Shown: piece by piece, positions 1 to 64,000 of the stretch | Numbering within the stretch: position 1 is the stretch's first letter | Layout of the letters: each line of letters begins with the position of its first letter | Assembly (NCBI RefSeq): GCF_029626025.1 | Contig: NZ_JARUBF010000001.1 | Location: forward strand, 3,782,001 to 3,846,000 | Length of the DNA stretch: 64,000 nt | Reading direction: 5' to 3' | DNA from: Solwaraspora sp. WMMD406 | GTDB taxonomy: Bacteria; Actinomycetota; Actinomycetes; Mycobacteriales; Micromonosporaceae | Position numbers and translations under genes: made by a program | Notes under the pieces: generated by a model | Database searches by the model: none | What the model was told of the DNA's origin: nothing | What the model saw: only the letters and a program-made list of their open reading frames with translations

Positions 1-1374
1 CATCATCTCGTCGATGTCGCTCTCGGTCATGCCCCGGAACAGTTCGCCGAACTCCGGAAGCATGGCCTGGGAGAACAGGGTGTGCGGGATGAGCCGGTTG
101 ATCTGGAAGTCGGCCCCCCACGGGAACGGGCACCAGTCGGGGAATTCGCGCGCGATGACAGCCCGTACCGGTTCCAGCACGTCGGCGATCCGGGCGAGGT
201 CGCCGCCCCACAGGTCGACGGCGAGTCGGGCTTTCTTCTCCACCACCGGTCGGATCCGACGCATCCAGAGGCTGTCGGCGGCCACGGTCAACGGCGACAC
301 CACGCCGATGTCCTTGTACCCCCAGTACACCCAGCTGGCCTGGTGCTTGTCGTAGATGTCGAGCTGGTCGGCCAGCAGATTGAGTCGCATCTGGTCCAGT
401 TCGGCCTCGCCGGTGAACACCGCGTTGAATTCGCCGACGACGATCGGCGTACCGGTCTGCTGCATGTAGTCCACCCGGTCGAGGAAGCCACCTTCGACCG
501 CCGCCTTGTCCCAGAACTGCACCGGCGGCTCGGCCGTGGCGCCGCTGCCTTCTTCCGGCGCGACGACGTGCATCAGCTCGAACGATCCCGGGTAGCGGCT
601 ACCGGGCATGAATCCGGGCGGCGGGTAGTCGTGCGGCGAGTAGATGACGTTGGGCATCGGCTCGCCGAAGAAGTGGAAGTCCATCGCGTACCGGTTGCCG
701 TCGAGGAAGATGATGTGCTTGTCGTCGACCTCGCGAATGGTTTCGACGAGCCGCCGGTATACCGGGCCGACCCGCTTGGCGGTGGGGTCGGCCGGCTCGT
801 TGAGCGGGTTGTAGCCGATGACCCAGGGCTCGTCGCGGTAGTGCGTGGCGATGGCCCGCCACAGGTTGGCCACCCGGTCCTGGAAGTGCGGGTGCCGCCA
901 GAAGTGGGCGACGTGGGTGGGGTTGTCGGAGTGCCAGTCTTGGTTCTGGTAGCCGGGCACCGCGTGCAGGTCCAGCATGGTACGGATGCCGTGTCGCGCA
1001 CACAGCGCGATGACCCGGTCCAGGTGACGGAAACCGTCCGGCTTGATCTCGAATGGCCGGTCGTCGCTTTCCAGGAACTTGTAGTGGAACGGTATCCGGA
1101 CCAGATTGATGCCCAGTGACGCGAGGTAGGCGGCGTCGGCTTCGGAGAAGAAGTTCTCGATGAACCGCTCGTAGAAGTATGTGGTGAGGTCCGGCCCGAG
1201 CACATGGCGGATCGCGGTTTCCTGGCCTTCCTCGTGGCCGGGGAAACCGGTGATCCAGTTCTCCATCAGCAGCCATCCGGCGAGCCCGATTCCACGGAGT
1301 ACGACCGGGTCGCCGTTGTCGTCGACGATGTGCGAGCCACTCACCTTCAGGAACGGCGTGTGCTTCGTTGACAT
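1..1374 (-). CDS. Glycoside hydrolase family 5 (cellulase-like), 3' end beyond window
   Basis: This is a GH5-type retaining beta-glycosidase, translated from the complement. The first 458 residues are visible and the stop codon lies outside the window. The acid/base Glu193 sits in a YNPLNEP motif and the nucleophile Glu315 in a VVGEFN motif, both at GH5 positions. Other GH5 landmarks are an N-terminal LRGIGLAGW segment and a LDLHAVPG segment near residue 135. The ATG at 1374 is preceded by an AGGAGGT ribosome site. I see no signal peptide, so the enzyme may act inside the cell on imported oligosaccharides or glycolipids. Family membership is secure; substrate (cellulose, mannan, exo-1,3-glucan or glycosylceramide) cannot be read from the sequence. 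A promoter and a LacI-type operator lie directly upstream, suggesting sugar-responsive repression. Confidence 0.9.
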   Translation of the reverse strand, partial: MSTKHTPFLKVSGSHIVDDNGDPVVLRGIGLAGWLLMENWITGFPGHEEGQETAIRHVLGPDLTTYFYERFIENFFSEADAAYLASLGINLVRIPFHYKFLESDDRPFEIKPDGFRHLDRVIALCARHGIRTMLDLHAVPGYQNQDWHSDNPTHVAHFWRHPHFQDRVANLWRAIATHYRDEPWVIGYNPLNEPADPTAKRVGPVYRRLVETIREVDDKHIIFLDGNRYAMDFHFFGEPMPNVIYSPHDYPPPGFMPGSRYPGSFELMHVVAPEEGSGATAEPPVQFWDKAAVEGGFLDRVDYMQQTGTPIVVGEFNAVFTGEAELDQMRLNLLADQLDIYDKHQASWVYWGYKDIGVVSPLTVAADSLWMRRIRPVVEKKARLAVDLWGGDLARIADVLEPVRAVIAREFPDWCPFPWGADFQINRLIPHTLFSQAMLPEFGELFRGMTESDIDEMM

Positions 1375-1405
1375 TTCCCGACACCTCCTGCTGTCCCGTC
1401 TGTTC

Positions 1406-1423
1406 GCGAACGATCTCGTTCGC
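1406..1423. promoter_or_regulatory. LacI-like operator upstream of GH5 gene
   Basis: This is a perfect inverted repeat, GCGAACGA-TC-TCGTTCGC (8-bp arms, 2-bp centre). It lies 32 bp before the GH5 start and immediately downstream of the predicted -10 box. The size and central symmetry fit LacI-family sugar repressors; the cognate repressor is not in the window. Confidence 0.55.
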
Positions 1424-1431
1424 TGCCGAGG

Positions 1432-1460
1432 ACGTTAGGAGTGGCCGTGGCGCCGGCCAA
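1432..1460 (-). promoter_or_regulatory. Predicted sigma-70-type promoter for GH5 gene
   Basis: On the minus strand there is a -35 box TTGGCC (complement of 1455-1460), a 17-bp spacer and a -10 box TAACGT (complement of 1432-1437). Transcription would start near 1425, so the palindrome at 1406-1423 would sit at about +2 to +19, a classic repressor-blocking position. Confidence 0.5.
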
Positions 1461-1496
1461 GGTAGCGATCGGGTGGGCGGCATAGGTGTAGACCAA

Positions 1497-1517
1497 GGTC
1501 GTACGACCCGTACGACC
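1497..1517. promoter_or_regulatory. Inverted repeat in GH5/UbiA divergent region
   Basis: GGTCGTACG-ACC-CGTACGACC has perfect 9-bp arms and a 3-bp centre. It lies in the 269-bp divergent spacer between the GH5 gene and the prenyltransferase gene. It could be a regulator site for either gene. No protein can be assigned. Confidence 0.35.
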
Positions 1518-1643
1518 ATCGACCGCAGGCGATGCGCAGGTCAGGCGACGCGCCGGCGGTCGGCGTTGCCAGACGATCGTCGGTGCCGGGCGTGATCGGT
1601 GCGACGAGCCGGTCGACGGCGGCGGGTCGGCGAGGAGGCGACG

Positions 1644-2576
1644 ATGAGTATCGATGCTGCTCTGGTGACTACGGCGGCGGTGCGACTGACTACGGTGGCG
1701 GTGCGACTACGCCCCAGGACGGTGGCCCTCGCCTGGTCGGAGTCCCGCCCGCTGGTGCAGGCCATGTTCCAGCTGCGGTTCATGGTCGCGGCCGTGCTCG
1801 CGGTCGCCGCCAGCGGGCTCAGCGTCCACCCGGCGCGGCTGGCGGCGGCGGCGGTGGCCTGGCTCTGTGCGACGTGGCACGTGTACCTCCTGAACGGCGT
1901 CAGTGATCGGGTCGCGGATCAGGCGAACGCCTCGCGCCGACCGGTCGCGTGTGGTCGGTTGCCCAGCGGCCACGCGACCGCGCTGCTGTCGATTCTCGCC
2001 GGGTGCTCGCTGGTGTTCGGTCTGCTGGCCGGTTGGCGGGTCATGCTGTTGGCGGCTGCGATGATGTGCCTCGGGAGCCTCTACTCGATGGGCCGGCGGG
2101 CGGCGAAGTTCAGCGTGCCGGGTTCGATGGCGGTGATCGCCGCCGGCGGGCTGGCCACCTACCTCGCGGGGTGGTACGCCGCCGGTGGCGGTGTGCCCAG
2201 TGGATCGGTCCTCATGGTGGCGATGGTGATGTCGCTGTGGATGAGCCTCGCCGGGATGACGAAGGACCTGCCCGATGTGTGTGGCGACCGGCTCGCCGGC
2301 CGACGGACGCTCCCGGTCGTGCTCGGCGAGCGCCGCGCCCGGTCGGTGATGGCGTTGATGGTGACGGGGCTGGCGCTGACCGTGATGGCGATTGCAATCC
2401 ATTTCGGGGTGATGGTTCCCTTCGCGGTTACGATCCTGATCGGAGCGAGTGCGGTCGTTGTCGCGTTGATTGGCCGACATTGGTCGGTTGAAAGCCGAAT
2501 TCGTGCGCCGTACCGACGGTTCATGGTGACCCAGTACGGCGCCCACCTCGGTGTGCTGGTCGAGAGCCTCCTGTGA
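1644..2576 (+). CDS. UbiA-family prenyltransferase, membrane protein
   Basis: A 310-residue polytopic membrane protein of the UbiA superfamily, which transfers isoprenoid chains from polyprenyl diphosphates to aromatic or other acceptors. The first Asp-rich motif is N84-x3-D88-x3-D92 and the second is KDLPDVCGD at residues 207-215; together they bind Mg2+ and the diphosphate. About seven to nine hydrophobic segments follow each other to the C-terminus. The ATG at 1644 was chosen because GGAGGCG precedes it at good spacing; an upstream ATG at 1599 would add a basic, Arg-rich leader. The acceptor is unknown. No menaquinone or other quinone genes are adjacent, so this is likely a stand-alone or secondary-metabolic member. 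The next genes downstream are a two-component system with its own promoter. Confidence 0.85.
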   Translation: MSIDAALVTTAAVRLTTVAVRLRPRTVALAWSESRPLVQAMFQLRFMVAAVLAVAASGLSVHPARLAAAAVAWLCATWHVYLLNGVSDRVADQANASRRPVACGRLPSGHATALLSILAGCSLVFGLLAGWRVMLLAAAMMCLGSLYSMGRRAAKFSVPGSMAVIAAGGLATYLAGWYAAGGGVPSGSVLMVAMVMSLWMSLAGMTKDLPDVCGDRLAGRRTLPVVLGERRARSVMALMVTGLALTVMAIAIHFGVMVPFAVTILIGASAVVVALIGRHWSVESRIRAPYRRFMVTQYGAHLGVLVESLL

Positions 2577-2587
2577 CATGACGACGA

Positions 2588-2615
2588 TTGACGGTGCCGT
2601 GGTCATGGGTATAGT
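2588..2615 (+). promoter_or_regulatory. Predicted sigma-70 promoter for the two-component operon
   Basis: TTGACG (2588-2593), 16-bp spacer, TATAGT (2610-2615). This is close to the vegetative consensus and unusually strong for this GC-rich window. Predicted transcription start is near 2622, giving a leader of about 130 nt before the kinase gene. Confidence 0.65.
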
Positions 2616-2642
2616 TGAGACGCTCGATCAACTGATCGGCGA

Positions 2643-2687
2643 CACGCGGGACATCGGGACGCGGGACATCGGGACGCCGGACATCGT
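2643..2687 (+). repeat. Three 15-bp tandem repeats in the kinase-gene leader
   Basis: Three units close to GACGCGGGACATCGG lie end to end at 2643-2657, 2658-2672 and 2673-2687, between the predicted promoter and the histidine kinase start. They could be repeated binding sites for the response regulator or a structured leader element. Confidence 0.5.
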
Positions 2688-2752
2688 GATTCGCTGTCCC
2701 GACAGTCAGGATCTTGACGTCCGTCACGCCGCTGACCCGGAAGGCCGGTGCA

Positions 2753-3886
2753 GTGCCGCATACTCCGGATCGTTCTCAGGAGCCGGACGACGGCGAGCAC
2801 GCCACTGCCGAGCACGCCACCGTGGTGGACGAGATTCGCGAGGCCTACCTGCGCGAACTGCAATCGCGTGGCAGCGTGCTGATCCGCGATCCCGCCCACA
2901 CCGCGGAGCTGGCCCGACAGGTGGGCCACATCATCGAGGACGTGGTGCACCGAGCCGACTCCGCGACCAGCACCTCGATGGGCGCGACCGGCGAGGCGCG
3001 ACTCTTCTCGGTCGAGGTGGGTGCGAGTCGGGCCCGCAGCGGGATCCATCCCAGCGAGTCGCTGCGGGCGGCGTCCCTGCTATTCGAGGTGGCGTTGCCC
3101 CTGCTGGCCGGGCGGATCGCCCGCGACACCCGGGACCGCGACAAGGACTGCCGCGACGGCATCCATCAGGTCATGATGATCAGTCGGGCACTGCACGAGG
3201 CGGTGATGGACCGGGTCGCTCTCGCCTCACTGTCGTACGTCGACTTCCTGATCGAGAAGCTGCAGGCCTCCCGCCAGGAGGAACGTCGACGCATCGCCCG
3301 CGAGTTGCACGATCGGGTGGGCCACGGCATGGGTCTGGCGATGCAGCAACTGGACCTCTTCCAGTTCTACTCCGTCAGCGATCCACAGTTGGCACCGGAC
3401 AAGCTCAGCAACGCGTTGTCGTCGTTGACCGAGGCGCTGCGGACCGTCCAGCAGCTCTCCGCCGAGCTCCGGCGTTCGGTCGGCAGCGCGACCATCGAGA
3501 CGGCGTTGCGGGCGTACCTGCACGCCAACGTGCCACCAGAGATCGTCGCCACCCTGCGGATCTCCGGGGACGTGAAGACCCTTCCGTCGAACGTGAGCGA
3601 GGAGTTGTACCTGATCCTGCGCGAGGCGACCCGCAACGCGCTACGGCACGCCCGGGCGACATCGGTGATGTTGACGATAGCCGTCGGGGAGGACGTCGTC
3701 ACCGCGTCGGTCGTCGACGACGGGTCGGGCTTCGACCCCACCGGCCCGTCCGCCACCAGCGGCGGCGGCCTGCCGTCCATGGCGGAACGAGCCGAACTGC
3801 TGCGCGGCAGCCTGCACGTCGACAGCGCCCAGCAAAGCGGTACGACGGTGACCGTACGGGTACCACTCACCTCGGGCGCACTGTGA
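2753..3886 (+). CDS. Cytoplasmic sensor histidine kinase (NarL/HisKA_3 type)
   Basis: A 377-residue kinase of a two-component system. The dimerisation/phosphoacceptor helix holds His186 in the RRRIARELHD motif (HisKA_3). The HATPase_c domain follows, with N295 in the N box (ILREATRNALRH) and a DDGSGF loop at 322-327. The N-terminal 170 residues are helical without membrane segments, so the signal is probably cytosolic or delivered by a partner protein. The GTG at 2753 has GGAAGG 8 nt upstream; a TTG at 2714 would add 13 residues and cannot be excluded. The stop overlaps the response-regulator start (GTGA), so the two are translationally coupled. The signal and targets are not evident. Confidence 0.88.
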   Translation: MPHTPDRSQEPDDGEHATAEHATVVDEIREAYLRELQSRGSVLIRDPAHTAELARQVGHIIEDVVHRADSATSTSMGATGEARLFSVEVGASRARSGIHPSESLRAASLLFEVALPLLAGRIARDTRDRDKDCRDGIHQVMMISRALHEAVMDRVALASLSYVDFLIEKLQASRQEERRRIARELHDRVGHGMGLAMQQLDLFQFYSVSDPQLAPDKLSNALSSLTEALRTVQQLSAELRRSVGSATIETALRAYLHANVPPEIVATLRISGDVKTLPSNVSEELYLILREATRNALRHARATSVMLTIAVGEDVVTASVVDDGSGFDPTGPSATSGGGLPSMAERAELLRGSLHVDSAQQSGTTVTVRVPLTSGAL

Positions 3887-4557
3887 ACGCCGGGACGATC
3901 CGGATCGTCCTGGCCGACGATCACACGCTGTTCCGGGAAGGGATCCGGGAGATGCTGTCGACCGATCCCGGTCTCGCCGTCGTGGGATCGGTGGCCAACG
4001 GTGACGACGCCGTGGCCCTGGTGGTCCGACACCGCCCCGACGTGCTGCTGCTCGACGTGGAGATGCCGGGCCCCGGGGCGGCCGGAGTCATCCGGCAGGT
4101 CCGACGGTGTTCACCGGAGACCCACGTGATCGTGTTGACGATGCACGACGACTCGGCGATGGTCCACCATCTGCTCGACAGCGGAGCCTCCGCCTACCTG
4201 GCCAAGTCCAGCCTGCGGATCGAACTGGTCGCGGCGGTTCGCTCGGTGGCCGAACAGTCTGACTCCGTCCTGCTCGCGGTGTCCCGTCGGACCGTCGAAG
4301 GACTCGAACAGCAGCGTCGGAACAGTCAGCACGGTCTGCTGACCGATCGGGAGGTCGACGTGCTCACCCTGACCGCCCAGGCGTTGAGCAACGGGCAGAT
4401 CGCGGCGCGATTGCACGTCACCGAGGCGACCGTCAAGCGGCACTTGACGAACATCTACGCCAAGTTGGGTGCGGTGTCCCGAATCGACGCCGTCCGAAAA
4501 GCAACCGCCGCACGGCTGATCACTCCTGCCGACGAGGACGCGCCCCGCGGCGGCTGA
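3883..4557 (+). CDS. NarL/LuxR-type response regulator
   Basis: A 224-residue transcription factor. The receiver domain (residues 5-120) has the acidic pair D12/D13, phosphoacceptor D58 in LLLDVE, T86 and K108. The LuxR-type helix-turn-helix at about 155-215 (LTDREVDVLTLTAQALSNGQIAARLHVTEATVKRH, read in pieces) is intact. The GTG start overlaps the kinase stop by 4 bp, making it the cognate partner. All residues needed for phosphotransfer are present. Its promoters cannot be predicted, but autoregulation through the repeats in the kinase leader is plausible. Confidence 0.92.
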   Translation: MNAGTIRIVLADDHTLFREGIREMLSTDPGLAVVGSVANGDDAVALVVRHRPDVLLLDVEMPGPGAAGVIRQVRRCSPETHVIVLTMHDDSAMVHHLLDSGASAYLAKSSLRIELVAAVRSVAEQSDSVLLAVSRRTVEGLEQQRRNSQHGLLTDREVDVLTLTAQALSNGQIAARLHVTEATVKRHLTNIYAKLGAVSRIDAVRKATAARLITPADEDAPRGG

Positions 4558-4650
4558 GCCGCGCGGCCCTTGATCGGAACACCCTGTCGTCACAGCCGCG
4601 CGGCCCACCGCTCGCGGGATGTGCGGGACCGTCTTGTGGAGAACCTTCAG

Positions 4651-5895
4651 ATGTGTAGTGACGAGACACGCTTCCGCGTGGTCGTGAACGCGTCCGCTCA
4701 GCTCGGCATCTGGCCGATCGGCCGACCGCCGCCCCGTGGCTGGCAGGTGACGGCGATGGCCGGAGCGGTCCGCCGCTGTCAGGACTTCATCGACCAGATA
4801 CCACCGGCCGGGGCCCGTGAGCTGGCCCACGCCCGCCAGCCCGGTCCGGGACCGGCGGCATCGTCGAGATCCATCGTCGAGTTGTTCGACCGCACCGCGC
4901 GTGCCGCCGCGACCGTTCTGGTGCTGCACGAGGCGGGCCGGCAACTCACCCTGGGCGAGCTGCGATCCCGTAGCGTCGCCGTCGCCGACGAACTCAGCGG
5001 CATCGGCGTCGGCGGCGGCGACCGGGTCGCCGTCTGCCATCCGGTCGGCATCGACTTCGTGGTGGCGATGCTCGGCGTCCTGCGTGCCGGCGGTATCTGC
5101 GTGCCGGTCGACGTCGAGGCGTCCATCGAGCGACGCGACGCTATCCTGTCCGACGCCGGTGTGTCCGCGATCCTGGCCGGGGGCCGGCCACGCCGGTTCG
5201 ACTCCGGCCCGGCCGGAGAATTCGCCTGGCAACCGCAGCCGGGTGACGCCCTGGTCGTCTATCCGTCCGACGTCGGACCCGATCCGGTCGGCGTCGTCTG
5301 GCGGCACTCCCAGCTGCGGGGGCTGGCGGTGGGAGAGCCCGCCGGCGTGTTCGACGGCGGGTCGGTTCTGGTGCGACACCGGCCCGACGACGGGCTGCTG
5401 CTGCTCGAACTGGTGTGGTCGTTCGGCACCGCGGCGAGCGCGGTCATCTTCGACGACACCACCAGCGCTACCGGTGGTCGCCGACCGCGGGCGTCGACCG
5501 GTGCCCCGGACATCGCGTTCAGCGCCGCCCCGATCGACCATCCGGGGGAGCGCCGGACGTTGTTGTGGCGCGGAGGTACGGCCGGCGCGCCGGTGCAACT
5601 GTGGGGTCTGGGCGACAGTACGGTGGTCGCCACCGGCGCCTCCGCCGACGGCCCGGGGCGCCCACTGCCCGGGGTCCGCTTCCTCGTCCTGGACCACGAT
5701 CTGACCATGGTGCCGACCGGGGCGACCGGACGTCTGCACGTCGCCGGCTGGCCGGTCGGTGGTGGATATCTCGGCCGCCCGGGGCTCACCGCGCAACGGC
5801 TCATCCCGGACCCGTCGGGCCCGCCGGGTAGCCGCATGGTGGACACCGGGATCGTGGTGCGGCGCCGCACCCGTGATCTGGTCACCTTCGGCTGA
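4651..5895 (+). CDS. MbtH-like domain fused to a truncated, degenerate adenylation domain
   Basis: A 414-residue protein. Residues 1-58 resemble MbtH-like proteins (a VVNASAQLGIWP segment, then PRGW, then a C-terminal CxDFIDQI), the small chaperones of NRPS adenylation domains. Residues 74-414 follow the AMP-binding fold: LTLGELRSRS, DRVAVCHPVGIDFVVAMLGVLRAGG and VPVDVEAS match motifs A1-A2. The phosphate-binding A3 motif, normally S/T-G rich with a Lys, is replaced by YPSDVGPDPVGVVW (204-217). The protein ends at DTGIVVRRRTRDLVTFG, at motif A7, so the C-terminal subdomain with the catalytic Lys is absent. Adenylation is therefore very unlikely. ATG 4651 has GGAG upstream; the frame is open from 4570. 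It may be a scaffold or chaperone, or a decaying gene; no other NRPS gene is nearby. Confidence 0.7.
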   Translation: MCSDETRFRVVVNASAQLGIWPIGRPPPRGWQVTAMAGAVRRCQDFIDQIPPAGARELAHARQPGPGPAASSRSIVELFDRTARAAATVLVLHEAGRQLTLGELRSRSVAVADELSGIGVGGGDRVAVCHPVGIDFVVAMLGVLRAGGICVPVDVEASIERRDAILSDAGVSAILAGGRPRRFDSGPAGEFAWQPQPGDALVVYPSDVGPDPVGVVWRHSQLRGLAVGEPAGVFDGGSVLVRHRPDDGLLLLELVWSFGTAASAVIFDDTTSATGGRRPRASTGAPDIAFSAAPIDHPGERRTLLWRGGTAGAPVQLWGLGDSTVVATGASADGPGRPLPGVRFLVLDHDLTMVPTGATGRLHVAGWPVGGGYLGRPGLTAQRLIPDPSGPPGSRMVDTGIVVRRRTRDLVTFG

Positions 5896-5993
5896 CGGTG
5901 GGTTCGCCGCCGACGGCCGCCCGGCGGTCGCCGACAACTGGACCGCGCGATCTACCGTTGTGGGAGCAGACGTCAGAGGGGCGAGGTAGACAC

Positions 5994-6278
5994 GTGGGTC
6001 GTTTCGTCAAACATCTCCTGTTGTCATTCGTCGTGTCGCGGATCAGCCGGCTGGTGCGTCGCGGCCGTGGCCATGGCTACGGCCACGGCCACGGTTCGGC
6101 GGTGAGTCGGCTGCTGCACGAGGCCGAGCGTCACCTGAACCACCGGATGCGGCGCGGCCGGGGAGATCACGGCGGCGGCGGGCACCATGGCTACCACGGG
6201 CATTACCGCCACCGTGGCTATCACGGGCATTACCGCCGCAAGGGCTATCACGGGCATTACCGCCGCAAGCACTGGTGA
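5994..6278 (+). CDS. Small His/Gly-rich basic protein
   Basis: A 94-residue protein with a short hydrophobic N-terminus (HLLLSFVVSRISRLVRR), a GHGYGHGHG run and three C-terminal repeats close to GYHGHYRRK. The many His residues suggest metal binding (Ni, Zn or Cu), and the Arg/Lys excess suggests nucleic-acid or membrane contact. The GTG at 5994 was chosen for the GAGG site just upstream; the frame is open from 5898 but the extra residues look non-coding. No family is recognised. A hairpin terminator follows. Confidence 0.6.
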   Translation: MGRFVKHLLLSFVVSRISRLVRRGRGHGYGHGHGSAVSRLLHEAERHLNHRMRRGRGDHGGGGHHGYHGHYRHRGYHGHYRRKGYHGHYRRKHW

Positions 6279-6293
6279 CACCGGCCCGGCCGG

Positions 6294-6322
6294 CCGACGG
6301 ATCCGCCACCCGGATCCGTCGG
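6294..6322. terminator. Hairpin terminator between convergent genes
   Basis: CCGACGGATCC, 7-nt loop, GGATCCGTCGG: an 11-bp perfect stem between the stop of the His-rich gene (plus) and the stop of the MaoC gene (minus). There is no U-tract, as is usual in GC-rich actinobacteria. Confidence 0.6.
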
Positions 6323-6335
6323 TCACCTGCCTCGC

Positions 6336-6788
6336 TCAGACGTACACCCTGGTCAGGCACTCGGCCACGCAGACAGGACCGCCGCCGTCCCGGTCGCGCT
6401 CGACGGTGACCTGATAGCGGACCTGTACGCCACCGGCGACGTCGGTGACGTCGAGCACGTCGACGACGGCGCGGAGCCGTGATCCGGCCGGCACCGGAGC
6501 GGGAAACCGGACCCGGTTCAGCCCGTAGTTGACCGACATGCGGGCACCCGACACCGCGACCCGGCCGGCGACCAGCGCCGGCAGCAGCGACAGAGTGAGG
6601 AAGCCGGGCGCGACGGTGCCGCCGGACTGTCTGTCGGCGGCCCGGTCGGGATCGACGTGAATCAACTGGTGGTCCCCGGCGGCGGTGGCGAACCCGTCGA
6701 TCCGGTCCTGATCGACCTCGATCCACTCGCCGGGTCCGAGTGAGGTTCCAGCGGCGCGTCGCAGCGCGTCGATGGAGTCGAAGGCCAT
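6336..6788 (-). CDS. MaoC-family (R)-specific enoyl hydratase-like protein
   Basis: A 150-residue single hot-dog-fold protein of the MaoC/NodN group, which hydrates enoyl-CoA or enoyl-ACP thioesters. The catalytic segment AAGDHQLIHVDPDRA (about 36-50) has the Asp/His pair of the hydratase-2 motif, followed by the APGFLTLSLLP helix. The ATG at 6788 has a GGAGGAG site upstream. The gene stands alone, divergent from pabAB across a 130-bp gap. Involvement in polyketide or fatty-acyl metabolism is inferred from family only. Confidence 0.85.
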   Translation of the reverse strand: MAFDSIDALRRAAGTSLGPGEWIEVDQDRIDGFATAAGDHQLIHVDPDRAADRQSGGTVAPGFLTLSLLPALVAGRVAVSGARMSVNYGLNRVRFPAPVPAGSRLRAVVDVLDVTDVAGGVQVRYQVTVERDRDGGGPVCVAECLTRVYV

Positions 6789-6920
6789 GCCGGTCTCCTC
6801 CTACCTGGTCGTCCGGCGGTCGCCGGATCCGCCGCTGCCGGGAAATGCTAACGGTGGATCGGGCACAATTCCTGCGGCGCACGTACCGATGGACGGGCGG
6901 GTGCCGGACGGGAGGTGACG

Positions 6921-9128
6921 GTGCGGGTCCTGCTGATCGACAACTACGACTCCTACACGTACAACCTCTTCCAGCTGATCGCCGCGGTCGCCGGTCAGGA
7001 ACCGATCGTGCTGGCCAACGACGATCCTCGGCTGTCCGCCGTGGACCGGCTCGACGTATGGTGTGTGGTGGTCTCCCCGGGTCCCGGCCGCCCGCAGCAC
7101 GTGACCGACCTCGGCTGGGGATGGGAGCTGCTGGAAACCCATCCGGACCTGCCGGTGCTCGGCGTCTGCCTGGGACACCAGGCGATCGCCTTCCACGCGG
7201 GGGCGACGGTGCGCGAGCGACTGCCGCGACACGGCCAGGTTGACGAGGTACGCCATGACGGCGACGAGTTGTTCGCCGGCGTCCCCGAGCGGTTCGCCGC
7301 AGTCCGCTACCACTCGCTGCAGGTCACCGCCCCGCTGCCGGAGTCGCTGCGGGCGACCGCATGGGCCGGCGACGGCACCGTGATGGCGCTGCGGCACCGT
7401 CGACTGCCCCGGTGGGGGGTGCAGTTCCACCCCGAGTCGATCGGTACGACGTACGGCGCCGTGCTGATCGGCAACTTTCTGCGACTCGCCCGCGCCCACC
7501 AGCTGCACCGGCCCTGCCACGGAGCCGGGGATCCGACCGTACCCGAGCTGGTCCGCCACCAGATACCTGAGCCGGCCGCCCCAGTCGAGCGGCCTGAACC
7601 GCCCGCCCCAGTCGAGCGGCCTGAACCGCCCGCCCCGGTCGATCGACCTGCGCCGTCGCTGGTCCGCGACGTCGCCGTCATCGACGCCGAGATCGACACC
7701 GAGGCGGCCTTCGCCGCGCTGTACGCCGAGCAGCCGTACGCCTTCTGGCTCGACAGCAGCCTCGTGGCGGCGGGGCGGTCCCGTTTCTCGTTTCTCGGTG
7801 ACGCCTCGGGTCCGCTTTCCGAGGTGCTCACCTACCGGGTCGGCGCCGGTGCGGTCGACGTCGTCCGCGCCGGGCGGCCGGTGCGATCCGAACCCGGCGG
7901 CATCTTCGACGTGCTCGACCGGCGGCTGGCCCGCCACCGGCTGCCCGACGACGATCTGCCGTTCGACTTCGCCGGCGGATACGTCGGCTACTTCGGTTAC
8001 GAGGCGAAGGCCGACTGCGGGGCCACCACGACCCACCGGGCGGCCACCCCGGACGCGGTGTGGATCTTCGCCGACCGGTTGGTCGTCGTCGACCATCAGG
8101 AAGGCAGGACCTATCTGGTGGCGGTCAGCGACGGACCGGTCGAACGGGTCGCGGCCGGCCACTGGATCGCCGCCACCACCGAGCGGCTGCGTGGTCTCGT
8201 CGCGGACCGGCCCGCTTCGATGTCGACGCGAGCGCCCGGACCCGTGTTCGACCAGGTCGACCGCGACGGCGGCCGACCGGATGTGCGGCAGTGGGTACGG
8301 CTGTCCCGGACCCGCCCGGAGTACCTCGTCGACGTCGAGTGCGCCCTGGTCGAGCTGCGGCGCGGCGAAAGCTACGAGATCTGCCTGACCAACCGGCTCC
8401 ATTTGCCGCGGGTGGATGACCCGTTGGCCTACTACCGGCTGCTGCGCCGGGGCAACCCGGCACCTCACGGTGCCTACCTGCGTCTGGGCGCGGTGAGCGT
8501 GGCGAGCTGTTCCCCGGAGCGGTTCCTGCGCGTCGAGCGCGACGGCCAGGTGCGCAGCAGCCCGATGAAGGGGACCGCCGCCCGCGACGCCGATCCCCGC
8601 CGCGACGACGAGCTGCGCCGGTCGTTGACGACGTCGGCGAAAACCCGCGCCGAGAACATGATGATCGTCGACCTGCTCCGCAACGATCTCGGCCGGGTTT
8701 GCGAGATCGGCTCGATCGAGGTGCCCCGGTTCATGGTGACCGAGTCGTACGCCACGGTCCACCAGCTCGTCTCCACGGTCGGTGGCCGGCTGCGTCCCGA
8801 CGTGAGCGCGGTCGCGTGCGCCCGGGTCTGCTTCCCCGGCGGCTCGATGACCGGGGCACCCAAACTCCGGACGATGGAAATCATCGACCGGCTGGAACAC
8901 GAGGCGCGTGGCGTCTACTCCGGCGCGCTCGGCTACTTCGGCCTGGGCGGCGGCGCCGACCTCAGTATCGTGATCCGCACCGCCGTCACCACCGAGCACG
9001 GCACCACCATCGGTACGGGCGGGGCGATCGTGCTCGACTCCGACCCTGCCGAGGAGTACGCCGAGACCATGCTCAAGGCGCGGGCGCTGCTCACCGCGTA
9101 CGGTGTGGCGACCCGTTCGGCCCGTTGA
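6921..9128 (+). CDS. pabAB: Aminodeoxychorismate synthase, fused PabA-PabB
   Basis: A 735-residue fusion that converts chorismate and glutamine to 4-amino-4-deoxychorismate. Residues 1-195 form the class I glutamine amidotransferase with Cys83 in GVCLGHQ and His170/Glu172 in QFHPES. A linker with Pro/Glu repeats (about 218-248) joins the PabB domain, which has the chorismate-binding signatures SPERF, PMKGT (Lys550), ENMMIVDLLRNDLGRV and GGSMTGAPK. The Lys in PMKGT separates aminodeoxychorismate synthases from anthranilate synthases, which lack it. GTG 6921 follows GGGAGG; an in-frame GTG at 6915 overlaps that site. PabC is next, so the pair makes p-aminobenzoate, for folate or for an aromatic secondary metabolite. 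Confidence 0.93.
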   Translation: MRVLLIDNYDSYTYNLFQLIAAVAGQEPIVLANDDPRLSAVDRLDVWCVVVSPGPGRPQHVTDLGWGWELLETHPDLPVLGVCLGHQAIAFHAGATVRERLPRHGQVDEVRHDGDELFAGVPERFAAVRYHSLQVTAPLPESLRATAWAGDGTVMALRHRRLPRWGVQFHPESIGTTYGAVLIGNFLRLARAHQLHRPCHGAGDPTVPELVRHQIPEPAAPVERPEPPAPVERPEPPAPVDRPAPSLVRDVAVIDAEIDTEAAFAALYAEQPYAFWLDSSLVAAGRSRFSFLGDASGPLSEVLTYRVGAGAVDVVRAGRPVRSEPGGIFDVLDRRLARHRLPDDDLPFDFAGGYVGYFGYEAKADCGATTTHRAATPDAVWIFADRLVVVDHQEGRTYLVAVSDGPVERVAAGHWIAATTERLRGLVADRPASMSTRAPGPVFDQVDRDGGRPDVRQWVRLSRTRPEYLVDVECALVELRRGESYEICLTNRLHLPRVDDPLAYYRLLRRGNPAPHGAYLRLGAVSVASCSPERFLRVERDGQVRSSPMKGTAARDADPRRDDELRRSLTTSAKTRAENMMIVDLLRNDLGRVCEIGSIEVPRFMVTESYATVHQLVSTVGGRLRPDVSAVACARVCFPGGSMTGAPKLRTMEIIDRLEHEARGVYSGALGYFGLGGGADLSIVIRTAVTTEHGTTIGTGGAIVLDSDPAEEYAETMLKARALLTAYGVATRSAR
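7573..7653 (+). repeat. 27-bp tandem repeats in pabAB linker
   Basis: About three 27-bp units encode repeated PAPVERPEP-like segments between the glutaminase and synthase domains. The repeats keep the frame, so they change only linker length. Confidence 0.6.
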
Positions 9129-9216
9129 CCTTCGGCTGGCGGACGGCGACCAGGGCGGTCGGCGACGAGGTACAGGGCGGCGACCAGGATCCGGACGGGG
9201 TCAGGACGGGGTCAGG

Positions 9217-10029
9217 ATGCAACTGGACGGCAGGCCGGTGACGGTGGCCGAGGTGGGCGCCCTGGCGCTGCACAATCACGGCCACTTCACCACGATGACG
9301 GTCGCCGACGGGGGAGTGCGCGGTCTTCGGCTGCACCTGGACCGGCTCCGCGACGACTGTCGGACCGTGTTCGACAGCGACCTCGACCCCGACCGGGTAC
9401 GGACGCTGATCCGGGCCGCGCTCGCCGGGTATCCGCCTGGGCCGAGGATCGTCCGGGTGACCGTCTTCGACCCCGACGGCGGCCTGTCCGCGTCCGCCGG
9501 CCGGGCCGACCGGCCCCGGATCCTGGTCACCACCCGGCCGGCGGCCACCGAGACGCCACCTGCCCCGCTGCGGCTCGGTAGTCGCCGCTACCAGCGTGAC
9601 CTGCCGCAGGTGAAACACACCGGCCTGTTCGCGGCGGTGCACCACCGGCGGCGCGCCCAGTCGGCGGGCTTCGACGACGCGCTGTTCGTCGACTCGGACG
9701 GTCGGATCGGTGAGGGACCCACCTGGAACATCGGCGTCGTCCGCGACGGTGAGGTCGTCTGGCCGGCCGGTCCGTGCCTGCCCGGCGTAACCATGCGGCT
9801 GCTGACGGCGGCGGCCGGAACGATCGGTCTGCGCTGCCGGTCGACGCCGATCGCGGTCGAGGAGCTGGATCACCAGCACGGCGCGTTCGTCACCAACGCC
9901 GCGATCGGGCTGCGACCGGTCGCCGAGGTCGACGGCCGGCCGCTGGCCGCCACACCTGTCGTGGACCTCCTGGGCCGGGCGTACACCGACGTCGCGGCCG
10001 AACCGTTGGCGCCCGCCCCGCCGCCGTAG
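9217..10029 (+). CDS. pabC: Aminodeoxychorismate lyase-like, class IV aminotransferase
   Basis: A 270-residue fold-type IV PLP enzyme. The Schiff-base Lys133 lies in LPQVKHTG and the cofactor phosphate region in GPTWNIG (about 169-175). Located 88 bp after pabAB, it most likely releases pyruvate from aminodeoxychorismate to give p-aminobenzoate. A branched-chain or D-amino-acid transaminase is the alternative within this fold, but the context favours PabC. The ATG at 9217 follows a GGGGTCAGG stretch; the frame is open to 9103. The C-terminus ends in a Pro-rich tail. Confidence 0.85.
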   Translation: MQLDGRPVTVAEVGALALHNHGHFTTMTVADGGVRGLRLHLDRLRDDCRTVFDSDLDPDRVRTLIRAALAGYPPGPRIVRVTVFDPDGGLSASAGRADRPRILVTTRPAATETPPAPLRLGSRRYQRDLPQVKHTGLFAAVHHRRRAQSAGFDDALFVDSDGRIGEGPTWNIGVVRDGEVVWPAGPCLPGVTMRLLTAAAGTIGLRCRSTPIAVEELDHQHGAFVTNAAIGLRPVAEVDGRPLAATPVVDLLGRAYTDVAAEPLAPAPPP

Positions 10030-10228
10030 CGCCCCGCCGCCGTAGCCCCCCTTCCGCCGTAGCACTGTGCCACGCCGCGCCGGAGAGCCTTCTCGTGGCC
10101 GGCACATCGGTGAACCAGCCATGTTGGACCCAACTGCCTGGTCAGTCCATTCACGCTGGCCATCCTGGACCCGCCGTACAGGAGTGTCGATCACATGTGG
10201 TAAGCGCGCGCGCCGTAGGCTGGCCCGC

Positions 10229-10687
10229 ATGACCCCTGGGCACAGCCGTTTCGTGGGTGCGGGCGTCCGTCGAGGACGATCGGCGGCGATCTGTACGCAG
10301 GCGCGGCGTGACCGTTGGCATCGACGGTCCGCTGCCCTTCAAGCCTGGGTCGGAGTCAAGCCCAACCAGCCGCTGCTACCGGTGGTCCGCCGGGCGTTCC
10401 CGATCTTGGGGCACCTGCACCGATATCCGATCTACGAGCTCAAGATCGACAAGATGTTCGTGGCGCGGATCGGCGGTGGCGATCCGGCCGCGCTGTCGGT
10501 CCTTGGCGCGATCATGTCGATGAGCCCGGGGCTACGGCTCAGTACGGTGGCCGAAGGCATCGAAAACGACCGGCAGCGCGCCGAGTTGGCCGTCCTGGGC
10601 TGCGACTACGGTCAGGGCTATTCCCTGTCGAAGCCGGTGGACGAGATCGCTCTGCGGGCCCTGCTGCAGGCGTCGCCGGTACCGTAG
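10229..10687 (+). pseudogene. EAL-domain remnant (cyclic-di-GMP phosphodiesterase relic)
   Basis: From about 10410 the translation matches the C-terminal half of EAL phosphodiesterases: YELKIDKMFV, TVAEGIEN and GCDYGQGYSLSKP correspond to the usual LKID, VAEGVE and QGY-SKP motifs. The EAL signature and the N-terminal half of the barrel are missing, and the preceding sequence is unrelated. An ATG at 10229 could open a 152-residue reading frame, but the product could not be a phosphodiesterase. I call it a gene relic. Confidence 0.65.
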
Positions 10688-10817
10688 CGATCACCCGGCG
10701 CGGATGACTCTGTTCCCCGACCGGATCCAAGTGATCCGTACGTCTGCGGACGTCGGCCGCGGCACCGCATCCTCGAATCAGCAGGTAATTGTCGCAGCTG
10801 AACAGAGGGGACAGGCC

Positions 10818-11678
10818 ATGCCATTCGTGACGGTGGGGCGCGAGAACTCCGCCCCGATCGACCTCTACTACGAGGACCACGGCGCGGGCCAGCCGGTGGT
10901 GTTGATCCACGGCTTCCCGTACAGCGGTTCGTCCTGGGAAAAGGAGGTGGAGCCGCTGCTGTCCGCAGGTTACCGGACCATCACGTACGACCGACGTGGT
11001 TTCGGCAACTCCAGCCAGCCGGCGATGGGCTACGACTACGACACCTTCGCGGCGGATCTCGACGTCCTGATGCGCGAGCTCGACCTGCGGGACGCGATCC
11101 TGGTCGGGCACTCGATGGGGACCGGGGAAGTGATCCACTATCTTGGTGTCTACGGTTCGCAGCGGGTCAGCAAGGCCGTCGTCATCAGCCCGCTCGCCCC
11201 GTTCCTGTTGAAGACGCCGGACAATCCGGAAGGGGTGGACCAGAGCCTGTTCGACGGATTCAAGAACGCGGTGATCCAGGACCGGTTCGCCTACCTGACC
11301 AGCTTCGTCACGAACTTCTTCAGCTGGGACGAGAACAAGGGCAAACGGGTTAGCGAGGACGCGTTCAAGGCCCACTGGCAGGTGGGTGCCCGCGCGTCCG
11401 CGATCGCGACACTGCACTGTGTCGACGCGTGGCTCACCGATTTCCGACCGGATCTGCCCCGGATCGACGTCCCGCTCCTGATCATCCAGGGGGACAAGGA
11501 CGCCGTCCTGCCGTACGAGGTGACCGGAAAGCGCCTGGCGCCGATGGTGCCGGGCAGCCAGCTGGTCACGTTGCGCGGCGCGCCGCACGGGATTCCGTGG
11601 ACGCACGCCGACGAGATCAACAAGGCGATCATGGAGTTCATCGGTACCAGGACCATGGCGATGGCCGGTGCCCGATGA
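10818..11678 (+). CDS. Alpha/beta hydrolase, non-haem chloroperoxidase/arylesterase type
   Basis: A 286-residue soluble alpha/beta hydrolase. The nucleophile Ser99 is in GHSMGT, the acid Asp228 in QGDKDAVLP and the base His257 in GAPHGIPWTH. The oxyanion strand is LIHGFPYSGSSW. The arrangement matches cofactor-free haloperoxidase/esterase enzymes, which hydrolyse esters and can perhydrolyse short acids. The ATG at 10818 has AGAGGGGACAGG upstream. No signal peptide is present. It is monocistronic and ends in a strong bidirectional terminator. The real substrate is unknown. Confidence 0.88.
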   Translation: MPFVTVGRENSAPIDLYYEDHGAGQPVVLIHGFPYSGSSWEKEVEPLLSAGYRTITYDRRGFGNSSQPAMGYDYDTFAADLDVLMRELDLRDAILVGHSMGTGEVIHYLGVYGSQRVSKAVVISPLAPFLLKTPDNPEGVDQSLFDGFKNAVIQDRFAYLTSFVTNFFSWDENKGKRVSEDAFKAHWQVGARASAIATLHCVDAWLTDFRPDLPRIDVPLLIIQGDKDAVLPYEVTGKRLAPMVPGSQLVTLRGAPHGIPWTHADEINKAIMEFIGTRTMAMAGAR

Positions 11679-11714
11679 CGTAGCGCGTGCGCGACGTCTT
11701 ACGTAGCGCGTGCG

Positions 11715-11756
11715 CGTCGTCGTGGGTGACGCCGGCAGGCGTCACCCACGACGACG
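11715..11756. terminator. Strong bidirectional hairpin terminator
   Basis: CGTCGTCGTGGGTGACGCC, loop GGCA, then the exact complement: a perfect 19-bp stem. It lies between the convergent hydrolase and xylanase genes. Two copies of ACGTAGCGCGTGCGCG precede it at about 11679-11715. Confidence 0.8.
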
Positions 11757-11763
11757 CGGCAGG

Positions 11764-14700
11764 TCACCAGGTCGCGCAGTAGCCCACGCTGAAGGTGCTG
11801 GCTCCCGGCTTCAACGTCTTGTTCCACCGCACGCCGTTGATCCGGTACAGGTTGTCCGCCAGGCTCTCCCGTTCGAAGTTCCAGGCCGTGTAGATGTCAC
11901 CGTCGAGCTCGACGACCCCGCTCCAGTCGACCGGCTCGTCGCTGTCGTTGGTCGCGACGATCTCGGCGCAGTAGCCGCCACCAGTGTCCGAATCCCATTC
12001 GGTGAACCGCCGGACCGTGATGTCGACGTTGGAATCCGACACCAGCTGGCCGACGCCCCAGCGGGCGGTCGTCTGATAGCCGATGCCCTCCTGCTCGGCC
12101 CAGTTGCGGATCGACGTACGGGCCCCGTCGGACGCGTCGTTGACCTGGAAGTCCAGGCCGTGGAACGTGCCGACACCGCCGTACTCCAGCAGACTGATCG
12201 CCGCCTCGACGGTGTAACCGGTGTCGGTGCGTACCGTCGCGCTGTCCAGCCGGGCCGCCTGGAACCCTTCGTCACCGGTGCCGAAGGACACCACGTTGTC
12301 GGCGTTGATCCGTACCTGCATGTCGTCGTAGCGGTACGGCCCGTTCTTGACGTTCCCGGCGTCGACGTAGATCTCCACCGAGTCCTGCGTCCACGGGTCG
12401 GAGCCGGAGACGTCCACCACCGGGTCGGCCACCTCGGCCAGCACGTACAGCGTCTGGTCCCGCCACAGCGTCCGGACCGTGGCGACCGCCCCGTCGGTGC
12501 CGGACACCTGCTTGTCGGTGGTGACCACTGTGGCGTCGGCCCACCCGGGGTCGACGGCACCGTCGACGACCGGCGCGACCGGGGCCTGCTTGACCTCCAG
12601 GTAGGACAGCTCCTCGATCAGGGTGAGGGTGCCGACCGCGCCCGGCGTGTTCCACCCGGACGTGGTGCCGTCGACCGTGACCTGGACGTCCAGGGTGAGC
12701 GTGTCGCCCTCGGCGGCGTCGGTGACGGGCAGGTGCGCGACGATGTCGTACCCGCCGGCCCGTTCGGTCGCCACCGCCGGCACGTCACCCGAGCCGTCGC
12801 GCGACACCTGGTACGTCTGACCGTCGAGCACGAACTCGACCCGGTCGTCACCGTCGGTCGTCGCGTCGGAGACCGTGACGTACGCCGTCAGATGGTCGGC
12901 CGACCAGCGCAACTGGAACCCGGCCACGTCCTCGATCTGGTGCAGCGGCAGTTTGCTCCACTCCAGGTCGGAGGTGGCACCCGGGGACAGCGCGACGTCA
13001 CCGGCGAAGACGTTCGCGGTGCGCAGCCGGGCCGGCAGCTCGGCGTCCACCGCGCCGTAGTACGCCGGTTTGGCCTGGAAGCCGTCGTCGAAGATCAGCG
13101 GCGCGCCGTTGCCGGACCGCCACGACCGACCGTCGTTGAGGCCCCAGACCGTGACGATCGACAGCTCGTCGCCGTACGCCCGAAAGATCCGGAACGCGTC
13201 CCGGAAGAAGTAGCCCTGTTCGATCAGCCGGGCTTCGGTCACCGGCGTGCCGGTGGTGACGTCGAGCTCGGTGACCGCCTGGGTCACCGGCAACTCGGCG
13301 AACGTCTCCAGCGCCGCCTCCAGGCTGGCGACCGGCGTGGCGAGCGACACGTGGAACTGGTGACCCACCCCGTCGATCGGCACCCCACGGGAGATCAGCC
13401 GCTGCACCAGCGCCTTGTACCGGCCCTGCTTGCCGCTCTGCTCCGTGTTGTAGTCGTTGATGTACAAGGTCACCGGGTCGGTGCCGGCGACCGCGTGGAC
13501 GTCGTTGAACGCCTCCTCGGCGTACTCGAACGACAGGTCGATGAACTCCTCGCCGAGGATCCGGTACCACTCGCTGCGGCGCAGCCCGTCGGCGTACTCG
13601 CCGCTGTCGCTGACCACCTCGTTGACCACGTCGAACGCGTTCAGCGGGTTGGTGTCGGAGCCGAACGGGCCGTACCGCTCACTCAGCGACTCGGCCACCG
13701 CGAAGATGTGCTCCCGCATCCGGTCCCGTAGCACCTGCTGGTCGGCCGCCGAGGTGGTCAGCGGCTCACCCGCCGCGTCCTGGAAGAACCACGCCGGCGT
13801 CTGGCTGTGCCACACCAGCACGTGCCCGTAAAGACCGAGGTCGTTGGCCTGGGCGAAGTCCATCATGGCGATCGCCTGCTCGTGCGGGCGGAAGGCGCGC
13901 TCCTCGTCGTACCATGCCTCCGGCTTCATGTGGTTCTCCGGCGTGATGTTGTTGAAGTGCCGGGTCAGCAGCTGCGCGGCGGTGCCGACCGTCTCGCGGC
14001 TGTCGATCGCCACGCCGACCGGGAAGTCGGTGGTCTCGTGGATTCCGGTCAGGTCCTCGATCACCGGCGGTTCGGGCACCCGTACGACGATGTCGTCGAC
14101 CAGGAAGTCGCTGGTGTTGCCGACCACGTCGGCACCCTGCCAGCTGGTTTCGAAGTACAGCGCGGCGCTGTCGAACGTGGGCGCGGTGAAGGTGGCCGAC
14201 ACCTCGGTCCAGCCCGTGTTGGTGATCGACTCGAACTGCGCGAGGGTGCTGAAGGACTGGCTGCTGCCGGCCGTACTCGCCAGACTCAGCCAGATCTCGT
14301 CGGTGGCCTGGCCTTCGGCGAACCGCAACCACGCGGTGAGCTCGTAGGTGACGCCGGTCTCGAAGAGCGTGGTCACGTCCCGGCTGATGCCGGCGCCCTG
14401 GTTGACCCGGTCGGTGACGGCAGCGGCGGCCGCGCCGGCGTGCGCGACGTCGGTGAGCTCGACCGTCGGAGCGCCCGCACCGCTGTCGCGCGGCCCCCAG
14501 CCGTCGAGGCCGTCCTCGAAGTCGGTGTCGATGACGATCGTGCCGGGTTCCGGTCCGCCCGGTCCGTCGGCGGGGGCGGTGATCAGGATGTCGTCGACGA
14601 AGTAGGCGGCCGTCGCGTCGGCTGCCTCCAGGTAGACCTGGTATTCGGCCGGGTCGGCGTCGCCGGGAACGGTGAACGTCCCGGTGACCGTGGTCCACTC

Positions 14701-15597
14701 GTCGGCGGTGATCGTGGTGTCGCCGATCCAGGTGTAGTCCGGCTTCATGACGAACCGGAACCCGGAGGAGGCCGGTCCGTCGGGTGCCAGACGCGCCCGC
14801 AGGGCGAAGGTGTGGGTGAGTCCGGGGGTGAAGATCCCGGCGGGGCTCTGCAGCCCGTCGAACCCTTCGGTCCGGTCGCTGACCGCCAGCACCTTGCCGT
14901 CGGCGTCGTCGACCACGTCCAGGGTCGGGTCGCCACTGGCCGTCCAGCTGCCGGTGGTGCCGTCCTCGAAGTCGACGGCGCTCACCGTGACCACGTCCGG
15001 CTGGCTGCCCGGTCCGGTGATCAGCACGTCGTCCAGCAGGTACGGGGTGGTCCCCTCGGCCTCGACGTAGAGGGTGGCCGAGCTCAGCCCGGCGGGCATC
15101 GTGTACGTGCCGCCGATCTGGACCCAGCTGTCGGCGGTGGTGACGACGTTGTCGCCGATCCAGGTGTAGCTGTTGTCGCCGCCGTCGGCGGGGGTGGCCT
15201 CGACGGTGAAGTGGACGCCGGCCGAGCCCTCCGTGGCGGCCGGGAGTTTCACCCAGGCCGTGACCGAGTACGCCACGCCGGGGTCGAACAGCGCGGTCGC
15301 GCTGGTCGCCGCACCCTGCCAGTCGGCGGTACGGCCGGTGACCGACAGGCTGTGCGCGCTGTCCCGGCCCTCGGTGGTGATCGCCAGCGTGGCCGCGCCA
15401 CGTGCGCTCCACGGCGTGTACGTGTCCGACTCGAAGTCGTTGGCGAGCAGGACGTCGGTGGCCGCGCTCGGGGCGGCACCGTCGGTCGGGGCGGCGGCGA
15501 CGGCGGCGGGCACCGACCCGGCCAGCGCGGCCAGACCGAACGCGACGAAACCGGCGAGCAGCTGTGATGATCGAGCGGGGGGAGACCCGGGGGGCAT
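11764..15597 (-). CDS. Secreted multimodular GH10 endo-beta-1,4-xylanase
   Basis: A 1277-residue secreted xylanase. A signal peptide (about 1-36, ending AAVAAAP) is followed by three CBM4_9/CBM22-like beta-sandwich modules (about 48-195, 205-342, 355-508). The GH10 barrel spans about 515-865, with acid/base Glu660 in DVVNEV and nucleophile Glu778 in VTELDV. Two CBM9-like modules follow (about 870-1030 and 1035-1190), then a roughly 80-residue C-terminal region with paired Cys and Trp resembling CBM2. This order matches large extracellular xylanases that bind soluble xylan N-terminally and reducing ends or cellulose C-terminally. The ATG at 15597 has AAGGAG 7 nt upstream; an upstream in-frame ATG at 15711 would bury the signal peptide. 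A palindrome at 15747-15760 may be its operator. Confidence 0.92.
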   Translation of the reverse strand: MPPGSPPARSSQLLAGFVAFGLAALAGSVPAAVAAAPTDGAAPSAATDVLLANDFESDTYTPWSARGAATLAITTEGRDSAHSLSVTGRTADWQGAATSATALFDPGVAYSVTAWVKLPAATEGSAGVHFTVEATPADGGDNSYTWIGDNVVTTADSWVQIGGTYTMPAGLSSATLYVEAEGTTPYLLDDVLITGPGSQPDVVTVSAVDFEDGTTGSWTASGDPTLDVVDDADGKVLAVSDRTEGFDGLQSPAGIFTPGLTHTFALRARLAPDGPASSGFRFVMKPDYTWIGDTTITADEWTTVTGTFTVPGDADPAEYQVYLEAADATAAYFVDDILITAPADGPGGPEPGTIVIDTDFEDGLDGWGPRDSGAGAPTVELTDVAHAGAAAAAVTDRVNQGAGISRDVTTLFETGVTYELTAWLRFAEGQATDEIWLSLASTAGSSQSFSTLAQFESITNTGWTEVSATFTAPTFDSAALYFETSWQGADVVGNTSDFLVDDIVVRVPEPPVIEDLTGIHETTDFPVGVAIDSRETVGTAAQLLTRHFNNITPENHMKPEAWYDEERAFRPHEQAIAMMDFAQANDLGLYGHVLVWHSQTPAWFFQDAAGEPLTTSAADQQVLRDRMREHIFAVAESLSERYGPFGSDTNPLNAFDVVNEVVSDSGEYADGLRRSEWYRILGEEFIDLSFEYAEEAFNDVHAVAGTDPVTLYINDYNTEQSGKQGRYKALVQRLISRGVPIDGVGHQFHVSLATPVASLEAALETFAELPVTQAVTELDVTTGTPVTEARLIEQGYFFRDAFRIFRAYGDELSIVTVWGLNDGRSWRSGNGAPLIFDDGFQAKPAYYGAVDAELPARLRTANVFAGDVALSPGATSDLEWSKLPLHQIEDVAGFQLRWSADHLTAYVTVSDATTDGDDRVEFVLDGQTYQVSRDGSGDVPAVATERAGGYDIVAHLPVTDAAEGDTLTLDVQVTVDGTTSGWNTPGAVGTLTLIEELSYLEVKQAPVAPVVDGAVDPGWADATVVTTDKQVSGTDGAVATVRTLWRDQTLYVLAEVADPVVDVSGSDPWTQDSVEIYVDAGNVKNGPYRYDDMQVRINADNVVSFGTGDEGFQAARLDSATVRTDTGYTVEAAISLLEYGGVGTFHGLDFQVNDASDGARTSIRNWAEQEGIGYQTTARWGVGQLVSDSNVDITVRRFTEWDSDTGGGYCAEIVATNDSDEPVDWSGVVELDGDIYTAWNFERESLADNLYRINGVRWNKTLKPGASTFSVGYCATW

Positions 15598-15746
15598 ATG
15601 TCGCTCCTTGGGCGGACAAGACGGCACGTAGAGGACGGTGCCCGGGAGACGTGCCACTGCATCCAGGCTTGTGGATGCTAACCGGGGCCGGTCGGCGTCC
15701 ACCGGTGTCATGGAGATCCGTTATCCGGAAGTTATCTGAAAACCGA

Positions 15747-15760
15747 CCGAAATATTTCGG
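15747..15760. promoter_or_regulatory. Xylanase operator-like palindrome
   Basis: CCGAAATATTTCGG is a perfect 14-bp palindrome about 150 bp upstream of the xylanase start, in an AT-rich patch. It resembles the CGAAA-TTTCG type inverted repeats found before actinobacterial xylanase genes, with a one-base wider centre. Confidence 0.45.
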
Positions 15761-15774
15761 GTCCGGCGCTTGCC

Positions 15775-16452
15775 CTAGCCGGCCGGCGGACAGTTGTTGC
15801 TCGTCCGGGTGACGGTGTATTCGACGTCGTCGTGTGTGATGCCCGACGGCTCGCCGTCGAAGTAGGTCTCGACCTTCTGCCAGCCCCGACGTTGCTCGTA
15901 GTGCAGATGCGGCGCACCCGAGGCTCCGGTACTGCCCAGCAGCCCGATCTGCTCCCCCTGGGCGACCCGTTGCCCCGCCCGCACCAGCGGCGGTTCGAGC
16001 AGGTGCAGGTACTGCGTCTCCCACTTGCCGCCATGGTCGATCTTCACCCAGTAGCCGCCGCCCCGTCCACGTGGACCGTCCGGATCCTCCGGGGTCCGTC
16101 CGCCCAACGATCCGTTGATCCCCGCCACGGTGACCGTCCCGGCGGCGGACGCCAACACCGGCCGCCCCCAAGGTTCGCCGTCGAGCGGGAACAGGTCGAC
16201 GTCGTAGTCGTCGTGCCCGGGGTAGGTGCCGAGCTGCCAGGTTTCCCCGCAGGGCACCGGAAGCTGGAACAGCGGACGCGGGCCCGGGGGCGACAACATG
16301 GGTACGGCGACCGCCGCGACGGCGGCCACGGCCGCCACCAGGCCGGCCGCCACGACGATCCAGGTGACCCGCCGGCGAGCGCTCCGGCGGCGGCGGGTGT
16401 CAGTGGTCCGGGTGCCATACGGGGTGGTCACGCCTCCAAGCGTGACAGACAC
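15775..16452 (-). CDS. Membrane-anchored M23 (LytM-like) peptidase
   Basis: A 225-residue protein with a basic cytoplasmic head, one membrane segment or uncleaved signal at about 28-52 (WIVVAAGLVAAVAAVAAVAV), and an extracytoplasmic LytM domain. The zinc ligands are in GHDDYDVD (H...D) and the C-terminal HLHYE (HxH). M23 enzymes cut peptidoglycan cross-bridges or act as inactive regulators; all metal ligands are present here, so activity is likely. The gene ends about 180 bp before the xylanase start, in the same direction. It is not obviously part of the xylanolytic function. Confidence 0.86.
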   Translation of the reverse strand: MSVTLGGVTTPYGTRTTDTRRRRSARRRVTWIVVAAGLVAAVAAVAAVAVPMLSPPGPRPLFQLPVPCGETWQLGTYPGHDDYDVDLFPLDGEPWGRPVLASAAGTVTVAGINGSLGGRTPEDPDGPRGRGGGYWVKIDHGGKWETQYLHLLEPPLVRAGQRVAQGEQIGLLGSTGASGAPHLHYEQRRGWQKVETYFDGEPSGITHDDVEYTVTRTSNNCPPAG

Positions 16453-16530
16453 CCCGACGTTGCCGCCCGTAGCGGCGGCGCGGCCGTGGCAGGGGACGCC
16501 ACGGCCGCGCCGCCGTCAGGTCTGGTGGCG

Positions 16531-19026
16531 TCAGGTGCCGGACAGGATCGCGAAGCCCCGGTTCCAGTTCTTGGCGTCCGTGGTCGGGTCGTAGTTCTTC
16601 TCGATGTTGCCGGCGGCGTCGACCGAGAACCAGAAGACCTTGGTGCCGTACGGCACCGTCAGGGTCTCCGCGCCCTCCCGGACCCCGGCGGCGGCGTACA
16701 GGGTGGACTCGTACGTCGGTTTGCCGCCGTCGAGGGTGTAGAAGACCGCCGCTGGTTCGCTCACCTCGAACTGGATGTCGACCATGCCCTCGGTCGCGCC
16801 GGGGGAGACCACCAGCGCGCTGGTCGGCCGCTTCTTGTCCTTGTCGTAGTCGCGGGCCACCCGCATCAGTTCGACCAGCCCGTTGGAATACTCCAGGGTC
16901 TGCTCGTGCGCCTCGGTCCAGGTGGGCTGGAACGAGGTGCCGACCTCGAAGTTCCAGGCGTAGATGCCGTACTTGTACCAGAGCATGTCCCCGGAGTTGC
17001 CGGCCGCCGAGTAGAGCACGTCGGCGATCGGCCCGGTCCGGGCCGGGGTCACCGCCAGGTTGCGGTGCCGCTTGATCGCGGTCAGAATCCGCGCCGACGA
17101 TCCCCAGAAGAACGACTCCTCGGCCAGGTTCGGGCGCGGCGCGGAGAGCCGGCCCGGCGTGGCGTAGGAGCCGGGCGACCACATGAAGTAGTTGCCCGAC
17201 GAGTGCAGGTTCATCGAGAACTTGATGTTGGGTCGGCTGGCCAGCCAGTCCAGGTTCTTGTTCTCCGGTTCCGACAGCTCGCTCGGGCCGGCGTAGACGT
17301 CACTGGTGCAGCTGGTCGACGCGCCCGAATAGCCGTCGAAAAGGCTGTACTCGGAGTAGTTGCGGTTGTTGTCCACGCCCCACGAGTTGCGGGCCAGCGC
17401 GTCGGTGGCCCCACCAGCGGCGCAGTGGTTGGTCATGCTGCGCCGTTGCGAGGCGAAGTCGTAGAACGAATAGTGCCCGCCGTCCGGGTTGATCGACGGG
17501 GCGATCCAGATGTCGAGCGTACGCAGCAGTCGCTTGGTGTTCTCGTCGGTGGCGTGGTTGCGCAGCAACCGCTCGGCGGTCTCGATCGTCACCAGCGGCG
17601 GCACCCATTCCCGGGCGTGTTCCTGGGCGTAGGCGAGCACCCCGGTGCGGGAACCGTCCCGGTACTTGCCGATCCGCAGCGCGTACACCGGGTGCGGGTC
17701 GCGGGAGACGGTGGCCGGCGCGCTCAGGTTGTCGCTCAACGCCGTCGGCGCGACCGGCGCCACCACGCCGTCGCCGACGCTGCCCCGATAGGTGTACGCG
17801 GTGACCAGGTCGCCCGCTGCCGCGTTGACCGCCGCCGCGACCTGGGCGGCGGTGCTGGTCACCGTGCCGGCGGCGTCGGTGCCCAGACCGACCCGTACGG
17901 CGGACCCGGTGACCGTGACGCTGAGCGTCTGGTCGGCGGCGCCGGGGTGGGCGAACTCGACGGTGACGTCGTTGCCGCCTTCATGGCCCCAGGCGTGCGA
18001 GTCGATCGCCACCCGGTTGGCGGTGGCGTTGCCGAGCACCGCCTGCGCCTTGCGTCGGTAGCCGTTGGTCTGGTACGGCAGTTCGACGACCTCGGCGAGG
18101 TGGGGGAACTCGTCAGCCAGTCGCTTGATCCGGTCGTACAACTCGGTCGGGGTCAGGTAGCTGGTGACGAAGTCCTTCTGATAGCCCGGACCTTCCGGCG
18201 CGTCCCCGGAGATCGGCAGCCACTCCTTGACCTGGGCGACCGCCACGTCACCGGTGGGGCTGGTGATCTGGATCCGGTCGGGTCGGGCGGTGACGACGGC
18301 CGCGCCCCGGTGGTAGAGGTACACCCCGGCGTCGACGAAGCGCGAGATGTTCTGGGTGCCGCCGGAGCCGAGGTCGGTGCCGGGGCCCGAGTCGCGGACC
18401 ACGCTCAGCGTGCTGCTGGAGGTCTGGCCCTGGGCCCATTTCGCCTCGACGGACAGCACCTGGTTGGTGCCGGAGGTGTAGTAGTCCGCCCGGATGATCC
18501 TGATGTCGGAGGCGCTGGAGTTCTGCTCGACCTGGGCGGTGAACGCCTGGTTGTCGGCTTCGTGCGCCGCGATGATCGACTCCCGTTCGGCGAGCCGGTC
18601 GTCGGTGTCATCGGAGTCGTACAGGGTCCGGCCGATCCGGTAGCCGGCCGACCGGAGCCCGGCGACCTCGTTGGGTGTCACCACCGCGTGCACCACGATG
18701 CCCGCCTCGGTCGCGGAGATGTGGTGGTCCAGGTCGACCCCGGTGGCGACCAGTTCGTCGAGTTCGTCGCGGTCGGCCACCATCACCTCCACGACGCTGG
18801 CCTGTTCGCCGGCGATCCGTTCGAGGGTGACCGGGACCGGCCGGTCCTCGTCGGGTGCGGCGGCGGTCACCGCGGTCGCGGGACTGGCCAGAATGACGCA
18901 GGCGGCCACCACGGCGATCGCCGCGACCAGGTTCCGGCGGGTCCGGGACGGGTGGCCCGGATGCGGAGCGGTCCGAAACGGCGAGACGAGGTTTCTTCGT
19001 GCCTGTGGCAGGTAAAAGGGGGACAT
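16531..19026 (-). CDS. Secreted M14 zinc carboxypeptidase with inserted domain
   Basis: An 831-residue secreted carboxypeptidase. The signal peptide is at about 28-57 (NLVAAIAVVAACVILASPATA). A propeptide-like region extends to about 285. The M14 domain has zinc ligands His470 and Glu473 (EHAREW), His608 (NLHSSGNY) and catalytic Glu694 (WNFEVG). Between the first M14 strands, residues about 328-445 form an insertion (starting AVLGNATANRV and ending PHPVYALRIG) rich in Val, Thr and Ala and likely a beta-sandwich, not seen in ordinary M14 enzymes. A C-terminal beta-sandwich (about 730-831) carries an FYTLDGGKPTYES repeat-like motif. The ATG at 19026 was chosen over the upstream 19164 because it fits the signal peptide and a palindrome lies just before it. 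Confidence 0.88.
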   Translation of the reverse strand: MSPFYLPQARRNLVSPFRTAPHPGHPSRTRRNLVAAIAVVAACVILASPATAVTAAAPDEDRPVPVTLERIAGEQASVVEVMVADRDELDELVATGVDLDHHISATEAGIVVHAVVTPNEVAGLRSAGYRIGRTLYDSDDTDDRLAERESIIAAHEADNQAFTAQVEQNSSASDIRIIRADYYTSGTNQVLSVEAKWAQGQTSSSTLSVVRDSGPGTDLGSGGTQNISRFVDAGVYLYHRGAAVVTARPDRIQITSPTGDVAVAQVKEWLPISGDAPEGPGYQKDFVTSYLTPTELYDRIKRLADEFPHLAEVVELPYQTNGYRRKAQAVLGNATANRVAIDSHAWGHEGGNDVTVEFAHPGAADQTLSVTVTGSAVRVGLGTDAAGTVTSTAAQVAAAVNAAAGDLVTAYTYRGSVGDGVVAPVAPTALSDNLSAPATVSRDPHPVYALRIGKYRDGSRTGVLAYAQEHAREWVPPLVTIETAERLLRNHATDENTKRLLRTLDIWIAPSINPDGGHYSFYDFASQRRSMTNHCAAGGATDALARNSWGVDNNRNYSEYSLFDGYSGASTSCTSDVYAGPSELSEPENKNLDWLASRPNIKFSMNLHSSGNYFMWSPGSYATPGRLSAPRPNLAEESFFWGSSARILTAIKRHRNLAVTPARTGPIADVLYSAAGNSGDMLWYKYGIYAWNFEVGTSFQPTWTEAHEQTLEYSNGLVELMRVARDYDKDKKRPTSALVVSPGATEGMVDIQFEVSEPAAVFYTLDGGKPTYESTLYAAAGVREGAETLTVPYGTKVFWFSVDAAGNIEKNYDPTTDAKNWNRGFAILSGT

Positions 19027-19049
19027 TGTGCGCTGCCTTTCACGTGCGG

Positions 19050-19068
19050 TGCCACTGATCGAGTGGCA
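19050..19068. promoter_or_regulatory. Inverted repeat upstream of carboxypeptidase gene
   Basis: TGCCACT-GATCG-AGTGGCA has 7-bp perfect arms and is centred about 33 bp before the carboxypeptidase start. It is an operator or leader hairpin candidate. Confidence 0.4.
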
Positions 19069-19420
19069 TGCAGGGCGAAGTACCGACATCCGCGACGGAC
19101 CGGAGGGGTCGACGGCCTGACACGGCCGCGTCGTTCGGGGCTGCCAGCACTCCGTCCCCGGCATGCGGCAACCGTCAGGGGCATCAGGGCGAAGGGCGAA
19201 TCAGCAGGCGGCGGCCGGTATGATGCGCCCATCCTGGACGTGGACGTAGTGATCTGTCAATGGGTGTCCGGTCTGGTCACCCGTTGTGACAACCGTCGGT
19301 CGGGCCGCCGGGTGACGGACCGCGCGAACCCGGTCCGGCACTCGGTCAGGTGCGCGTCCGGCACCCGGTCCGGCACCCGGTCCGGTACGTGTCCGACAAG
19401 GACCAACTCGACTGGCTGGA
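19069..19420. other. Divergent intergenic region
   Basis: This 350-bp spacer separates the carboxypeptidase and lipid-kinase genes. It holds no convincing coding sequence. It contains about three direct copies of CCGGCACCCGGT-like sequence at 19356-19384. Promoters for both genes should be here but no clear -35/-10 pair is visible. Confidence 0.5.
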
Positions 19421-20446
19421 GTGCCCGGCGTGGCCCACACTGACGCGGTGAACGAACAAGCGGTAGGTACGCGGCCCGGCGCGGTACGCAGCGCGGTGGT
19501 GGTCAACCCGGCCAAGGTCGACGACCTCGACGCGTTGCGGGCGACTGTCGACGGTGCGCTGGCCGAAGCGGGCTGGGCCGAGCCGCTGTGGTTCTCGACC
19601 ACGGTCGACGACCCGGGGGAGGGGCCGACCCGGCAGGCCGTCGACGCCGGTGTCGAGGTCGTCTTCGCCTGCGGCGGTGACGGCACCGTGATGTCCTGCG
19701 TCGCCGGACTGGTCGGTACGGACGTGGCGCTGGCCATCCTGCCGGCCGGCACCGGCAACCTGCTCGCCGCCAACCTCGGCCTGTCCACCGACCTCGCCGC
19801 CGGACTGGAGGTCGCCGTCGAACTCGGCCGGCGTCGACTCGACGTCGGTCAGCTCGACGACCGCTACTTCGTGGTGATGGCCGGCATGGGCTTCGACGCG
19901 AAGATGCTGGAGGCGACGTCGGAGAAGGCCAAGGCCCGGATCGGCTGGCCCGCGTACGTCGTCGGGGCACTGCGGCACCTGCGCGACCGGCCGATGCGCA
20001 TCCAGTTGCGGGTCGACGACGAGCCGGTGATCCGGACCCGGGCGCGGACCGTGCTCGTCGCCAACGTCGGCCGGTTGCAGGGCGGCGTCACCCTGCTCGC
20101 CGACGCCGAACCCGACGACGGCCTGCTCGACGTGGCGGTGCTGACTCCCCGTACGGTCGGGCATTGGTTGACGCTGGGCTGGGCGCTGCTGCGCCGCCGG
20201 GACCGGGTGCCGCGGATGCGGGTCCACCGGGGTCGGGAGATCACGATCTCCAGCGACCGGGACCAGCCCCGCGAACTCGACGGCGATCTGATCGCACCGG
20301 GTCGCCGCCTCGTGGTCAGGATCCGGCCGGGCGCGCTCCTGCTGTGCGTGCCCCGCCCGGCCGGTGACCCGGACCTGACCGTCGACGCCGGCGCGGCGGC
20401 CCGGCGCGGGGCGGATCTCGTCGAACGGGCCCAGGACGAGCACTGA
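19421..20446 (+). CDS. Diacylglycerol kinase-family lipid kinase
   Basis: A 341-residue soluble lipid kinase of the DAGK/YegS group. The nucleotide-binding GGDGT motif is at 85-89, followed by LPAGTGNLLAANLG (102-115), the typical catalytic-domain signature. The C-terminal beta-sandwich contains the VANVGRLQGGVTLLADAEPDDGLLDV stretch (read in pieces), which closes the fold. It would phosphorylate diacylglycerol or a related lipid alcohol at the inner membrane face. The first start is GTG 19421; in-frame GTGs at 19430 and 19448 are equally possible. The next gene follows after 24 bp. Confidence 0.88.
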   Translation: MPGVAHTDAVNEQAVGTRPGAVRSAVVVNPAKVDDLDALRATVDGALAEAGWAEPLWFSTTVDDPGEGPTRQAVDAGVEVVFACGGDGTVMSCVAGLVGTDVALAILPAGTGNLLAANLGLSTDLAAGLEVAVELGRRRLDVGQLDDRYFVVMAGMGFDAKMLEATSEKAKARIGWPAYVVGALRHLRDRPMRIQLRVDDEPVIRTRARTVLVANVGRLQGGVTLLADAEPDDGLLDVAVLTPRTVGHWLTLGWALLRRRDRVPRMRVHRGREITISSDRDQPRELDGDLIAPGRRLVVRIRPGALLLCVPRPAGDPDLTVDAGAAARRGADLVERAQDEH

Positions 20447-20470
20447 CCAGGTCCCCGTGCCGGGGCAGGT

Positions 20471-21160
20471 GTGGCCGGCGACGGTCGGGGTACCCGCCGT
20501 CTTGTGGCCCTGAACACACCGGTACGGGTGCCCGCCACCGGCGTCGTCCTCGACGCCGACGTGACGGTGCCGCCGGACGCGCGGGCGGTGGTGGTGTTCG
20601 CGCACGGCAGCGGTAGCTCCCGGCTGAGCCCGCGCAACCGTACGGTCGCCGAGCGGCTCACCGCCGACGGCCTGGCGACCGTGCTGACCGACCTGTTGAC
20701 CCGCGAGGAGGCCGGCGTGGATGCGGTCACCGCCGAGTTGCGCTTCGACGTGTCGTTGCTGGCCGGGCGACTCACCGAGGTCGTCGACTGGGTCGGTGAC
20801 CAACCCGGTCTCGGCGCTCTGCCGCTGGGTCTGTTCGGGGCCAGCACCGGCGCTGCCGCCGCGCTGATCACCGCCGCCGCCAGGCCGGACCGGGTACGGG
20901 CGGTGGTGTCCCGGGGAGGCCGCCCTGATCTGGCCGGCGACGGGCTGCCCGAGGTGCGTGCCCCGGTGCTGCTGATCGTCGGGGAGCGGGACCCTCAGGT
21001 CCGGCAGCTCAACGCGGTCGCCGCGACGGCGTTGCCGGCGTTGCCGGTGCCCCCGGTCCTGCGGGTCGTGCCGGGCGCGACGCACCTGTTCGTGGAACCC
21101 GGCACCCTCGAACAGGCCGCCGCGATGGCCGCCGACTGGTTCGGCACCCACCTCGCCTGA
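20471..21160 (+). CDS. Dienelactone hydrolase-like alpha/beta hydrolase
   Basis: A 229-residue alpha/beta hydrolase of the DLH group. The nucleophile Ser125 is in FGASTGA, the acid is in VGERDPQV and the base in GATHLF. The AHGSGSSRLSPRN loop near residue 45 is characteristic of the subgroup often encoded next to phosphoribosyltransferases. Start GTG 20471 lies 24 bp after the lipid-kinase stop, so the two are probably co-transcribed. Substrate unknown; the family hydrolyses small esters or lactones. Confidence 0.82.
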   Translation: MAGDGRGTRRLVALNTPVRVPATGVVLDADVTVPPDARAVVVFAHGSGSSRLSPRNRTVAERLTADGLATVLTDLLTREEAGVDAVTAELRFDVSLLAGRLTEVVDWVGDQPGLGALPLGLFGASTGAAAALITAAARPDRVRAVVSRGGRPDLAGDGLPEVRAPVLLIVGERDPQVRQLNAVAATALPALPVPPVLRVVPGATHLFVEPGTLEQAAAMAADWFGTHLA

Positions 21161-21255
21161 CCGCGTCCCTGTCGGCCGCGCGCAGTGGGGTCGCCGGGGG
21201 CCAGGATTCACCTGGCCGAAACCCGTCGGGTGCCGGCCGTCGGTACTCTCCGAGC

Positions 21256-23496
21256 ATTCTCGACGACATCGACCCGTTCATCGGCACCGCCGCGACCGAT
21301 CTGCCCCGGCCTCGTGGCCTGGCCGCCACCTGGTGGTGGCCGAAACCGCAGGTGGGCAACACTCATCCGGGTGCCACGTCGCCGCTGGGCATGGTGTCGG
21401 CCTGCGCGTACTCGGGTGCCTATCCGACCGGCTACGGTCGCTACGCCAAAAACACCGAGGGCGTACCCGAGGAGATGTTCGACCGGCTGCAGGCGTCCGG
21501 GTTCACCCACTTCCAGCAGTCCGGCACCGGGGCGATCCGTAAGTACTACAACTACGTCCGGGTCACCCCGATGTTGGAGCCGCTCGACGCACTCGGGCAG
21601 GCCTGGCCCCTGCACGACGAGGTCGCCACGGCCGGCTACTACGCGGCGACCCTGGACACCGGGGTGCGCTGTGAGATCACCGTCGGCGAAAAGGTCGCGG
21701 TGCACCGCTACACCTTCCCGGAGCACCGCAACGCCCGAGTCGTGATCGACCTGTCCTGCGGCGGGCTGGACATCGAGATCGGCCGTACGGTGCCGCTGCG
21801 AGCCCAGGCCGAAAGCATGGGGCACGGCCGGGCGCAGGGCACCGTGGTGATGGAAGGCGTCCCGCTGTCGGTCTACCTGGAGGTCGACAGCCCGGGTTGG
21901 CGGCAGATGCTGTGGTACGACCGGCGGCTGATCGACGGCGGCACCCGGCTGGACTTCGACAGCATCCGGCACACCACGCTGCGCCCGTTCGGCATGCTGT
22001 TCATGGGGCCGGTCGCCGCCGGGCAGACCGTCGAGGTGCGGCTCGGCTTCTCGCTGCGCGGCTGCGACCAGGCCCGGCAGAACCTGGAACGGGAATGCTG
22101 GCTGGCCCAGCCCGGCTTCGACGAGGTGCACGCTGCCACCCGGGTCCGGTGGGCGCAGCACGTCGACCGGGTCCAGGTCGACGGCGGTACGCCCGCCCGC
22201 CGTACGGTGATGGCGACCGCGCTGTACCACTCGCTGATCAAGCCGTGTTTCGCCGACGACGAAAGCCCGTTCTGGCCGACGTCCGGCCCGTACGCGTTCG
22301 ACATCTGCACCATGTGGGACATCTACAAGACGCAGCTGCCGCTGCTCGCCGCGATCGTCCCGCACCGGGCGAGCGACCTGCTGGAGTCGCTGATCCGGGT
22401 CTGCGAGGAGGAAGGCAACTTCCCGATCGGCTACCGGATGGCGCGCGGCGCCGACCGGTTCTTCCGGCAGGCGAGCGCCCTGGCGCACACCGCGTTGGCC
22501 GACGCCCACGCGCTCGGCCGGCCAGGCGTCGACTGGAGTTGGGCGTTGGCGCACATGGTCGACGACCTGCGCCGACTGTACGGCGAGGACTTCTTCGAAC
22601 ACGGCCTGGTGCATCCGATCTCGCACACCCTCGACCTCGCCTACGCGTACCACTGCACCGCCCAGGTGGCGCGGGCGCTCAACGACCAGCGGCTCGCCGA
22701 CGACCTCGACCGGCGCAGCCGGCAGTGGGTCAACGCCTTCGACCCGGCGACCGGCCTGCTGCGCGACTCGGAGTTCTACGAGGGCGGCAAGTGGAACTAC
22801 TCGTTCCGGCTGCTGCACGACATGGCTTCGCGGATCGCCCTGGCCGGCGGCGACACGGCGTTCGTCGACAAGCTCGACCGGTTCTTCGGCTTCGGGGCCG
22901 CGCCGGTCGTGCAGCCGGGTCGGCGTCCGCCGCTGACGGAGATGGCCGCCGGGTACGCGCTGCACCGGTTCGAAGGGCTGAACAACGAACCCGACATGGA
23001 AGCCCCCTGGGCCTACCACTACGCCGGCCGGCCCGACCGGACCGCCCAGGTGGTGAAGTCGGCGTTGACCTGGCAGTTCGGCACCGGGCCGGGGGGTCTG
23101 CCGGGCAACGACGACTCCGGCGGGCTCAGCTCCTGGTACGTGTGGGCCTCACTCGGGCTGTTCCCGGTCGCCGGGCAGAGCCTGTTTCTGATCAACACCC
23201 CCGCGTTCGAGCGGGCCGCCATCCGGGTCGGCGATGAGGAGTTCGTCATCGAGACGACCGGCCACCGCGAGACGCCGATCGGCGTCGACGGGGTCGACGC
23301 CGAACCGGCACCGCAGTACGTCCAGTCGGCCACCTTCAACGGCGAACCGCTGCACACCACCCATTTGAACGCCGCCGACGTGCACCGCGGCGGCCGGTTG
23401 CACCTGCGGTTGGGGCCGCGGCCGTCGGGTTGGGGATGCGAGAGCCGTCCACCGTCCCTGCCCGCGCCGCGCGCCAGCCCGAAGGAAAACCCATGA
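21256..23496 (+). CDS. GH92 alpha-mannosidase-like glycoside hydrolase, start unresolved
   Basis: A GH92 protein of about 746 residues; the family removes alpha-linked mannose with Ca2+. The N-terminal signature DIDPFIGTA (from 21262) leads to QVGNTHPGATSPLGMV. Later motifs are NNEPDMEAPWAYHYAGRP (catalytic Glu region) and GNDDSGGLSSWYVWASLG (paired Asp). No ATG, GTG or TTG exists in this frame before the DPFIG motif; the first is GTG 21352, which would delete the first conserved strand. Initiation at ATT 21256, another weak codon, or a nearby frameshift must be assumed. There is no signal peptide, so the enzyme is cytosolic. Its stop overlaps the next start (ATGA), coupling it to a glycosyltransferase. 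Confidence 0.8.
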   Translation: MLDDIDPFIGTAATDLPRPRGLAATWWWPKPQVGNTHPGATSPLGMVSACAYSGAYPTGYGRYAKNTEGVPEEMFDRLQASGFTHFQQSGTGAIRKYYNYVRVTPMLEPLDALGQAWPLHDEVATAGYYAATLDTGVRCEITVGEKVAVHRYTFPEHRNARVVIDLSCGGLDIEIGRTVPLRAQAESMGHGRAQGTVVMEGVPLSVYLEVDSPGWRQMLWYDRRLIDGGTRLDFDSIRHTTLRPFGMLFMGPVAAGQTVEVRLGFSLRGCDQARQNLERECWLAQPGFDEVHAATRVRWAQHVDRVQVDGGTPARRTVMATALYHSLIKPCFADDESPFWPTSGPYAFDICTMWDIYKTQLPLLAAIVPHRASDLLESLIRVCEEEGNFPIGYRMARGADRFFRQASALAHTALADAHALGRPGVDWSWALAHMVDDLRRLYGEDFFEHGLVHPISHTLDLAYAYHCTAQVARALNDQRLADDLDRRSRQWVNAFDPATGLLRDSEFYEGGKWNYSFRLLHDMASRIALAGGDTAFVDKLDRFFGFGAAPVVQPGRRPPLTEMAAGYALHRFEGLNNEPDMEAPWAYHYAGRPDRTAQVVKSALTWQFGTGPGGLPGNDDSGGLSSWYVWASLGLFPVAGQSLFLINTPAFERAAIRVGDEEFVIETTGHRETPIGVDGVDAEPAPQYVQSATFNGEPLHTTHLNAADVHRGGRLHLRLGPRPSGWGCESRPPSLPAPRASPKENP

Positions 23497-24887
23497 CCAG
23501 ACCGTCCCGCCGCCTCGTCATCGTCGTCCGCGCCGACCCGGTGATCTGCGGCCATTCGGGGGAGGCCCGTAACCTCGCCGAGGTCGCGTTGACCCGTGGC
23601 TTCGACGACGTACGGCTGCTGACCTGGCCGATTCCGGCGCTGCAGGCGGCCGGGTTGCCGCTGAAGCCGCTGGACCGGCTGCTGCCGTACAGCCCGGGGA
23701 TCACGGTGGAACGGCCGGAGCCGGTCGGCGACTACCGGGTGCCCGACGGCCGGCACCTCGCCGGGCTGACCGGCCGCCTGGTCGAACTGCTCGCCGACGG
23801 TGTGCCGACGGTGTGCCTGTCGATGTATCTGGTGCCGCACACGACGGTGGTCAACGACGCGGTGGCGGCGGCGCGGGCGGCCGGCTTCGCGCCGGACGTA
23901 CGCACGATCGCCAAGGCGGTCGGCTCCGACGTCACCAACGTGATCATGTCCTGCCTGCGGGAGGGGCAGCTCGGTGCCGCCACGGTCCTGTTCACGACGT
24001 TCCTGGCCAGTGACGAACTCGTCGCGGTGTCGGACTACACCCGGGACGAGATCGTCGCCTCGGCGGAGCAGGTCGACGCCCGCTGCGGCACCCGGTTCGC
24101 CGAGGAGTGCCGCCGCCGGGTGACCGTCAGCTATCCGCCGATCGACACCTCGGCGTACCTCGATCCGGATCCGGCGGCGGTGGACGCCGCGCTCGCCCGA
24201 CGGGGCCTGAAACGGGGCGGCTACCTGCTGTTCCTGTCCCGGGTGGCCCGGGCCAAGGGCATCTACGACCTGGTCATCGCGTACGGGCAGATGCGCTGCC
24301 GCGAACAGGTGCGGCTGGTCGTCGCCGGCACCGGGCCGGCGCTGGAGCACGTACAGGCGATGTCGAAGGAAGACGACCAGATCACCTTCCTCACCGACGT
24401 CGACGACACCGAGAAGCCGCTGCTGATGGCCGGGTGCGCGGCGTACGTGCTGCCCACCAAGCCGGAGCCGGACTTCGTCGAGACGTTCGGCATCGCGTTG
24501 GCGGAGAAGATGCTCGCCGGTGGCGGGCCGATCGTGACGACCCTGACCGGTGGCACCGGCGAGGCGGTCGGTGACACGGCCGTCATCGTCGAGCCGGGGG
24601 ACATCGTCGCGCTGGCCGAGACGGTCGACCGGGTCGTGTTGGAGATGCCGGCGGAGGAGAAGGCCGACCTGGAGCGGCGCGCCAGGGCGTACGCGATGGC
24701 TTTCGACCGGGTCGCCGTCTTCGACGGCTTGTTCGACGCGGCGTCGCACCCGGTGGCGCCGGTGCCGACTCCGGTGCCGGCACCGGTGCCGATCTCCACG
24801 CCGACGACGCTCTCGCCGATCCCACCGGCCGTGTCGACGATCCCACCGGCCGTGTCGACGCTCCCGCCGGGCGTCCCGACCGGGTGA
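23493..24887 (+). CDS. GT4-like glycosyltransferase
   Basis: A 464-residue GT-B glycosyltransferase. The N-terminal half begins with VIVVRADPVICGHSGEARNLAEVA; the C-terminal half has the sugar-nucleotide region LFLSRVARAKGIYDLV, LVVAGTGPALE and the acidic FVETFGIALAEKML (EX7E type). The C-terminal tail of about 35 residues consists of Pro/Thr/Ser repeats (IPPAVST units) and is probably disordered. The start overlaps the GH92 stop by 4 bp and has GAAGGAAAA upstream. Coupling with a mannosidase and a debranching-like enzyme suggests work on a mannose- or glucose-containing glycan, but donor and acceptor are unknown. Confidence 0.82.
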   Translation: MTRPSRRLVIVVRADPVICGHSGEARNLAEVALTRGFDDVRLLTWPIPALQAAGLPLKPLDRLLPYSPGITVERPEPVGDYRVPDGRHLAGLTGRLVELLADGVPTVCLSMYLVPHTTVVNDAVAAARAAGFAPDVRTIAKAVGSDVTNVIMSCLREGQLGAATVLFTTFLASDELVAVSDYTRDEIVASAEQVDARCGTRFAEECRRRVTVSYPPIDTSAYLDPDPAAVDAALARRGLKRGGYLLFLSRVARAKGIYDLVIAYGQMRCREQVRLVVAGTGPALEHVQAMSKEDDQITFLTDVDDTEKPLLMAGCAAYVLPTKPEPDFVETFGIALAEKMLAGGGPIVTTLTGGTGEAVGDTAVIVEPGDIVALAETVDRVVLEMPAEEKADLERRARAYAMAFDRVAVFDGLFDAASHPVAPVPTPVPAPVPISTPTTLSPIPPAVSTIPPAVSTLPPGVPTG

Positions 24888-24962
24888 ATCCGGGGGGATC
24901 CGGCGGCCGGTAGCCCGCTCGTCAAGCCAGACTCACGTCGAGGGACGACGCGGGGGGTGACG

Positions 24963-25421
24963 ATGTCGGCGACGGCGCGGGCCTTCTTCGCAGCGCTCGA
25001 CAGCGGGGCGTCGCGGCCGGTGCCGCCGGGACTGGACGGCACCCTCCGCTTCGACGTACGCGACGACGACCGCGACGTGCCCGACCGCGACGTGCCCGAC
25101 CGCGACGATGAGGATCGCGACACGCATTGGCGGCTGCGGTTTCACGGCGGCCAGGTGCACGCGGAGGAGTCCGACGCCGACGCCGACTGCGTGGTCTCGA
25201 TCGACAGCGCATTGTTCGACCGGATCCTGCGCGGTGAGGAGCGGATCGAGCCGGCGTTCATCCGGTACGCGTACACCGTCGAAGGGCTGTTTCCGCTCCT
25301 GCTGGGCGTCCGGTGGATCCTGCCGGACACCGTTGGGGCACGCCGTCCCCGCGAGCTGACCCGGCGTCGCCCGGAGTCGGTCCGCACGGAGTTGGCCCGA
25401 CGCGGCGACGGTGACTGGTGA
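24963..25421 (+). CDS. SCP2-like (sterol carrier fold) protein
   Basis: A 152-residue protein fitting the SCP2 fold: LRFDVRDDD, then HWRLRFHGGQVHAEESDADADCVVSIDSALFDRILRGE (read in pieces), and a hydrophobic C-terminal helix ending LLLGVRWILP. An acidic insertion of repeated RDVPD units (about residues 36-54) is peculiar to this copy. SCP2 domains bind lipids or acyl-CoA. ATG 24963 follows a GGGGGG site. Its stop overlaps the next gene (GTGA), so it is coupled to the debranching-like enzyme. It has no signal peptide. Confidence 0.65.
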   Translation: MSATARAFFAALDSGASRPVPPGLDGTLRFDVRDDDRDVPDRDVPDRDDEDRDTHWRLRFHGGQVHAEESDADADCVVSIDSALFDRILRGEERIEPAFIRYAYTVEGLFPLLLGVRWILPDTVGARRPRELTRRRPESVRTELARRGDGDW

Positions 25422-27451
25422 AGGACCTCGACCGCGCCAGCATCCTGGACGGCAACATGTTCATGGTCAGCGACGGCCGGGGTGACATTCTGCCCTCGAC
25501 CGACTCACCCAGCGGCTTGTTCAACGACGACACGCGGTACCTGTCGACCTGGGACCTGACCATCGACGGCCAGCGGATGCACGCCCTGTCCGTTGACGAC
25601 CTGCACTACTACGAGCTGCGCTTCTTCCTCGTCCCCGGAGAACCGACCCACTACGTCGACGCGGACATCTCGGTGATCCGGCAGCGGTCGGTCGGCGGCG
25701 GGGTGTTCCTGGAACAACTGACCGTGCTCAATCATCGCAACGTGGACGCCGAGCTGCGGATCCGGCTCGACATGGGCACCGACTTCGCCGACATCACCGC
25801 GCTCGCCGACGTCCGCAAGAAGGGCAAGACCTCCACGACGGTCGAGCAGCGGACTCTGCGCCTGCTTTACCAGCGGGAGAACCTGCGCCGCGAGGTCGTG
25901 ATCACCAGCAGCGCTGACGGGGTGGTCGACGACCACGGGATGACCTTCGACGTACGGATCGCACCGCACGAGGCGTGGCACACCACATTTCAGCTGATTC
26001 CCTGGACGAGAGGCGCCCAGGGGCGCGACATCCGGGTGGCGGCACCGGTCTACGACGCACCTGCCAAGGTGGAACTGGGCCGGGTGCTCGCCGACTGGTT
26101 GGCGTCGGCGCCGACGCTGTCGTGTGATTCGGCGGCGCTCGACGAGGCGTACCGGCGGAGCTTGATCGACTTGGAATCGCTGCGGTTCGTCGGCAACTCC
26201 CGGGGCGAGCTGGTCCTCGGCGCCGGTCTGCCGTGGCTGATGAGCATTTTCGGCCGGGACAGCCTCATCACCTGCCTGCAGGCGGTGCCGTTCGTTCCGC
26301 AGCTGGTGCCCGGGGTGTTGCACACCCTCGCTGATCTGCAGGGCACCCGGTTCGACGACTTCGCCGAGGAGGAGCCGGGCAAGATTCTGCAGACGTTCCG
26401 GCTCGGCGAGCGGGCCGGCTTCGCCGAGGTCGCTGCCTGTCCCTACTACGGGGCGGCGGACACCACTCCGCTGTTCGTCGTCCTGCTCGACGAATACCGT
26501 CGCTGGACCGGTGACGACGACCTGCTACATGAGCTGGAGTTCCACGGCCGCAACGCCCTCGCGTGGATCGACGAGCACGGTGACCTGATGGGCGACGGAT
26601 ACCTCTGGTTCACCCGCCGCAACGAGCGTTTCGGCATCGAGAACCAGTGCTGGAAGAACACCCCCGACGGCATTTCGTACGGCGACGGTCGACTGCCGGC
26701 GGGTCCGCGCACCACCTGCGAACTGCAGGGGTACGCGTACGACGCGAAACGGCGCGGTGCCCGACTGGCCCGCGAGGTGTGGAACGATCCGGCGTACGCC
26801 GACCGGCTCGAACGCTCGGCCGAGGAGCTGAAGCAGCGGTTCAACCAGGACTTCTGGATCGCCGACCGTGGCTACTACGCGCTCGGGATCGACGCCGACC
26901 ACGCTCACATCGACGCGTGCGCCTCCAACATGGGACATCTGCTGTGGAGCGGCATCGCCGATCATGACAAGGCCCGGCAGGTCGCCGAGCGGTTGATGGA
27001 CCGGCGGATGTTCTCCGGCTGGGGTGTGCGAACCCTTGCCGAGGGGGAGGGGCGTTACAGCCCGGTCGGCTTTCACACCGGCACGATCTGGCCGTTCGAC
27101 AACTCGCTGATCGCCCTCGGACTGCGCCGGTACGGGCTCGACGACGAGGCGGCCCGGATCGCCGGTGCGATGATCGACGCGGCCCGCTTTTTCGGCGGCC
27201 AGTTGCCGGGCGCGTTCGCCGGCTACGACCGGGCGTTGACGAAGTATCCCGTGCGCCTCCCGGCCGCCTGCAGCCCGCACTCGTGGTCGGCGGGCGCGAC
27301 GCTGATGCTGCTGCGTACGGTGCTCGGCCTCGAACCGAAGGGTGAGCACGCGATCGTCCGACCGCATCTGCCGGCGGGGATCGGCCGGATCGAACTGCTC
27401 GACATCCCCGGCCGGTGGGGCTTCGTCGACGCCTTCGGCCGCAGCCGCTGA
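25418..27451 (+). CDS. Glycogen-debranching-like (amylo-alpha-1,6-glucosidase) enzyme
   Basis: A 677-residue protein with the N-terminal glycogen debranching domain (GDE_N type, about 10-200: SILDGNMFMVSDGRGDILP, GLFNDDTRYLS) and a C-terminal (alpha/alpha)6 barrel of the GH15/GH63-like clan. In the barrel, GAGLPWLMSIFGRDSLIT and EEPGKILQTFR are typical, and the barrel includes GFHTGTIWPFDNSLIALGLRRYG. It would hydrolyse alpha-glucosidic branches or a related oligosaccharide. The GTG start overlaps the preceding stop. It closes a four-gene unit (GH92, GT4, SCP2-like, this gene) that looks like a glycan assembly/turnover module. Confidence 0.83.
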   Translation: MKDLDRASILDGNMFMVSDGRGDILPSTDSPSGLFNDDTRYLSTWDLTIDGQRMHALSVDDLHYYELRFFLVPGEPTHYVDADISVIRQRSVGGGVFLEQLTVLNHRNVDAELRIRLDMGTDFADITALADVRKKGKTSTTVEQRTLRLLYQRENLRREVVITSSADGVVDDHGMTFDVRIAPHEAWHTTFQLIPWTRGAQGRDIRVAAPVYDAPAKVELGRVLADWLASAPTLSCDSAALDEAYRRSLIDLESLRFVGNSRGELVLGAGLPWLMSIFGRDSLITCLQAVPFVPQLVPGVLHTLADLQGTRFDDFAEEEPGKILQTFRLGERAGFAEVAACPYYGAADTTPLFVVLLDEYRRWTGDDDLLHELEFHGRNALAWIDEHGDLMGDGYLWFTRRNERFGIENQCWKNTPDGISYGDGRLPAGPRTTCELQGYAYDAKRRGARLAREVWNDPAYADRLERSAEELKQRFNQDFWIADRGYYALGIDADHAHIDACASNMGHLLWSGIADHDKARQVAERLMDRRMFSGWGVRTLAEGEGRYSPVGFHTGTIWPFDNSLIALGLRRYGLDDEAARIAGAMIDAARFFGGQLPGAFAGYDRALTKYPVRLPAACSPHSWSAGATLMLLRTVLGLEPKGEHAIVRPHLPAGIGRIELLDIPGRWGFVDAFGRSR

Positions 27452-27465
27452 CCCCGCCCGCGCCG

Positions 27466-27939
27466 TTACGGTCTGCCGGTCGGGCCCTCCTGTTCTATTC
27501 TCATGCTCCAGAGCACCTCCGGTGAGGCTTGAACTGTCACGGTTATCTCACGGGCCGAGGAATACCCGATGCGGTTCCCGGAAGGCGTTATTTCGGTTTC
27601 GCTACAGGTGATCGGAAGTTGTACATCGTCATTCAGACTTATCTCAAGGATTCCGCCAATGCAGTCAACGTTGACCCAGATGGCACCAGCTTCGGCTCGT
27701 ACCGTGCCGGCTGCCGTGGCCCCACTTGTCGGTGACACCGTAAGCAAGGTCTCCATCCCTGGTTGAGGGCTGGGAGGGGCCTCGATCTCCGGGAGTGGCA
27801 GCGTGGCCGGAGTCTCCGGCGTGCGTGGCTCCGGTGTGGGTGGCGTTGCATCTTCGTTACCGCCGGTGCATCCGCCAATCCCAACAACAATGCTCAGCGT
27901 CGACGTAGCTGCGAGATGTGTGCACTTCCTCAAATTCAT
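27466..27939 (-). CDS. Putative lipoprotein
   Basis: A 157-residue protein with a lipoprotein signal: basic Arg4/Lys5, a hydrophobic stretch and IGGC with lipidated Cys24. A Thr/Pro/Glu-rich spacer (about 30-65) leads to a small beta-rich domain with a second Cys pair (DCIGG and ITCSE). Start ATG 27939 was chosen for spacing to AGGG; an upstream TTG at 27960 is possible. Base composition here is visibly less GC-rich than its neighbours, a sign of transfer or relaxed selection. Function unknown. Confidence 0.7.
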   Translation of the reverse strand: MNLRKCTHLAATSTLSIVVGIGGCTGGNEDATPPTPEPRTPETPATLPLPEIEAPPSPQPGMETLLTVSPTSGATAAGTVRAEAGAIWVNVDCIGGILEISLNDDVQLPITCSETEITPSGNRIGYSSAREITVTVQASPEVLWSMRIEQEGPTGRP

Positions 27940-28075
27940 CAACGAATATACCCTACGCAAGTCGAATAAAAAGTGCGCCGCCGATGGTCCATGATGGAAT
28001 CGGCGACGCCCTTGTAGGGGTTCCTACCCGCGCCAAACGTTCCAGCCGAACCTGCTGGCGAGACGCCAGGGACGA

Positions 28076-28118
28076 CCGGAGCCCCGATACCCGGTTCGCG
28101 GCGGGATCGGGGCTCCGG
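28076..28118. terminator. Hairpin terminator after DUF397 gene
   Basis: CCGGAGCCCCGAT ... ATCGGGGCTCCGG: a perfect 13-bp stem around a 17-nt loop that itself has CCCG/CGGG complementarity. It lies 36 bp beyond the DUF397 stop on the minus strand. Confidence 0.7.
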
Positions 28119-28153
28119 TACGGCCTACGGCTTTGCGCGGATCGCGCGATGGT

Positions 28154-28348
28154 TCAGGGCTTGCCGGTCACGTCGGTGACGAACGCCGACCACGCGGTGG
28201 GGCTGAAGGTGAGCGTTCCGCCGTCGCGGTCCTTGGTGTCCCGGACGAGGACGCGGCCGGGAAGGTTGTCAGCCACCTCGACGCAGGTAGACCCGCCGTT
28301 TGCGGACCTGCTGGACTTCCGCCAGTTCGGTTCCCGGGTCATGTCCAT
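28154..28348 (-). CDS. DUF397 protein
   Basis: A 64-residue DUF397 protein, recognisable by WRKSSRSANGGSTCVEVA and the RDTKDRDGGTLTFSPTAWSAFV end. DUF397 proteins accompany XRE/DUF5753 regulators in actinobacteria and are thought to act as their partners, in toxin-antitoxin-like or developmental switches. The start ATG 28348 overlaps the end of the XRE gene by 10 bp (a second in-frame ATG is at 28342), so translation is coupled. A terminator follows. Confidence 0.88.
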   Translation of the reverse strand: MDMTREPNWRKSSRSANGGSTCVEVADNLPGRVLVRDTKDRDGGTLTFSPTAWSAFVTDVTGKP

Positions 28349-29139
28349 GTCTCTGCCACTTCCTTGATCATCTTGACTGCCGCTGAATGCGGCAGGGCCT
28401 CGCTCCGTATAGCGTCCCATCGGGCATGGAGCGCTGCAACCTTCTCGGGATGGTCGGTGATCCCGGCTTCCAGGGCTGCGTCGGTGTGGGCGGCTTCGGC
28501 ACCGTCCGGACTTCGGGCGAGGATGAACGCGCCAGCCAGGCCGGCGTGCAGCCCGGCACCGGATGGGATCACCTGTAGGTGAACGTGGGGCAGCTGAGCT
28601 GCCTCCAACAGGCGCTCGCACTGCTCCCGCATCATGGCGGCGTCTCCAAAATCCCGCCGGAGCGCCTGTTCGTCCAGCAGGAAGAACGCCAGAGGTGGCG
28701 TCGGCTCACGGCGCAGGACCGCTTGCCTTTCCATCCGCGACGCTAGCCGTTGCTCGATCTCCACCGCCGTCGACAGTCCACCCCACGACAGAATCGCCCG
28801 TGCGTACGCCTCGGTCTGGAGCAAGCCAGGAATCATCGATGGCTCAAACCAGCGAAGCATCACCGCCTCGCGCTCGATCTCGATCCACTCGCGGAGCCAC
28901 ACCGGGGCGGTCTCCCCGAGCAGGAAGTTCGTGTAGAAGTGGGTCAGCGTCGTCCCGTAGCGGCCGTCCACCCTGGTGAGATAGTCCGGCAGTGCCGCGC
29001 GGCTGCCGCGTTCGATCGCACTCACGTGCTGCGCCGAGTACCCGATGCTCGACCCCCACTGCTCCTGTGTCATGCCTGCTGACTCGCGGCAGCGACGAAG
29101 ACTCATGATCAGATACTCGCTTGGGCTCATCGTCTTCAT
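28339..29139 (-). CDS. XRE-family regulator with DUF5753 domain
   Basis: A 266-residue regulator. The helix-turn-helix is at about 8-62 (LRRCRESAGMTQEQWGSSIGYSAQHVSAIERG, read in pieces). The DUF5753 domain follows, beginning near ETAPVWLREWIEIEREA, with the characteristic MIPGLLQTEAYARAIL and VIPSGAG segments. ATG 29139 has GGAG just upstream; the frame extends to 29322 but the extra residues look non-coding. It forms a coupled pair with the downstream DUF397 gene. Its likely operator is the large inverted repeat at 29281-29342 in the divergent spacer. Confidence 0.9.
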   Translation of the reverse strand: MKTMSPSEYLIMSLRRCRESAGMTQEQWGSSIGYSAQHVSAIERGSRAALPDYLTRVDGRYGTTLTHFYTNFLLGETAPVWLREWIEIEREAVMLRWFEPSMIPGLLQTEAYARAILSWGGLSTAVEIEQRLASRMERQAVLRREPTPPLAFFLLDEQALRRDFGDAAMMREQCERLLEAAQLPHVHLQVIPSGAGLHAGLAGAFILARSPDGAEAAHTDAALEAGITDHPEKVAALHARWDAIRSEALPHSAAVKMIKEVAETWT

Positions 29140-29280
29140 GTTCTCCAGGCCCTCTCCAGAACCGCGCGACAATTCCTCAGGTGGCACTGTTTGACCTCCA
29201 TGCATGGCGTTCGGGTGATTCGTTCTCTCTGATCCGCCGATCCATCTTCTCTTTTGAGGGCCTGTCAGTCCAGGGTGGAA

Positions 29281-29342
29281 GGGACCCGGCGGGTGGGTGT
29301 GTTCACACTCCCCGAACGCCACGGCACCATCCGCCGGGTCCC
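29281..29342. promoter_or_regulatory. Large nested inverted repeat in divergent spacer
   Basis: Arms GGGACCCGGCGGGTGG (29281-29296) and CCATCCGCCGGGTCCC (29327-29342) pair over 16 bp with one G-T mismatch. Inside lies a second hairpin, GTGTG-TT-CACAC. It sits between the XRE gene (minus) and the hypothetical gene starting at 29370 (plus), only 19 bp before that gene's ribosome site. It could be an operator for the XRE protein or an RNA attenuator of the plus-strand gene. Confidence 0.5.
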
Positions 29343-29369
29343 CACTCCACCGGACTCAAGGGGGACGAT

Positions 29370-30143
29370 GTGCGGCACGACGACGGGATCGGAAACGCGA
29401 ACGGATCGCGGGTTGTGCGTAACCTCGCGGCGGCCCGGCGGGGACGGCTTCCGATTCGCAACCCCGGTCATTACGACACCACCGCAGGTGTGTGGCGGCT
29501 GGCCCGGAACGTGCCGCCGCCCCGGCCGGCGTCTCTGGTGGCGAACCGGGCGGTCGCCCTGGTCAACCAGCACATGCCGGTACGTGCCACGGTGGAGTGT
29601 CGAAGCTGCGGCACGCCCGCTTTCTGTGAGCGGTTCCGGCGGGCGTTCGCCGTACTGCAGCGGGTCGACCCGGGGCGGGCGAAGCGGGTCCGCGCCGTTT
29701 TGGCGTACGCCGGGTTGTGGCCGGTCGGGGCGTCGGAGCCGCCGGTCGCCGCCTACCTGCCGGTGCGGCTGCGCCCCGGTGACGTGGTCGATGTCCGGGC
29801 GGCGGACCATCTGGACGGGCTGCGCCCGGTGCGGCTGACGGTGGCCGAGATCGGCCCGGACGTGCCGTGGCAGTCCTGGATCATCGTGATGGGGCCGGAG
29901 ATCAGCGACGATCCGGAGCGCTCCGGCACGCTGGTGATGGTGCGCCCGTACAAGGACGCGCTCGTACGTCCGGGTGTGCTGACCCGGAAGGTGCCGACGT
30001 GCGCCTACTGCCACACCGTACCGGCAGCCGTGATCATCGAGTGTCGTGGCGACGGCGACGTGCCCGCATGCGGGGAGTGTGAACCCGTCGCCAACAGGGG
30101 CTGCCCGACCCGGCCGATCGACCCCAGTCCTGAGGGTGAGTGA
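29370..30143 (+). CDS. Hypothetical protein with two Cys clusters
   Basis: A 257-residue protein of no recognised family. One cluster near residue 72 reads VECRSCGTPAFC. A second near 212-245 has CAYCH ... IECRG ... ACGEC. These could form one or two zinc ribbons. The middle (about 120-200) is beta-rich (LRPGDVVDVRAADH, PWQSWIIVMGPEI). GTG 29370 follows GGGGGA at correct spacing. It is divergent from the XRE/DUF397 pair and overlaps the next small gene, so the two form a unit. The association with XRE/DUF397 suggests a common accessory locus of unknown function. Confidence 0.6.
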   Translation: MRHDDGIGNANGSRVVRNLAAARRGRLPIRNPGHYDTTAGVWRLARNVPPPRPASLVANRAVALVNQHMPVRATVECRSCGTPAFCERFRRAFAVLQRVDPGRAKRVRAVLAYAGLWPVGASEPPVAAYLPVRLRPGDVVDVRAADHLDGLRPVRLTVAEIGPDVPWQSWIIVMGPEISDDPERSGTLVMVRPYKDALVRPGVLTRKVPTCAYCHTVPAAVIIECRGDGDVPACGECEPVANRGCPTRPIDPSPEGE

Positions 30144-30381
30144 GCCCGTACGGCCGCGACTGCCGGCCGCCGGTGACGTGGTGCTGCTGAACCGTGCGGC
30201 GAGCGTCCAGTTCGCCGCGCGACCGATCCGCTTCCGGGTCATCCGCCGCGACGAGCGGCAGACGTACCACGGGTGGTGCTGGCTCGATGGCTACGAGTTG
30301 GACGCGGCCGGCGACGCGGTCGAGCGCCGAGAAGTGTTCGTCCAACTCGCTGGACTCCGGCGGCTTACTCCGAAGCGGTGA
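30136..30381 (+). CDS. Hypothetical small protein
   Basis: An 81-residue basic protein overlapping the end of the preceding gene by 8 bp (GTG 30136). It reads SEPVRPRLPAAGDVVLLN, then RFRVIRRDERQTYHGWCWLDGYEL, which suggests a small beta-barrel with an exposed Trp/Tyr cluster. No family is recognised. Coupling implies joint function with the Cys-cluster protein. The 225 bp that follow (to 30606) hold no feature I can support. Confidence 0.5.
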   Translation: MSEPVRPRLPAAGDVVLLNRAASVQFAARPIRFRVIRRDERQTYHGWCWLDGYELDAAGDAVERREVFVQLAGLRRLTPKR

Positions 30382-30606
30382 CGACACACTGCGGCGTCCA
30401 CCTCAGCGATACAGCGGTCACCAAGATCAGTTGATGTGGATACGGACGACACGCCGATGGAATCCAGGTTTTACGACAAATGATCTTCAGGTCCTATGGG
30501 TGCGCGGTCCAAGTAGGCGAAGGCAGTCGGTACTGGAAGACGGCGTGGGTCCTCGGTAGGTCCTTCTCGCCACATAGGGCAGACCGGCAGCGCCAACGGA
30601 TCGAAG

Positions 30607-33195
30607 CTATGCCCCGGCCCGCCACGCACGCAGTGCCTGAACTGCTGCCACGGTGTGCGGGTGTTCGTCGCCGAGTATCCGCACTCGGTCGGTGACGACC
30701 TTTTCCTGGATGGTGATGGCGTCGGTGGTGCGGCCGGCCTGTCGGTAGGAGGCGGCGAGGTTGGCGTGGGCGGTGAGCGTGTTCGGGTGGTCGTGGCCGA
30801 GGAGCCGCACGGAGTCGGTGACGACCTTTTCCTGGATGGTGATGGCGTCGGTGGTGCGGCCGGCCTGTCGGTAGGAGGCGGCGAGGTTGGCGTGGGCGGT
30901 GAGCGTGTTCGGGTGGTCGTGGCCGAGGAGCCGCACCCGGTCGGTGACGACCTTTTCGAGGATGGTGATGGCGTCGGTGGTGCGGCCGGCTTGTCGGTAG
31001 GAGGCGGCGAGGTTGGCGTGGGCGGTGAGTGTGTTCGGGTGGTCGTGGCCGAGGAGCCGCACCCGGTCGGTGACGACCTTTTCGAGGATGGTGATGGCGT
31101 CGGTGGTGCGGCCGGCTTGTCGGTAGGAGGCGGCGAGGTTGGCGTGGGCGGTAAGTGTGTTCGGGTGGTCGTGGCCGAGGAGCCGCACCCGGTCGGTGAC
31201 GACCTTTTCGAGGATGGTGATGGCGTCGGTGGTGCGACCGGCCTGCCAGTAGGAGGTGGCGAGGCTGGCGTGGGCGGTGATCGTGTCCGGGTGGTCGTGG
31301 CCGAGGAGCCGCACCCGGTCGGTGACGACCTGTTCGAGGATGGTGATGGCGTCGGTGGTGCGGCCGGCCTGCCAGTAGGAGGTGGCGAGGTTGGCGTGGG
31401 CGGTGATCGTGTTCGGGTGGTCGTGGCCGAGGAGCCGCACGGAGTCGGTGACGACCTTTTCTTCGATGGTGATGGCGTCGGTGGTGCGGCCGGCTTGTCG
31501 GTAGGAGGCGGCGAGGTTGGCGTGGGCGGTGAGCGTGTCCGGGTGGTCGTTGCCGAGGAGCCGCACCCGGTCGGTGACGACCCGTTCCTCGATGGTGATG
31601 GCGTCGGTGGTGCGGCCGGCCTGCCAGTAGGAGGCGGCGAGTTCGGCGTGGGCGGTGATCGTGTTCGGGTGGTCGTCGCCGAGCAGCCGCACCGCGTCGT
31701 CGACTATTCGGTGCCAGTAGCCGATAGCGAGGGCGTGCAGTCCGGACCGCAGGAGGCTGGTGCCGGCCCAGTGCAGCAGTGGATGTCCGTCGGAATGCCA
31801 CAGCAGGTCACCACCGAGGCCAGCTAGGGTAGTGGTGTTGGTCCGCAGCACATCCACGAGTGTGGTGGTGGAGTAGTCGAGCTCTGGCCATAGTTGCAGC
31901 AGCGCGTCGGCGGCAGCCCGTACAACGGTTGCCGGGTCGATCGTGCTGGCTTCCTGGGTGGCGCGGGCGGTCAGCGCGTGGACCCGTACAGCTCGGGCTC
32001 CGTCAGCGGGGGCGTGGGTCAGCAGGCCGTAGCGGTGCAGTGTCCGTAGCGCCAGGGCCGACTGGTCGGCGGTGACGGCTCGGTCGACCTGCTCGGACAG
32101 GTAGGCGGTGACCGCAGCGGTTTTCCACAAGTCGTCGGGGTGGCCGTCGGGGCTGAGCATGGCGGCCAACGCCAGGGCTGGGCGGGCCAGCCCGACTGGA
32201 TTGGCCTGGTCGGCGGCGTCCAGGGCGAGTAGGAGCGTGACCGCGACTGGCCGGCCGTAGTCGTCGGGGTCGCTGTCGGCGGGCATCACCTCCGCCAACG
32301 GCGCGGCGGCGGTGTAGCGAGCCAGATACGCCGTGCACCCGATCGCCTGGTCGATCATGTAGGCCGTGGCGTGGGACAACGCCAGGGGCAGGTGCCCGAG
32401 GGCGGCGGCCAGGTCAGCGGCACCCGCGTCGAGCAGCCCTGGACGTTCGGCTTCGGTGAGCCGGGTGGTCAGATACGCCAGGGATTCGTCGGGGCTGTAC
32501 ACGCCGATGTCGATGCTTCGCCGGCCGCCGCTGGCCAGGGCGGCGTCGCGCCGGCGGGTCGTGGCGAGTGTCCAGCCGGTCGGCCGGTGCGGCGGCCACC
32601 AATCGCGCAGATGAGCCGGGTCGGTGATGTCGTCCAGGATGATCAGCCAGGTCCGGTCGGTGGTGTGCAGCCATTCGCGGAACGCGGCGGCGTCGGCGGC
32701 CGGATCCGTACCGTCGGCTCCCGGCACGCCGACCCGCAGCGCGGCCCGCGCGTAGCCGGTGATGATCTGTTCCGGGCTGCCTGCCAGCACCCACGCGACC
32801 AGATCTGTGTCCCGCTCGATGACGGCCTGGTGGGCGAACCACGCGGCCAGCTGTGACTTGCCGACCCCACCCTCACCGGCGAGGACTCGCGTACCGGTCC
32901 CGGCCGGGCGGGCGTCGCGTTGGGTCAACACCACGTCGGCTCCGTGATCACGGGCGTCCTGGATTCTCGCCCGGACACTGTCGCGGGGCTGGAACGCCGA
33001 CGCCATCGGCGGCGGCTGCCCCACCTGGACCGGCCAGGTCACCGCCGCCGCAGGGGCATAGTGGTGATGTTCGTGGAACTCGGGCCGGACGTCGCCCTGG
33101 ATGATGCCGGAGTTGGCGACACCCGCACGGTCGGCGTTCGCCGTACCGGAATCGGAGACGGTGGCTGCGGCGGGCGGATCGTGCGGTGCGGTCAC
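30607..33195 (-). CDS. STAND (NB-ARC) ATPase with C-terminal TPR repeats
   Basis: An 862-residue signalling ATPase. The N-terminal 65 residues are low-complexity, with GDVRPEFHEHHHY. The NB-ARC domain has the P-loop AGEGGVGKSQ (106-115), Walker B WLIILDDI (182-189), sensor LATTRRR and a winged-helix region to about 450. The C-terminus consists of eight complete 42-residue TPR-like repeats (497-832) plus a partial ninth, nearly identical to each other (core AGRTTDAITI). STAND proteins oligomerise when the repeat domain senses a ligand; many actinobacterial ones are suspected or proven in antiphage defence. No effector domain is fused here; the coupled small membrane protein is a candidate. GTG 33195 overlaps that gene's stop (GTGA). 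Confidence 0.85.
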   Translation of the reverse strand: MTAPHDPPAAATVSDSGTANADRAGVANSGIIQGDVRPEFHEHHHYAPAAAVTWPVQVGQPPPMASAFQPRDSVRARIQDARDHGADVVLTQRDARPAGTGTRVLAGEGGVGKSQLAAWFAHQAVIERDTDLVAWVLAGSPEQIITGYARAALRVGVPGADGTDPAADAAAFREWLHTTDRTWLIILDDITDPAHLRDWWPPHRPTGWTLATTRRRDAALASGGRRSIDIGVYSPDESLAYLTTRLTEAERPGLLDAGAADLAAALGHLPLALSHATAYMIDQAIGCTAYLARYTAAAPLAEVMPADSDPDDYGRPVAVTLLLALDAADQANPVGLARPALALAAMLSPDGHPDDLWKTAAVTAYLSEQVDRAVTADQSALALRTLHRYGLLTHAPADGARAVRVHALTARATQEASTIDPATVVRAAADALLQLWPELDYSTTTLVDVLRTNTTTLAGLGGDLLWHSDGHPLLHWAGTSLLRSGLHALAIGYWHRIVDDAVRLLGDDHPNTITAHAELAASYWQAGRTTDAITIEERVVTDRVRLLGNDHPDTLTAHANLAASYRQAGRTTDAITIEEKVVTDSVRLLGHDHPNTITAHANLATSYWQAGRTTDAITILEQVVTDRVRLLGHDHPDTITAHASLATSYWQAGRTTDAITILEKVVTDRVRLLGHDHPNTLTAHANLAASYRQAGRTTDAITILEKVVTDRVRLLGHDHPNTLTAHANLAASYRQAGRTTDAITILEKVVTDRVRLLGHDHPNTLTAHANLAASYRQAGRTTDAITIQEKVVTDSVRLLGHDHPNTLTAHANLAASYRQAGRTTDAITIQEKVVTDRVRILGDEHPHTVAAVQALRAWRAGA
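30700..31707 (-). repeat. Eight tandem 126-bp repeats encoding TPRs
   Basis: The repeats are near-identical at DNA level, including synonymous positions, which indicates recent expansion or ongoing recombination. Differences concentrate at few codons (for example Arg/Trp in SYRQ/SYWQ, Leu/Gln/Glu in ITILEK-type ends). Unit number is likely to vary between strains. Confidence 0.85.
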
Positions 33196-33587
33196 GGTCG
33201 GGGCCGGCGCTGCACCCCGGTGTTGGCCGTCGAGCCGGGACCATGCGCCGTCGCATTCCCGGAACGGATCACGCGCGCCGGACGATCGTCACCGACCACG
33301 TCCACGCCCGTGTTGGCTCGCCCGCCACCGGTCGCGCGGGCAGCGCCCGTGTCCCGTACCTCGTCCGGCTCCACCATCGACACACCTCTCGATCCCGGCG
33401 CGGGCAACAGGTACGGCGCGGCCAACGCGGTCAGCGCCGCCACCGCGCCGATACTGCTGGCCAGCTTGTCCGCCTTGTCCAGACCCACCATCACCAGATA
33501 CACCACCAGCCCGGCGACGATCACGCCGAACGCCACGCGCCCGGCCCACACCCACCGCTGGCTCCGACGAGGCACCACGACCCCCAA
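33192..33587 (-). CDS. Small two-helix membrane protein coupled to STAND ATPase
   Basis: A 131-residue protein. Two hydrophobic segments at about 14-35 (VWAGRVAFGVIVAGLVVYLVMV) and 41-62 (KLASSIGAVAALTALAAPYLL, read in pieces) form a hairpin, followed by a 65-residue Gly/Arg-rich polar tail. No family is recognised. TTG 33587 is the first start; GTGs at codons 4 and 5 are alternatives after a GGGGG site. The stop overlaps the STAND gene start, so the two proteins are made in step. It could be the membrane effector or anchor of the ATPase. Confidence 0.6.
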   Translation of the reverse strand: MGVVVPRRSQRWVWAGRVAFGVIVAGLVVYLVMVGLDKADKLASSIGAVAALTALAAPYLLPAPGSRGVSMVEPDEVRDTGAARATGGGRANTGVDVVGDDRPARVIRSGNATAHGPGSTANTGVQRRPRP

Positions 33588-33646
33588 CCCATCACGACCG
33601 ACGCCACACGACTGCCCGCCAGTCTACGAGCCCGCCGCATCCTCAT

Positions 33647-33932
33647 GGGACGGCCCGCCGAGGGGGGCGGGCCGTCCTGGTTGGTATCGCCGCTGGTACG
33701 GCTACGGCAGCGTGTCCAGCACGAGGCTGCCGATCCCGGAGCCGAGCGCCTCGGCGCGGTTGCTGTCGGAGACGCCGTCGGCGCGGTTCGTCAGCACGGC
33801 GACCACGATCCCGTCGTCGGGGTACATCTGCAGGTAGGCCGTCGACCCGGTGGCGCCGCCGTTCTTGCCGACCCGCAGGTGTCCGTCCTCGGTGTTGATC
33901 AACCAGCCGTAGGCGTAGCCCCATCCGGTGTC
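33647..33932. repeat. Left 286-bp direct repeat
   Basis: Aligns without gaps to 40659-40944 (constant offset 7012) with about 18 mismatches by eye, roughly 94% identity. It covers the terminator and the last 77 codons of the serine-hydrolase gene. Similarity ends abruptly at both edges. Confidence 0.85.
33648..33677. terminator. Hairpin terminator (left copy)
   Basis: GGACGGCCCGCC, 6-nt loop, GGCGGGCCGTCC: a 12-bp perfect stem just beyond the truncated serine-hydrolase stop. The stem is also conserved in the right copy. Confidence 0.7.
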
Positions 33933-33940
33933 TAACCAAA
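33702..33940 (-). pseudogene. 3' fragment of a serine-hydrolase (beta-lactamase-fold) gene
   Basis: The last about 77 codons match the C-terminus of the complete protein encoded at 40714-42681 (DTGWGYAYGW, HLRVGKNGGATGS, YLQMYPDDGIVVAV). The fragment retains the stop codon and terminator but lacks the catalytic Ser/Lys part. Upstream of 33940 the sequence is unrelated. The open frame continues to 34121 by chance. Confidence 0.8.
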
Positions 33941-33978
33941 TGGGTGGAGCGCAGCGGTCAGCTCCGCCTCGGTTGGTT
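33934..33978. terminator. Hairpin at the left junction of the island
   Basis: AACCAA ... GGTGGAGC, 10-nt loop, GCTCCGCC ... TTGGTT forms a two-part stem with one G-U pair. It lies downstream of the NUDIX stop (minus strand) and starts 2 bp after the direct repeat ends. It may be the NUDIX-operon terminator or the end of the inserted DNA. Confidence 0.5.
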
Positions 33979-34024
33979 TCGCCACAAGCGCGCCGGTTTG
34001 CTCCCTCCTCAGTTCCGGAGCTCC

Positions 34025-34480
34025 TCAGGCCGTTTGAGGGATCAAGCGGGCAGCCTCGCTGATCAGAGCAGGGAGTTCGGCGGGCGTGTGAAGGGTCGCC
34101 AGGTCCTCGACGGGTATCCACTTCGCGCCAGCGACTTCGTCGACTTGGGCCGTAAGGTTGCCGCCGGTGGCTTGGCAGACGTAGACGAAGTCGATGTGTC
34201 GGTGTGGTCCGACCTTGCGGTCTTCGATGTCCATCTCGATGATGGCGTACGGGCTTGGGATACTGCGTACGGCGGGGTGCCGGAATGGCGGTGGGCCGAG
34301 GATGTCGGCGATGATCCCGGTTTCCTCGTGCACCTCGCGGAGTGCCGCTTCGGCGGGGTCTTCGTTGGGGTCGATGTGCCCGCCGGGGTACAGCCAGAGG
34401 TCGATCTTGTTGTGGTGCACGAGCAGGACGTGACCGTCGTCGTTGAAGACGATGGCCGAGCTGGTGAAATGACGGATCAT
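34025..34480 (-). CDS. NUDIX hydrolase
   Basis: A 151-residue NUDIX enzyme with a complete Nudix box at about 33-55 (GGHIDPNEDPAEAALREVHEETG, read as G-x5-E-x7-REVHEETG). The family hydrolyses nucleoside diphosphates linked to another moiety, for example nucleotide sugars. It starts with ATGA overlapping the DegT stop and is the last gene of a three-gene operon. Given the neighbours it may release or police a nucleotide sugar; the substrate cannot be read from the sequence. A frame extension to 34528 is not needed. Confidence 0.9.
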   Translation of the reverse strand: MIRHFTSSAIVFNDDGHVLLVHHNKIDLWLYPGGHIDPNEDPAEAALREVHEETGIIADILGPPPFRHPAVRSIPSPYAIIEMDIEDRKVGPHRHIDFVYVCQATGGNLTAQVDEVAGAKWIPVEDLATLHTPAELPALISEAARLIPQTA

Positions 34481-35598
34481 GCTTGGGTATCTCCCTGGGC
34501 GATCTGGGCCACGCGGTCGGCCATCCACCCTACGGTCGCGTCCGTCATTCCGGGGTGCACTGGGAGTTGAACGGTGGTCGTGGCGAGGTGTTCAGCGTTG
34601 GGGCACTGGCTGGCATAGGGCTTAAAGATGGGCTGGTGGTACAGCGGCCGGTACCGCCACCGGATCGAGTCGGGTGGAAGGCCTGCGGCTTCGAACCCTG
34701 CGACGACCTGCGGGATGCGGTCCTTGATGGTGAGGACGAGGTTGTAATAGTTCGGCTTGTCCTGGACTCCGTACGGCAGCTCCCGTAACAGGCCGCCTGG
34801 GGGTAGCGCGGCGAGGACGCGTTGGGCGTTGCGGCGGCGTCGGTCGAGTTGACCGTCGAGCATTTTGAGCCGGCGCAGGCCGATAGCGGCCAGAGGGGCG
34901 GCGAGCTTGTAGTTGACACCGTGGGCGGTGCCATGCAGATGGCCGAGGTGGGTGTACCAGTCGATGCGTTCGCCAAGTTCCTCGTCGTCGGTGAGGACGA
35001 AGCCTCCCTCGCCTGTGGACAAGAGCTTGCGGTCGTGGGTGGAGAGGCAGCCGACGGCACCGTGGGTGCCGGCGAACTGGTTGCCGACTCGGGTGCCGTG
35101 GGCTTGGCACGCGTCCTCGATGACAGGCACTCCGGCTTGGGCGAGTAGGTCTGCGCTGGCTCGCTCGTCGTTGGGGTAGCCCCAGAGCGGCAGGGAGATG
35201 GCGGCGCGGGTGCGTTCGGTGAGCTTGCGCTGGAGATCGGCGGGATCGAGGGCAAGGGAATCGGGCAGGGTGTCGACGGGGACGGGTGTGGCTCCGCACG
35301 TGAGCACCGGCATGGCGGTCGGCAGGGGTGCGGTGGCCGGGACGAGGACTTCCGCGCCGGGGCGGACGCCGAGGGCGATGAGCGCGGCGTGCAGCGCGGA
35401 GGTTCCCGAGTTGACGGCGATGGCGCGGCGAGCGCCGAAGCGCTTGGCGAGCGCGTGTTCGTAGATTGCGAGGACCGGGGCACCGCCGGAGAGGCGGCCG
35501 TCGTCGAGCGCGGCGCGGATCTCGTCCAGTTCGCCGCAGGGTGAAGGGGAGTACCGGTCGTCGACGGGGTTGAGGACGTCGTGGCTGCTAGTTGTCAT
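34477..35598 (-). CDS. DegT/DnrJ/EryC1/StrS-family aminotransferase
   Basis: A 373-residue PLP-dependent sugar or cyclitol aminotransferase. Lys191 in STHDRKLLSTGEGG forms the Schiff base; Asp162 in VIEDACQAHG contacts the pyridine nitrogen. VNSGTSALHAAL (62-73) binds the phosphate. These enzymes convert keto-sugars on nucleotides, or keto-cyclitols, to amino forms. The ATG overlaps the dehydrogenase stop by 11 bp. With the dehydrogenase making the ketone and this enzyme the amine, the operon could synthesise an amino sugar or aminocyclitol. Confidence 0.92.
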   Translation of the reverse strand: MTTSSHDVLNPVDDRYSPSPCGELDEIRAALDDGRLSGGAPVLAIYEHALAKRFGARRAIAVNSGTSALHAALIALGVRPGAEVLVPATAPLPTAMPVLTCGATPVPVDTLPDSLALDPADLQRKLTERTRAAISLPLWGYPNDERASADLLAQAGVPVIEDACQAHGTRVGNQFAGTHGAVGCLSTHDRKLLSTGEGGFVLTDDEELGERIDWYTHLGHLHGTAHGVNYKLAAPLAAIGLRRLKMLDGQLDRRRRNAQRVLAALPPGGLLRELPYGVQDKPNYYNLVLTIKDRIPQVVAGFEAAGLPPDSIRWRYRPLYHQPIFKPYASQCPNAEHLATTTVQLPVHPGMTDATVGWMADRVAQIAQGDTQA

Positions 35599-36676
35599 AG
35601 GTCAGCACCACCCTGATGGTTTCCTCTGGGCGCTGGGCGATCAGCTGGTACGCCTTGGCCGCCTCGCTGAAGGGGAAGCGGTGAGATACCAGGCTGTCGA
35701 CATGCACCTGCCCACTGATGACCAAGTCCCGGGCGGAGGCGTTGAGTCGCGGCAGGTCCCAGGCGGGGTGGGCGCGCTGTGGGCAGCCGTTCACGGTCAT
35801 GGAGGAGACCAGGGTGATGCGGTTGCGGTGGTACTCCTCGCCGAGTCGTAGGCCGTCCTGATCGCCGTGGTAGGAGGCGACAGTCGCGACTCGGCCGCCT
35901 ACCCGGACGCAGCGGATCGCCTCGTGCAGGCCGCGGTAGGAGCCGGAGGCTTCGATGGCCACGTCCGCGCCCTGCGGGCTGCAGAGTTTACGGACCTGCA
36001 CGGCGACATCGTCGTCAGTGGCGGCGTGTACGGGTGTGATGCCGAGGGAGTCGGCGGTGTCCAGACGCAGCGGGTAGTGGTCCACTCCGATGACCTTGGC
36101 AGCTCCGGCGAGTCGCGCGAGTTGGCCGGCGAGAAGGCCGACAGTGCCGAGCCCGACTACGACGACGATATCGCCAAGGCGTACCTCAGCGTCGTGTACG
36201 CCCCCGAGGGCGACCCGCGCCAGGATGAAGAAGATAGCGCGTTCGGCTTCGGCGCCGGTCGGCAACCGGCTTGCGAGGGCAGCGTCGGCCGGAACGATGT
36301 GCGTGGTCCCATGCGGGCGGTCGAGGGTGACGAGGTCGCCGACGCTTACTTTGCCGACAGCGGCCTCGCCGACGGCGGTGACCCGCGCGATGGTCTCGTA
36401 GCCCGGCGCTACTGGGAAGTCTCGGCCGGCGCCGTCGAGGAAGATGCGTCGATGCGGGTCCCAAGACCGGTGTAGCGCGGCGGCGTCGCCGGCCATCCAG
36501 GCCATCTCGGTGCCGTGGCTGATGCCGGAGAGGACCGATTCGGCGTAGACGTCGTCGGGGCCGAGCGCGGGCAAATGCTCGCGAACGATCTCGACCTGAC
36601 CCGGTCCTGTGATCATGATCCTGCTGCAGGGAGGCTCGTCGGCAGTGCGTGGTTGTACGACTTCGGGTTCGGTCAT
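35588..36676 (-). CDS. Medium-chain dehydrogenase/reductase, BchC-like, lacking catalytic-zinc Cys
   Basis: A 362-residue MDR. The usual zinc-ligand motif GICGTD is replaced by SGISHGTEM (50-58) and GHE by PGYE (91-94), the pattern of the zinc-independent bacteriochlorophyllide dehydrogenase-like group. The Rossmann motif VVGLGTVGLLAG is intact near 167-178. It would oxidise a secondary alcohol with NAD(P). ATG 36676 has GGAGAG upstream; the frame extends to 36805 without coding character. First gene of the minus-strand operon with DegT and NUDIX. Confidence 0.85.
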   Translation of the reverse strand: MTEPEVVQPRTADEPPCSRIMITGPGQVEIVREHLPALGPDDVYAESVLSGISHGTEMAWMAGDAAALHRSWDPHRRIFLDGAGRDFPVAPGYETIARVTAVGEAAVGKVSVGDLVTLDRPHGTTHIVPADAALASRLPTGAEAERAIFFILARVALGGVHDAEVRLGDIVVVVGLGTVGLLAGQLARLAGAAKVIGVDHYPLRLDTADSLGITPVHAATDDDVAVQVRKLCSPQGADVAIEASGSYRGLHEAIRCVRVGGRVATVASYHGDQDGLRLGEEYHRNRITLVSSMTVNGCPQRAHPAWDLPRLNASARDLVISGQVHVDSLVSHRFPFSEAAKAYQLIAQRPEETIRVVLTYDN

Positions 36677-36971
36677 GATCTCTCCAGGGTTGGTAGACGG
36701 CGGAGGCGCGTGCTGGCGTCTTCGTCGCCGAAGGCGTCGAACTCGCAAAACGCGAGGCTGGCCACGGCGGTAGAGGTGTGACGAACTCTGATCGTCCAAA
36801 TCCATCGCCGTAGTTGTCTGTGTGACTAGCCTGCGGGTCCGGACCGTCCCCTGACGATGCGTGGACGTCCTAGTGTTGTCCGAGTTTCAGCTCGTCTGCG
36901 CTCGCCGTCGCCTACTACGCTGCCAACTGCGACTATGACACTCGGTGCATAGCTAGCCTGGGGGCAATCCC
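36677..36971. promoter_or_regulatory. Divergent promoter region of the island
   Basis: This 295-bp spacer separates the two divergent island operons. It is less GC-rich than average. I see no unambiguous promoter or palindrome; a weak CTGCGA-N17-TAGCTA pair precedes the XRE gene. As the XRE protein is encoded next to it, this is the natural place for its operator. Confidence 0.4.
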
Positions 36972-39900
36972 GTGGAGACGGTACGGCGGTGGACGGGCCG
37001 CGAGGCAAGAGCATTGCGCCTTGCTCTGCGTATGAGCGTGCGCGGCTTCGCGGAACACCTCGGCGTCAATCCGGCGGCCATCTCCAATTGGGAGAAGCGT
37101 GGCAGCGCGACCCGCATGCGCTACGAGACCCAGCAGATGCTCGATGTCGATCTGGCACGGTCGCCGATCGAGGTCAAGCAGCGGTTTGCCCAAGCGCTCA
37201 AGGCGTCAGTGGCCGCAGGCCCGAACGGCGCGCCCGTACTTGCCGACGGTGGCGCCACGTCCGCAAAGCCAGATCTTGGCACCCGTTCCAGGGAACGGAC
37301 CAAGGCCATCCTCGCGGCGCTCAGTAGGCAGCAGCCCGATGACCTCGTCTACACACCTCCGGCCGACGTCCAGCGGCAGATTGCGGACCTCCTCGTCTCG
37401 ACCGCTCGCGTCTACCTGGTCACCGGCCCCCCAGGTTGTGGCAAGACCAGCTTCGTCCGCCATCTGGCGTCTCATGTTCCCGGAGTGGATTTCCAACTGC
37501 TGAGCGCAGACTCGTGGACCGAGGACATCGACCTAGCGCGGGAGATCCTCCGCTACGGCTCTCTGCCGGCGGGCGTGGATCCGCTGTTGACCCTTGAAGA
37601 CGAGAGCCAGAGCCTGTGCAGGCCGCTGCTCGTTCTCATCGACGGTCCGCAGTCCCGCGCCGTCGTGGACAAGGTCTGCCGGCAACTCGACGGCACGCTG
37701 CGGCAGGTGCTCTCGGTCAACTTGAGGTTCCTTCTCGTACTGCGTACACCGCCGGATGTCGAACTCGCGCCCTACCCTGTCCTGGCCGCAGCGGTCATGC
37801 ACGGTCAGGGTCGCGGTGTCGGCCCGTCGCTGCGTCTGGACCGCTGGGATGCCGGTACAGCCCGGAACGTGTGGAACGCGCAGCGGCATGCGAACGAGCC
37901 CCCGTTCGACGCCCTGCCCGCGCGGATCCGCAACTTGGTCCGCCTGCCGCTGTACATGAGCCTCATCCGGGCCGCCAAGTCGACTGAGCCATTTGGGCAA
38001 GCCAACGCCTACCGGCTTGTGGACTTCTGCGTCGCCTCGATCCTGAAGGCAGCGGGCCTGGACGTCGAGCGCGCGACGGCGGATCTGACCGCACTGGCGC
38101 GACGGCAACTCGCTGCGGCATGGACGCATCACCTGCTTCCTACGATCGAAGACGACCCGCCGGGTAGTGCCGATGGCCTCTCTACGTCGTCGGTCGCCAG
38201 ACTCGTGCGGTCCGGACCGTTCGGCAGCCTTACATTCCAGCACGACGTCATTCGTGAGTACCTTTTCGCGCGGTGGCTCGCCCAGCACATCGAGTCCCAC
38301 GGACGCTCGGCCGTCACGATCGAGTTGCTCAACGACCTGGCCGCTCGCACCAACACATCAGCTGACCTGCGAGGCGTCCTGGAGTTCTTCTTGCAAGGCT
38401 TGGATGCGGCATCACCGGAGCTGCTGGCCGCCGTCGCGCAGTCACCGTCGATCAACCTCACCGCAACGTTGCCGCTGATGCTCGACCTCACCGGCGAGAG
38501 TGCGTCCTTTGCCACGGCCGAGGTGCTGCGCGCGTGTGCCTCCCGATGCCTGCACGACAACGGCCTGCCCCTCGCCAGAGCCCTCCTGCGGACCAGCGCA
38601 GCCGTCACGGCACTCGGCGCGGAGTATCCCCGATGGATGCTGCGGGTTCTACGCCGATTCGGCCCGGCCGTCTGGTCCGACATCGTGGCGCGCGTCGAGA
38701 CGCAGCTGCCTATCGCGGCCGCCCACGACTTCGTCCGCCTTACGCAGCTCGACATCGTAGAGGACGCGGTGTTCCTTGCCCGACACTTCTACGTCTTCCT
38801 CACCGCTGACGACAGTACCTCCCATCAGCTGAAAACACTCCTGGCCCATCCCGACTGGCGAGCCCGCGCTGCCCTCGCCGAGGGGATCCGAGCAGGCCAG
38901 GTGATCCCCCGGCATACCGTGATCTCGATCATGGAGTCGTTGACCGCAGACCGCGATTACAAAGTCCGCGCCGCCGCCGCCGAAGCCGCTGGCCGGTCGA
39001 CCGCGCCCGGTCTGGAACACCTACTGTCCACGCTCCTCGACGACCGCAACTGGCACGTCCGCGAACGTCTTCTCCAAGGGCTGTCCTTCAGAGTTGGGGA
39101 CGAGGACTCGGCCGCCGACCTTGTCTTCCGGCGTCAAGAAGCATGGCGGACCGGCCCTCGAAACGTCCGAGTCGCCGCCCAGCGACTTCTTCTTGAACGC
39201 GGCAAGAGGCCTCTGCAAGACGAGGACTCCTCCCGCAGCGCTTTGTTCGGCCTGCTCCGCGAGATCCGTACAGGCACCCTGCGGCTACCCACGAACGTCC
39301 AGTCAGCTCTGATCCGTCAAGGCGTCGCCTCGAAGGACTGGGTCGTACGCACCGAAGCCAACCTGCTCGAACACCACGGCACAGCCACAAGCGTTGCCGC
39401 AGGTCTCGGCAAGGAAGCCTTCCGGCGTCTTCGAGGCGGATGCGCCCTTCAGGTCGCGCTCGACGTCCGGGACCTTGACCACGCGATCACCGTCGGGCGG
39501 GCCGTAGCCAGCGCGGGAGTGCAATTCATCGAGATCGGCGACCCGCTCATCAAGAGCGTCGGCGTCCAGGCCATCAGCGCGGTCAAGCAGCGAATCCCTG
39601 GTGCATGGATCGTCGCCGAGATGATGTCCGCAGACTGGGGACGCGACCAGGTGGTTCTCGCGACCGAGGCCGGAGCCGACGTCGTACTACTCATCGGACC
39701 CGCCAGCATCGCCAGCGTGTCCGCAGCAGCCGAAGCGAGCAGACGGCTGGGCGTCCCCATTGTGATCGACGTGCCCGAGGGCCGGCTGGTCCAAGGCTGG
39801 GTGCAGGACATGGAACGCGCGGGAGTCGACGGCTTCGCCATCACCACGAACATCGACTTGGGCGTGGCCGGCTCTCACCCTCTCGACCAGGCACAATTCA

Positions 39901-40088
39901 TCAGGTCGTGGACGAGGCTGCCGGTCGCTGTCTCCGGTGGTTTCGAACCTACCGACCTTGAGGCTAGGCGGCGACGATCCTGGGACATCCTCGTCGTCGG
40001 TCGCGGAGTCACCGATTCCCTGGATCCCGCCGTCGCCGCACGGGACCTCGCGGCTTCGATCGAACTCACCGAAGGACACAGCTCGTGA
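36972..40088 (+). CDS. XRE-STAND ATPase-HEAT-HUMPS fusion protein
   Basis: A 1038-residue fusion. An XRE helix-turn-helix (about 12-60, LRMSVRGFAEHLGVNPAAISNWEKRG in pieces) precedes a STAND/AAA ATPase with P-loop TGPPGCGKTS (151-160) and Walker B LLVLIDGPQ (219-227). HEAT-like helical repeats span about 480-815. Residues about 824-1033 match the 3-hexulose-6-phosphate synthase/orotidine-phosphate decarboxylase (HUMPS) barrel: LQVALDVRDLDHA, IEIGDPLIKSVG, AEAGADVVLL-like ATEAGADVV, and VAVSGGFEP. The catalytic D-x-K-x-x-D becomes E883-M-M885-S-A-D888, losing Asp and Lys, so it is probably a ligand-binding sensor. GTG 36972 follows GGGGG. Its stop overlaps the GNAT start. Confidence 0.82.
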   Translation: METVRRWTGREARALRLALRMSVRGFAEHLGVNPAAISNWEKRGSATRMRYETQQMLDVDLARSPIEVKQRFAQALKASVAAGPNGAPVLADGGATSAKPDLGTRSRERTKAILAALSRQQPDDLVYTPPADVQRQIADLLVSTARVYLVTGPPGCGKTSFVRHLASHVPGVDFQLLSADSWTEDIDLAREILRYGSLPAGVDPLLTLEDESQSLCRPLLVLIDGPQSRAVVDKVCRQLDGTLRQVLSVNLRFLLVLRTPPDVELAPYPVLAAAVMHGQGRGVGPSLRLDRWDAGTARNVWNAQRHANEPPFDALPARIRNLVRLPLYMSLIRAAKSTEPFGQANAYRLVDFCVASILKAAGLDVERATADLTALARRQLAAAWTHHLLPTIEDDPPGSADGLSTSSVARLVRSGPFGSLTFQHDVIREYLFARWLAQHIESHGRSAVTIELLNDLAARTNTSADLRGVLEFFLQGLDAASPELLAAVAQSPSINLTATLPLMLDLTGESASFATAEVLRACASRCLHDNGLPLARALLRTSAAVTALGAEYPRWMLRVLRRFGPAVWSDIVARVETQLPIAAAHDFVRLTQLDIVEDAVFLARHFYVFLTADDSTSHQLKTLLAHPDWRARAALAEGIRAGQVIPRHTVISIMESLTADRDYKVRAAAAEAAGRSTAPGLEHLLSTLLDDRNWHVRERLLQGLSFRVGDEDSAADLVFRRQEAWRTGPRNVRVAAQRLLLERGKRPLQDEDSSRSALFGLLREIRTGTLRLPTNVQSALIRQGVASKDWVVRTEANLLEHHGTATSVAAGLGKEAFRRLRGGCALQVALDVRDLDHAITVGRAVASAGVQFIEIGDPLIKSVGVQAISAVKQRIPGAWIVAEMMSADWGRDQVVLATEAGADVVLLIGPASIASVSAAAEASRRLGVPIVIDVPEGRLVQGWVQDMERAGVDGFAITTNIDLGVAGSHPLDQAQFIRSWTRLPVAVSGGFEPTDLEARRRRSWDILVVGRGVTDSLDPAVAARDLAASIELTEGHSS

Positions 40089-40564
40089 TTATCGCGCCGC
40101 TCACGGTAGACCGGATTCCCGACCTGGAGACACTGCTGGCCCTAGGAGAGCCGTACGTCAGGCTGCGAGGCTCATCGGACTACTGGCTGTATGCCACGCT
40201 GTTCGCCAACACCTGCCCACTCGCCATCATCGACGGGCAGGTCGTCGGCAGCGTGATCGCTTTCCGAAGCCAGGTCGACCCATCACAGATCTATCTGCAA
40301 GACGTGATAACGCACCCCAGCCACCGTCGTCAAGGGGTCACACGGGCGCTCGTGGAGGAGGTTCATCGTCAAGGCGTTCTCTGGGGATGCCGGCGTCTGT
40401 TCCTCACCTCGGAACCCGACAACCACGCCGCGCACAGCGCATGGCTCGGCTTGGGCTTTAGCAACCGCTCAGGTGACACGACCGAGCAGGGCGTCTCCGT
40501 GATCTACGACTTCAAGGGGCCGGGGAAGCATCGTGCCGTGTATGAGCGACCGATCGGCAGCTAG
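40085..40564 (+). CDS. GNAT acetyltransferase
   Basis: A 159-residue GCN5-type N-acetyltransferase. The acetyl-CoA pyrophosphate loop is HPSHRRQGVTRALVEEV (about 79-95), with the preceding strand IYLQDVIT and the terminal NHAAHSAWLGLGF. GTG 40085 overlaps the fusion-protein stop (GTGA). It could acetylate the amine produced by the DegT pathway, a protein, or an antibiotic. The last residues (GKHRAVYERPIGS) are atypical and may be read-out into junction DNA. Confidence 0.86.
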   Translation: MIIAPLTVDRIPDLETLLALGEPYVRLRGSSDYWLYATLFANTCPLAIIDGQVVGSVIAFRSQVDPSQIYLQDVITHPSHRRQGVTRALVEEVHRQGVLWGCRRLFLTSEPDNHAAHSAWLGLGFSNRSGDTTEQGVSVIYDFKGPGKHRAVYERPIGS

Positions 40565-40658
40565 ATTCGGGTGCCACGCGGGCGGCGGCTGGACGGCACG
40601 ATGTCGGGTGAGTCGGCGCTGACTTGGCCTGGTGGAGGACGCGAGCGGTGACGACGCC

Positions 40659-40944
40659 GGGACGGCCCGCCGAGGGTGGCGGGCCGTCCTGGTTGGTATC
40701 GCCGCTGGTACTGCTACGGCAGGGTGTTCAGCACGAGGCTGCCGATCTCGGTGCCGAGCACCTCGGACCGGTTGTTGTCGGCGACCCCGTCGGCGCGGTT
40801 CATCAACACGGCGACCACGATCCCGTCGTCGGGGTACATCTGCAGGTAGGCCGTCGATCCGGTGGCGCCGCCGTTCTTGCCGACCCGCAGGTGTCCGTCC
40901 TCGGTGTCGATCGACCAGCCGTAGGCGTACCCCCATCCGGTGTC
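40659..40944. repeat. Right 286-bp direct repeat
   Basis: Partner of 33647-33932. It forms the native 3' end and terminator of the complete serine-hydrolase gene. Confidence 0.85.
40660..40689. terminator. Hairpin terminator (right copy)
   Basis: GGACGGCCCGCC, loop GAGGGT, GGCGGGCCGTCC: 12-bp perfect stem after the serine-hydrolase stop at 40714 (minus). It also faces the end of the GNAT operon, so it serves both directions. Confidence 0.7.
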
Positions 40945-42681
40945 CACCCACATGGCGTCGAGCGAGTCGCCGGAGACGATCTGCTCGTCGACCAGCTTGT
41001 CGGCGAAGCGCGCCAGGTCGGCCACCGACGATTCCATGCCGCCGCCGAGGACCTTCCAGCTCACCTCGTCACCGCCGTACTCGTCGTTGCTGCCGTCGTA
41101 CAGGGTGGTCCGCCGTACCGAGGTGTCCGACAGATCCTCCGGACGCAGCGTGCCCAGGTCGTACGCGGCGGTCAGCTCCGTCTCGACCAGTTCCGCCACC
41201 GGCGTGCCGGTCGCTCCCTCCAGCGCCGCGCCGAGAATGGTGTAGCCGTGCGTGCTGTAGTGCGACGTGCCGACCGGGCAGACCAGATCACTGTCCCAGA
41301 AGGCGGCACCGGCGGCGGTGGCGTTGGCGTACCAGGAGGTAGCCAGGGTGTCGTCCTCCGCCTGCCACTGGGCGACGTCGGCCGCGTCCGCGCCGTCGTC
41401 GGCCTCCGTACCCGCGTAATGCCGTACGCAGGACCGGTTGCTGGCCACCTGCTCCACCGTGTATGCGTGATGGTTGGGAAGCCCCGGCACGTGATCCCGG
41501 ACGTCGTCGTCGGGTTCGATCTGCCCGTCCTCGGCCAGCCGCATGGTGAGTACGCCACCGACGCCCTTGGCCACCGAGGCGATCCGCATCACGTGCCCCG
41601 AGTCCAGCCACACGTCGTCGTCGACGTTGGCGTGCCCGAACCCGCGCAGGTAGAGGAACTTGCCGTCCTGCATGACCGCCACCGACACGCCGGGCATGTC
41701 CAGGCTGTCCATCTCGGACTGGATCAGGTTGTCCACGGAGCGGCGCAGCTTCCAGCCGGGCCGGTCGGAGTTCTGCCGCCAGATCCCGGCGTAGCGGGTG
41801 CCGTCGGCCGTCTCGTACCGTTCGAAGTTGATCACCCGGTAGCCCTCGTCGGCGTACCGGTGCCACCAGTTGACGTACTCCTGGCGGGTCAGATCACTGC
41901 GTACCCACCAGCCGCGATGGTTGACGTTCTCCACCCAGATGCCGGCGTACCGCTGGCCGGCGGGGGTGATCGCCGAGTCGACGACCAGCGACCGGTAGAC
42001 CCCCTGGTAGGCGTCGACCGCGTCCTGATACTCGGTCCGGGTGATCCCGGCGAGCAGCTTCCAGGCCAGGTTCTCGGCGTTGTCCACCCAGGTCACCGAG
42101 TAGCGGGTGCCGGCACCGGTCGGGTAGATGTCGACGTCGACCGGCAACCGGGTGCGCCGCTGCTCCTTGTAGTAGGCGAGGTACTCGTCGCCGGTCAGGT
42201 TGTACTTCATCGACCAGCCGTAGCCTTCGACGTTGCGTACCCAGGCGGCGGCGTAGTAGCGAACGTCGTCCTGGACGTAGGTCTCGAAGTCGACGAGCCG
42301 CATCCGGTCGTCCGCCGCCTTGACGAACTCGGTGTCGAACTCGGCCTTGGTCAGCTTGGTCCGCACCAGCCAGCCCCGGCCGTCGAGGTTGCGCTGGAAC
42401 ACCGCGCCGATGCGCCGCTCCTTGCCGTCCATGTCCACGTCGAGGTCGATGACCAGGTAACCGGCGGCAGCGTACTCGTCGAATCTGACCTGGAAGTCGG
42501 CGGGCGTCATGTCCCGTAACGACACCCAGCCGACCTCGTCGGGGTCGAAGGCCGCCGACGGCAGACCGGGATGGGCCGCCGCCGGGGTGACGGCGATGCC
42601 GGCCAGCGCGACCGCCGTCGTGACGGCGGCCACCGAGGCGAGTACGCGGCGAAACGGGCCGCGTGGGGGTCCGGATCTCAT
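40714..42681 (-). CDS. Secreted serine hydrolase: beta-lactamase fold with N-terminal WxxN repeat domain
   Basis: A 655-residue secreted protein. Signal peptide about 1-36 (VLASVAAVTTAVALAGIAVTPAAA). Residues about 45-320 carry at least five repeats around R-Y-A-x-I-W-x-x-N-x-x-x-x-x-W, resembling the N-terminal domain of polyglycine hydrolases. The class C beta-lactamase-like domain has Ser369-V-A-Lys372 (SxxK), a Tyr motif HYSTHGY and VGKNGGA as the KTG-like box. It probably acts on peptides or cell-wall material. Its 3' end is the right direct repeat of the 7-kb island and appears again at 33702. Confidence 0.87.
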   Translation of the reverse strand: MRSGPPRGPFRRVLASVAAVTTAVALAGIAVTPAAAHPGLPSAAFDPDEVGWVSLRDMTPADFQVRFDEYAAAGYLVIDLDVDMDGKERRIGAVFQRNLDGRGWLVRTKLTKAEFDTEFVKAADDRMRLVDFETYVQDDVRYYAAAWVRNVEGYGWSMKYNLTGDEYLAYYKEQRRTRLPVDVDIYPTGAGTRYSVTWVDNAENLAWKLLAGITRTEYQDAVDAYQGVYRSLVVDSAITPAGQRYAGIWVENVNHRGWWVRSDLTRQEYVNWWHRYADEGYRVINFERYETADGTRYAGIWRQNSDRPGWKLRRSVDNLIQSEMDSLDMPGVSVAVMQDGKFLYLRGFGHANVDDDVWLDSGHVMRIASVAKGVGGVLTMRLAEDGQIEPDDDVRDHVPGLPNHHAYTVEQVASNRSCVRHYAGTEADDGADAADVAQWQAEDDTLATSWYANATAAGAAFWDSDLVCPVGTSHYSTHGYTILGAALEGATGTPVAELVETELTAAYDLGTLRPEDLSDTSVRRTTLYDGSNDEYGGDEVSWKVLGGGMESSVADLARFADKLVDEQIVSGDSLDAMWVDTGWGYAYGWSIDTEDGHLRVGKNGGATGSTAYLQMYPDDGIVVAVLMNRADGVADNNRSEVLGTEIGSLVLNTLP

Positions 42682-42913
42682 CTCCTGCTGCTCCTCTCAC
42701 GGGGTCCGACAGGTGCCGGACACCGATAGGAGGACCAGCCACCGCGACCGCCAACAACTTTCGCGCCACCGGGCGAACTGCGTAACTAGTTGGCATTTGC
42801 ACCGTTTAACCCGACGTACGCCGTGGTGCGGCCGCAGCCGGCGGCCGTACCCGGTGTGTGCCCGGTGCACCCCCGGCGTGCGCGTCCTGGACCGCGAGCG
42901 AAGGAGCCAGCCC

Positions 42914-44038
42914 GTGACCCGCGTGATGACCGTGGTCGGCACCCGGCCGGAGATCATCCGGCTGTCCCGGGTGATGGACCGGCTCGACCGTACGGTGGAG
43001 CACGTGCTCGTGCACACCGGGCAGAACTGGGACACGTCGCTGTCCGACGTCTTCTTCACCGAGCTGCGCCTGCGCGCGCCGGACCGGTCCCTCGGCGTCG
43101 ACACCACATCCCTGGGCCGGGTGCTCGGCGGCGTGCTGGTCGGCGTCGAGGACGCGATCACCGAACACCAACCCGACGCGCTGCTGATCCTCGGCGACAC
43201 CAACAGCGCCATCGCCGCGCTGATGGCCCGCCGGATGCGGGTGCCGGTCTACCACATGGAAGCCGGCAACCGCTGCTTCGACCTCAACGTGCCGGAGGAA
43301 ACCAACCGCCGCCTCGTCGACCACGTCTCCGACTTCAACCTGGTCTACACCGAACACGCCCGGCGTAACCTGCTCGCCGAAGGCCTGCACCCGCGCCGGA
43401 TCCTGCACACCGGCTCACCGATGCGCGAGGTCCTCGACCACTACCAGGCCGACATCGCCCGGTCCACCGTGCTCGACCAGCTGGCCCTCACCCCCGGCGG
43501 ATACTTCGTCGTCAGCGCCCACCGCGAGGAGAACGTCGACCGCCCCGACCGGCTGCACCGGCTGCTCGACTGCCTGCGGGCGGTCCGCGACGAATGGCGG
43601 CTGCCGGTGCTGGTCTCCACCCATCCCCGTACCCGCAAACGGTTGGAAGCGTTGGCGACCGACCCGACCAGCCTCGACGGCATCACCTTCCACGAACCGT
43701 TCGGCCTGTTCGACTACGTCAGCCTGCAGCGCGCCGCCCGGTGCACGCTGTCCGACAGCGGCACCATCAGCGAAGAGGCGGCGATCCTCGGCTTCCCGGC
43801 GGTGACCCTGCGCAACTCGATGGAACGGCCCGAGGCGCTCGACGCCGGCGGCATCATCATGACCGGACTCGACCCGTACGGGGTGCTGGAGGCGGTCCGG
43901 GTGACCGTCGACCAGGTGGCCGCCGCCGGGGTGCCGTGCCCGGCGGACTACCAGGTGCCCGACACGTCGCGGCGGGTCGTCGACTTCATCCTGTCCACCG
44001 TCCGCCGGCATCACGAGTGGGCCGGGCTGCGGCGGTGA
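42914..44038 (+). CDS. fnlC: UDP-sugar 2-epimerase, FnlC/CapG/WbjD type
   Basis: A 374-residue non-hydrolysing 2-epimerase of the WecB superfamily. The start TVVGTRPEIIRLSRVM and the middle MEAGNRCFDLNVPEETNRR plus YTEHARRNLLAEGLH match the FnlC/CapG/WbjD subgroup rather than plain WecB. That subgroup performs the last step from UDP-GlcNAc to UDP-N-acetyl-L-fucosamine or L-quinovosamine. GTG 42914 follows AAGGAG at 7 nt; the frame is open further upstream. It opens the polysaccharide locus on the plus strand, with the first two pathway enzymes at 53.6-55.7 kb. Confidence 0.88.
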   Translation: MTRVMTVVGTRPEIIRLSRVMDRLDRTVEHVLVHTGQNWDTSLSDVFFTELRLRAPDRSLGVDTTSLGRVLGGVLVGVEDAITEHQPDALLILGDTNSAIAALMARRMRVPVYHMEAGNRCFDLNVPEETNRRLVDHVSDFNLVYTEHARRNLLAEGLHPRRILHTGSPMREVLDHYQADIARSTVLDQLALTPGGYFVVSAHREENVDRPDRLHRLLDCLRAVRDEWRLPVLVSTHPRTRKRLEALATDPTSLDGITFHEPFGLFDYVSLQRAARCTLSDSGTISEEAAILGFPAVTLRNSMERPEALDAGGIIMTGLDPYGVLEAVRVTVDQVAAAGVPCPADYQVPDTSRRVVDFILSTVRRHHEWAGLRR

Positions 44039-44070
44039 CGGCACGGCCCGGACGGACCGGGGGAGAAGCG

Positions 44071-45312
44071 ATGGCGACCGAGGCGACCCGATACGCCGGA
44101 GCGGACGCCGATCTGCCGGGTGCTGACCTGCCGGACGCCGATCTGCCGGACGCCGACGTGCCAGTGGCCACCTACCGGGTGGTCGCCACCGCCGGGTCGT
44201 TCGAGCCCGGGTTCCGGGGCGGCGGCCCGATCCGGTCGCTGCGGTTCATCCTGGACACGCTGCCCGACGACCTCGACGTCACGTTGGTGACCCGCGACCG
44301 GGACCTGGGAGCCTCGACGCCGTACCCGGGGCTGTCCGGTGAGATTGTGCGCCGTGACGACCGCAGCGCGGTCTTCTACCTCGACCCGGTCGATCCCCGG
44401 CACTGGGTACGGATGCTCCGGCTGATCCGGTCGCGGCCGGTCGACCTGCTGTACGTCAACAGTCTGTGGTCGCTGTTCTCGGTCGTGCCGATCCTGGCGG
44501 TCGCGCTGCGGCTGATCCGGGTCCGGGCGATCCTGCTCGCGCCACGGGGTGAGCTGTCACCGGGTGCGCTGGCCATCAAGCGGGCCAAGAAGCGGCTGTT
44601 CCTGGCGCTGTGGGCGCCGGTGCTGCGTCGGCTCGACGTACGGTGGCAGGCCTGCAGCCACCTGGAGGAGGAGCAGATCCTGGCCCACCTGCCGTGGGCG
44701 CGGGTCATGGTCAACGGCAACGAGAGCCCGATCCCGGACCGGCCCGCACCGCCGGTCGTCCCGCACCACGGACCGCTGCGGCTGGTCTTCGTCGGGCGGG
44801 TGTCGCCGATGAAGAACCTGGAAGTCGCGCTGGCGGCGGTGGCCGCCGTACGCCAGCCGGTCGAGTTTGACGTGTTCGGCCCGATCGAGGACGAACGGTA
44901 CTGGGCCCGCTGCCGGGACGTGCTGGCGTCGACGCCGGGACATGTACGGGTCCGCTACCTCGGCGAATTGGCGGCCGACGAGGTGTTGGACACCTTCAGC
45001 CGCTACGACGCGTTCCTGTTTCCGACCCTCGGCGAGAACTACGGCCACGTGATCCTGGAGAGCCTGGCGGCCGGATGCCCGGTCGTCTGCTCCGACGCGA
45101 CACCGTTCAGCGCGTTGATCTCCGACGCCGCCGGAGTGGTCGTCGACCCGGTGACGACCGCCGAGCTGACCGCCGTGGTGGAGCGGCTGGCCGCCCGCCC
45201 GGCCGGGGAACGGGCCGAGGCGAAGGAGATCGCGGCACGGCGCTACCGGCGGTGGCGGCAGGAGGCCCAGGACCTCAACGTGCTGGACCACGCCCGGCAG
45301 TTCTGCGGCTGA
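44071..45312 (+). CDS. GT4 glycosyltransferase
   Basis: A 413-residue GT-B transferase. After an N-terminal DADLP repeat stretch (about 11-31), the acceptor domain begins GSFEPGFRGGGPIRSLRF. The donor domain has LVFVGRVSPMKNLEVAL, FDVFGPIEDERYW and the EX7E motif in FPTLGENYGHVILESLAAG. It probably adds one sugar of the repeat unit at the cytoplasmic membrane face. ATG 44071 follows GGGGGAGAAG. It is 32 bp after the epimerase gene and 13 bp before the acyltransferase, so these form one transcript. Confidence 0.87.
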   Translation: MATEATRYAGADADLPGADLPDADLPDADVPVATYRVVATAGSFEPGFRGGGPIRSLRFILDTLPDDLDVTLVTRDRDLGASTPYPGLSGEIVRRDDRSAVFYLDPVDPRHWVRMLRLIRSRPVDLLYVNSLWSLFSVVPILAVALRLIRVRAILLAPRGELSPGALAIKRAKKRLFLALWAPVLRRLDVRWQACSHLEEEQILAHLPWARVMVNGNESPIPDRPAPPVVPHHGPLRLVFVGRVSPMKNLEVALAAVAAVRQPVEFDVFGPIEDERYWARCRDVLASTPGHVRVRYLGELAADEVLDTFSRYDAFLFPTLGENYGHVILESLAAGCPVVCSDATPFSALISDAAGVVVDPVTTAELTAVVERLAARPAGERAEAKEIAARRYRRWRQEAQDLNVLDHARQFCG

Positions 45313-45325
45313 AGGAGACGGACTG

Positions 45326-45865
45326 GTGTTCAGTCGAACCAGGACGGTGGTTCGCCGGGTGCGCGACCATCTGGCCGCCACCCGGGACCCGGAGGCGTTC
45401 GTCCGGTCCCTCGGGGTCAACCTGACCGGCCGGGTCAGATTCTACGGGGTCAGCCGGGCCATGTTCGGCTCGGAGCCGTGGCTGATCACCATCGGGGACA
45501 ACGTCTACATCACCTCCGAGGTGCAGTTCGTGACCCACGACGGCGGTACGTTGATCCTGCGCAAGGACCATCCGGAGCTGGACTGGACGGCCCCGATCAC
45601 CATCGGCGACGACGTCTACATCGGCATGCGCGCGATGATCCTGGCCGGGGTGACCATCGGCAACCGGTGCGTCATCGGCGCGGGATCGGTCGTCACCCGC
45701 GACATCCCGGACAACACCGTGGCCGCCGGGGTGCCGGCCCGGCCGCTGCGCAGCACCGACGAATACCTGGAGCGGCTGCGCGCCAAGTCGCTCGGTATCG
45801 GACACCTGCCCGTCCCGGCCAAACACGAGGCGATGAAACGGATCTACGGCGTGACCACCGGCTGA
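45326..45865 (+). CDS. Hexapeptide-repeat acyltransferase
   Basis: A 179-residue left-handed beta-helix acyltransferase of the LacA/CapG-acetyltransferase type. The repeats run from TIGDNVYITSEVQFVTHDGG to ITIGDDVYIGMRAMILAGVTIGNRCVIGAGSVVTRDIPDNTVAAGVPA (read in pieces). It likely O- or N-acylates a sugar of the polysaccharide with acetyl-CoA. GTG 45326 follows GAAGGAG. Convergent with the next gene. Confidence 0.88.
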   Translation: MFSRTRTVVRRVRDHLAATRDPEAFVRSLGVNLTGRVRFYGVSRAMFGSEPWLITIGDNVYITSEVQFVTHDGGTLILRKDHPELDWTAPITIGDDVYIGMRAMILAGVTIGNRCVIGAGSVVTRDIPDNTVAAGVPARPLRSTDEYLERLRAKSLGIGHLPVPAKHEAMKRIYGVTTG

Positions 45866-45904
45866 GCCGGCCGCGCGGTCGAGCCGGCCACGCGCGCTTG
45901 ACCG

Positions 45905-47932
45905 TCACGCCCGCCGGTAGGCGACCCGTGGGGTGGGGAACTGGTGCACACCGCCGAGTGTGACCGCGCCGAGAGTGCCGGCGACGCCGGCCACCTCGTA
46001 CCCGAACCGGTCACCGGACATCGCCGCCGCGCTGGTCCCCAGGTTGAGGACGGTGGCGCTGCCGACGCCGCTGGTCCGCACCGTCGGCGGGGTGGTCCCG
46101 GTGACCTGCCAGACGATGCCGTACCAGTGCCAGCCGGCGGGCAGCAGCACGGGCGCACCCAGCGTGGACTCCTTGACCCCGATGGTGTTCACCGCGAGGG
46201 TGCCGAAGTCGGCGATCGGGCCGCCCGACGCGGGCCGGCCGGTCGTCGGGTCGTGGGCGTAGACGCCGTGGCGCAGCACACCGGTGCCGGCGGTCGTCAC
46301 CTCGACGCACACCCGGTCCACCGGGGTGGCTTCGGCCAGATACACCGGGTAGAGCAGGAGCCGCTGGAACGCGCCGGTCCAGGTGGTCGTCTGGGTCTTG
46401 CCGGCCAACGGCAGGAAGTAGCTGCCGACGCCGTACGTCGCCCCGGGCAGCGGCTGCGGGCTGGCCTGGTCGAGTTCCGCGCGCCACAGCCCGTAGCCGG
46501 GGGAGACCGGCACCTGGTACGGGATGCCGTCGGTCGGTACCCGCTCCGGCACCGTGAGGTTGGTCGGACCTGCCGTGATCAACCGTCGGTACGCCAGCGT
46601 CGGCGCCGCCATCCGGGCCTGGGCGACGGTGCCGACCCGTTCGATGATCACGAAGTCGTGGTCGCCGGTGGAGACGACGATCTCGGTGGCCGCCGAGGGC
46701 GGGGCGAGATAGCGCCGGTACGCCGTACCGGTCACCGATTGGCCGGCCTGCAGGGTGCGGCCCCAAACCAGCTGGGGATAGTTCTTCTTCAAGCTGGAGC
46801 TGACGAACCAGCTCTTGGCCGTGGTGTACCGGACCCGGGTCTCGGGTTGCCCGTCGTCGATCGGCAGCAGTCCGACGGCGATGCCCCACTGCTGCGCCCC
46901 GGCGCTGGTGACCGCCCACTGGGTCATGCTGGCCACCGGCATCGTCGGATCCCGCAACACCGCCGGGGTGAAGTCGGTCAGGGTGGCGAGGGTGTCGATG
47001 GTGGCCCAGGCTGACCAGTTGAGGCCGCCGGCGACGCCGACGTTCGGCACGAACTGGCGGCGGCTGCCGCCGGCCGGGGCGGTCAGCGCCGAGCTCTGGG
47101 TGACGCCGGCGTTGAGGGTGAACCGGTCGAGCGCGGTCACCGTCTGGGTGACCAGCAGTCCGCCGGTCGACCAGCGGTAGAGGTTGTCGATCCGGCACAG
47201 CGACGGGATCCGGGCCATGATCGTGGCGATCGGGGTGCCGACGTTCGCCTGCGCGGTGTCGATCATGCCCCGGTAGGAGGGGATGACGTACGACTCGCGG
47301 ATCCGCAGCTCCTGGCCGGTGGACCGGCCGTCGGGCACCGGTCGGCCGTCGAGTTCGACGGTCACGACGTGCGAGTGGGTGGCCGGTCGGATCTGCACGT
47401 CGGGCGTCACGCTGGTGATCGGTACGGTGGTCCGGTTGGTGGCGCCCGCGACGTGGGTCAGCGGTGCCGCCGGCCGGGCCCGTACCCCTTGGGCGATGCC
47501 GTCGACGATCGTGTACGGGTTGCCGAACAGCAGACTGTTGGCGTTGGTGACGGCCAGCAGGGTGAAGGTCCGGGTGCCGTCGGTCCATCGGGAGCCCACG
47601 TCGGCGGCGGTCTTGCGGTGGGCGGTGACGGTGATCTGGCAGCCGATGTTGTAGCCGTGGTTGCCGCCGACGTACGACCAGCCGGTGTTGATCGGGCAGT
47701 TGTCGTCGGAGGTGTCGTGGATCCGGGTGCCGACGGCGGACATGACCGGCCACACCTGGGCGTCGGTGGCGCTCGACGGCACGAGGGTGACCTGCGGTAG
47801 CCCGGAGTGCCACATGCCGACCATCGCTTCGGCGTAGGCCAGGTTTGCGGGCATCACCAGGTCCCGGGTGGCGTCGAACCGCGATCTGATGGACATCAGG
47901 GCGTTGGATCGGTACACGGTCAGGCCGGTCAT
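45905..47932 (-). CDS. Unknown 675-residue beta-rich protein inside the polysaccharide locus
   Basis: I do not recognise this 675-residue protein. It is rich in Thr, Val, Gly and Pro with few Lys, beta-strand predicted throughout, and has no signal peptide or membrane segment. The N-terminus (RSRFDATRDLVMPANLAYAEAMVG) is the only clear helix; GGNHGYNIGCQITV and DDNCPINTGWSYVG contain Cys and His. The C-terminal third (GLWRAELDQ, TWTGAFQRLLLYPVYL, LRHGVYAHDPTTGRP) resembles carbohydrate- or receptor-binding beta-sandwich repeats as in tail-fibre-like proteins. It could be a lyase, a binding protein or an acquired phage gene. ATG 47932 was chosen over 47947 for GAGGG spacing. Confidence 0.7.
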   Translation of the reverse strand: MTGLTVYRSNALMSIRSRFDATRDLVMPANLAYAEAMVGMWHSGLPQVTLVPSSATDAQVWPVMSAVGTRIHDTSDDNCPINTGWSYVGGNHGYNIGCQITVTAHRKTAADVGSRWTDGTRTFTLLAVTNANSLLFGNPYTIVDGIAQGVRARPAAPLTHVAGATNRTTVPITSVTPDVQIRPATHSHVVTVELDGRPVPDGRSTGQELRIRESYVIPSYRGMIDTAQANVGTPIATIMARIPSLCRIDNLYRWSTGGLLVTQTVTALDRFTLNAGVTQSSALTAPAGGSRRQFVPNVGVAGGLNWSAWATIDTLATLTDFTPAVLRDPTMPVASMTQWAVTSAGAQQWGIAVGLLPIDDGQPETRVRYTTAKSWFVSSSLKKNYPQLVWGRTLQAGQSVTGTAYRRYLAPPSAATEIVVSTGDHDFVIIERVGTVAQARMAAPTLAYRRLITAGPTNLTVPERVPTDGIPYQVPVSPGYGLWRAELDQASPQPLPGATYGVGSYFLPLAGKTQTTTWTGAFQRLLLYPVYLAEATPVDRVCVEVTTAGTGVLRHGVYAHDPTTGRPASGGPIADFGTLAVNTIGVKESTLGAPVLLPAGWHWYGIVWQVTGTTPPTVRTSGVGSATVLNLGTSAAAMSGDRFGYEVAGVAGTLGAVTLGGVHQFPTPRVAYRRA

Positions 47933-48103
47933 GGTCGGCACCCTCACAACTCAGAGCAATTGTGCGACTACTATGCGCTGCCGTTGTGGGGTGGCGGTGA
48001 GTCGTGTCGGCTCCCTGACTGGACAAAATGCGCTTTGCACCCGTAACGGATAGTCGTCCTCGCTCGATGTACCGGTGAGCGGGCCACGTACCGAGGGGAT
48101 TGC

Positions 48104-49564
48104 ATGCGCGTTCCGACCGCCGAGCCGACTGCCCCGGTCAGCCCGGTCAGCCCGATCGCTGCGGCCGCTCCGGTCGGCGAACCCGACACACCACGCCAGC
48201 GGGAACGCGCGATCACCATCGGCATCGCCACCGCGATGGTGGCGAAAGGCGTCGGGCTGGCCGCGCCACTGGTCATCACCCCCGCCTGCTTCCGATACCT
48301 CGGCGAACAGCGCTACGGCCTGTGGATGGCGGTCACCGCGCTCACCGGGATGGCCTGGTTCGCCGACCTGGGGCTGGGCAACGGCCTGCTGACCCGGCTC
48401 AGCCACCTCGGCGACGACGTCCGGCAGCAGGCCAGGGAAATCTCCAGCGCGTTCGCCACCGTCGGCGCGGTCGCGGCGGCCCTGCTCGGCGGACTCGTCC
48501 TGGTCGACCCGTCGGTGCCCTGGGACCGGCTGTTCGGCGTCACCGACCCGACCGTCGCCGCCGAGACGTCCGCCGTGGTCCTGCTCTGCTTCGGTGCCTT
48601 CGCCGTCAACATCCCGTTCTCGTTGATCCACCGGATCCAGTACGCCGACGGACAGGTCGTGCAGAGCAGTGTCTGGCAGTCGGCCGGATCCCTGGCCGCC
48701 ATGGTCGGCGTCCTCGTCGCCATCGCCGCCGGCTGGGCTCCCCTCGGGGTCATCGCCTGCGCGGTGCTGGCCGTACCAGTGACCAACGCGCTCAACACCG
48801 TGGTCTACTTCGGCATCCAGCAGCCCGCCAAGCGGCCGCGCCCGCGCCTCGTACACCGGGCGACCGCCGCCGGCCTGCTCCGGCTCGGCCTGCAGTTCTT
48901 CGCCCTCACCGCCATGTCGTCGGTCGCGCTCAACATGGACAGCCCGTTGGTGGCCAACGTCCTGGGACTCACCGTGGCGGCGCACTACGCGGTCGCCGTG
49001 AAGCTCTTCGGCGTCCTGTCGGTGTTCGTCGGACTCGTCGGGATGACGCTCTGGCCGGTCAACGGCGCCGCGCTGACCCGCGGCGAGGTTACCTGGGTAC
49101 GCCGGCACACCCGCCGGATGGTGGCGCTCTACGCGACGATCGTCGGGACGGTCGGCGTCGCGCTGGTCGCCTGGGGCCACCAGCTGATCGACCTGTGGGT
49201 CGGCGGTGTCGACCCGTCGACCGTGTCGGTCGCGGTCCTCGCCGGACTCGCCGGCTGGTCGGTACTGGTGGCGGTCACGTCCCCGCTGATCCTGGTCCAG
49301 AACAGCATCGGCCTGCTCCGTCCGCAGTTCCTCGGCTGGGGATCGTTCCTGCTGCTGGCGACCGCACTCAAGATCTGGGGACTGCACCACGTCGGGCTCG
49401 TCGCCGTGCCGACGGCGGCGTGCGTCGCCTACCTGCTCACCATGGCGCCAGCCGCTGTCGTCGGCTACCGGCGGGCGCTGCGCGTCAGCCAACCACACCA
49501 CGACCGGGACGTGCCGGCCCGGTCGCCAGACAAAGGGGAGCCACGTGTCCGAGCCGGTGGTTGA
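48104..49564 (+). CDS. wzx: Wzx-type polysaccharide flippase
   Basis: A 486-residue membrane protein of the MOP/PST family with about 12-14 transmembrane helices (from IATAMVAKGVGLAAPLVITPACF onward). The RYLGEQRYGLWMAVTAL and FADLGLGNGLLTRLS segments are typical of Wzx flippases. It would move the lipid-linked repeat unit across the membrane. A roughly 30-residue Pro/Ala N-terminal tail is unusual. ATG 48104 follows GAGGGGA. It overlaps the next GT gene by 20 bp. Confidence 0.9.
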   Translation: MRVPTAEPTAPVSPVSPIAAAAPVGEPDTPRQRERAITIGIATAMVAKGVGLAAPLVITPACFRYLGEQRYGLWMAVTALTGMAWFADLGLGNGLLTRLSHLGDDVRQQAREISSAFATVGAVAAALLGGLVLVDPSVPWDRLFGVTDPTVAAETSAVVLLCFGAFAVNIPFSLIHRIQYADGQVVQSSVWQSAGSLAAMVGVLVAIAAGWAPLGVIACAVLAVPVTNALNTVVYFGIQQPAKRPRPRLVHRATAAGLLRLGLQFFALTAMSSVALNMDSPLVANVLGLTVAAHYAVAVKLFGVLSVFVGLVGMTLWPVNGAALTRGEVTWVRRHTRRMVALYATIVGTVGVALVAWGHQLIDLWVGGVDPSTVSVAVLAGLAGWSVLVAVTSPLILVQNSIGLLRPQFLGWGSFLLLATALKIWGLHHVGLVAVPTAACVAYLLTMAPAAVVGYRRALRVSQPHHDRDVPARSPDKGEPRVRAGG

Positions 49565-50816
49565 CGACCACGCTGTCGACAACGCTGCGGTCGACGACGA
49601 CCCCGGTGGCGCCGATCGCCGTACGGGCGGCTGCCGGGTGCTGCGGGTCGTCAGCGCCCTCAACTACGGCGGTACGGAGATCCGCACCGCCGAACTGCTG
49701 CCCCGCCTCGCCGAAGCCGGCACCGAGATGCATCTGGTGACGCTCAGCGACCGGATCGGTCCGGGGCCGCTGGCCGGCGTCGTCGACCGGTGCGGCGGCT
49801 CGGTCACCCCGATCCCGCTCGACCAGCGGTTTCCCCTCCGGTTCCACCGTCTGCTGCGCCGCCTGCGCCCCGACGTGGTGCACGTCGACTGCGCCAACTT
49901 CTCCGGCGTGCCGCTCACGCTCGCCCGACTCGCCGGAGTGCCGGGCCGTGTCGCCCACTTCCGGGGCGACGACAACCAGCCCCGTACCCTGCCCCGGCGC
50001 GTCGTCCGGTGGGCCGGCGGGCGGCTGCTGCGGGCCGGCGCCACCGACATCCTCGGCGTCTCGCCGAGCTCGCTGACCTTCGGCTACCGCCCCGACTGGG
50101 CCGACGACCCCCGCTGCCAGGTCGTCCTCAACGGACTCGACCTCGACCGGCTTCGCCAGCCCAGCGACTGCGACCTGCGGACCATGATCGGCGCCGGGGC
50201 GGGGGACCTGGTCTGCGTCAGCGTCGGGCGGGGCTCCCCGGAGAAGCGACGCTGGCTGATCCCGCCCGTCCTGGCCGCCCTGCGCGCCGAGGGGGTGTCC
50301 GCGCACGCCGTACTCGTCGGTCCGGGCGAGGCCGGCGACGACGCCCGGGTCCGGGCGGCCGCCGCCGCCGGCGTCGCCGACCGGGTCCACCTGCTCGGCG
50401 CGCGCGACGACGTGGGCGGACTGCTGCGCCAGGCCGACGTGGTCATCCATCCCTCCTGCCTGGAAGGAATGCCCGGGGGCGTCCTGGAACCGGTCGCGCT
50501 CGGCATCGGGACCGTGGCCTGCGACCTGCCCGGGGTGCGGTTCATCCGCGACCACCTGCCCGGCGTCACCATCGTCGACATCGACGCCGCGCCACAGGTG
50601 TGGGCGGCGGCGGTGCTCGTCGCCGCCGCGCACACGACGGCGACCGATCCGACCGACGCGGTCGACCGATTCGACCGCAGCGTCTTCGCCATCGACACGG
50701 CCGCCGCCACCCACCTGGAGATCTACCGACGCCACAGACGGCATCGGACCAGCCCCACGCCACAGCCTCAGCACGTACGACCCCAGGGTCGGCCGCCGGT
50801 CGACTCGGAACGGTGA
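49545..50816 (+). CDS. GT4 glycosyltransferase
   Basis: A 423-residue GT-B transferase. VLRVVSALNYGGTEIRTAELLPRL (about 32-55) is the acceptor-domain start; the donor domain has VCVSVGRGSPEKRRWLI, LVGPGEAGDDARV and HPSCLEGMPGGVLEPVALG (EX7E type). The start overlaps the flippase stop, with AAAGGGGAG upstream. The N-terminal 28 residues and C-terminal 35 residues are low-complexity. It belongs to the repeat-unit assembly set. Confidence 0.87.
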   Translation: MSEPVVDDHAVDNAAVDDDPGGADRRTGGCRVLRVVSALNYGGTEIRTAELLPRLAEAGTEMHLVTLSDRIGPGPLAGVVDRCGGSVTPIPLDQRFPLRFHRLLRRLRPDVVHVDCANFSGVPLTLARLAGVPGRVAHFRGDDNQPRTLPRRVVRWAGGRLLRAGATDILGVSPSSLTFGYRPDWADDPRCQVVLNGLDLDRLRQPSDCDLRTMIGAGAGDLVCVSVGRGSPEKRRWLIPPVLAALRAEGVSAHAVLVGPGEAGDDARVRAAAAAGVADRVHLLGARDDVGGLLRQADVVIHPSCLEGMPGGVLEPVALGIGTVACDLPGVRFIRDHLPGVTIVDIDAAPQVWAAAVLVAAAHTTATDPTDAVDRFDRSVFAIDTAAATHLEIYRRHRRHRTSPTPQPQHVRPQGRPPVDSER

Positions 50817-50821
50817 GAACG

Positions 50822-52111
50822 ATGAACGACCAGACCGTGGTGGCGGCCGGAGTCGCCGCCGGGGCGGACCCGTCGACGCAGGCCGGGCCGGCCGAGCCGA
50901 CGAAAAGGATCCCCCGGCCGCTGCTCGTCGGCGCGTACGCGTTCCCGCACGGGGACGCCACCTCGAACCGGCTGCTGCAACTGGCCCGCAGCGCCGCCCC
51001 GGAGGGCACCCGTACGCTGGTCGTCAACGACTGGCCGTGCGAGGTCCCCATCCCGTCCTCGACCTGCGAGGTGGCCGGCGTCGACCTGATCACCCTGCGG
51101 GTCCGGGGCGCGAACCGGCTCACCCGGATGGCCGCCCGCCTGGCCCGCCCGGTCCGGGTGCTGCGCGCGGTGCACCGCCGCGACCTCGGCCGGGGCGACG
51201 TCTCCGTCGTGCTGCTACCGATGGCCATGATGACGCTCGGCAACTGGGCGGCGCTGCGGCTGGCCCTGCGCTGCCCGGTGGTGGTCGACGCCAGTGAGCG
51301 GCACGACCGCCGCCAGTTCCGGCGTGGCTGGCTGGAGCCCTACTTCGTCCGGCACCGCTGGTCGACCTTCCTGGCGACCCGGTTGGTGGGTCGGGCCACG
51401 ACGGTCTCGACCACCCTGGCCGCCTACCTCCAAGGGCACGGCATGGACGTGCTGGTGGTTCCGCCGCAGGTCGACTGTGACGAGTTCGCGCCGCCGCGGC
51501 CGCCGCCGCTCGACGCGGGACTGCGTCTGCTCTACGCGGGGACCCCGGCCCGTAAGGACATGCTCGACGTGATCCTGCGTGGCATCAGCCGGCTCGCGCC
51601 GGACGACCAGCGGCGGGTCAGTCTCACCATCGCCGGGGTCACCCGGGACGACGCCGCCGCCCGGTCCGACCTCGACCCGGCGGTGCTGGACGCCGTGTCG
51701 GCCGAGGTTGTCTTCCTCGGCCGGGTACCTCGGGACACCGTCCTGGCGTTGCTGTCCACCTCGCACTTCTCGTTGCTGGTCCGGCCCACCGGCGGCTACG
51801 CGGCCAACGGATTCCCGTCGAAGGTGCCGGAGAGCCTTGCCGCCGGGTGCCCGGTGATGCTTAACCACACCAGCGACCTCGCCGACTATGTGCGGGACGA
51901 CGTCGAAGGTCTGGTACTCGACGGCAACGGCTCGGACGACGTCCGCCGGGCCATCGAGCGGGCGCTCCGGTTGCGCGACGACCGATGGGCGGCGATGAGC
52001 CGGGCCGCCCGGACCCGGGCCCGTGACTCGTTCGACCATCGTGCCTGGCGGAGCCGGGTCAGCGCGTTCGTCGGCCGCCGGCAGCGCCGGCCCCCGCCAG
52101 GCGGGCGGTGA
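50822..52111 (+). CDS. GT4-like glycosyltransferase
   Basis: A 429-residue GT-B transferase. The donor domain shows LRLLYAGTPARKDMLDVIL, VVFLGRVPRDTVLALL and FPSKVPESLAAGCPVM. The acceptor half begins RPLLVGAYAFPHGDATSNRLL. Its start is 6 bp after the preceding stop. Its 3' end overlaps the opposing polymerase gene by 53 bp, so the two mRNAs are complementary at their ends. Confidence 0.85.
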   Translation: MNDQTVVAAGVAAGADPSTQAGPAEPTKRIPRPLLVGAYAFPHGDATSNRLLQLARSAAPEGTRTLVVNDWPCEVPIPSSTCEVAGVDLITLRVRGANRLTRMAARLARPVRVLRAVHRRDLGRGDVSVVLLPMAMMTLGNWAALRLALRCPVVVDASERHDRRQFRRGWLEPYFVRHRWSTFLATRLVGRATTVSTTLAAYLQGHGMDVLVVPPQVDCDEFAPPRPPPLDAGLRLLYAGTPARKDMLDVILRGISRLAPDDQRRVSLTIAGVTRDDAAARSDLDPAVLDAVSAEVVFLGRVPRDTVLALLSTSHFSLLVRPTGGYAANGFPSKVPESLAAGCPVMLNHTSDLADYVRDDVEGLVLDGNGSDDVRRAIERALRLRDDRWAAMSRAARTRARDSFDHRAWRSRVSAFVGRRQRRPPPGGR

Positions 52112-53567
52112 CCCGGGTACGCGGCCGGCTCGGCCGGTCGCCGACCTGAGCCGGGCGTCGCCGGCCCGGCCGCTGACGTGGTCGTCGCTGCTGGTCCGGT
52201 CGCTGGTCCGGCCGCTGGTCCGGTCGCCGGTCCGACGGCAGATGCGCCAGCACGGCGGCCACCGCCAACCAGAACACGTACGGGTAGGTGTGCCCGGTGC
52301 CGAACATCGCCGATTCGGTGACCTGGATGAGCAACCCGGTCACGATGAGCCAGATCAGACCCGAGTTGGCCTGGCTCACCGGGGCGCGCAGCACGGCCCG
52401 ACCGGCCGCTAACAGGAGCAGCAGCAGGGGAACGGCCGCCGCCAGGCCGAGTTCCAGCAACAGTTGAAGATAACTGTTGTGCACCACCCCGGCGGCCAAG
52501 CCGGCGATGCTGTCGTAGCTGGCCAGCTCGACCAGGTGGTCGCGGGACGCGTAGCCGAAACCCAGCGCGGGGTGATTCTGCCACCACAGGTCGATGGTGG
52601 CCTCCCACATCCTGGTCCGGCCGTTGCTCAGGTCGTCGCCGTCGGTGAACCGGGTGGCGATCTGCTGTCCGAAGGCCGACCCGGTGAGCCTGGGCAGCAG
52701 ATCGAACAGGTGCGCCACCAGGAGCGCCGCCGTGCCGCCGACGGCGAGCCGGGCGAACGGTCCGATCCCGTGGCGGAGCACGATCCAGAGCGCTCCGACG
52801 AGCACGGCGACCAGCCCGGTGCGTGACTGCGACAGCAGCAGGGCGGCCGCCGCCGGTACGACGCCGAGCAGCTCGACCCACCGGCCGGACTGCCGATAGA
52901 GCGCCCACCCGAGGGGGATGGTCAAGGCGCTGACCATCCCGAGCATGTTGGGATTGTGGAACACACCCTCCAGCCGCACACTGCCGTCGATGGCGGGGAC
53001 GAGTGTGTCGTCGACGTAGCCGTACCCGATGCTGGCCACCGTGGACATGCCGAGCACCAGGTAGATCGTGCGCAGATCGCCCACCATGGTGGACCGGTCG
53101 GGCCACCGGCGACGGATCACCACATGCACCAGCATGGTCAGCAGCAGCAGCGCGACGCCCCGCTGGAGGGTTTCCAGCGGGACCACCGACCAGGTGGAAC
53201 TCAGGATCGCCAGGCCGGCCAGGGACCAGAGCGCCCCGACGAACACGGCCGTCCAACCCGTGACCCGCCCCACCGGGCGGCCCCGGACACACAGCGCCCA
53301 GAGGATGAGGCAACCGACCGCCACGTACCGGCTGTAGTAGCTGGCGTCCACCAGCATCTGCACGTTGGATGACGCGCAGACCAACAGCACCATGGTCAGC
53401 CCGAGCAGCCAGCGCCAGCCGTCCGTTCGCCAGGCCAGGACGAGCAGCGCGAACACCGCCGCAGCGCCGGAGGCGATCAGAAGGTCGCCGAGGGTGAGGA
53501 CGGTGACGAGACCGACGAGACAGGCCGTACCGGCGTACAGGGCCAGTCGGCTCATACGCTCCACCAC
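52059..53567 (-). CDS. wzy: Wzy/O-antigen ligase-type polymerase
   Basis: A 502-residue membrane protein with about 11-12 transmembrane helices. The Wzy_C-type periplasmic loop region contains ARFTDGDDLSNGRTRMWEATIDLWWQNHPALGFGYAS-like sequence (read in pieces), with the conserved R-x-x-MW and GFGY elements followed by HNSYLQLLLELGL. It would polymerise or ligate repeat units outside the membrane. The cytoplasmic tail has tandem RPDQ repeats encoded in the stretch that overlaps the opposing gene. Confidence 0.86.
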   Translation of the reverse strand: MVERMSRLALYAGTACLVGLVTVLTLGDLLIASGAAAVFALLVLAWRTDGWRWLLGLTMVLLVCASSNVQMLVDASYYSRYVAVGCLILWALCVRGRPVGRVTGWTAVFVGALWSLAGLAILSSTWSVVPLETLQRGVALLLLTMLVHVVIRRRWPDRSTMVGDLRTIYLVLGMSTVASIGYGYVDDTLVPAIDGSVRLEGVFHNPNMLGMVSALTIPLGWALYRQSGRWVELLGVVPAAAALLLSQSRTGLVAVLVGALWIVLRHGIGPFARLAVGGTAALLVAHLFDLLPRLTGSAFGQQIATRFTDGDDLSNGRTRMWEATIDLWWQNHPALGFGYASRDHLVELASYDSIAGLAAGVVHNSYLQLLLELGLAAAVPLLLLLLAAGRAVLRAPVSQANSGLIWLIVTGLLIQVTESAMFGTGHTYPYVFWLAVAAVLAHLPSDRRPDQRPDQRPDQQRRPRQRPGRRRPAQVGDRPSRPRTRVTARLAGAGAAGGRRTR

Positions 53568-53624
53568 ATGATGTCCTTCGTCTCCGGCCGGCTCGCCGCC
53601 AGCGATCTCTTCGTTGGCGCGGGG

Positions 53625-54653
53625 TCAGACGGGGACGCTCGGACGGTCGGCCGGGGTCTGCCCACCGGACCACCGGTTCCGGGCCGCGTGCATCGTCGTG
53701 ATCATGTCCGGCCAGCTCGGCGGGCGGTAGCCGGTGGCCTGCGCCAGCGCCTGCGCCCGCATCGACCGGTCGCACCCGAACCCGTCGTCGGGTACGAGTT
53801 CACCCCGCCAGCCGTACACCTCGGCGACCAGCCGGAGCAGGTCGTACTTGGAAATCGGCTCGGCGGCCAGGTGGTAGAGGCCGGTCAGGTCCGTTCGGGG
53901 CAGGACGACCGTTCGGAGCAGCCGGGCGAACTCGACGGTCGTCACGCCGCTGTAGATGGCCCTGGTGAAGCCGCGTACCAGCCCCGGCTGAGTGAGGAAC
54001 CAGTCCAGCAGGGAACGGTTCGTGGTCAGTTCGTGTCCGATGATCGAGGTACGCAGCGTGAGCGCGCTGCCGCCGGTGACCTCACCCAGCAGCTTGGACC
54101 GCCCGTACAGGTCCGGTGGGTCCGGTAGGTCCCGCTCGACGTACCCGCCCCGGTCGCCGGAGAAGACGCAGTCGGTGCTGACGTGGACCAACCGGCTGTC
54201 GCGTTGGGCGCACGCCTGCGCGAGCAGGTGGGGGAAGAGCGCGTTGAGGGTCACCGTGTGGACGGCGTCCTGCACGTCGGGGCGTTGCTTGATGACGCCG
54301 ACGCAGTTGACGACGACATCCGGTCGCAGTTCGTCGAGAACCCGACGGACCTGCCCGAACCGGGTGGCATCGACGTCGGGGACGATCCGCCGTAGCAGGT
54401 CGGCCGGGGAGTGCGCGGCCAGGTCCGCGACGTCGCGGGCGGTGCCGTACACGTCGAGTCGCGGAACGTCACTGAGCTCCCGGACCAGCGCGTGTCCGAG
54501 CATGCCGGTGGCGCCGACGATCAGGATCCGCCGGGTCACCGTCTCGGTGTCGCGCCGGTCGTCCGCCGCGTCACCCCGCCGGCCGTCCGCCCGGTCGTCC
54601 CGCCGTCGCGGCACCCGGTCCGGTCGCGGGCCGGGTCCTGCCGGGCCGGTCAT
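53625..54653 (-). CDS. RmlD-like SDR reductase (FnlB/WbvR role)
   Basis: A 342-residue extended SDR. A 38-residue Arg/Asp-rich leader precedes the Rossmann motif GATGMLG (about 47-53). STDCVFSGDRGGY and YGRSK (catalytic Tyr/Lys) match dTDP-4-keto-rhamnose reductases. It lacks the C-terminal cupin that gives CapF/FnlB its 3-epimerase activity. With the neighbouring 4,6-dehydratase and the FnlC-type epimerase this favours a simple 4-keto reduction, as in the L-RhaNAc/L-QuiNAc branch. ATGA overlap with the preceding gene; a GTG at about codon 39 could be the true start. Confidence 0.84.
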   Translation of the reverse strand: MTGPAGPGPRPDRVPRRRDDRADGRRGDAADDRRDTETVTRRILIVGATGMLGHALVRELSDVPRLDVYGTARDVADLAAHSPADLLRRIVPDVDATRFGQVRRVLDELRPDVVVNCVGVIKQRPDVQDAVHTVTLNALFPHLLAQACAQRDSRLVHVSTDCVFSGDRGGYVERDLPDPPDLYGRSKLLGEVTGGSALTLRTSIIGHELTTNRSLLDWFLTQPGLVRGFTRAIYSGVTTVEFARLLRTVVLPRTDLTGLYHLAAEPISKYDLLRLVAEVYGWRGELVPDDGFGCDRSMRAQALAQATGYRPPSWPDMITTMHAARNRWSGGQTPADRPSVPV

Positions 54654-55693
54654 GCCGGTACGGCGGCGACGGCCGCGGCGTCGAGCTGTGCCCGTACCTC
54701 GGGCAGGGTCAACAGCAGGTCCTCGATCTCCGGTACGGACAGCCGTCGGGCGTTGTGCGAGTTGTAGTCGGCCAGTCCGCCACGGTCGACGTTGCCCTCG
54801 TCGAAGTAGAGCGCGTAGTTGAGGTCACGACTGTCCACCGGCACCCGGAGGAATTGGCCGAGGTCGTCGGCGTAGGCGAGTTCCTCCCGGCTGGCGAGGG
54901 TCTCGTACAGCTTCTCGCCGTGGCGGATGCCGAGCACGGTGTACTTCGCCGGTACGCCGAACAGGTTGCACAGTGCGGTCGCCAGGTCGCCGATCGTGCA
55001 GGCATCCGCTTTGCGGATGAAGACGTCACCCGGCTGGCCCTGCCGGAACGCGTGTTCGACCAATTCGACCGACTGGGCCAGCGACATCAGGAAGCGGGTC
55101 ATCGTCGGCTCGGTGACGGTCGGCAGCCCGCCGCGACAGATCTGGTCGATGAACAGCGGGATGACCGAGCCCCGGGAGTACATCACGTTGCCGTAGCGCA
55201 CGCAGCAGACCCGGGTCCGGGCGGCGGGGTTGTTGCGCGAGTGCGCCTGCGCCACCTTCTCCATCAACGCCTTGGTCATGCCCATAGAGTTCACCGGGTA
55301 GACCGCCTTGTCGGTGCTGAGCAGGACGAGTGCCTCGACGCCGACCCGTTCGCAGGCGTCCACCACGTTGGCGCTGCCGAGCACGTTGGTCCGGACGGCT
55401 TCGAGTGGGAAGAACTCGCAGGACGGCACCTGTTTGAGGGCTGCGGCGTGGAAGACGAACTCCATGCCCCGGGCGGCTTTGAGCACGCTGTCGTAGTCGC
55501 GGACGTCACCGACGTAGTAGCGGACCCGGTCGTCGCCGATCCGGTGGCGCATCGCGTCCTGCTTGGACTCGTCGCGGCTGAGGATCCGGATCTCCGCCGC
55601 ACCGGCGGCGAGCAGCCGGGACACCATCGTCCGGCCGAAGGATCCCGTGCCGCCGGTGATCAGGAAACGTCTGTCCGATAGCGAGGTAACCAC
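54650..55693 (-). CDS. fnlA: UDP-GlcNAc 4,6-dehydratase/5-epimerase, FnlA/CapE type
   Basis: A 347-residue extended SDR. GGTGSFG near the N-terminus binds NAD(P). STDKAVYPVNSMGMTKALMEKV carries the M-x-x-x-K variant (Met instead of catalytic Tyr) that distinguishes CapE/FnlA/WbjB inverting dehydratases from PseB. It makes UDP-2-acetamido-2,6-dideoxy-L-arabino-4-hexulose. GTG 55693 has AAGGGG at 5 nt and gives the normal family length; ATG 55762 would add 23 unrelated residues. It is followed in the operon by the RmlD-like reductase. Confidence 0.9.
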   Translation of the reverse strand: MVTSLSDRRFLITGGTGSFGRTMVSRLLAAGAAEIRILSRDESKQDAMRHRIGDDRVRYYVGDVRDYDSVLKAARGMEFVFHAAALKQVPSCEFFPLEAVRTNVLGSANVVDACERVGVEALVLLSTDKAVYPVNSMGMTKALMEKVAQAHSRNNPAARTRVCCVRYGNVMYSRGSVIPLFIDQICRGGLPTVTEPTMTRFLMSLAQSVELVEHAFRQGQPGDVFIRKADACTIGDLATALCNLFGVPAKYTVLGIRHGEKLYETLASREELAYADDLGQFLRVPVDSRDLNYALYFDEGNVDRGGLADYNSHNARRLSVPEIEDLLLTLPEVRAQLDAAAVAAVPA

Positions 55694-55934
55694 ATCTGCC
55701 CCTTGTCCTGTGTTCCCGTCGGGCCGTCCTCGGGGACTCGGGATCTCGTCGAACCGGAACATACCGCTCTATAAGCCATGTTGTTACCTTTTCCGGCAAA
55801 GCCCTCGGATGCCGGTGTGCATCGCCGGTTGGTGGTAGGCGGACGCGGTAAGTGGCTGGTCGGCGGGGTCGCCGGCCTGACCTGTTTGCCATAAAAGAGG
55901 CTTATGAAGGTTTCGCAGATGGTATGCGTACTAC

Positions 55935-56123
55935 ATGGCCAAATCTGATGATCGTGGCAAGCGTGCGCGCGCCGAGCGAGCGCGAGTCGAAAGGCCCGCG
56001 CCCGCCAGCGTCCCGATCGCCGTCCCTCCGGTCGGCGCCGCGCCCGCCCCACTCGTGGCCGGCGGCCGGAAGACCGTCGTCCGTACCTGGACCGGGCGCA
56101 TGGGCGATCTGAACCGCCGATGA
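55935..56123 (+). CDS. Possible small basic protein coupled to downstream SDR
   Basis: A 62-residue frame from ATG 55935: an Arg/Lys-rich head (MAKSDDRGKRARAERARVER), then Pro/Ala/Val-rich sequence, then a basic end. Its stop overlaps the SDR start (ATGA). No clear ribosome site precedes either gene, so coupling could matter. The upstream 240 bp (55694-55934) is the least GC-rich part of the locus and holds the divergent promoters. It could equally be a non-coding leader. Confidence 0.35.
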   Translation: MAKSDDRGKRARAERARVERPAPASVPIAVPPVGAAPAPLVAGGRKTVVRTWTGRMGDLNRR

Positions 56124-57100
56124 AGCGGGTTCTGCTGTTGGGCGGCCGCGGATTCCTAGGCCGGCACATCCGTGCCGAGCTCGCGCCCCACATGATCGTC
56201 CGGTCGCCCACCCGGCAGGAATGCGATCTCGTCGAGACGGAGTTGCCGGCCCTGGCCGACCTGGTCGACCGGGAACGACCGGACGTCGTGGTGGCGGCCG
56301 CCGGCCGAATCGTCGGCTCCGGGTACGACTTCACCCAGGCGCACGCGGTGGCGACCGCCAAACTGATCGAGGCGATGGCGTCCGCCGCACCCGGCGCCCG
56401 CCTCATCCGGATCGGCTCGGCGGCCGAGTACGGCGCGGTACCGCACGGCGTCGCGGTCGGTGAGGGGTATCCCGGGGTGCCGGTGAGCGAGTACGGCGTC
56501 AGTCACCTGGCGGCGACCCGGTTGGCCGAACTGGCGGGCGCGGCGGGCCGGCTCGACACGATGGTGCTGCGGGTGTTCAACCCCGTCGGGGCCGGGATGT
56601 CCGCGGGCAACGTCCTGTGTCGGGTGGCGGCCTTGATCCGCGCGGCGGTCGACGACGGCGCCGACGACATCGCTGTCGGCCTGCACGACACCTACCGGGA
56701 CTTCGTCGACGTACGGGACGTGGCGGCGGCGGTGCTGGCCGCGACGCGTTGCCAGCCAGGACCGCAGCGGGTGTTCAACGTGGGCAGTGGGCGGGCGGTG
56801 GCGACCCGCGACGTCGTCCGGTCGCTGGCCGACGTGGCCGGCTTCACCGGCGGTATCCGGGACGGCAGCTTCACCCCGGACGCCAGCCGTTCGGCCTCGG
56901 TGCCATGGATGTGCGCCGACATCGAGCGCGGCAACCGGGTCCTGGGATGGGCACCGGCGTACGACCTGCGCACGTCGTTGACCGCCCTGTGGCACGCCGA
57001 CCGGCCGGAGCCGCTTCGGCCGCCGGCCGCTACCCGGCCCCGCGCGGAGACGGCACGGCCTGGTGCGCAGACCGCTCGGGTCGGCGCGGAAGCGAGGTGA
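56120..57100 (+). CDS. NAD-dependent epimerase/dehydratase-like SDR with Y-x-x-x-H
   Basis: A 326-residue extended SDR. GGRGFLG (8-14) binds the cofactor, IGSAAEYGAV gives the Ser region and YRDFVDVRDVAAAVLAAT the C-terminal signature. The active-site motif reads YGVSH (Tyr125, His129), where Lys is expected. This may reduce or change catalysis; the family would otherwise epimerise or reduce a nucleotide sugar. A C-terminal tail of about 35 residues is repetitive (RAETARPGAQTARVG). It ends 4 bp before the last GT gene and is likely co-transcribed with it. Confidence 0.82.
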   Translation: MKRVLLLGGRGFLGRHIRAELAPHMIVRSPTRQECDLVETELPALADLVDRERPDVVVAAAGRIVGSGYDFTQAHAVATAKLIEAMASAAPGARLIRIGSAAEYGAVPHGVAVGEGYPGVPVSEYGVSHLAATRLAELAGAAGRLDTMVLRVFNPVGAGMSAGNVLCRVAALIRAAVDDGADDIAVGLHDTYRDFVDVRDVAAAVLAATRCQPGPQRVFNVGSGRAVATRDVVRSLADVAGFTGGIRDGSFTPDASRSASVPWMCADIERGNRVLGWAPAYDLRTSLTALWHADRPEPLRPPAATRPRAETARPGAQTARVGAEAR

Positions 57101-57104
57101 CGCC

Positions 57105-58349
57105 ATGCGGATCGGCATGCTGACCCAGTGGTACGACCCCGAGCCGGGGCCGGCTGCGCTACCCGGCATGCTTGCCCGAGCCCTGGCCGGCCGGGGGCAC
57201 GAGGTACGGGTCCTCACCGGCTTCCCCAACTATCCGAACGGTCGGTTGGCCGCCGGCTACCAGCTGGCACGCCGGCTCGACGAGGTCGACGACGTCGACG
57301 AGCGGGTACACATCCGCCGGGTCGCACTCTATCCCAGCCACGACCGCTCCGCCCTGCGGCGGTTGGTGAACTACGGCTCGTTCGCCGCCTCCGCGCTCGC
57401 CTCCGGCAGGGACGTGCTGCGGGGCCTCGACGCGCTCTGGGTGGGCAACTCGCCGATCACCGTCGCCCTGCCGATGTGGTACGCACGGTACGTGCACCGC
57501 GTCCCGGTGCTGCTGCACGTGCTCGACGTCTGGCCGGACAGCGCGGTGGCCAGCGGCTTCATCGGCGACGACCCGACGTCCCGGATGGTCCAGCGCGGGA
57601 TATCCGGCTGGTGCGACGCGATGTACCGCAGCGCGACCCGGGTCGCGTGTGTCTCACCCAGCGCCGTAGACCTGCTCGCCCGGCGCGGCGTACCGCCCGA
57701 GAAGCTGGTTCACGTTCCGATGTGGGCCGACGAGACCCTGCGGACCCGTTCGGGAGACCTCCGCGCCCGCCTCGGACTGCGGCCGGACCAGGTGGTCCTC
57801 GTCTACGCCGGCGCGCTCGGCGCCGCCCAGGGCCTCGACTCGTTGATCGACGCCTGCGCCAGGGTCGGTGATCCCCGGCTGGTCTGCCTGATCGCCGGAT
57901 CCGGCACCGCCGAAGACCGGCTGCGGCGACGGGTTGAACAAGTCGGCGCGACGAACGTCCGCTTCCTGGGGCGGCTGCCCCGGGAGCGGATGCCGGCCCT
58001 GATGGCCACCGGCGACGTGCACTACGTGAGTCTGCGCCCCGGCGGCATGTCGGCGTACACGATGCCGAGCAAGCTGCAGGCGATCCTGGCCGCCGGGCGT
58101 GCTCTGCTGGTGGCGGCGGAGGGCGACGCCGCCGCGGTCGCGCACGACAGCGGGGCGGGCCGCACCGCGCGGCCGGGCGATCCCGACTCGATCGCCGACG
58201 CCCTACGGGAACTCTGCGGGTTGGGTCGGGAGAAGCTCGAACTGCTCGGCCAGGCCGGCCGGGTGTACTACGACCGGTACTTCTCCGTGGCGGCCGGAGC
58301 CGAGCGGGTCGAACGGGTGCTGCGCGAGTCGGTGGCCGGCAGACGGTGA
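57105..58349 (+). CDS. GT4 glycosyltransferase, WbuB-like
   Basis: A 414-residue GT-B transferase. The start MRIGMLTQWYDPEPGPAALPGMLARAL and GFPNYPNGRLAAGYQ matches the WbuB/WcaI group, several members of which transfer L-fucosamine-type residues. The donor domain has LVYAGALGAAQGLDSLI, VRFLGRLPRERMPALM and MPSKLQAILAAGRALL. GAGGTGA precedes ATG 57105. Together with the FnlA/RmlD-like/FnlC enzymes this suggests addition of the 2,6-dideoxy-L-hexosamine to the repeat unit. Confidence 0.87.
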   Translation: MRIGMLTQWYDPEPGPAALPGMLARALAGRGHEVRVLTGFPNYPNGRLAAGYQLARRLDEVDDVDERVHIRRVALYPSHDRSALRRLVNYGSFAASALASGRDVLRGLDALWVGNSPITVALPMWYARYVHRVPVLLHVLDVWPDSAVASGFIGDDPTSRMVQRGISGWCDAMYRSATRVACVSPSAVDLLARRGVPPEKLVHVPMWADETLRTRSGDLRARLGLRPDQVVLVYAGALGAAQGLDSLIDACARVGDPRLVCLIAGSGTAEDRLRRRVEQVGATNVRFLGRLPRERMPALMATGDVHYVSLRPGGMSAYTMPSKLQAILAAGRALLVAAEGDAAAVAHDSGAGRTARPGDPDSIADALRELCGLGREKLELLGQAGRVYYDRYFSVAAGAERVERVLRESVAGRR

Positions 58350-58407
58350 CGGCGGCGGGCCGGCACGACTCGTCCGCCGTACGCCAGGGTCGACCCGGAC
58401 CGCCCGG

Positions 58408-59946
58408 CTACGCCGAGCTGTCCGCGCGTTGCTCGACGGCCCCACCTGATCCACCGACCGCCCCCGGACCTGTCGCCGTCGCATCATCTGCCGTCGGATC
58501 ATCCGCCGGGGTCCCGGTCGCCGATGTCCCGTCCGCCGGGCGGGCCAGGTTGGGGCCGGCGGCCAGACAGGCGACGCCACCGAGCGCCGCCAGCGCGGCC
58601 AACAGCAGCAGCGCGGCGCGCGCCGAGCCGGCCGTGACCACCTCGCCGACCTGGGTGTGCAGCAGGGTGCCGACCACGGCGGCGCCGAGCATCGACCCGA
58701 TCTGCAGCGCCGTGATCAACACCCCGGATGCGGCACCGGCCAGCTGCGGCCGTACGTCGGACAGGGCGACCACGGCCAGCGGCGTGAACAGAAACGCGTT
58801 GCCGACGCCGATCACACACATCGGAGCCACGAACGCCGGCCAGGTCGCGCCGTCGCGCATCGCGAGCGCCGCCCAGGCCATCCCGGCGACCGTGCACACC
58901 GCCCCGACCAGCAGCAGATATCGGCCCTGCACGCGGTCGGCGAGCTTGCCGGCGACTGGGTCGAGCAGGGTGGAGAACAACGAGGCCGGCACGATCATCA
59001 ACCCGGCCGCCCACGGGCTGAGGCCGAGCACCTGCTGGAAGTACAGCGACAGCACCAGCACCAGACCGATCACGGTGCCGGAGGTGGTCAGCGAGAAACC
59101 GTTCATCAGCGGGAAGTTGCGCTGCCGGAACAACGTGAACGGCACCAACGGCTCGCGGTCCTGTCGCCGTCGCTGCTGCGCCAGGAAAGCCGCGACGAAT
59201 CCTCCGGACCCGGCGAGCGTCGCCCAGATGCCGACGTTCCAGCCGTACCGCTCGCCTTGGCTGACGCCGAACGCCAGGCAGAACAACGCGGCCGAGGCCA
59301 GCGCCACGCCGGTGACGTCGAGCCGGTGCCGGGTCCGCTGGGTGACCTCCGGTAGCACCAGCGCGCCGATCACCAGCATGAGCAACCCCAGCGGTACGTT
59401 GAGGTAGAAGATCCACCGCCAGTCCAGGGCGCTGACCAGCACCCCGCCGGCCGCCGGTCCGCTGATCGCGGCCACGCCGCCGACCGCCCCCCGGATCCCG
59501 AACGCGGTCCCGCGTCGCTCCGGCGGGAAGACCTCCACCAGCAGCGCCAACGTCTGCGGGGTCAGCAGGGCGGCACCGAGTCCCTGCACGGCCCGTGCGG
59601 CGATCAGCTGCCCCGGGCCCTGCGCCAGGCCGGCGGCGACGCTCGCCGCGGTGAACACGGCCACACCGATCAGGAAGATCCGCCGTCGGCCGTACAGGTC
59701 ACCGAGGCGTCCGGCGGTGATCAACGCGACCGCCAGCAGCAGGATGTAGGCGCTCAGCGACCACACCACCTGGTCGGCGGAGGCGTCGAGGTCGGCCATG
59801 ATGCTCGGCACCGCGACGGCGAGCACCGCGACGTCGAGCTGGGTCAGGAAGTACGCCAGCGCGAGTACCGCGAGCACCGCCCATGGGTTGCCGCGCAGCC
59901 TGGCCCCCGTCGGGGGCTGGGTCGGTGGCCGGGTCGGGGCGCTCAC
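58408..59946 (-). CDS. MFS exporter, DHA2 (EmrB/QacA) 14-helix type
   Basis: A 512-residue major-facilitator antiporter. AYFLTQLDVAVLAVAVPSI (motif D1 type), GRLGDLYGRRRIF (motif A) and GPAAGGVL (motif C) identify the drug:H+ antiporter-2 family. The C-terminal tail is Thr/Asp/Gly-rich. GTG 59946 overlaps the upstream ligase stop (GTGA). As the last gene of the operon it most likely exports the product and gives self-resistance. Confidence 0.9.
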   Translation of the reverse strand: MSAPTRPPTQPPTGARLRGNPWAVLAVLALAYFLTQLDVAVLAVAVPSIMADLDASADQVVWSLSAYILLLAVALITAGRLGDLYGRRRIFLIGVAVFTAASVAAGLAQGPGQLIAARAVQGLGAALLTPQTLALLVEVFPPERRGTAFGIRGAVGGVAAISGPAAGGVLVSALDWRWIFYLNVPLGLLMLVIGALVLPEVTQRTRHRLDVTGVALASAALFCLAFGVSQGERYGWNVGIWATLAGSGGFVAAFLAQQRRRQDREPLVPFTLFRQRNFPLMNGFSLTTSGTVIGLVLVLSLYFQQVLGLSPWAAGLMIVPASLFSTLLDPVAGKLADRVQGRYLLLVGAVCTVAGMAWAALAMRDGATWPAFVAPMCVIGVGNAFLFTPLAVVALSDVRPQLAGAASGVLITALQIGSMLGAAVVGTLLHTQVGEVVTAGSARAALLLLAALAALGGVACLAAGPNLARPADGTSATGTPADDPTADDATATGPGAVGGSGGAVEQRADSSA

Positions 59947-61121
59947 GCGGCCGGCTCCAGCCAGATCATCGGCGGGATCTTGTTGGTACGGTCCACCCGG
60001 TGCAGCCGGGCCACCCGCTCGACGGCGACCGCCCCCGGCTGGTGGCCGGCGACGACGCCGAGATCGAAGAACTGGCGCAGCAGCCGCTGCCGTACGGCGT
60101 CGGCGGTGGCGTCACCGGTGAAGTGCACGGTCACCCGGCTGACCGAGTGCCGTTCGCCGGGCGCGCGGGTCAGCACCAGCTGCGCGTCACGGACCCCCGG
60201 CTCGCCCCGTACCACCTCCAGGACCATGCCGATTCCGACCAGCGCGCCGTGAAGTTTGATCGCGTCGTCGGCCCGGCCGAGCACCCGCAGCCCATCCGGT
60301 CGGCCGCAGGCGCACCGCTGCGCCGCCACCCGGTCCCCGAGCCGGTAACGGACGGTCGGCACCGTCCACCCGTCACCCACTCTGGACAGCAGCGCGCCGT
60401 CGTCGTCCGGTTCCAGCACCTGATCGGGCATCAGATGCAACACCGACGTGCCGCACTCGGGGGTGCCGGTGGCGATGACGTACGTCTCTACCGAGCCGTA
60501 GTTGCCCCACAGCCGCACCGGGCCGAACGCCTCTCGTACCACGGTTGCCTTCTCCTCGGTCCACGGTTCGGCCATCCAGATGATCTTCTCTATGGGTGAT
60601 CCGCCGCCGGCGTCGAGCACCCCACGGGCGAAGTCGGCCAGGGCGGTCGGGGTACCGGCGACCGCGTTGACGCGTAGCCGCCGCAGCGTCGGCAGCCACT
60701 CGCCGACCTCGTCCGGGGCGATCGGCCCGAACGGGGCGACGTCGCTGCCGCTGCGCTGCGCCAACGCCTGCATGTAGTAGTGCGAGGCCCACAACCGTCC
60801 GGGGGTGAACAAATTGAGCAGGAAGTCCCCTGCGCCCAGCGGGCGCCACTGACGGAGCAGCCGGTCGAGTCCCTGATGGTAGGCGACGAAGGTGAGCTTG
60901 GGCCGCCCGGTCGTGCCGCCGCTGGACATCAGCACCCCGCCGCCCGATCGGGTCACCGCCCGGGACACCGCGAGGATCTCGTCCGGGCCGGTGATGGCCA
61001 GATCAGCCAGCCGAGTGGCGTCGGCGGGCACCGCCGGACCGCCGCTGGCCGCGATCAGCCGTGCCTGGTCGAGCAGCCCGGACCACGGCACCATGCCGAT
61101 CACCGTCGCGGCGGCGGTCAT
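59943..61121 (-). CDS. Adenylate-forming ligase, PaaK-like
   Basis: A 392-residue ANL-superfamily enzyme of the phenylacetate-CoA ligase size class. The phosphate loop is MSSGGTTGRPKLTF (65-78), LWGNYGSVETYV is motif A5, YRLGDRV is A7, and the terminal DRTNKIPP supplies a candidate catalytic Lys. It is intact, unlike the protein at 4651. A CGRPDGLRVLGRADD segment with preceding CAC may bind zinc. It activates an unknown carboxylic acid. ATGA overlap with the ATP-grasp gene upstream. Confidence 0.85.
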   Translation of the reverse strand: MTAAATVIGMVPWSGLLDQARLIAASGGPAVPADATRLADLAITGPDEILAVSRAVTRSGGGVLMSSGGTTGRPKLTFVAYHQGLDRLLRQWRPLGAGDFLLNLFTPGRLWASHYYMQALAQRSGSDVAPFGPIAPDEVGEWLPTLRRLRVNAVAGTPTALADFARGVLDAGGGSPIEKIIWMAEPWTEEKATVVREAFGPVRLWGNYGSVETYVIATGTPECGTSVLHLMPDQVLEPDDDGALLSRVGDGWTVPTVRYRLGDRVAAQRCACGRPDGLRVLGRADDAIKLHGALVGIGMVLEVVRGEPGVRDAQLVLTRAPGERHSVSRVTVHFTGDATADAVRQRLLRQFFDLGVVAGHQPGAVAVERVARLHRVDRTNKIPPMIWLEPAA

Positions 61122-62128
61122 CGCCGGCTCCGCTCGGCGGCCAGCCAGCCGGCGTGCCCGGCCAGGTACGCCTGGAACCGGGCCTGCACGATCTCGCGTC
61201 CGGCGGCGTCCTGCTCCGGGATGCCGTTGAAGCCCACCGCGCCGTCCAGTTCGATCTCCGAGACCCAATGCCGTTCACCGTCGTGGAGGAAATCCAGTGT
61301 GAAGTATGGCGTCGGTAGCCGCTGCGCCGCGTACGCGACCGCGTCGGCGAGTTCGGCCGGCAGACCCGAATAGCCCCGCTCGTGCCGTCCGCCGGTGGAC
61401 TTGGTGACCATCAGGCAGTAGCCCTCTTTGACGCCGTACAGCACGGTGTGCGCCTGCCCGTCGACCACGTACACCCGCTGTTCGCGGACGCCGGGCAGGT
61501 AGGGCTGGGCGACCAGCGCGGTGTCGGATCCGCCGGCCAGACCGATCACGCCTTTCAGGTCGTGCGTGTTGTGCACCACCGAGATACCCAGGCCCATGCC
61601 CCAGTAGGCGGGTTTGACGATCAGCGGGAACGGCAGGGCGGCCAGCGCCGCGTCGTTGCGGCCGGCCATCGCCTCCCGGCCGCTGCCGACCCGGACCGTC
61701 GGCAGCATGGGGATCGGGCTGTCGGCCAGGTGCAGCACGGTGGCGAGCTTGTCTTCGCCGAGGTAGGACAGGTCGGGCGGGATCGGCAGGTAGAAGCCGA
61801 GCCGTTGCAGGATGGTGAACAGGAACACCTGGTTGCAGACGTCCTGGGTCTGGTGCGGCAGCGAGTACAGCGAGGTGACGAAGATCGTGTCGGCTGGCGT
61901 CACCAGGTCGCCGTCGAGGTAGACCTTCGGCTGCTTCGGGTCACTGGCGTCGACCGCGACCTCTTCGGGCTTGTTCAACGTGAGGTCGAGGCCGAGACCG
62001 GCGGCGACCTTCCGGTACGGCCCCCACACGGCGTCCTCTTCGGCCTGCCGTAGCCAGGCGGTGCCCCGATCGGGATAGATCCAGCTCAGTCGACGCGCCG
62101 TGGTGGGCGCGGCCGTGTCGTCGGTCAA
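61118..62128 (-). CDS. ATP-grasp ligase
   Basis: A 336-residue ATP-grasp protein. LPFPLIVKPAYWGMGLGISVV (about 190-210) holds the ATP-binding Lys and Gly-rich loop, and TLDFLHDGERHWVSEIELDGAVGF the metal-binding Glu residues. The fold resembles RimK/D-Ala-D-Ala ligase enzymes, which join a carboxylate to an amine through an acyl phosphate. TTG 62128 was selected for the AGGAG site 6 nt upstream; the frame continues to 62329 without coding character. It sits between two adenylating ligases, suggesting amide bond formation in a small metabolite. Confidence 0.84.
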   Translation of the reverse strand: MTDDTAAPTTARRLSWIYPDRGTAWLRQAEEDAVWGPYRKVAAGLGLDLTLNKPEEVAVDASDPKQPKVYLDGDLVTPADTIFVTSLYSLPHQTQDVCNQVFLFTILQRLGFYLPIPPDLSYLGEDKLATVLHLADSPIPMLPTVRVGSGREAMAGRNDAALAALPFPLIVKPAYWGMGLGISVVHNTHDLKGVIGLAGGSDTALVAQPYLPGVREQRVYVVDGQAHTVLYGVKEGYCLMVTKSTGGRHERGYSGLPAELADAVAYAAQRLPTPYFTLDFLHDGERHWVSEIELDGAVGFNGIPEQDAAGREIVQARFQAYLAGHAGWLAAERSRR

Positions 62129-62183
62129 TGCCTTCTCCTGTGCGGGTGCGCCGGCGGGCAGACGGGCGGGCAGGTGGGCGGGT

Positions 62184-63083
62184 TCAGGTGCCGACCGGGT
62201 CGCCGACGAAGGCGGCCACGGTCCGGGCGAAGCGGTCCGGTTCCTCGACGAACGGCAGGTGACCACTGTGGTCGAACATCTCCAGCCGGGCCTGCGGTAT
62301 CGCGTCGCGGAGCCAGCGGCCCAGGTCACCGGGGTAGACCTGACTGCGGGTGCCGTGGATCAGCAGGGTCGGCACGGGGATCGACCGGATCCGGTCACGC
62401 CAGTCGGCGGCGATGGCCTCGCGGAGCAGCGCCGCGACGGCGTCCGGCTCGCAGTCGCAGGCCTCGTCGGTCAGCACGGACAGCGTCGCCGGATCAGGAC
62501 CACCCCGGTCTGCGGCGGTGTCGCCGTCTCCGGCAGTGTCGACGGCTCCGCTGTCCTCGCCGTCTCCGGCGTCCTTGGTGTCTGCGGTGTCCTCGCCGTC
62601 CGCGGCGGCGAACGAGTTACGGACCAGCCCGGCGGCGAACGCGGGATAATCGCTGGTGACGCTCTGCACGATGGCGGAGGCACCAGCCGCGTCCAAGGCG
62701 CCGAACGCGCCGTACGGCCAGTCGTCGTCGACCAACAGCCGAGGAGTCTGTTCGACGGAGACCAACCGCCGGACCCGGTCGGTGCCGAACCGTTCCAGGT
62801 AGCCGTAGGTCACTGTCGCGCCCAGTGACCAGCCGAGCAGCGTGATGTCGGTCAGTCCGAGTTCGTCGATCGTGGTGTGCAACTGCGCGACGGCGTGCGC
62901 CAGGCTGGCGGGCCGCCCGGCGGTGGAGTTGTCGCCGTGGCCGGGCAGTTCGACCACCACCACCCGATGTCGGGCGGCGAGTCTGCTCACGGCGGCGCCG
63001 AAGAACTCGGCCGTGGCGGCCAGACCGGGCACCATGACCACCGCCGGCCGCTGGTCGTGCTGTCGATCGAGCAGTTCGATCAC
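62184..63083 (-). CDS. Alpha/beta hydrolase with acidic insertion
   Basis: A 299-residue alpha/beta hydrolase. Nucleophile Ser86 is in GWSLGAT, the oxyanion region in MVPGLAATAEFF and the base in DHSGHLPFVEEP. Residues about 160-196 form an Asp/Gly/Ala/Thr-rich low-complexity insertion in the cap, encoded by imperfect repeats. GTG 63083 overlaps the upstream ligase stop. In the operon it could release, cyclise or edit a thioester or ester intermediate. Confidence 0.85.
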   Translation of the reverse strand: MIELLDRQHDQRPAVVMVPGLAATAEFFGAAVSRLAARHRVVVVELPGHGDNSTAGRPASLAHAVAQLHTTIDELGLTDITLLGWSLGATVTYGYLERFGTDRVRRLVSVEQTPRLLVDDDWPYGAFGALDAAGASAIVQSVTSDYPAFAAGLVRNSFAAADGEDTADTKDAGDGEDSGAVDTAGDGDTAADRGGPDPATLSVLTDEACDCEPDAVAALLREAIAADWRDRIRSIPVPTLLIHGTRSQVYPGDLGRWLRDAIPQARLEMFDHSGHLPFVEEPDRFARTVAAFVGDPVGT

Positions 63084-64000
63084 CGGACACCTCCGGTCAG
63101 GCCCAGCAACGTCCGTAGCATCGGTTTGTCGACCTTGCCGACTGGTGTCCGGGGAATCGCCGGCACGATCCGTACGGTCCCGGTCAGCCCACGTGCCGCG
63201 AGGATCTCCGTGACGGCTTTGGTGACGTCGTCGTCGGAGTGTCCACCGGCGGCGATCGCGGCCACCGCCACCTCGGCGCGGAATTCGCCGGGGTGTACGG
63301 CCAGGCAGACGGCTGCCGCCACGGCGTCGGCGGTGCTCAGTTCCCCGTCGAGGACCGGCGCGGGCAGCGGTCCGTCCGTAGCGGCCAGCGTCTCGGACAC
63401 CCGACCCAGGATCCGGTAGCCGCCGTCGGTGGTTCGGATGGCCACGTCGCCGGTCCAGAACTCGGGCCGGCGGAAGGTGCGGGCGTTCGCGTCGGGTGCG
63501 TCGACGTACCCTTCGCTGGTGCAGTCGGAGTAGAGCACCAGCTCACCGATGTCGGGGCGGCCGGGCACGAAGGGCTCCAGCCGGGTGCCGACGCCGCGTA
63601 CCGGCCGCATCAGTCCGTCGCTCTGCAGCACGTCGGCCATGTTGCCCAGCGCCAGCCCGAACTCGGTCGAACCGTAGATCTGCCGGATGTGGATGCCGAG
63701 CACGTCGGCGGCGTCCCGGACGGTCGCCGGGTCGAGGTAGGCGCCACCGCACAGCGGCCGGCGCAGTGCCGGCAGCGGCGACCGACCCCGCCGACGGGCG
63801 GCACCGATCAGGTCGGCGTAGTGCTGCGGCAACGCGCTGGTCACGGTCGCCTGGTGCGCGACCAGTTGGTCCAGTAGGACGTCTGCCGGGGCCTGCGGGT
63901 CGGCCAGCACCAGTTCGGCACCGGTCAGCAGTGCGGCGAACACGTGCAGGTCGGTGGCGTGCGCGACGTCGAGGGTGTGTCGGCAGAAGAACACGTCGTC
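63080..64000 (-). CDS. Acyl-CoA synthetase/AMP-binding ligase, 5' end beyond window
   Basis: The C-terminal about 305 residues of an ANL enzyme are visible; the N-terminus, including the phosphate loop, lies outside. RQIYGSTEFGLALGNM is motif A5, GELVLYSDCTSEGY and FWTGDVAIRTTDGGYRILGR are motifs A6-A8, and PRTPVGKVDKPML contains the catalytic Lys. It is the first visible gene of the minus-strand operon and is coupled (GTGA) to the hydrolase gene. Whether a carrier protein is fused or follows outside cannot be seen. Confidence 0.86.
   Translation of the reverse strand, partial: DDVFFCRHTLDVAHATDLHVFAALLTGAELVLADPQAPADVLLDQLVAHQATVTSALPQHYADLIGAARRRGRSPLPALRRPLCGGAYLDPATVRDAADVLGIHIRQIYGSTEFGLALGNMADVLQSDGLMRPVRGVGTRLEPFVPGRPDIGELVLYSDCTSEGYVDAPDANARTFRRPEFWTGDVAIRTTDGGYRILGRVSETLAATDGPLPAPVLDGELSTADAVAAAVCLAVHPGEFRAEVAVAAIAAGGHSDDDVTKAVTEILAARGLTGTVRIVPAIPRTPVGKVDKPMLRTLLGLTGGVR

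Follow-up and report, generated by a model that had tools for sequence, protein, structure and literature searches.

Two STAND regulators are described as answering small molecules: MalT, a transcription regulator, answers maltotriose (PMC4381067), and IniR, which is dedicated to one operon, answers trehalose (PMC5760070). In the published STAND plan the sensor is C-terminal and the effector N-terminal (PMC12169576). Among the domains that 'System 4' of Kaur et al. (2020), from actinobacteria, joins to caspases are STAND NTPases and a domain resembling OMP decarboxylase (PMC7159879), and this single phrase is the only related earlier statement that we found. Full-text literature searches, with most subscription papers outside their scope, returned no title or abstract start describing a fusion of HTH, STAND, HEAT and barrel domains, and no account of an HTH-bearing form, of its GNAT partner, of an operator or of a pocket analysis like that reported here.

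We compared these systems with a protein of 1038 residues, here called the core protein (36972..40088, + strand, recognised by homologue searches), which is encoded in the window, the whole stretch of 64,000 nucleotides that was analysed. Like MalT and IniR, it is a predicted multidomain ATPase with a DNA-binding output and an inferred small-molecule input and, as for IniR, a single perfect operator match suggests that it serves one operon. Unlike in these regulators, the presumed sensor is an enzyme-derived TIM barrel, the HTH is N-terminal and of XRE type (that of MalT is C-terminal), and a GNAT gene is linked.

A relative from Nocardia jiangxiensis (L069) resembles System 4 in joining caspase, STAND-like, HEAT and barrel domains. 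The window protein differs from System 4 in carrying an HTH and not a caspase, and its constant partner is a downstream GNAT gene, not a 5' EACC1 gene; the gene 5' of it encodes a divergent dehydrogenase, whereas System 4 has the EACC1 transmembrane gene there. The accessible part of the System 4 account (PMC7159879) mentions neither the pocket nor an HTH form nor a GNAT. The bNACHT and Avs proteins share with the core protein the plan of an N-terminal effector, a central NTPase and a C-terminal, here putative, sensor, and a swappable N-terminus (PMC12169576, PMC10907252); unlike theirs, the C-terminus of the core protein is conserved, not variable. From the HPS (HxlA) and KGPDC enzymes, the barrel differs in being fused behind an NTPase and HEAT repeats and in lying on its own side of a long branch.

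Domain layout and variation of the N-terminus

The core protein runs from output domain through NTPase and solenoid to barrel, all on the + strand. An XRE-type HTH, the output domain, occupies residues ~1-80 (36972..37211; its HTH_3 match is below cut-off), a STAND/NACHT-like NTPase residues ~131-570 (37362..38681), a HEAT alpha-solenoid residues ~571-815 (38682..39416; HEAT_2, 4.4e-12), and an HPS/KGPDC-like (beta/alpha)8 barrel residues 818-1030 (39423..40061; profile and structure matches). The full-length model reached a pLDDT of 76, with low values in the HTH portion.

The NTPase carries the P-loop GPPGCGKT, Asp224, Arg258, LPLYM and FxHDVxREY, motifs that are seen in the family alignment. 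We take FxHDVxREY to be the NACHT winged-helix motif. Within the Walker A P-loop, G53, G56, G58 and K59 (numbering of alignment A7) were invariant in 19/19 members. Pfam matches, taken at E up to 0.1, were weak: nSTAND3 matched 18 of the 19 members and NACHT 15, the window protein falling under both cut-offs, and the general AAA profile was narrowly above its own cut-off. Because the STAND and NACHT matches are sub-threshold, the label 'STAND-like' is used. Only the P-loop aligned in a profile comparison with the window's NB-ARC protein, and the rows shown by a VIA-align fold search with the full core model were all barrel matches.

N-termini varied among relatives. In the 26-row core tree, 23 rows begin with an XRE-type domain, some of them much diverged. 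Of the remaining three, L109 begins with a different HTH (HTH_31, 9.3e-12), L069 with a caspase (Peptidase_C14, 2.2e-05; HG and DCCYSG motifs) and L061 with no recognised domain, the rest of the core being kept. They do not cluster in this tree, some forks of which are weak. Such swaps at the N-terminus with the remainder kept support a switch with an exchangeable output. One further relative (L025, in genome G010) consists of XRE, HEAT and barrel without the NTPase, and its pocket differs; from this architecture, an NTPase-less switch may exist.

An HPS-type barrel with replaced catalytic residues

The preliminary description had proposed an altered HUMPS barrel in which E883-M-M885-S-A-D888 (39618..39635, +) stands in place of the catalytic D62-x-K64-x-x-D67 (KGPDC numbering) and the phosphate-binding GG elements remain. 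Comparison with PDB structures bears out the fold, the C-terminus being a (beta/alpha)8 barrel of the OMPDC superfamily. The HPS equivalog domain TIGR03128 scored 107.5 bits against a cut-off of 200, which is below the curated score. With the numbering anchored on the PDB alignment, D11, E33, D62, K64 and D67 of KGPDC correspond to D831, E854, E883, M885 and D888, and H136, R139, T169 and R192 to T958 (codon 39843..39845, +), I961, S988 and R1011. The Lys and the His carry out the chemistry in HPS and KGPDC; K64A and H136A mutants were found among PDB titles. Where the HPS and KGPDC enzymes have K64, H136 and D62, the core protein has Met, Thr and Glu, and the equivalent of T36 is Asp. At position 1011 it shares Arg with KGPDC, whereas HPS rows mostly have Gly.

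We found E883, M885 and T958 at the places of D62, K64 and H136 in 18/18 representative barrels, whereas enzyme-like rows retained the Asp (37/37), the Lys (37/37) and the His (36/36, one row having a gap). Among all intact cores, Met in the Lys place and Thr958 in the His place occurred in 26/26, confirming the proposed replacement, and homologues with an intact D-x-K-x-x-D were looked for and numbered 0/26. The phosphate-site glycines G989, G990 and G1010 were present in all 18 barrels and in every enzyme-like row with a residue there, so that the GG elements are indeed kept. The representative alignment (A3) leaves aside L021, L058, L066 and L067, which are truncated or nearly duplicate other rows; the later-found L100-L111 were examined at key residues only. 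Of the 37 enzyme-like rows, three are plasmid hxlA genes, 15 are loci found in the order search, and 19 come from the 44 phylum matches outside the own genome, namely those with loci; the partial L035, L036, L042, L053 and L054 were unused, and L051 was excluded from the tree and the pocket-conservation test.

In the 18 barrels, 14/14 pocket positions were invariant as against 51/199 others (Fisher P 2e-8), the pocket list having been drawn from knowledge of KGPDC after conservation was already visible. Six of 213 positions (857, 883, 885, 893, 907 and 958) were fixed differently in STAND and enzyme-like barrels, and 883, 885 and 958 among them are catalytic-site positions. The stretch 883-894 was almost invariant. 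Over 20 intact STAND rows, identity to the window was 55-92% for the barrel versus 28-86% for HEAT, and no domain but the HTH exceeded the barrel, this only among the Nocardia rows and in the close clade. Among eight close sequences, dN/dS was 0.10 for the HTH, 0.13 for the barrel, 0.19 for residues 341-570, 0.22 for the NTPase, 0.25 for HEAT and 0.42 for the linker. In the tree, a branch of length 3.43 with 100/100 support, to which long-branch warnings apply, set the 18 STAND barrels and L025 apart from the other rows; the placement of L025 relative to those 18 had weak support (48/43). Cumulatively, the barrel is a real HPS-type fold in which the HPS catalytic residues are gone and the pocket is invariant.

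GNAT partner, candidate operator and possible workings

A GNAT N-acetyltransferase gene (40085..40564, +) overlaps the stop codon of the core gene and is its constant partner: a GNAT gene lay 3' of the barrel on the same strand in 36/37 loci, remnants and near-copies counted, the exception being L025. In 33 GNATs longer than 140 residues (three shorter ones were excluded), SDYW, TSEPxN and KGxG were among the residues common to at least 95% of rows. The closest curated GNAT profiles are small-molecule acetyltransferases (EctA, 2.9e-08; AAC(3)-I, 3.1e-06), all matched below cut-off. GNAT relatives of 51-57% identity occur without the core in three genomes (G004, G042 and G045), one of them adjoining an APH-type kinase.

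A candidate operator, GTCCTAGT-N3-GTCCGAGT, lies 105 nt before the core start codon (36867..36885, +) as a direct repeat with an 11-bp period. The window-clade consensus was found 79-117 nt upstream in 10/21 regions, and in each of these at most 1 of 300 shuffles scored equally well; as the motif was derived from the window clade, the window and L103 are not independent, and the start position of the L024 remnant was guessed. It was absent in 11/21 regions, including those of the caspase (L069), other-HTH (L109), no-HTH (L061) and NTPase-less (L025) relatives and of L062, L075, L077, L078 and L111, whose HTHs share 32-48% identity with that of the window. It was also absent, despite a similar HTH, from L105 (81%) and L076 (59%; 24/300 shuffles as good), while L063, with an HTH likewise 59% identical, does carry it. 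The 7.16-Mb genome holds the pattern once without mismatch and at three places with two mismatches (reversed control, 10). A blind offset scan for the repeat was weak, offset 11 being best in 5/14 lineages, and the claim rests on the motif search. The pattern fits local autoregulation by the HTH; the absence from L105 and L076 counts against this reading.

On balance we lean towards regarding the core protein as a ligand-gated STAND-type switch. It probably reads out a small phosphorylated molecule, because the pocket is kept, the catalytic residues are lost and a GNAT is nearly always co-encoded. The earlier proposal that the barrel became a sensor gains from these data, as a real HPS-type barrel with an invariant pocket and without the catalytic residues sits at the STAND sensor end. 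A small phosphorylated metabolite (pentulose or hexulose phosphate-like, or a nucleotide or aminosugar phosphate) would bind in the barrel pocket, with the GG (989-990) and GR (1010-1011) elements holding the phosphate. Binding would lift HEAT-mediated autoinhibition, upon which the NTPase would exchange nucleotide and oligomerise. It may also act through barrel pairing, since D888 matches a residue that, in HPS/KGPDC dimers, one subunit contributes to the site of the other. From the direct repeat, the XRE head would control the operon of core and GNAT and possibly the divergent gene, and the caspase head of L069 would cleave proteins. Acetylation of the ligand, or of a precursor, by the GNAT would complete the circuit as a detoxifying or feedback step. 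The conserved, non-hypervariable C-terminus fits a fixed chemical ligand and not a variable sensor of pathogen proteins, as far as the latter are described in the accessible source (PMC10907252).

We put forward only tentatively that an NLR-like switch may have acquired its receptor from a metabolic aldolase, with outputs that can be exchanged (transcription through XRE or proteolysis through caspase), and that the linked GNAT may act on the same molecule, which could be a sugar phosphate or nucleotide that bears an amine. What a bacterial STAND protein responds to is hard to establish. In this case the presumed sensor derives from an enzyme whose substrates are known and whose ligand complexes have been solved, and the substituted residues are fixed, so that the input should be searchable in a short list of phosphometabolites. 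The locus would also offer a clear example of an enzyme that became a receptor, show an NLR-like protein with a small-molecule input, and tie a candidate chemistry, that of the GNAT, to the signal. If the receptor reading is true, an NLR-like protein surveys an intracellular chemical, self-made or foreign.

A new enzymatic activity would fit the strict conservation of the pocket just as well, and acidic residues resembling a metal site are retained (E883, E854, D888 and D962 could bind metal). The barrel could then be an effector: NTPase activation would switch on a modified aldolase- or decarboxylase-like site whose substrate would be a sugar phosphate or a nucleotide, with the HTH or caspase as second output. 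We regard this as unlikely, given that the residues we take to be catalytic are Met and Thr in every intact core and that the barrel is placed at the usual sensor end, after the solenoid. It would accord with the actinobacterial two-gene system in which an OMP-decarboxylase-like domain is among the caspase-fused domains, read as effectors (PMC7159879).

The distribution of the family bears on a further alternative. Full-length relatives at 83, 51 and 47% identity were found when the own genome and 100 relatives were searched. Scanning GTDB contigs with the full alignment yielded 15 loci, of which 14 have the core, from Micromonospora, Rugosimonospora, Pilimelia, Streptomyces, Nocardia and one metagenome-assembled genome; the scan patterns spanned only HTH and HEAT stretches, so this list is partial. 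The barrel profile matched 21/354 genomes of the own family and 1/7 in the genus (E up to 1e-30). In the order, 9/397 genomes matched at E below 1e-90 and 29 at 1e-8, the remainder being enzyme-like or fragments; in the class, the one match in 394 genomes was the own genome. Of 45/396 in the phylum, the other 44 scored far lower, mostly in frames of 430-550 residues, and the 19 examined all had an intact D-x-K-x-x-D. No stand-alone barrel of the core type was seen, the order matches at E<1e-90 lying in frames of at least 1034 residues except in G010 (533 residues). Plasmids gave 150 records, all below 60% identity and, among the 15 matches listed, mostly annotated hxlA.

This patchiness in family and genus would suit an infection sensor that detects a phage protein or a phage-made nucleotide or sugar and responds by transcription, or by cell death in the caspase form, with the GNAT as accessory effector. 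So would the decayed and insertion-broken family copies, the caspase head of L069, two Nocardia loci near GmrSD or OLD-like and UvrD genes, the weak resemblance of residues 409-470 to EruA, an antiphage NACHT protein (NCBIfam, 1.4e-4, 20 bits, cut-off 1000), and a match of the neighbouring NUDIX gene to the PADLOC candidate family PDC-S07 (4.5e-10). We nevertheless consider it improbable. Few parts of the protein are as conserved as the putative sensor, in contrast to the variable sensors of defence proteins in the accessible source (PMC10907252). Moreover, four PADLOC matches of the core protein span only the P-loop (best, 1.8e-4), a pattern scan of viral contigs found no relative, and phages contributed just three unannotated records, matching at 26-29% identity. 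It is very improbable that the barrel senses no ligand and serves only for scaffolding or dimerisation: D888 and its neighbours correspond to the dimer-interface side of the HPS/KGPDC site, within the almost invariant 883-894, but conservation concentrates in the pocket (14/14), including the phosphate-site glycines and T958 on another strand.

Other neighbours and mobility of the unit

Upstream of the core gene, on the - strand, lie a zinc-type alcohol dehydrogenase gene (ADH; 35588..36805), a DegT/DnrJ-type aminotransferase gene (34477..35598) and a NUDIX hydrolase gene (34025..34528). These had been considered, together with the GNAT, as possible travelling companions of the core protein. 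A conserved neighbour does exist in the GNAT; the other three are no fixed companions and were rejected as system members, DegT and ADH occurring in just 7/37 loci within the stretches fetched, and a dNK-ADH-DegT-NUDIX operon occurring without the core in 4/100 relatives (G024, where dNK is partial, G026, G033, and G037, where the ADH was missed by the gene caller and detected by sequence search). In two of these four core-less loci (L137 and L139), an HTH gene that by eye looks unrelated is divergent to the operon; the core protein may thus occupy a regulator's place in the window. Near other core loci were thymidylate-synthase-like, carbamoyltransferase, epimerase, deoxynucleoside kinase, permease, methyltransferase and formamidase-like genes. 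A nucleotide and sugar theme is visible among the neighbours, though such families are common.

The unit of NUDIX, DegT, ADH, core and GNAT looks acquired, judging from its borders. Its left flank had no long match in 20 relatives. The unit is bracketed by a direct repeat of 297 nt whose two copies are 93% identical, the left at 33647..33943 and the right at 40659..40955, at the 3' end of a beta-lactamase-like gene (40714-42681). In three relatives (G001, G002 and G003), homology to this gene ends at 40718-40740.

Repeat-bounded segment of the window

The 7-kb segment that carries the NUDIX, DegT, alcohol dehydrogenase (ADH), core and GNAT genes is flanked on both sides by a 297-nt direct repeat (33647-33943 and 40659-40955; 93%). 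The repeat sequence corresponds to the 3'-terminal part of a gene for a beta-lactamase-like protein, and in three relatives this gene is present without the segment next to it. A second STAND-type protein, composed of NB-ARC and TPR parts (30607-33195, minus strand; TPR_12 in nine stretches), adjoins the segment. The 5' part of its gene and the flank were without a long match in the 20 relatives compared.

Decayed copies of the core and proteins that share parts of it

Copies of the core, the XRE-STAND-HEAT-barrel protein, are decayed or broken by insertions in seven related loci (L079, L080, L101, L104, L112, L113 and L114), where the remnants located are mostly the GNAT gene together with the barrel-encoding end of the core. 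An XRE-HEAT-barrel protein in L025 (9217-10818, minus strand) is without the NTPase, and its locus is without the GNAT gene; its barrel pocket reads A-V-T-A-I-D, in contrast to E-M-M-S-A-D. The XRE-type N-terminus is also fused to different C-terminal parts in L007, L009, L010, L011 and L014. Judged by eye, these parts look helical and TPR-like, with a formylglycine-enzyme-like domain in L014.

Neighbouring genes with and without the core

In L075 (3802-7322, minus strand) and L078 (11507-12568, plus strand), thymidylate-synthase-like genes stand divergent to the core. L075 has two by Pfam, accompanied by epimerase, carbamoyltransferase and kinase-like genes; the L078 assignment is by similarity to the L075 pair. 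These genes may represent a nucleotide-modification pathway. The deoxynucleoside kinase-ADH-DegT-NUDIX operon is conserved in the absence of the core in L137, L138, L139 and L140, with divergent HTH-like genes recognized by eye in L137 and L139. In L152 (8169-16643, minus strand), a core-less GNAT gene neighbours an APH-type kinase gene, and 5'-3' exonuclease, formyltransferase and DegT genes lie farther away.
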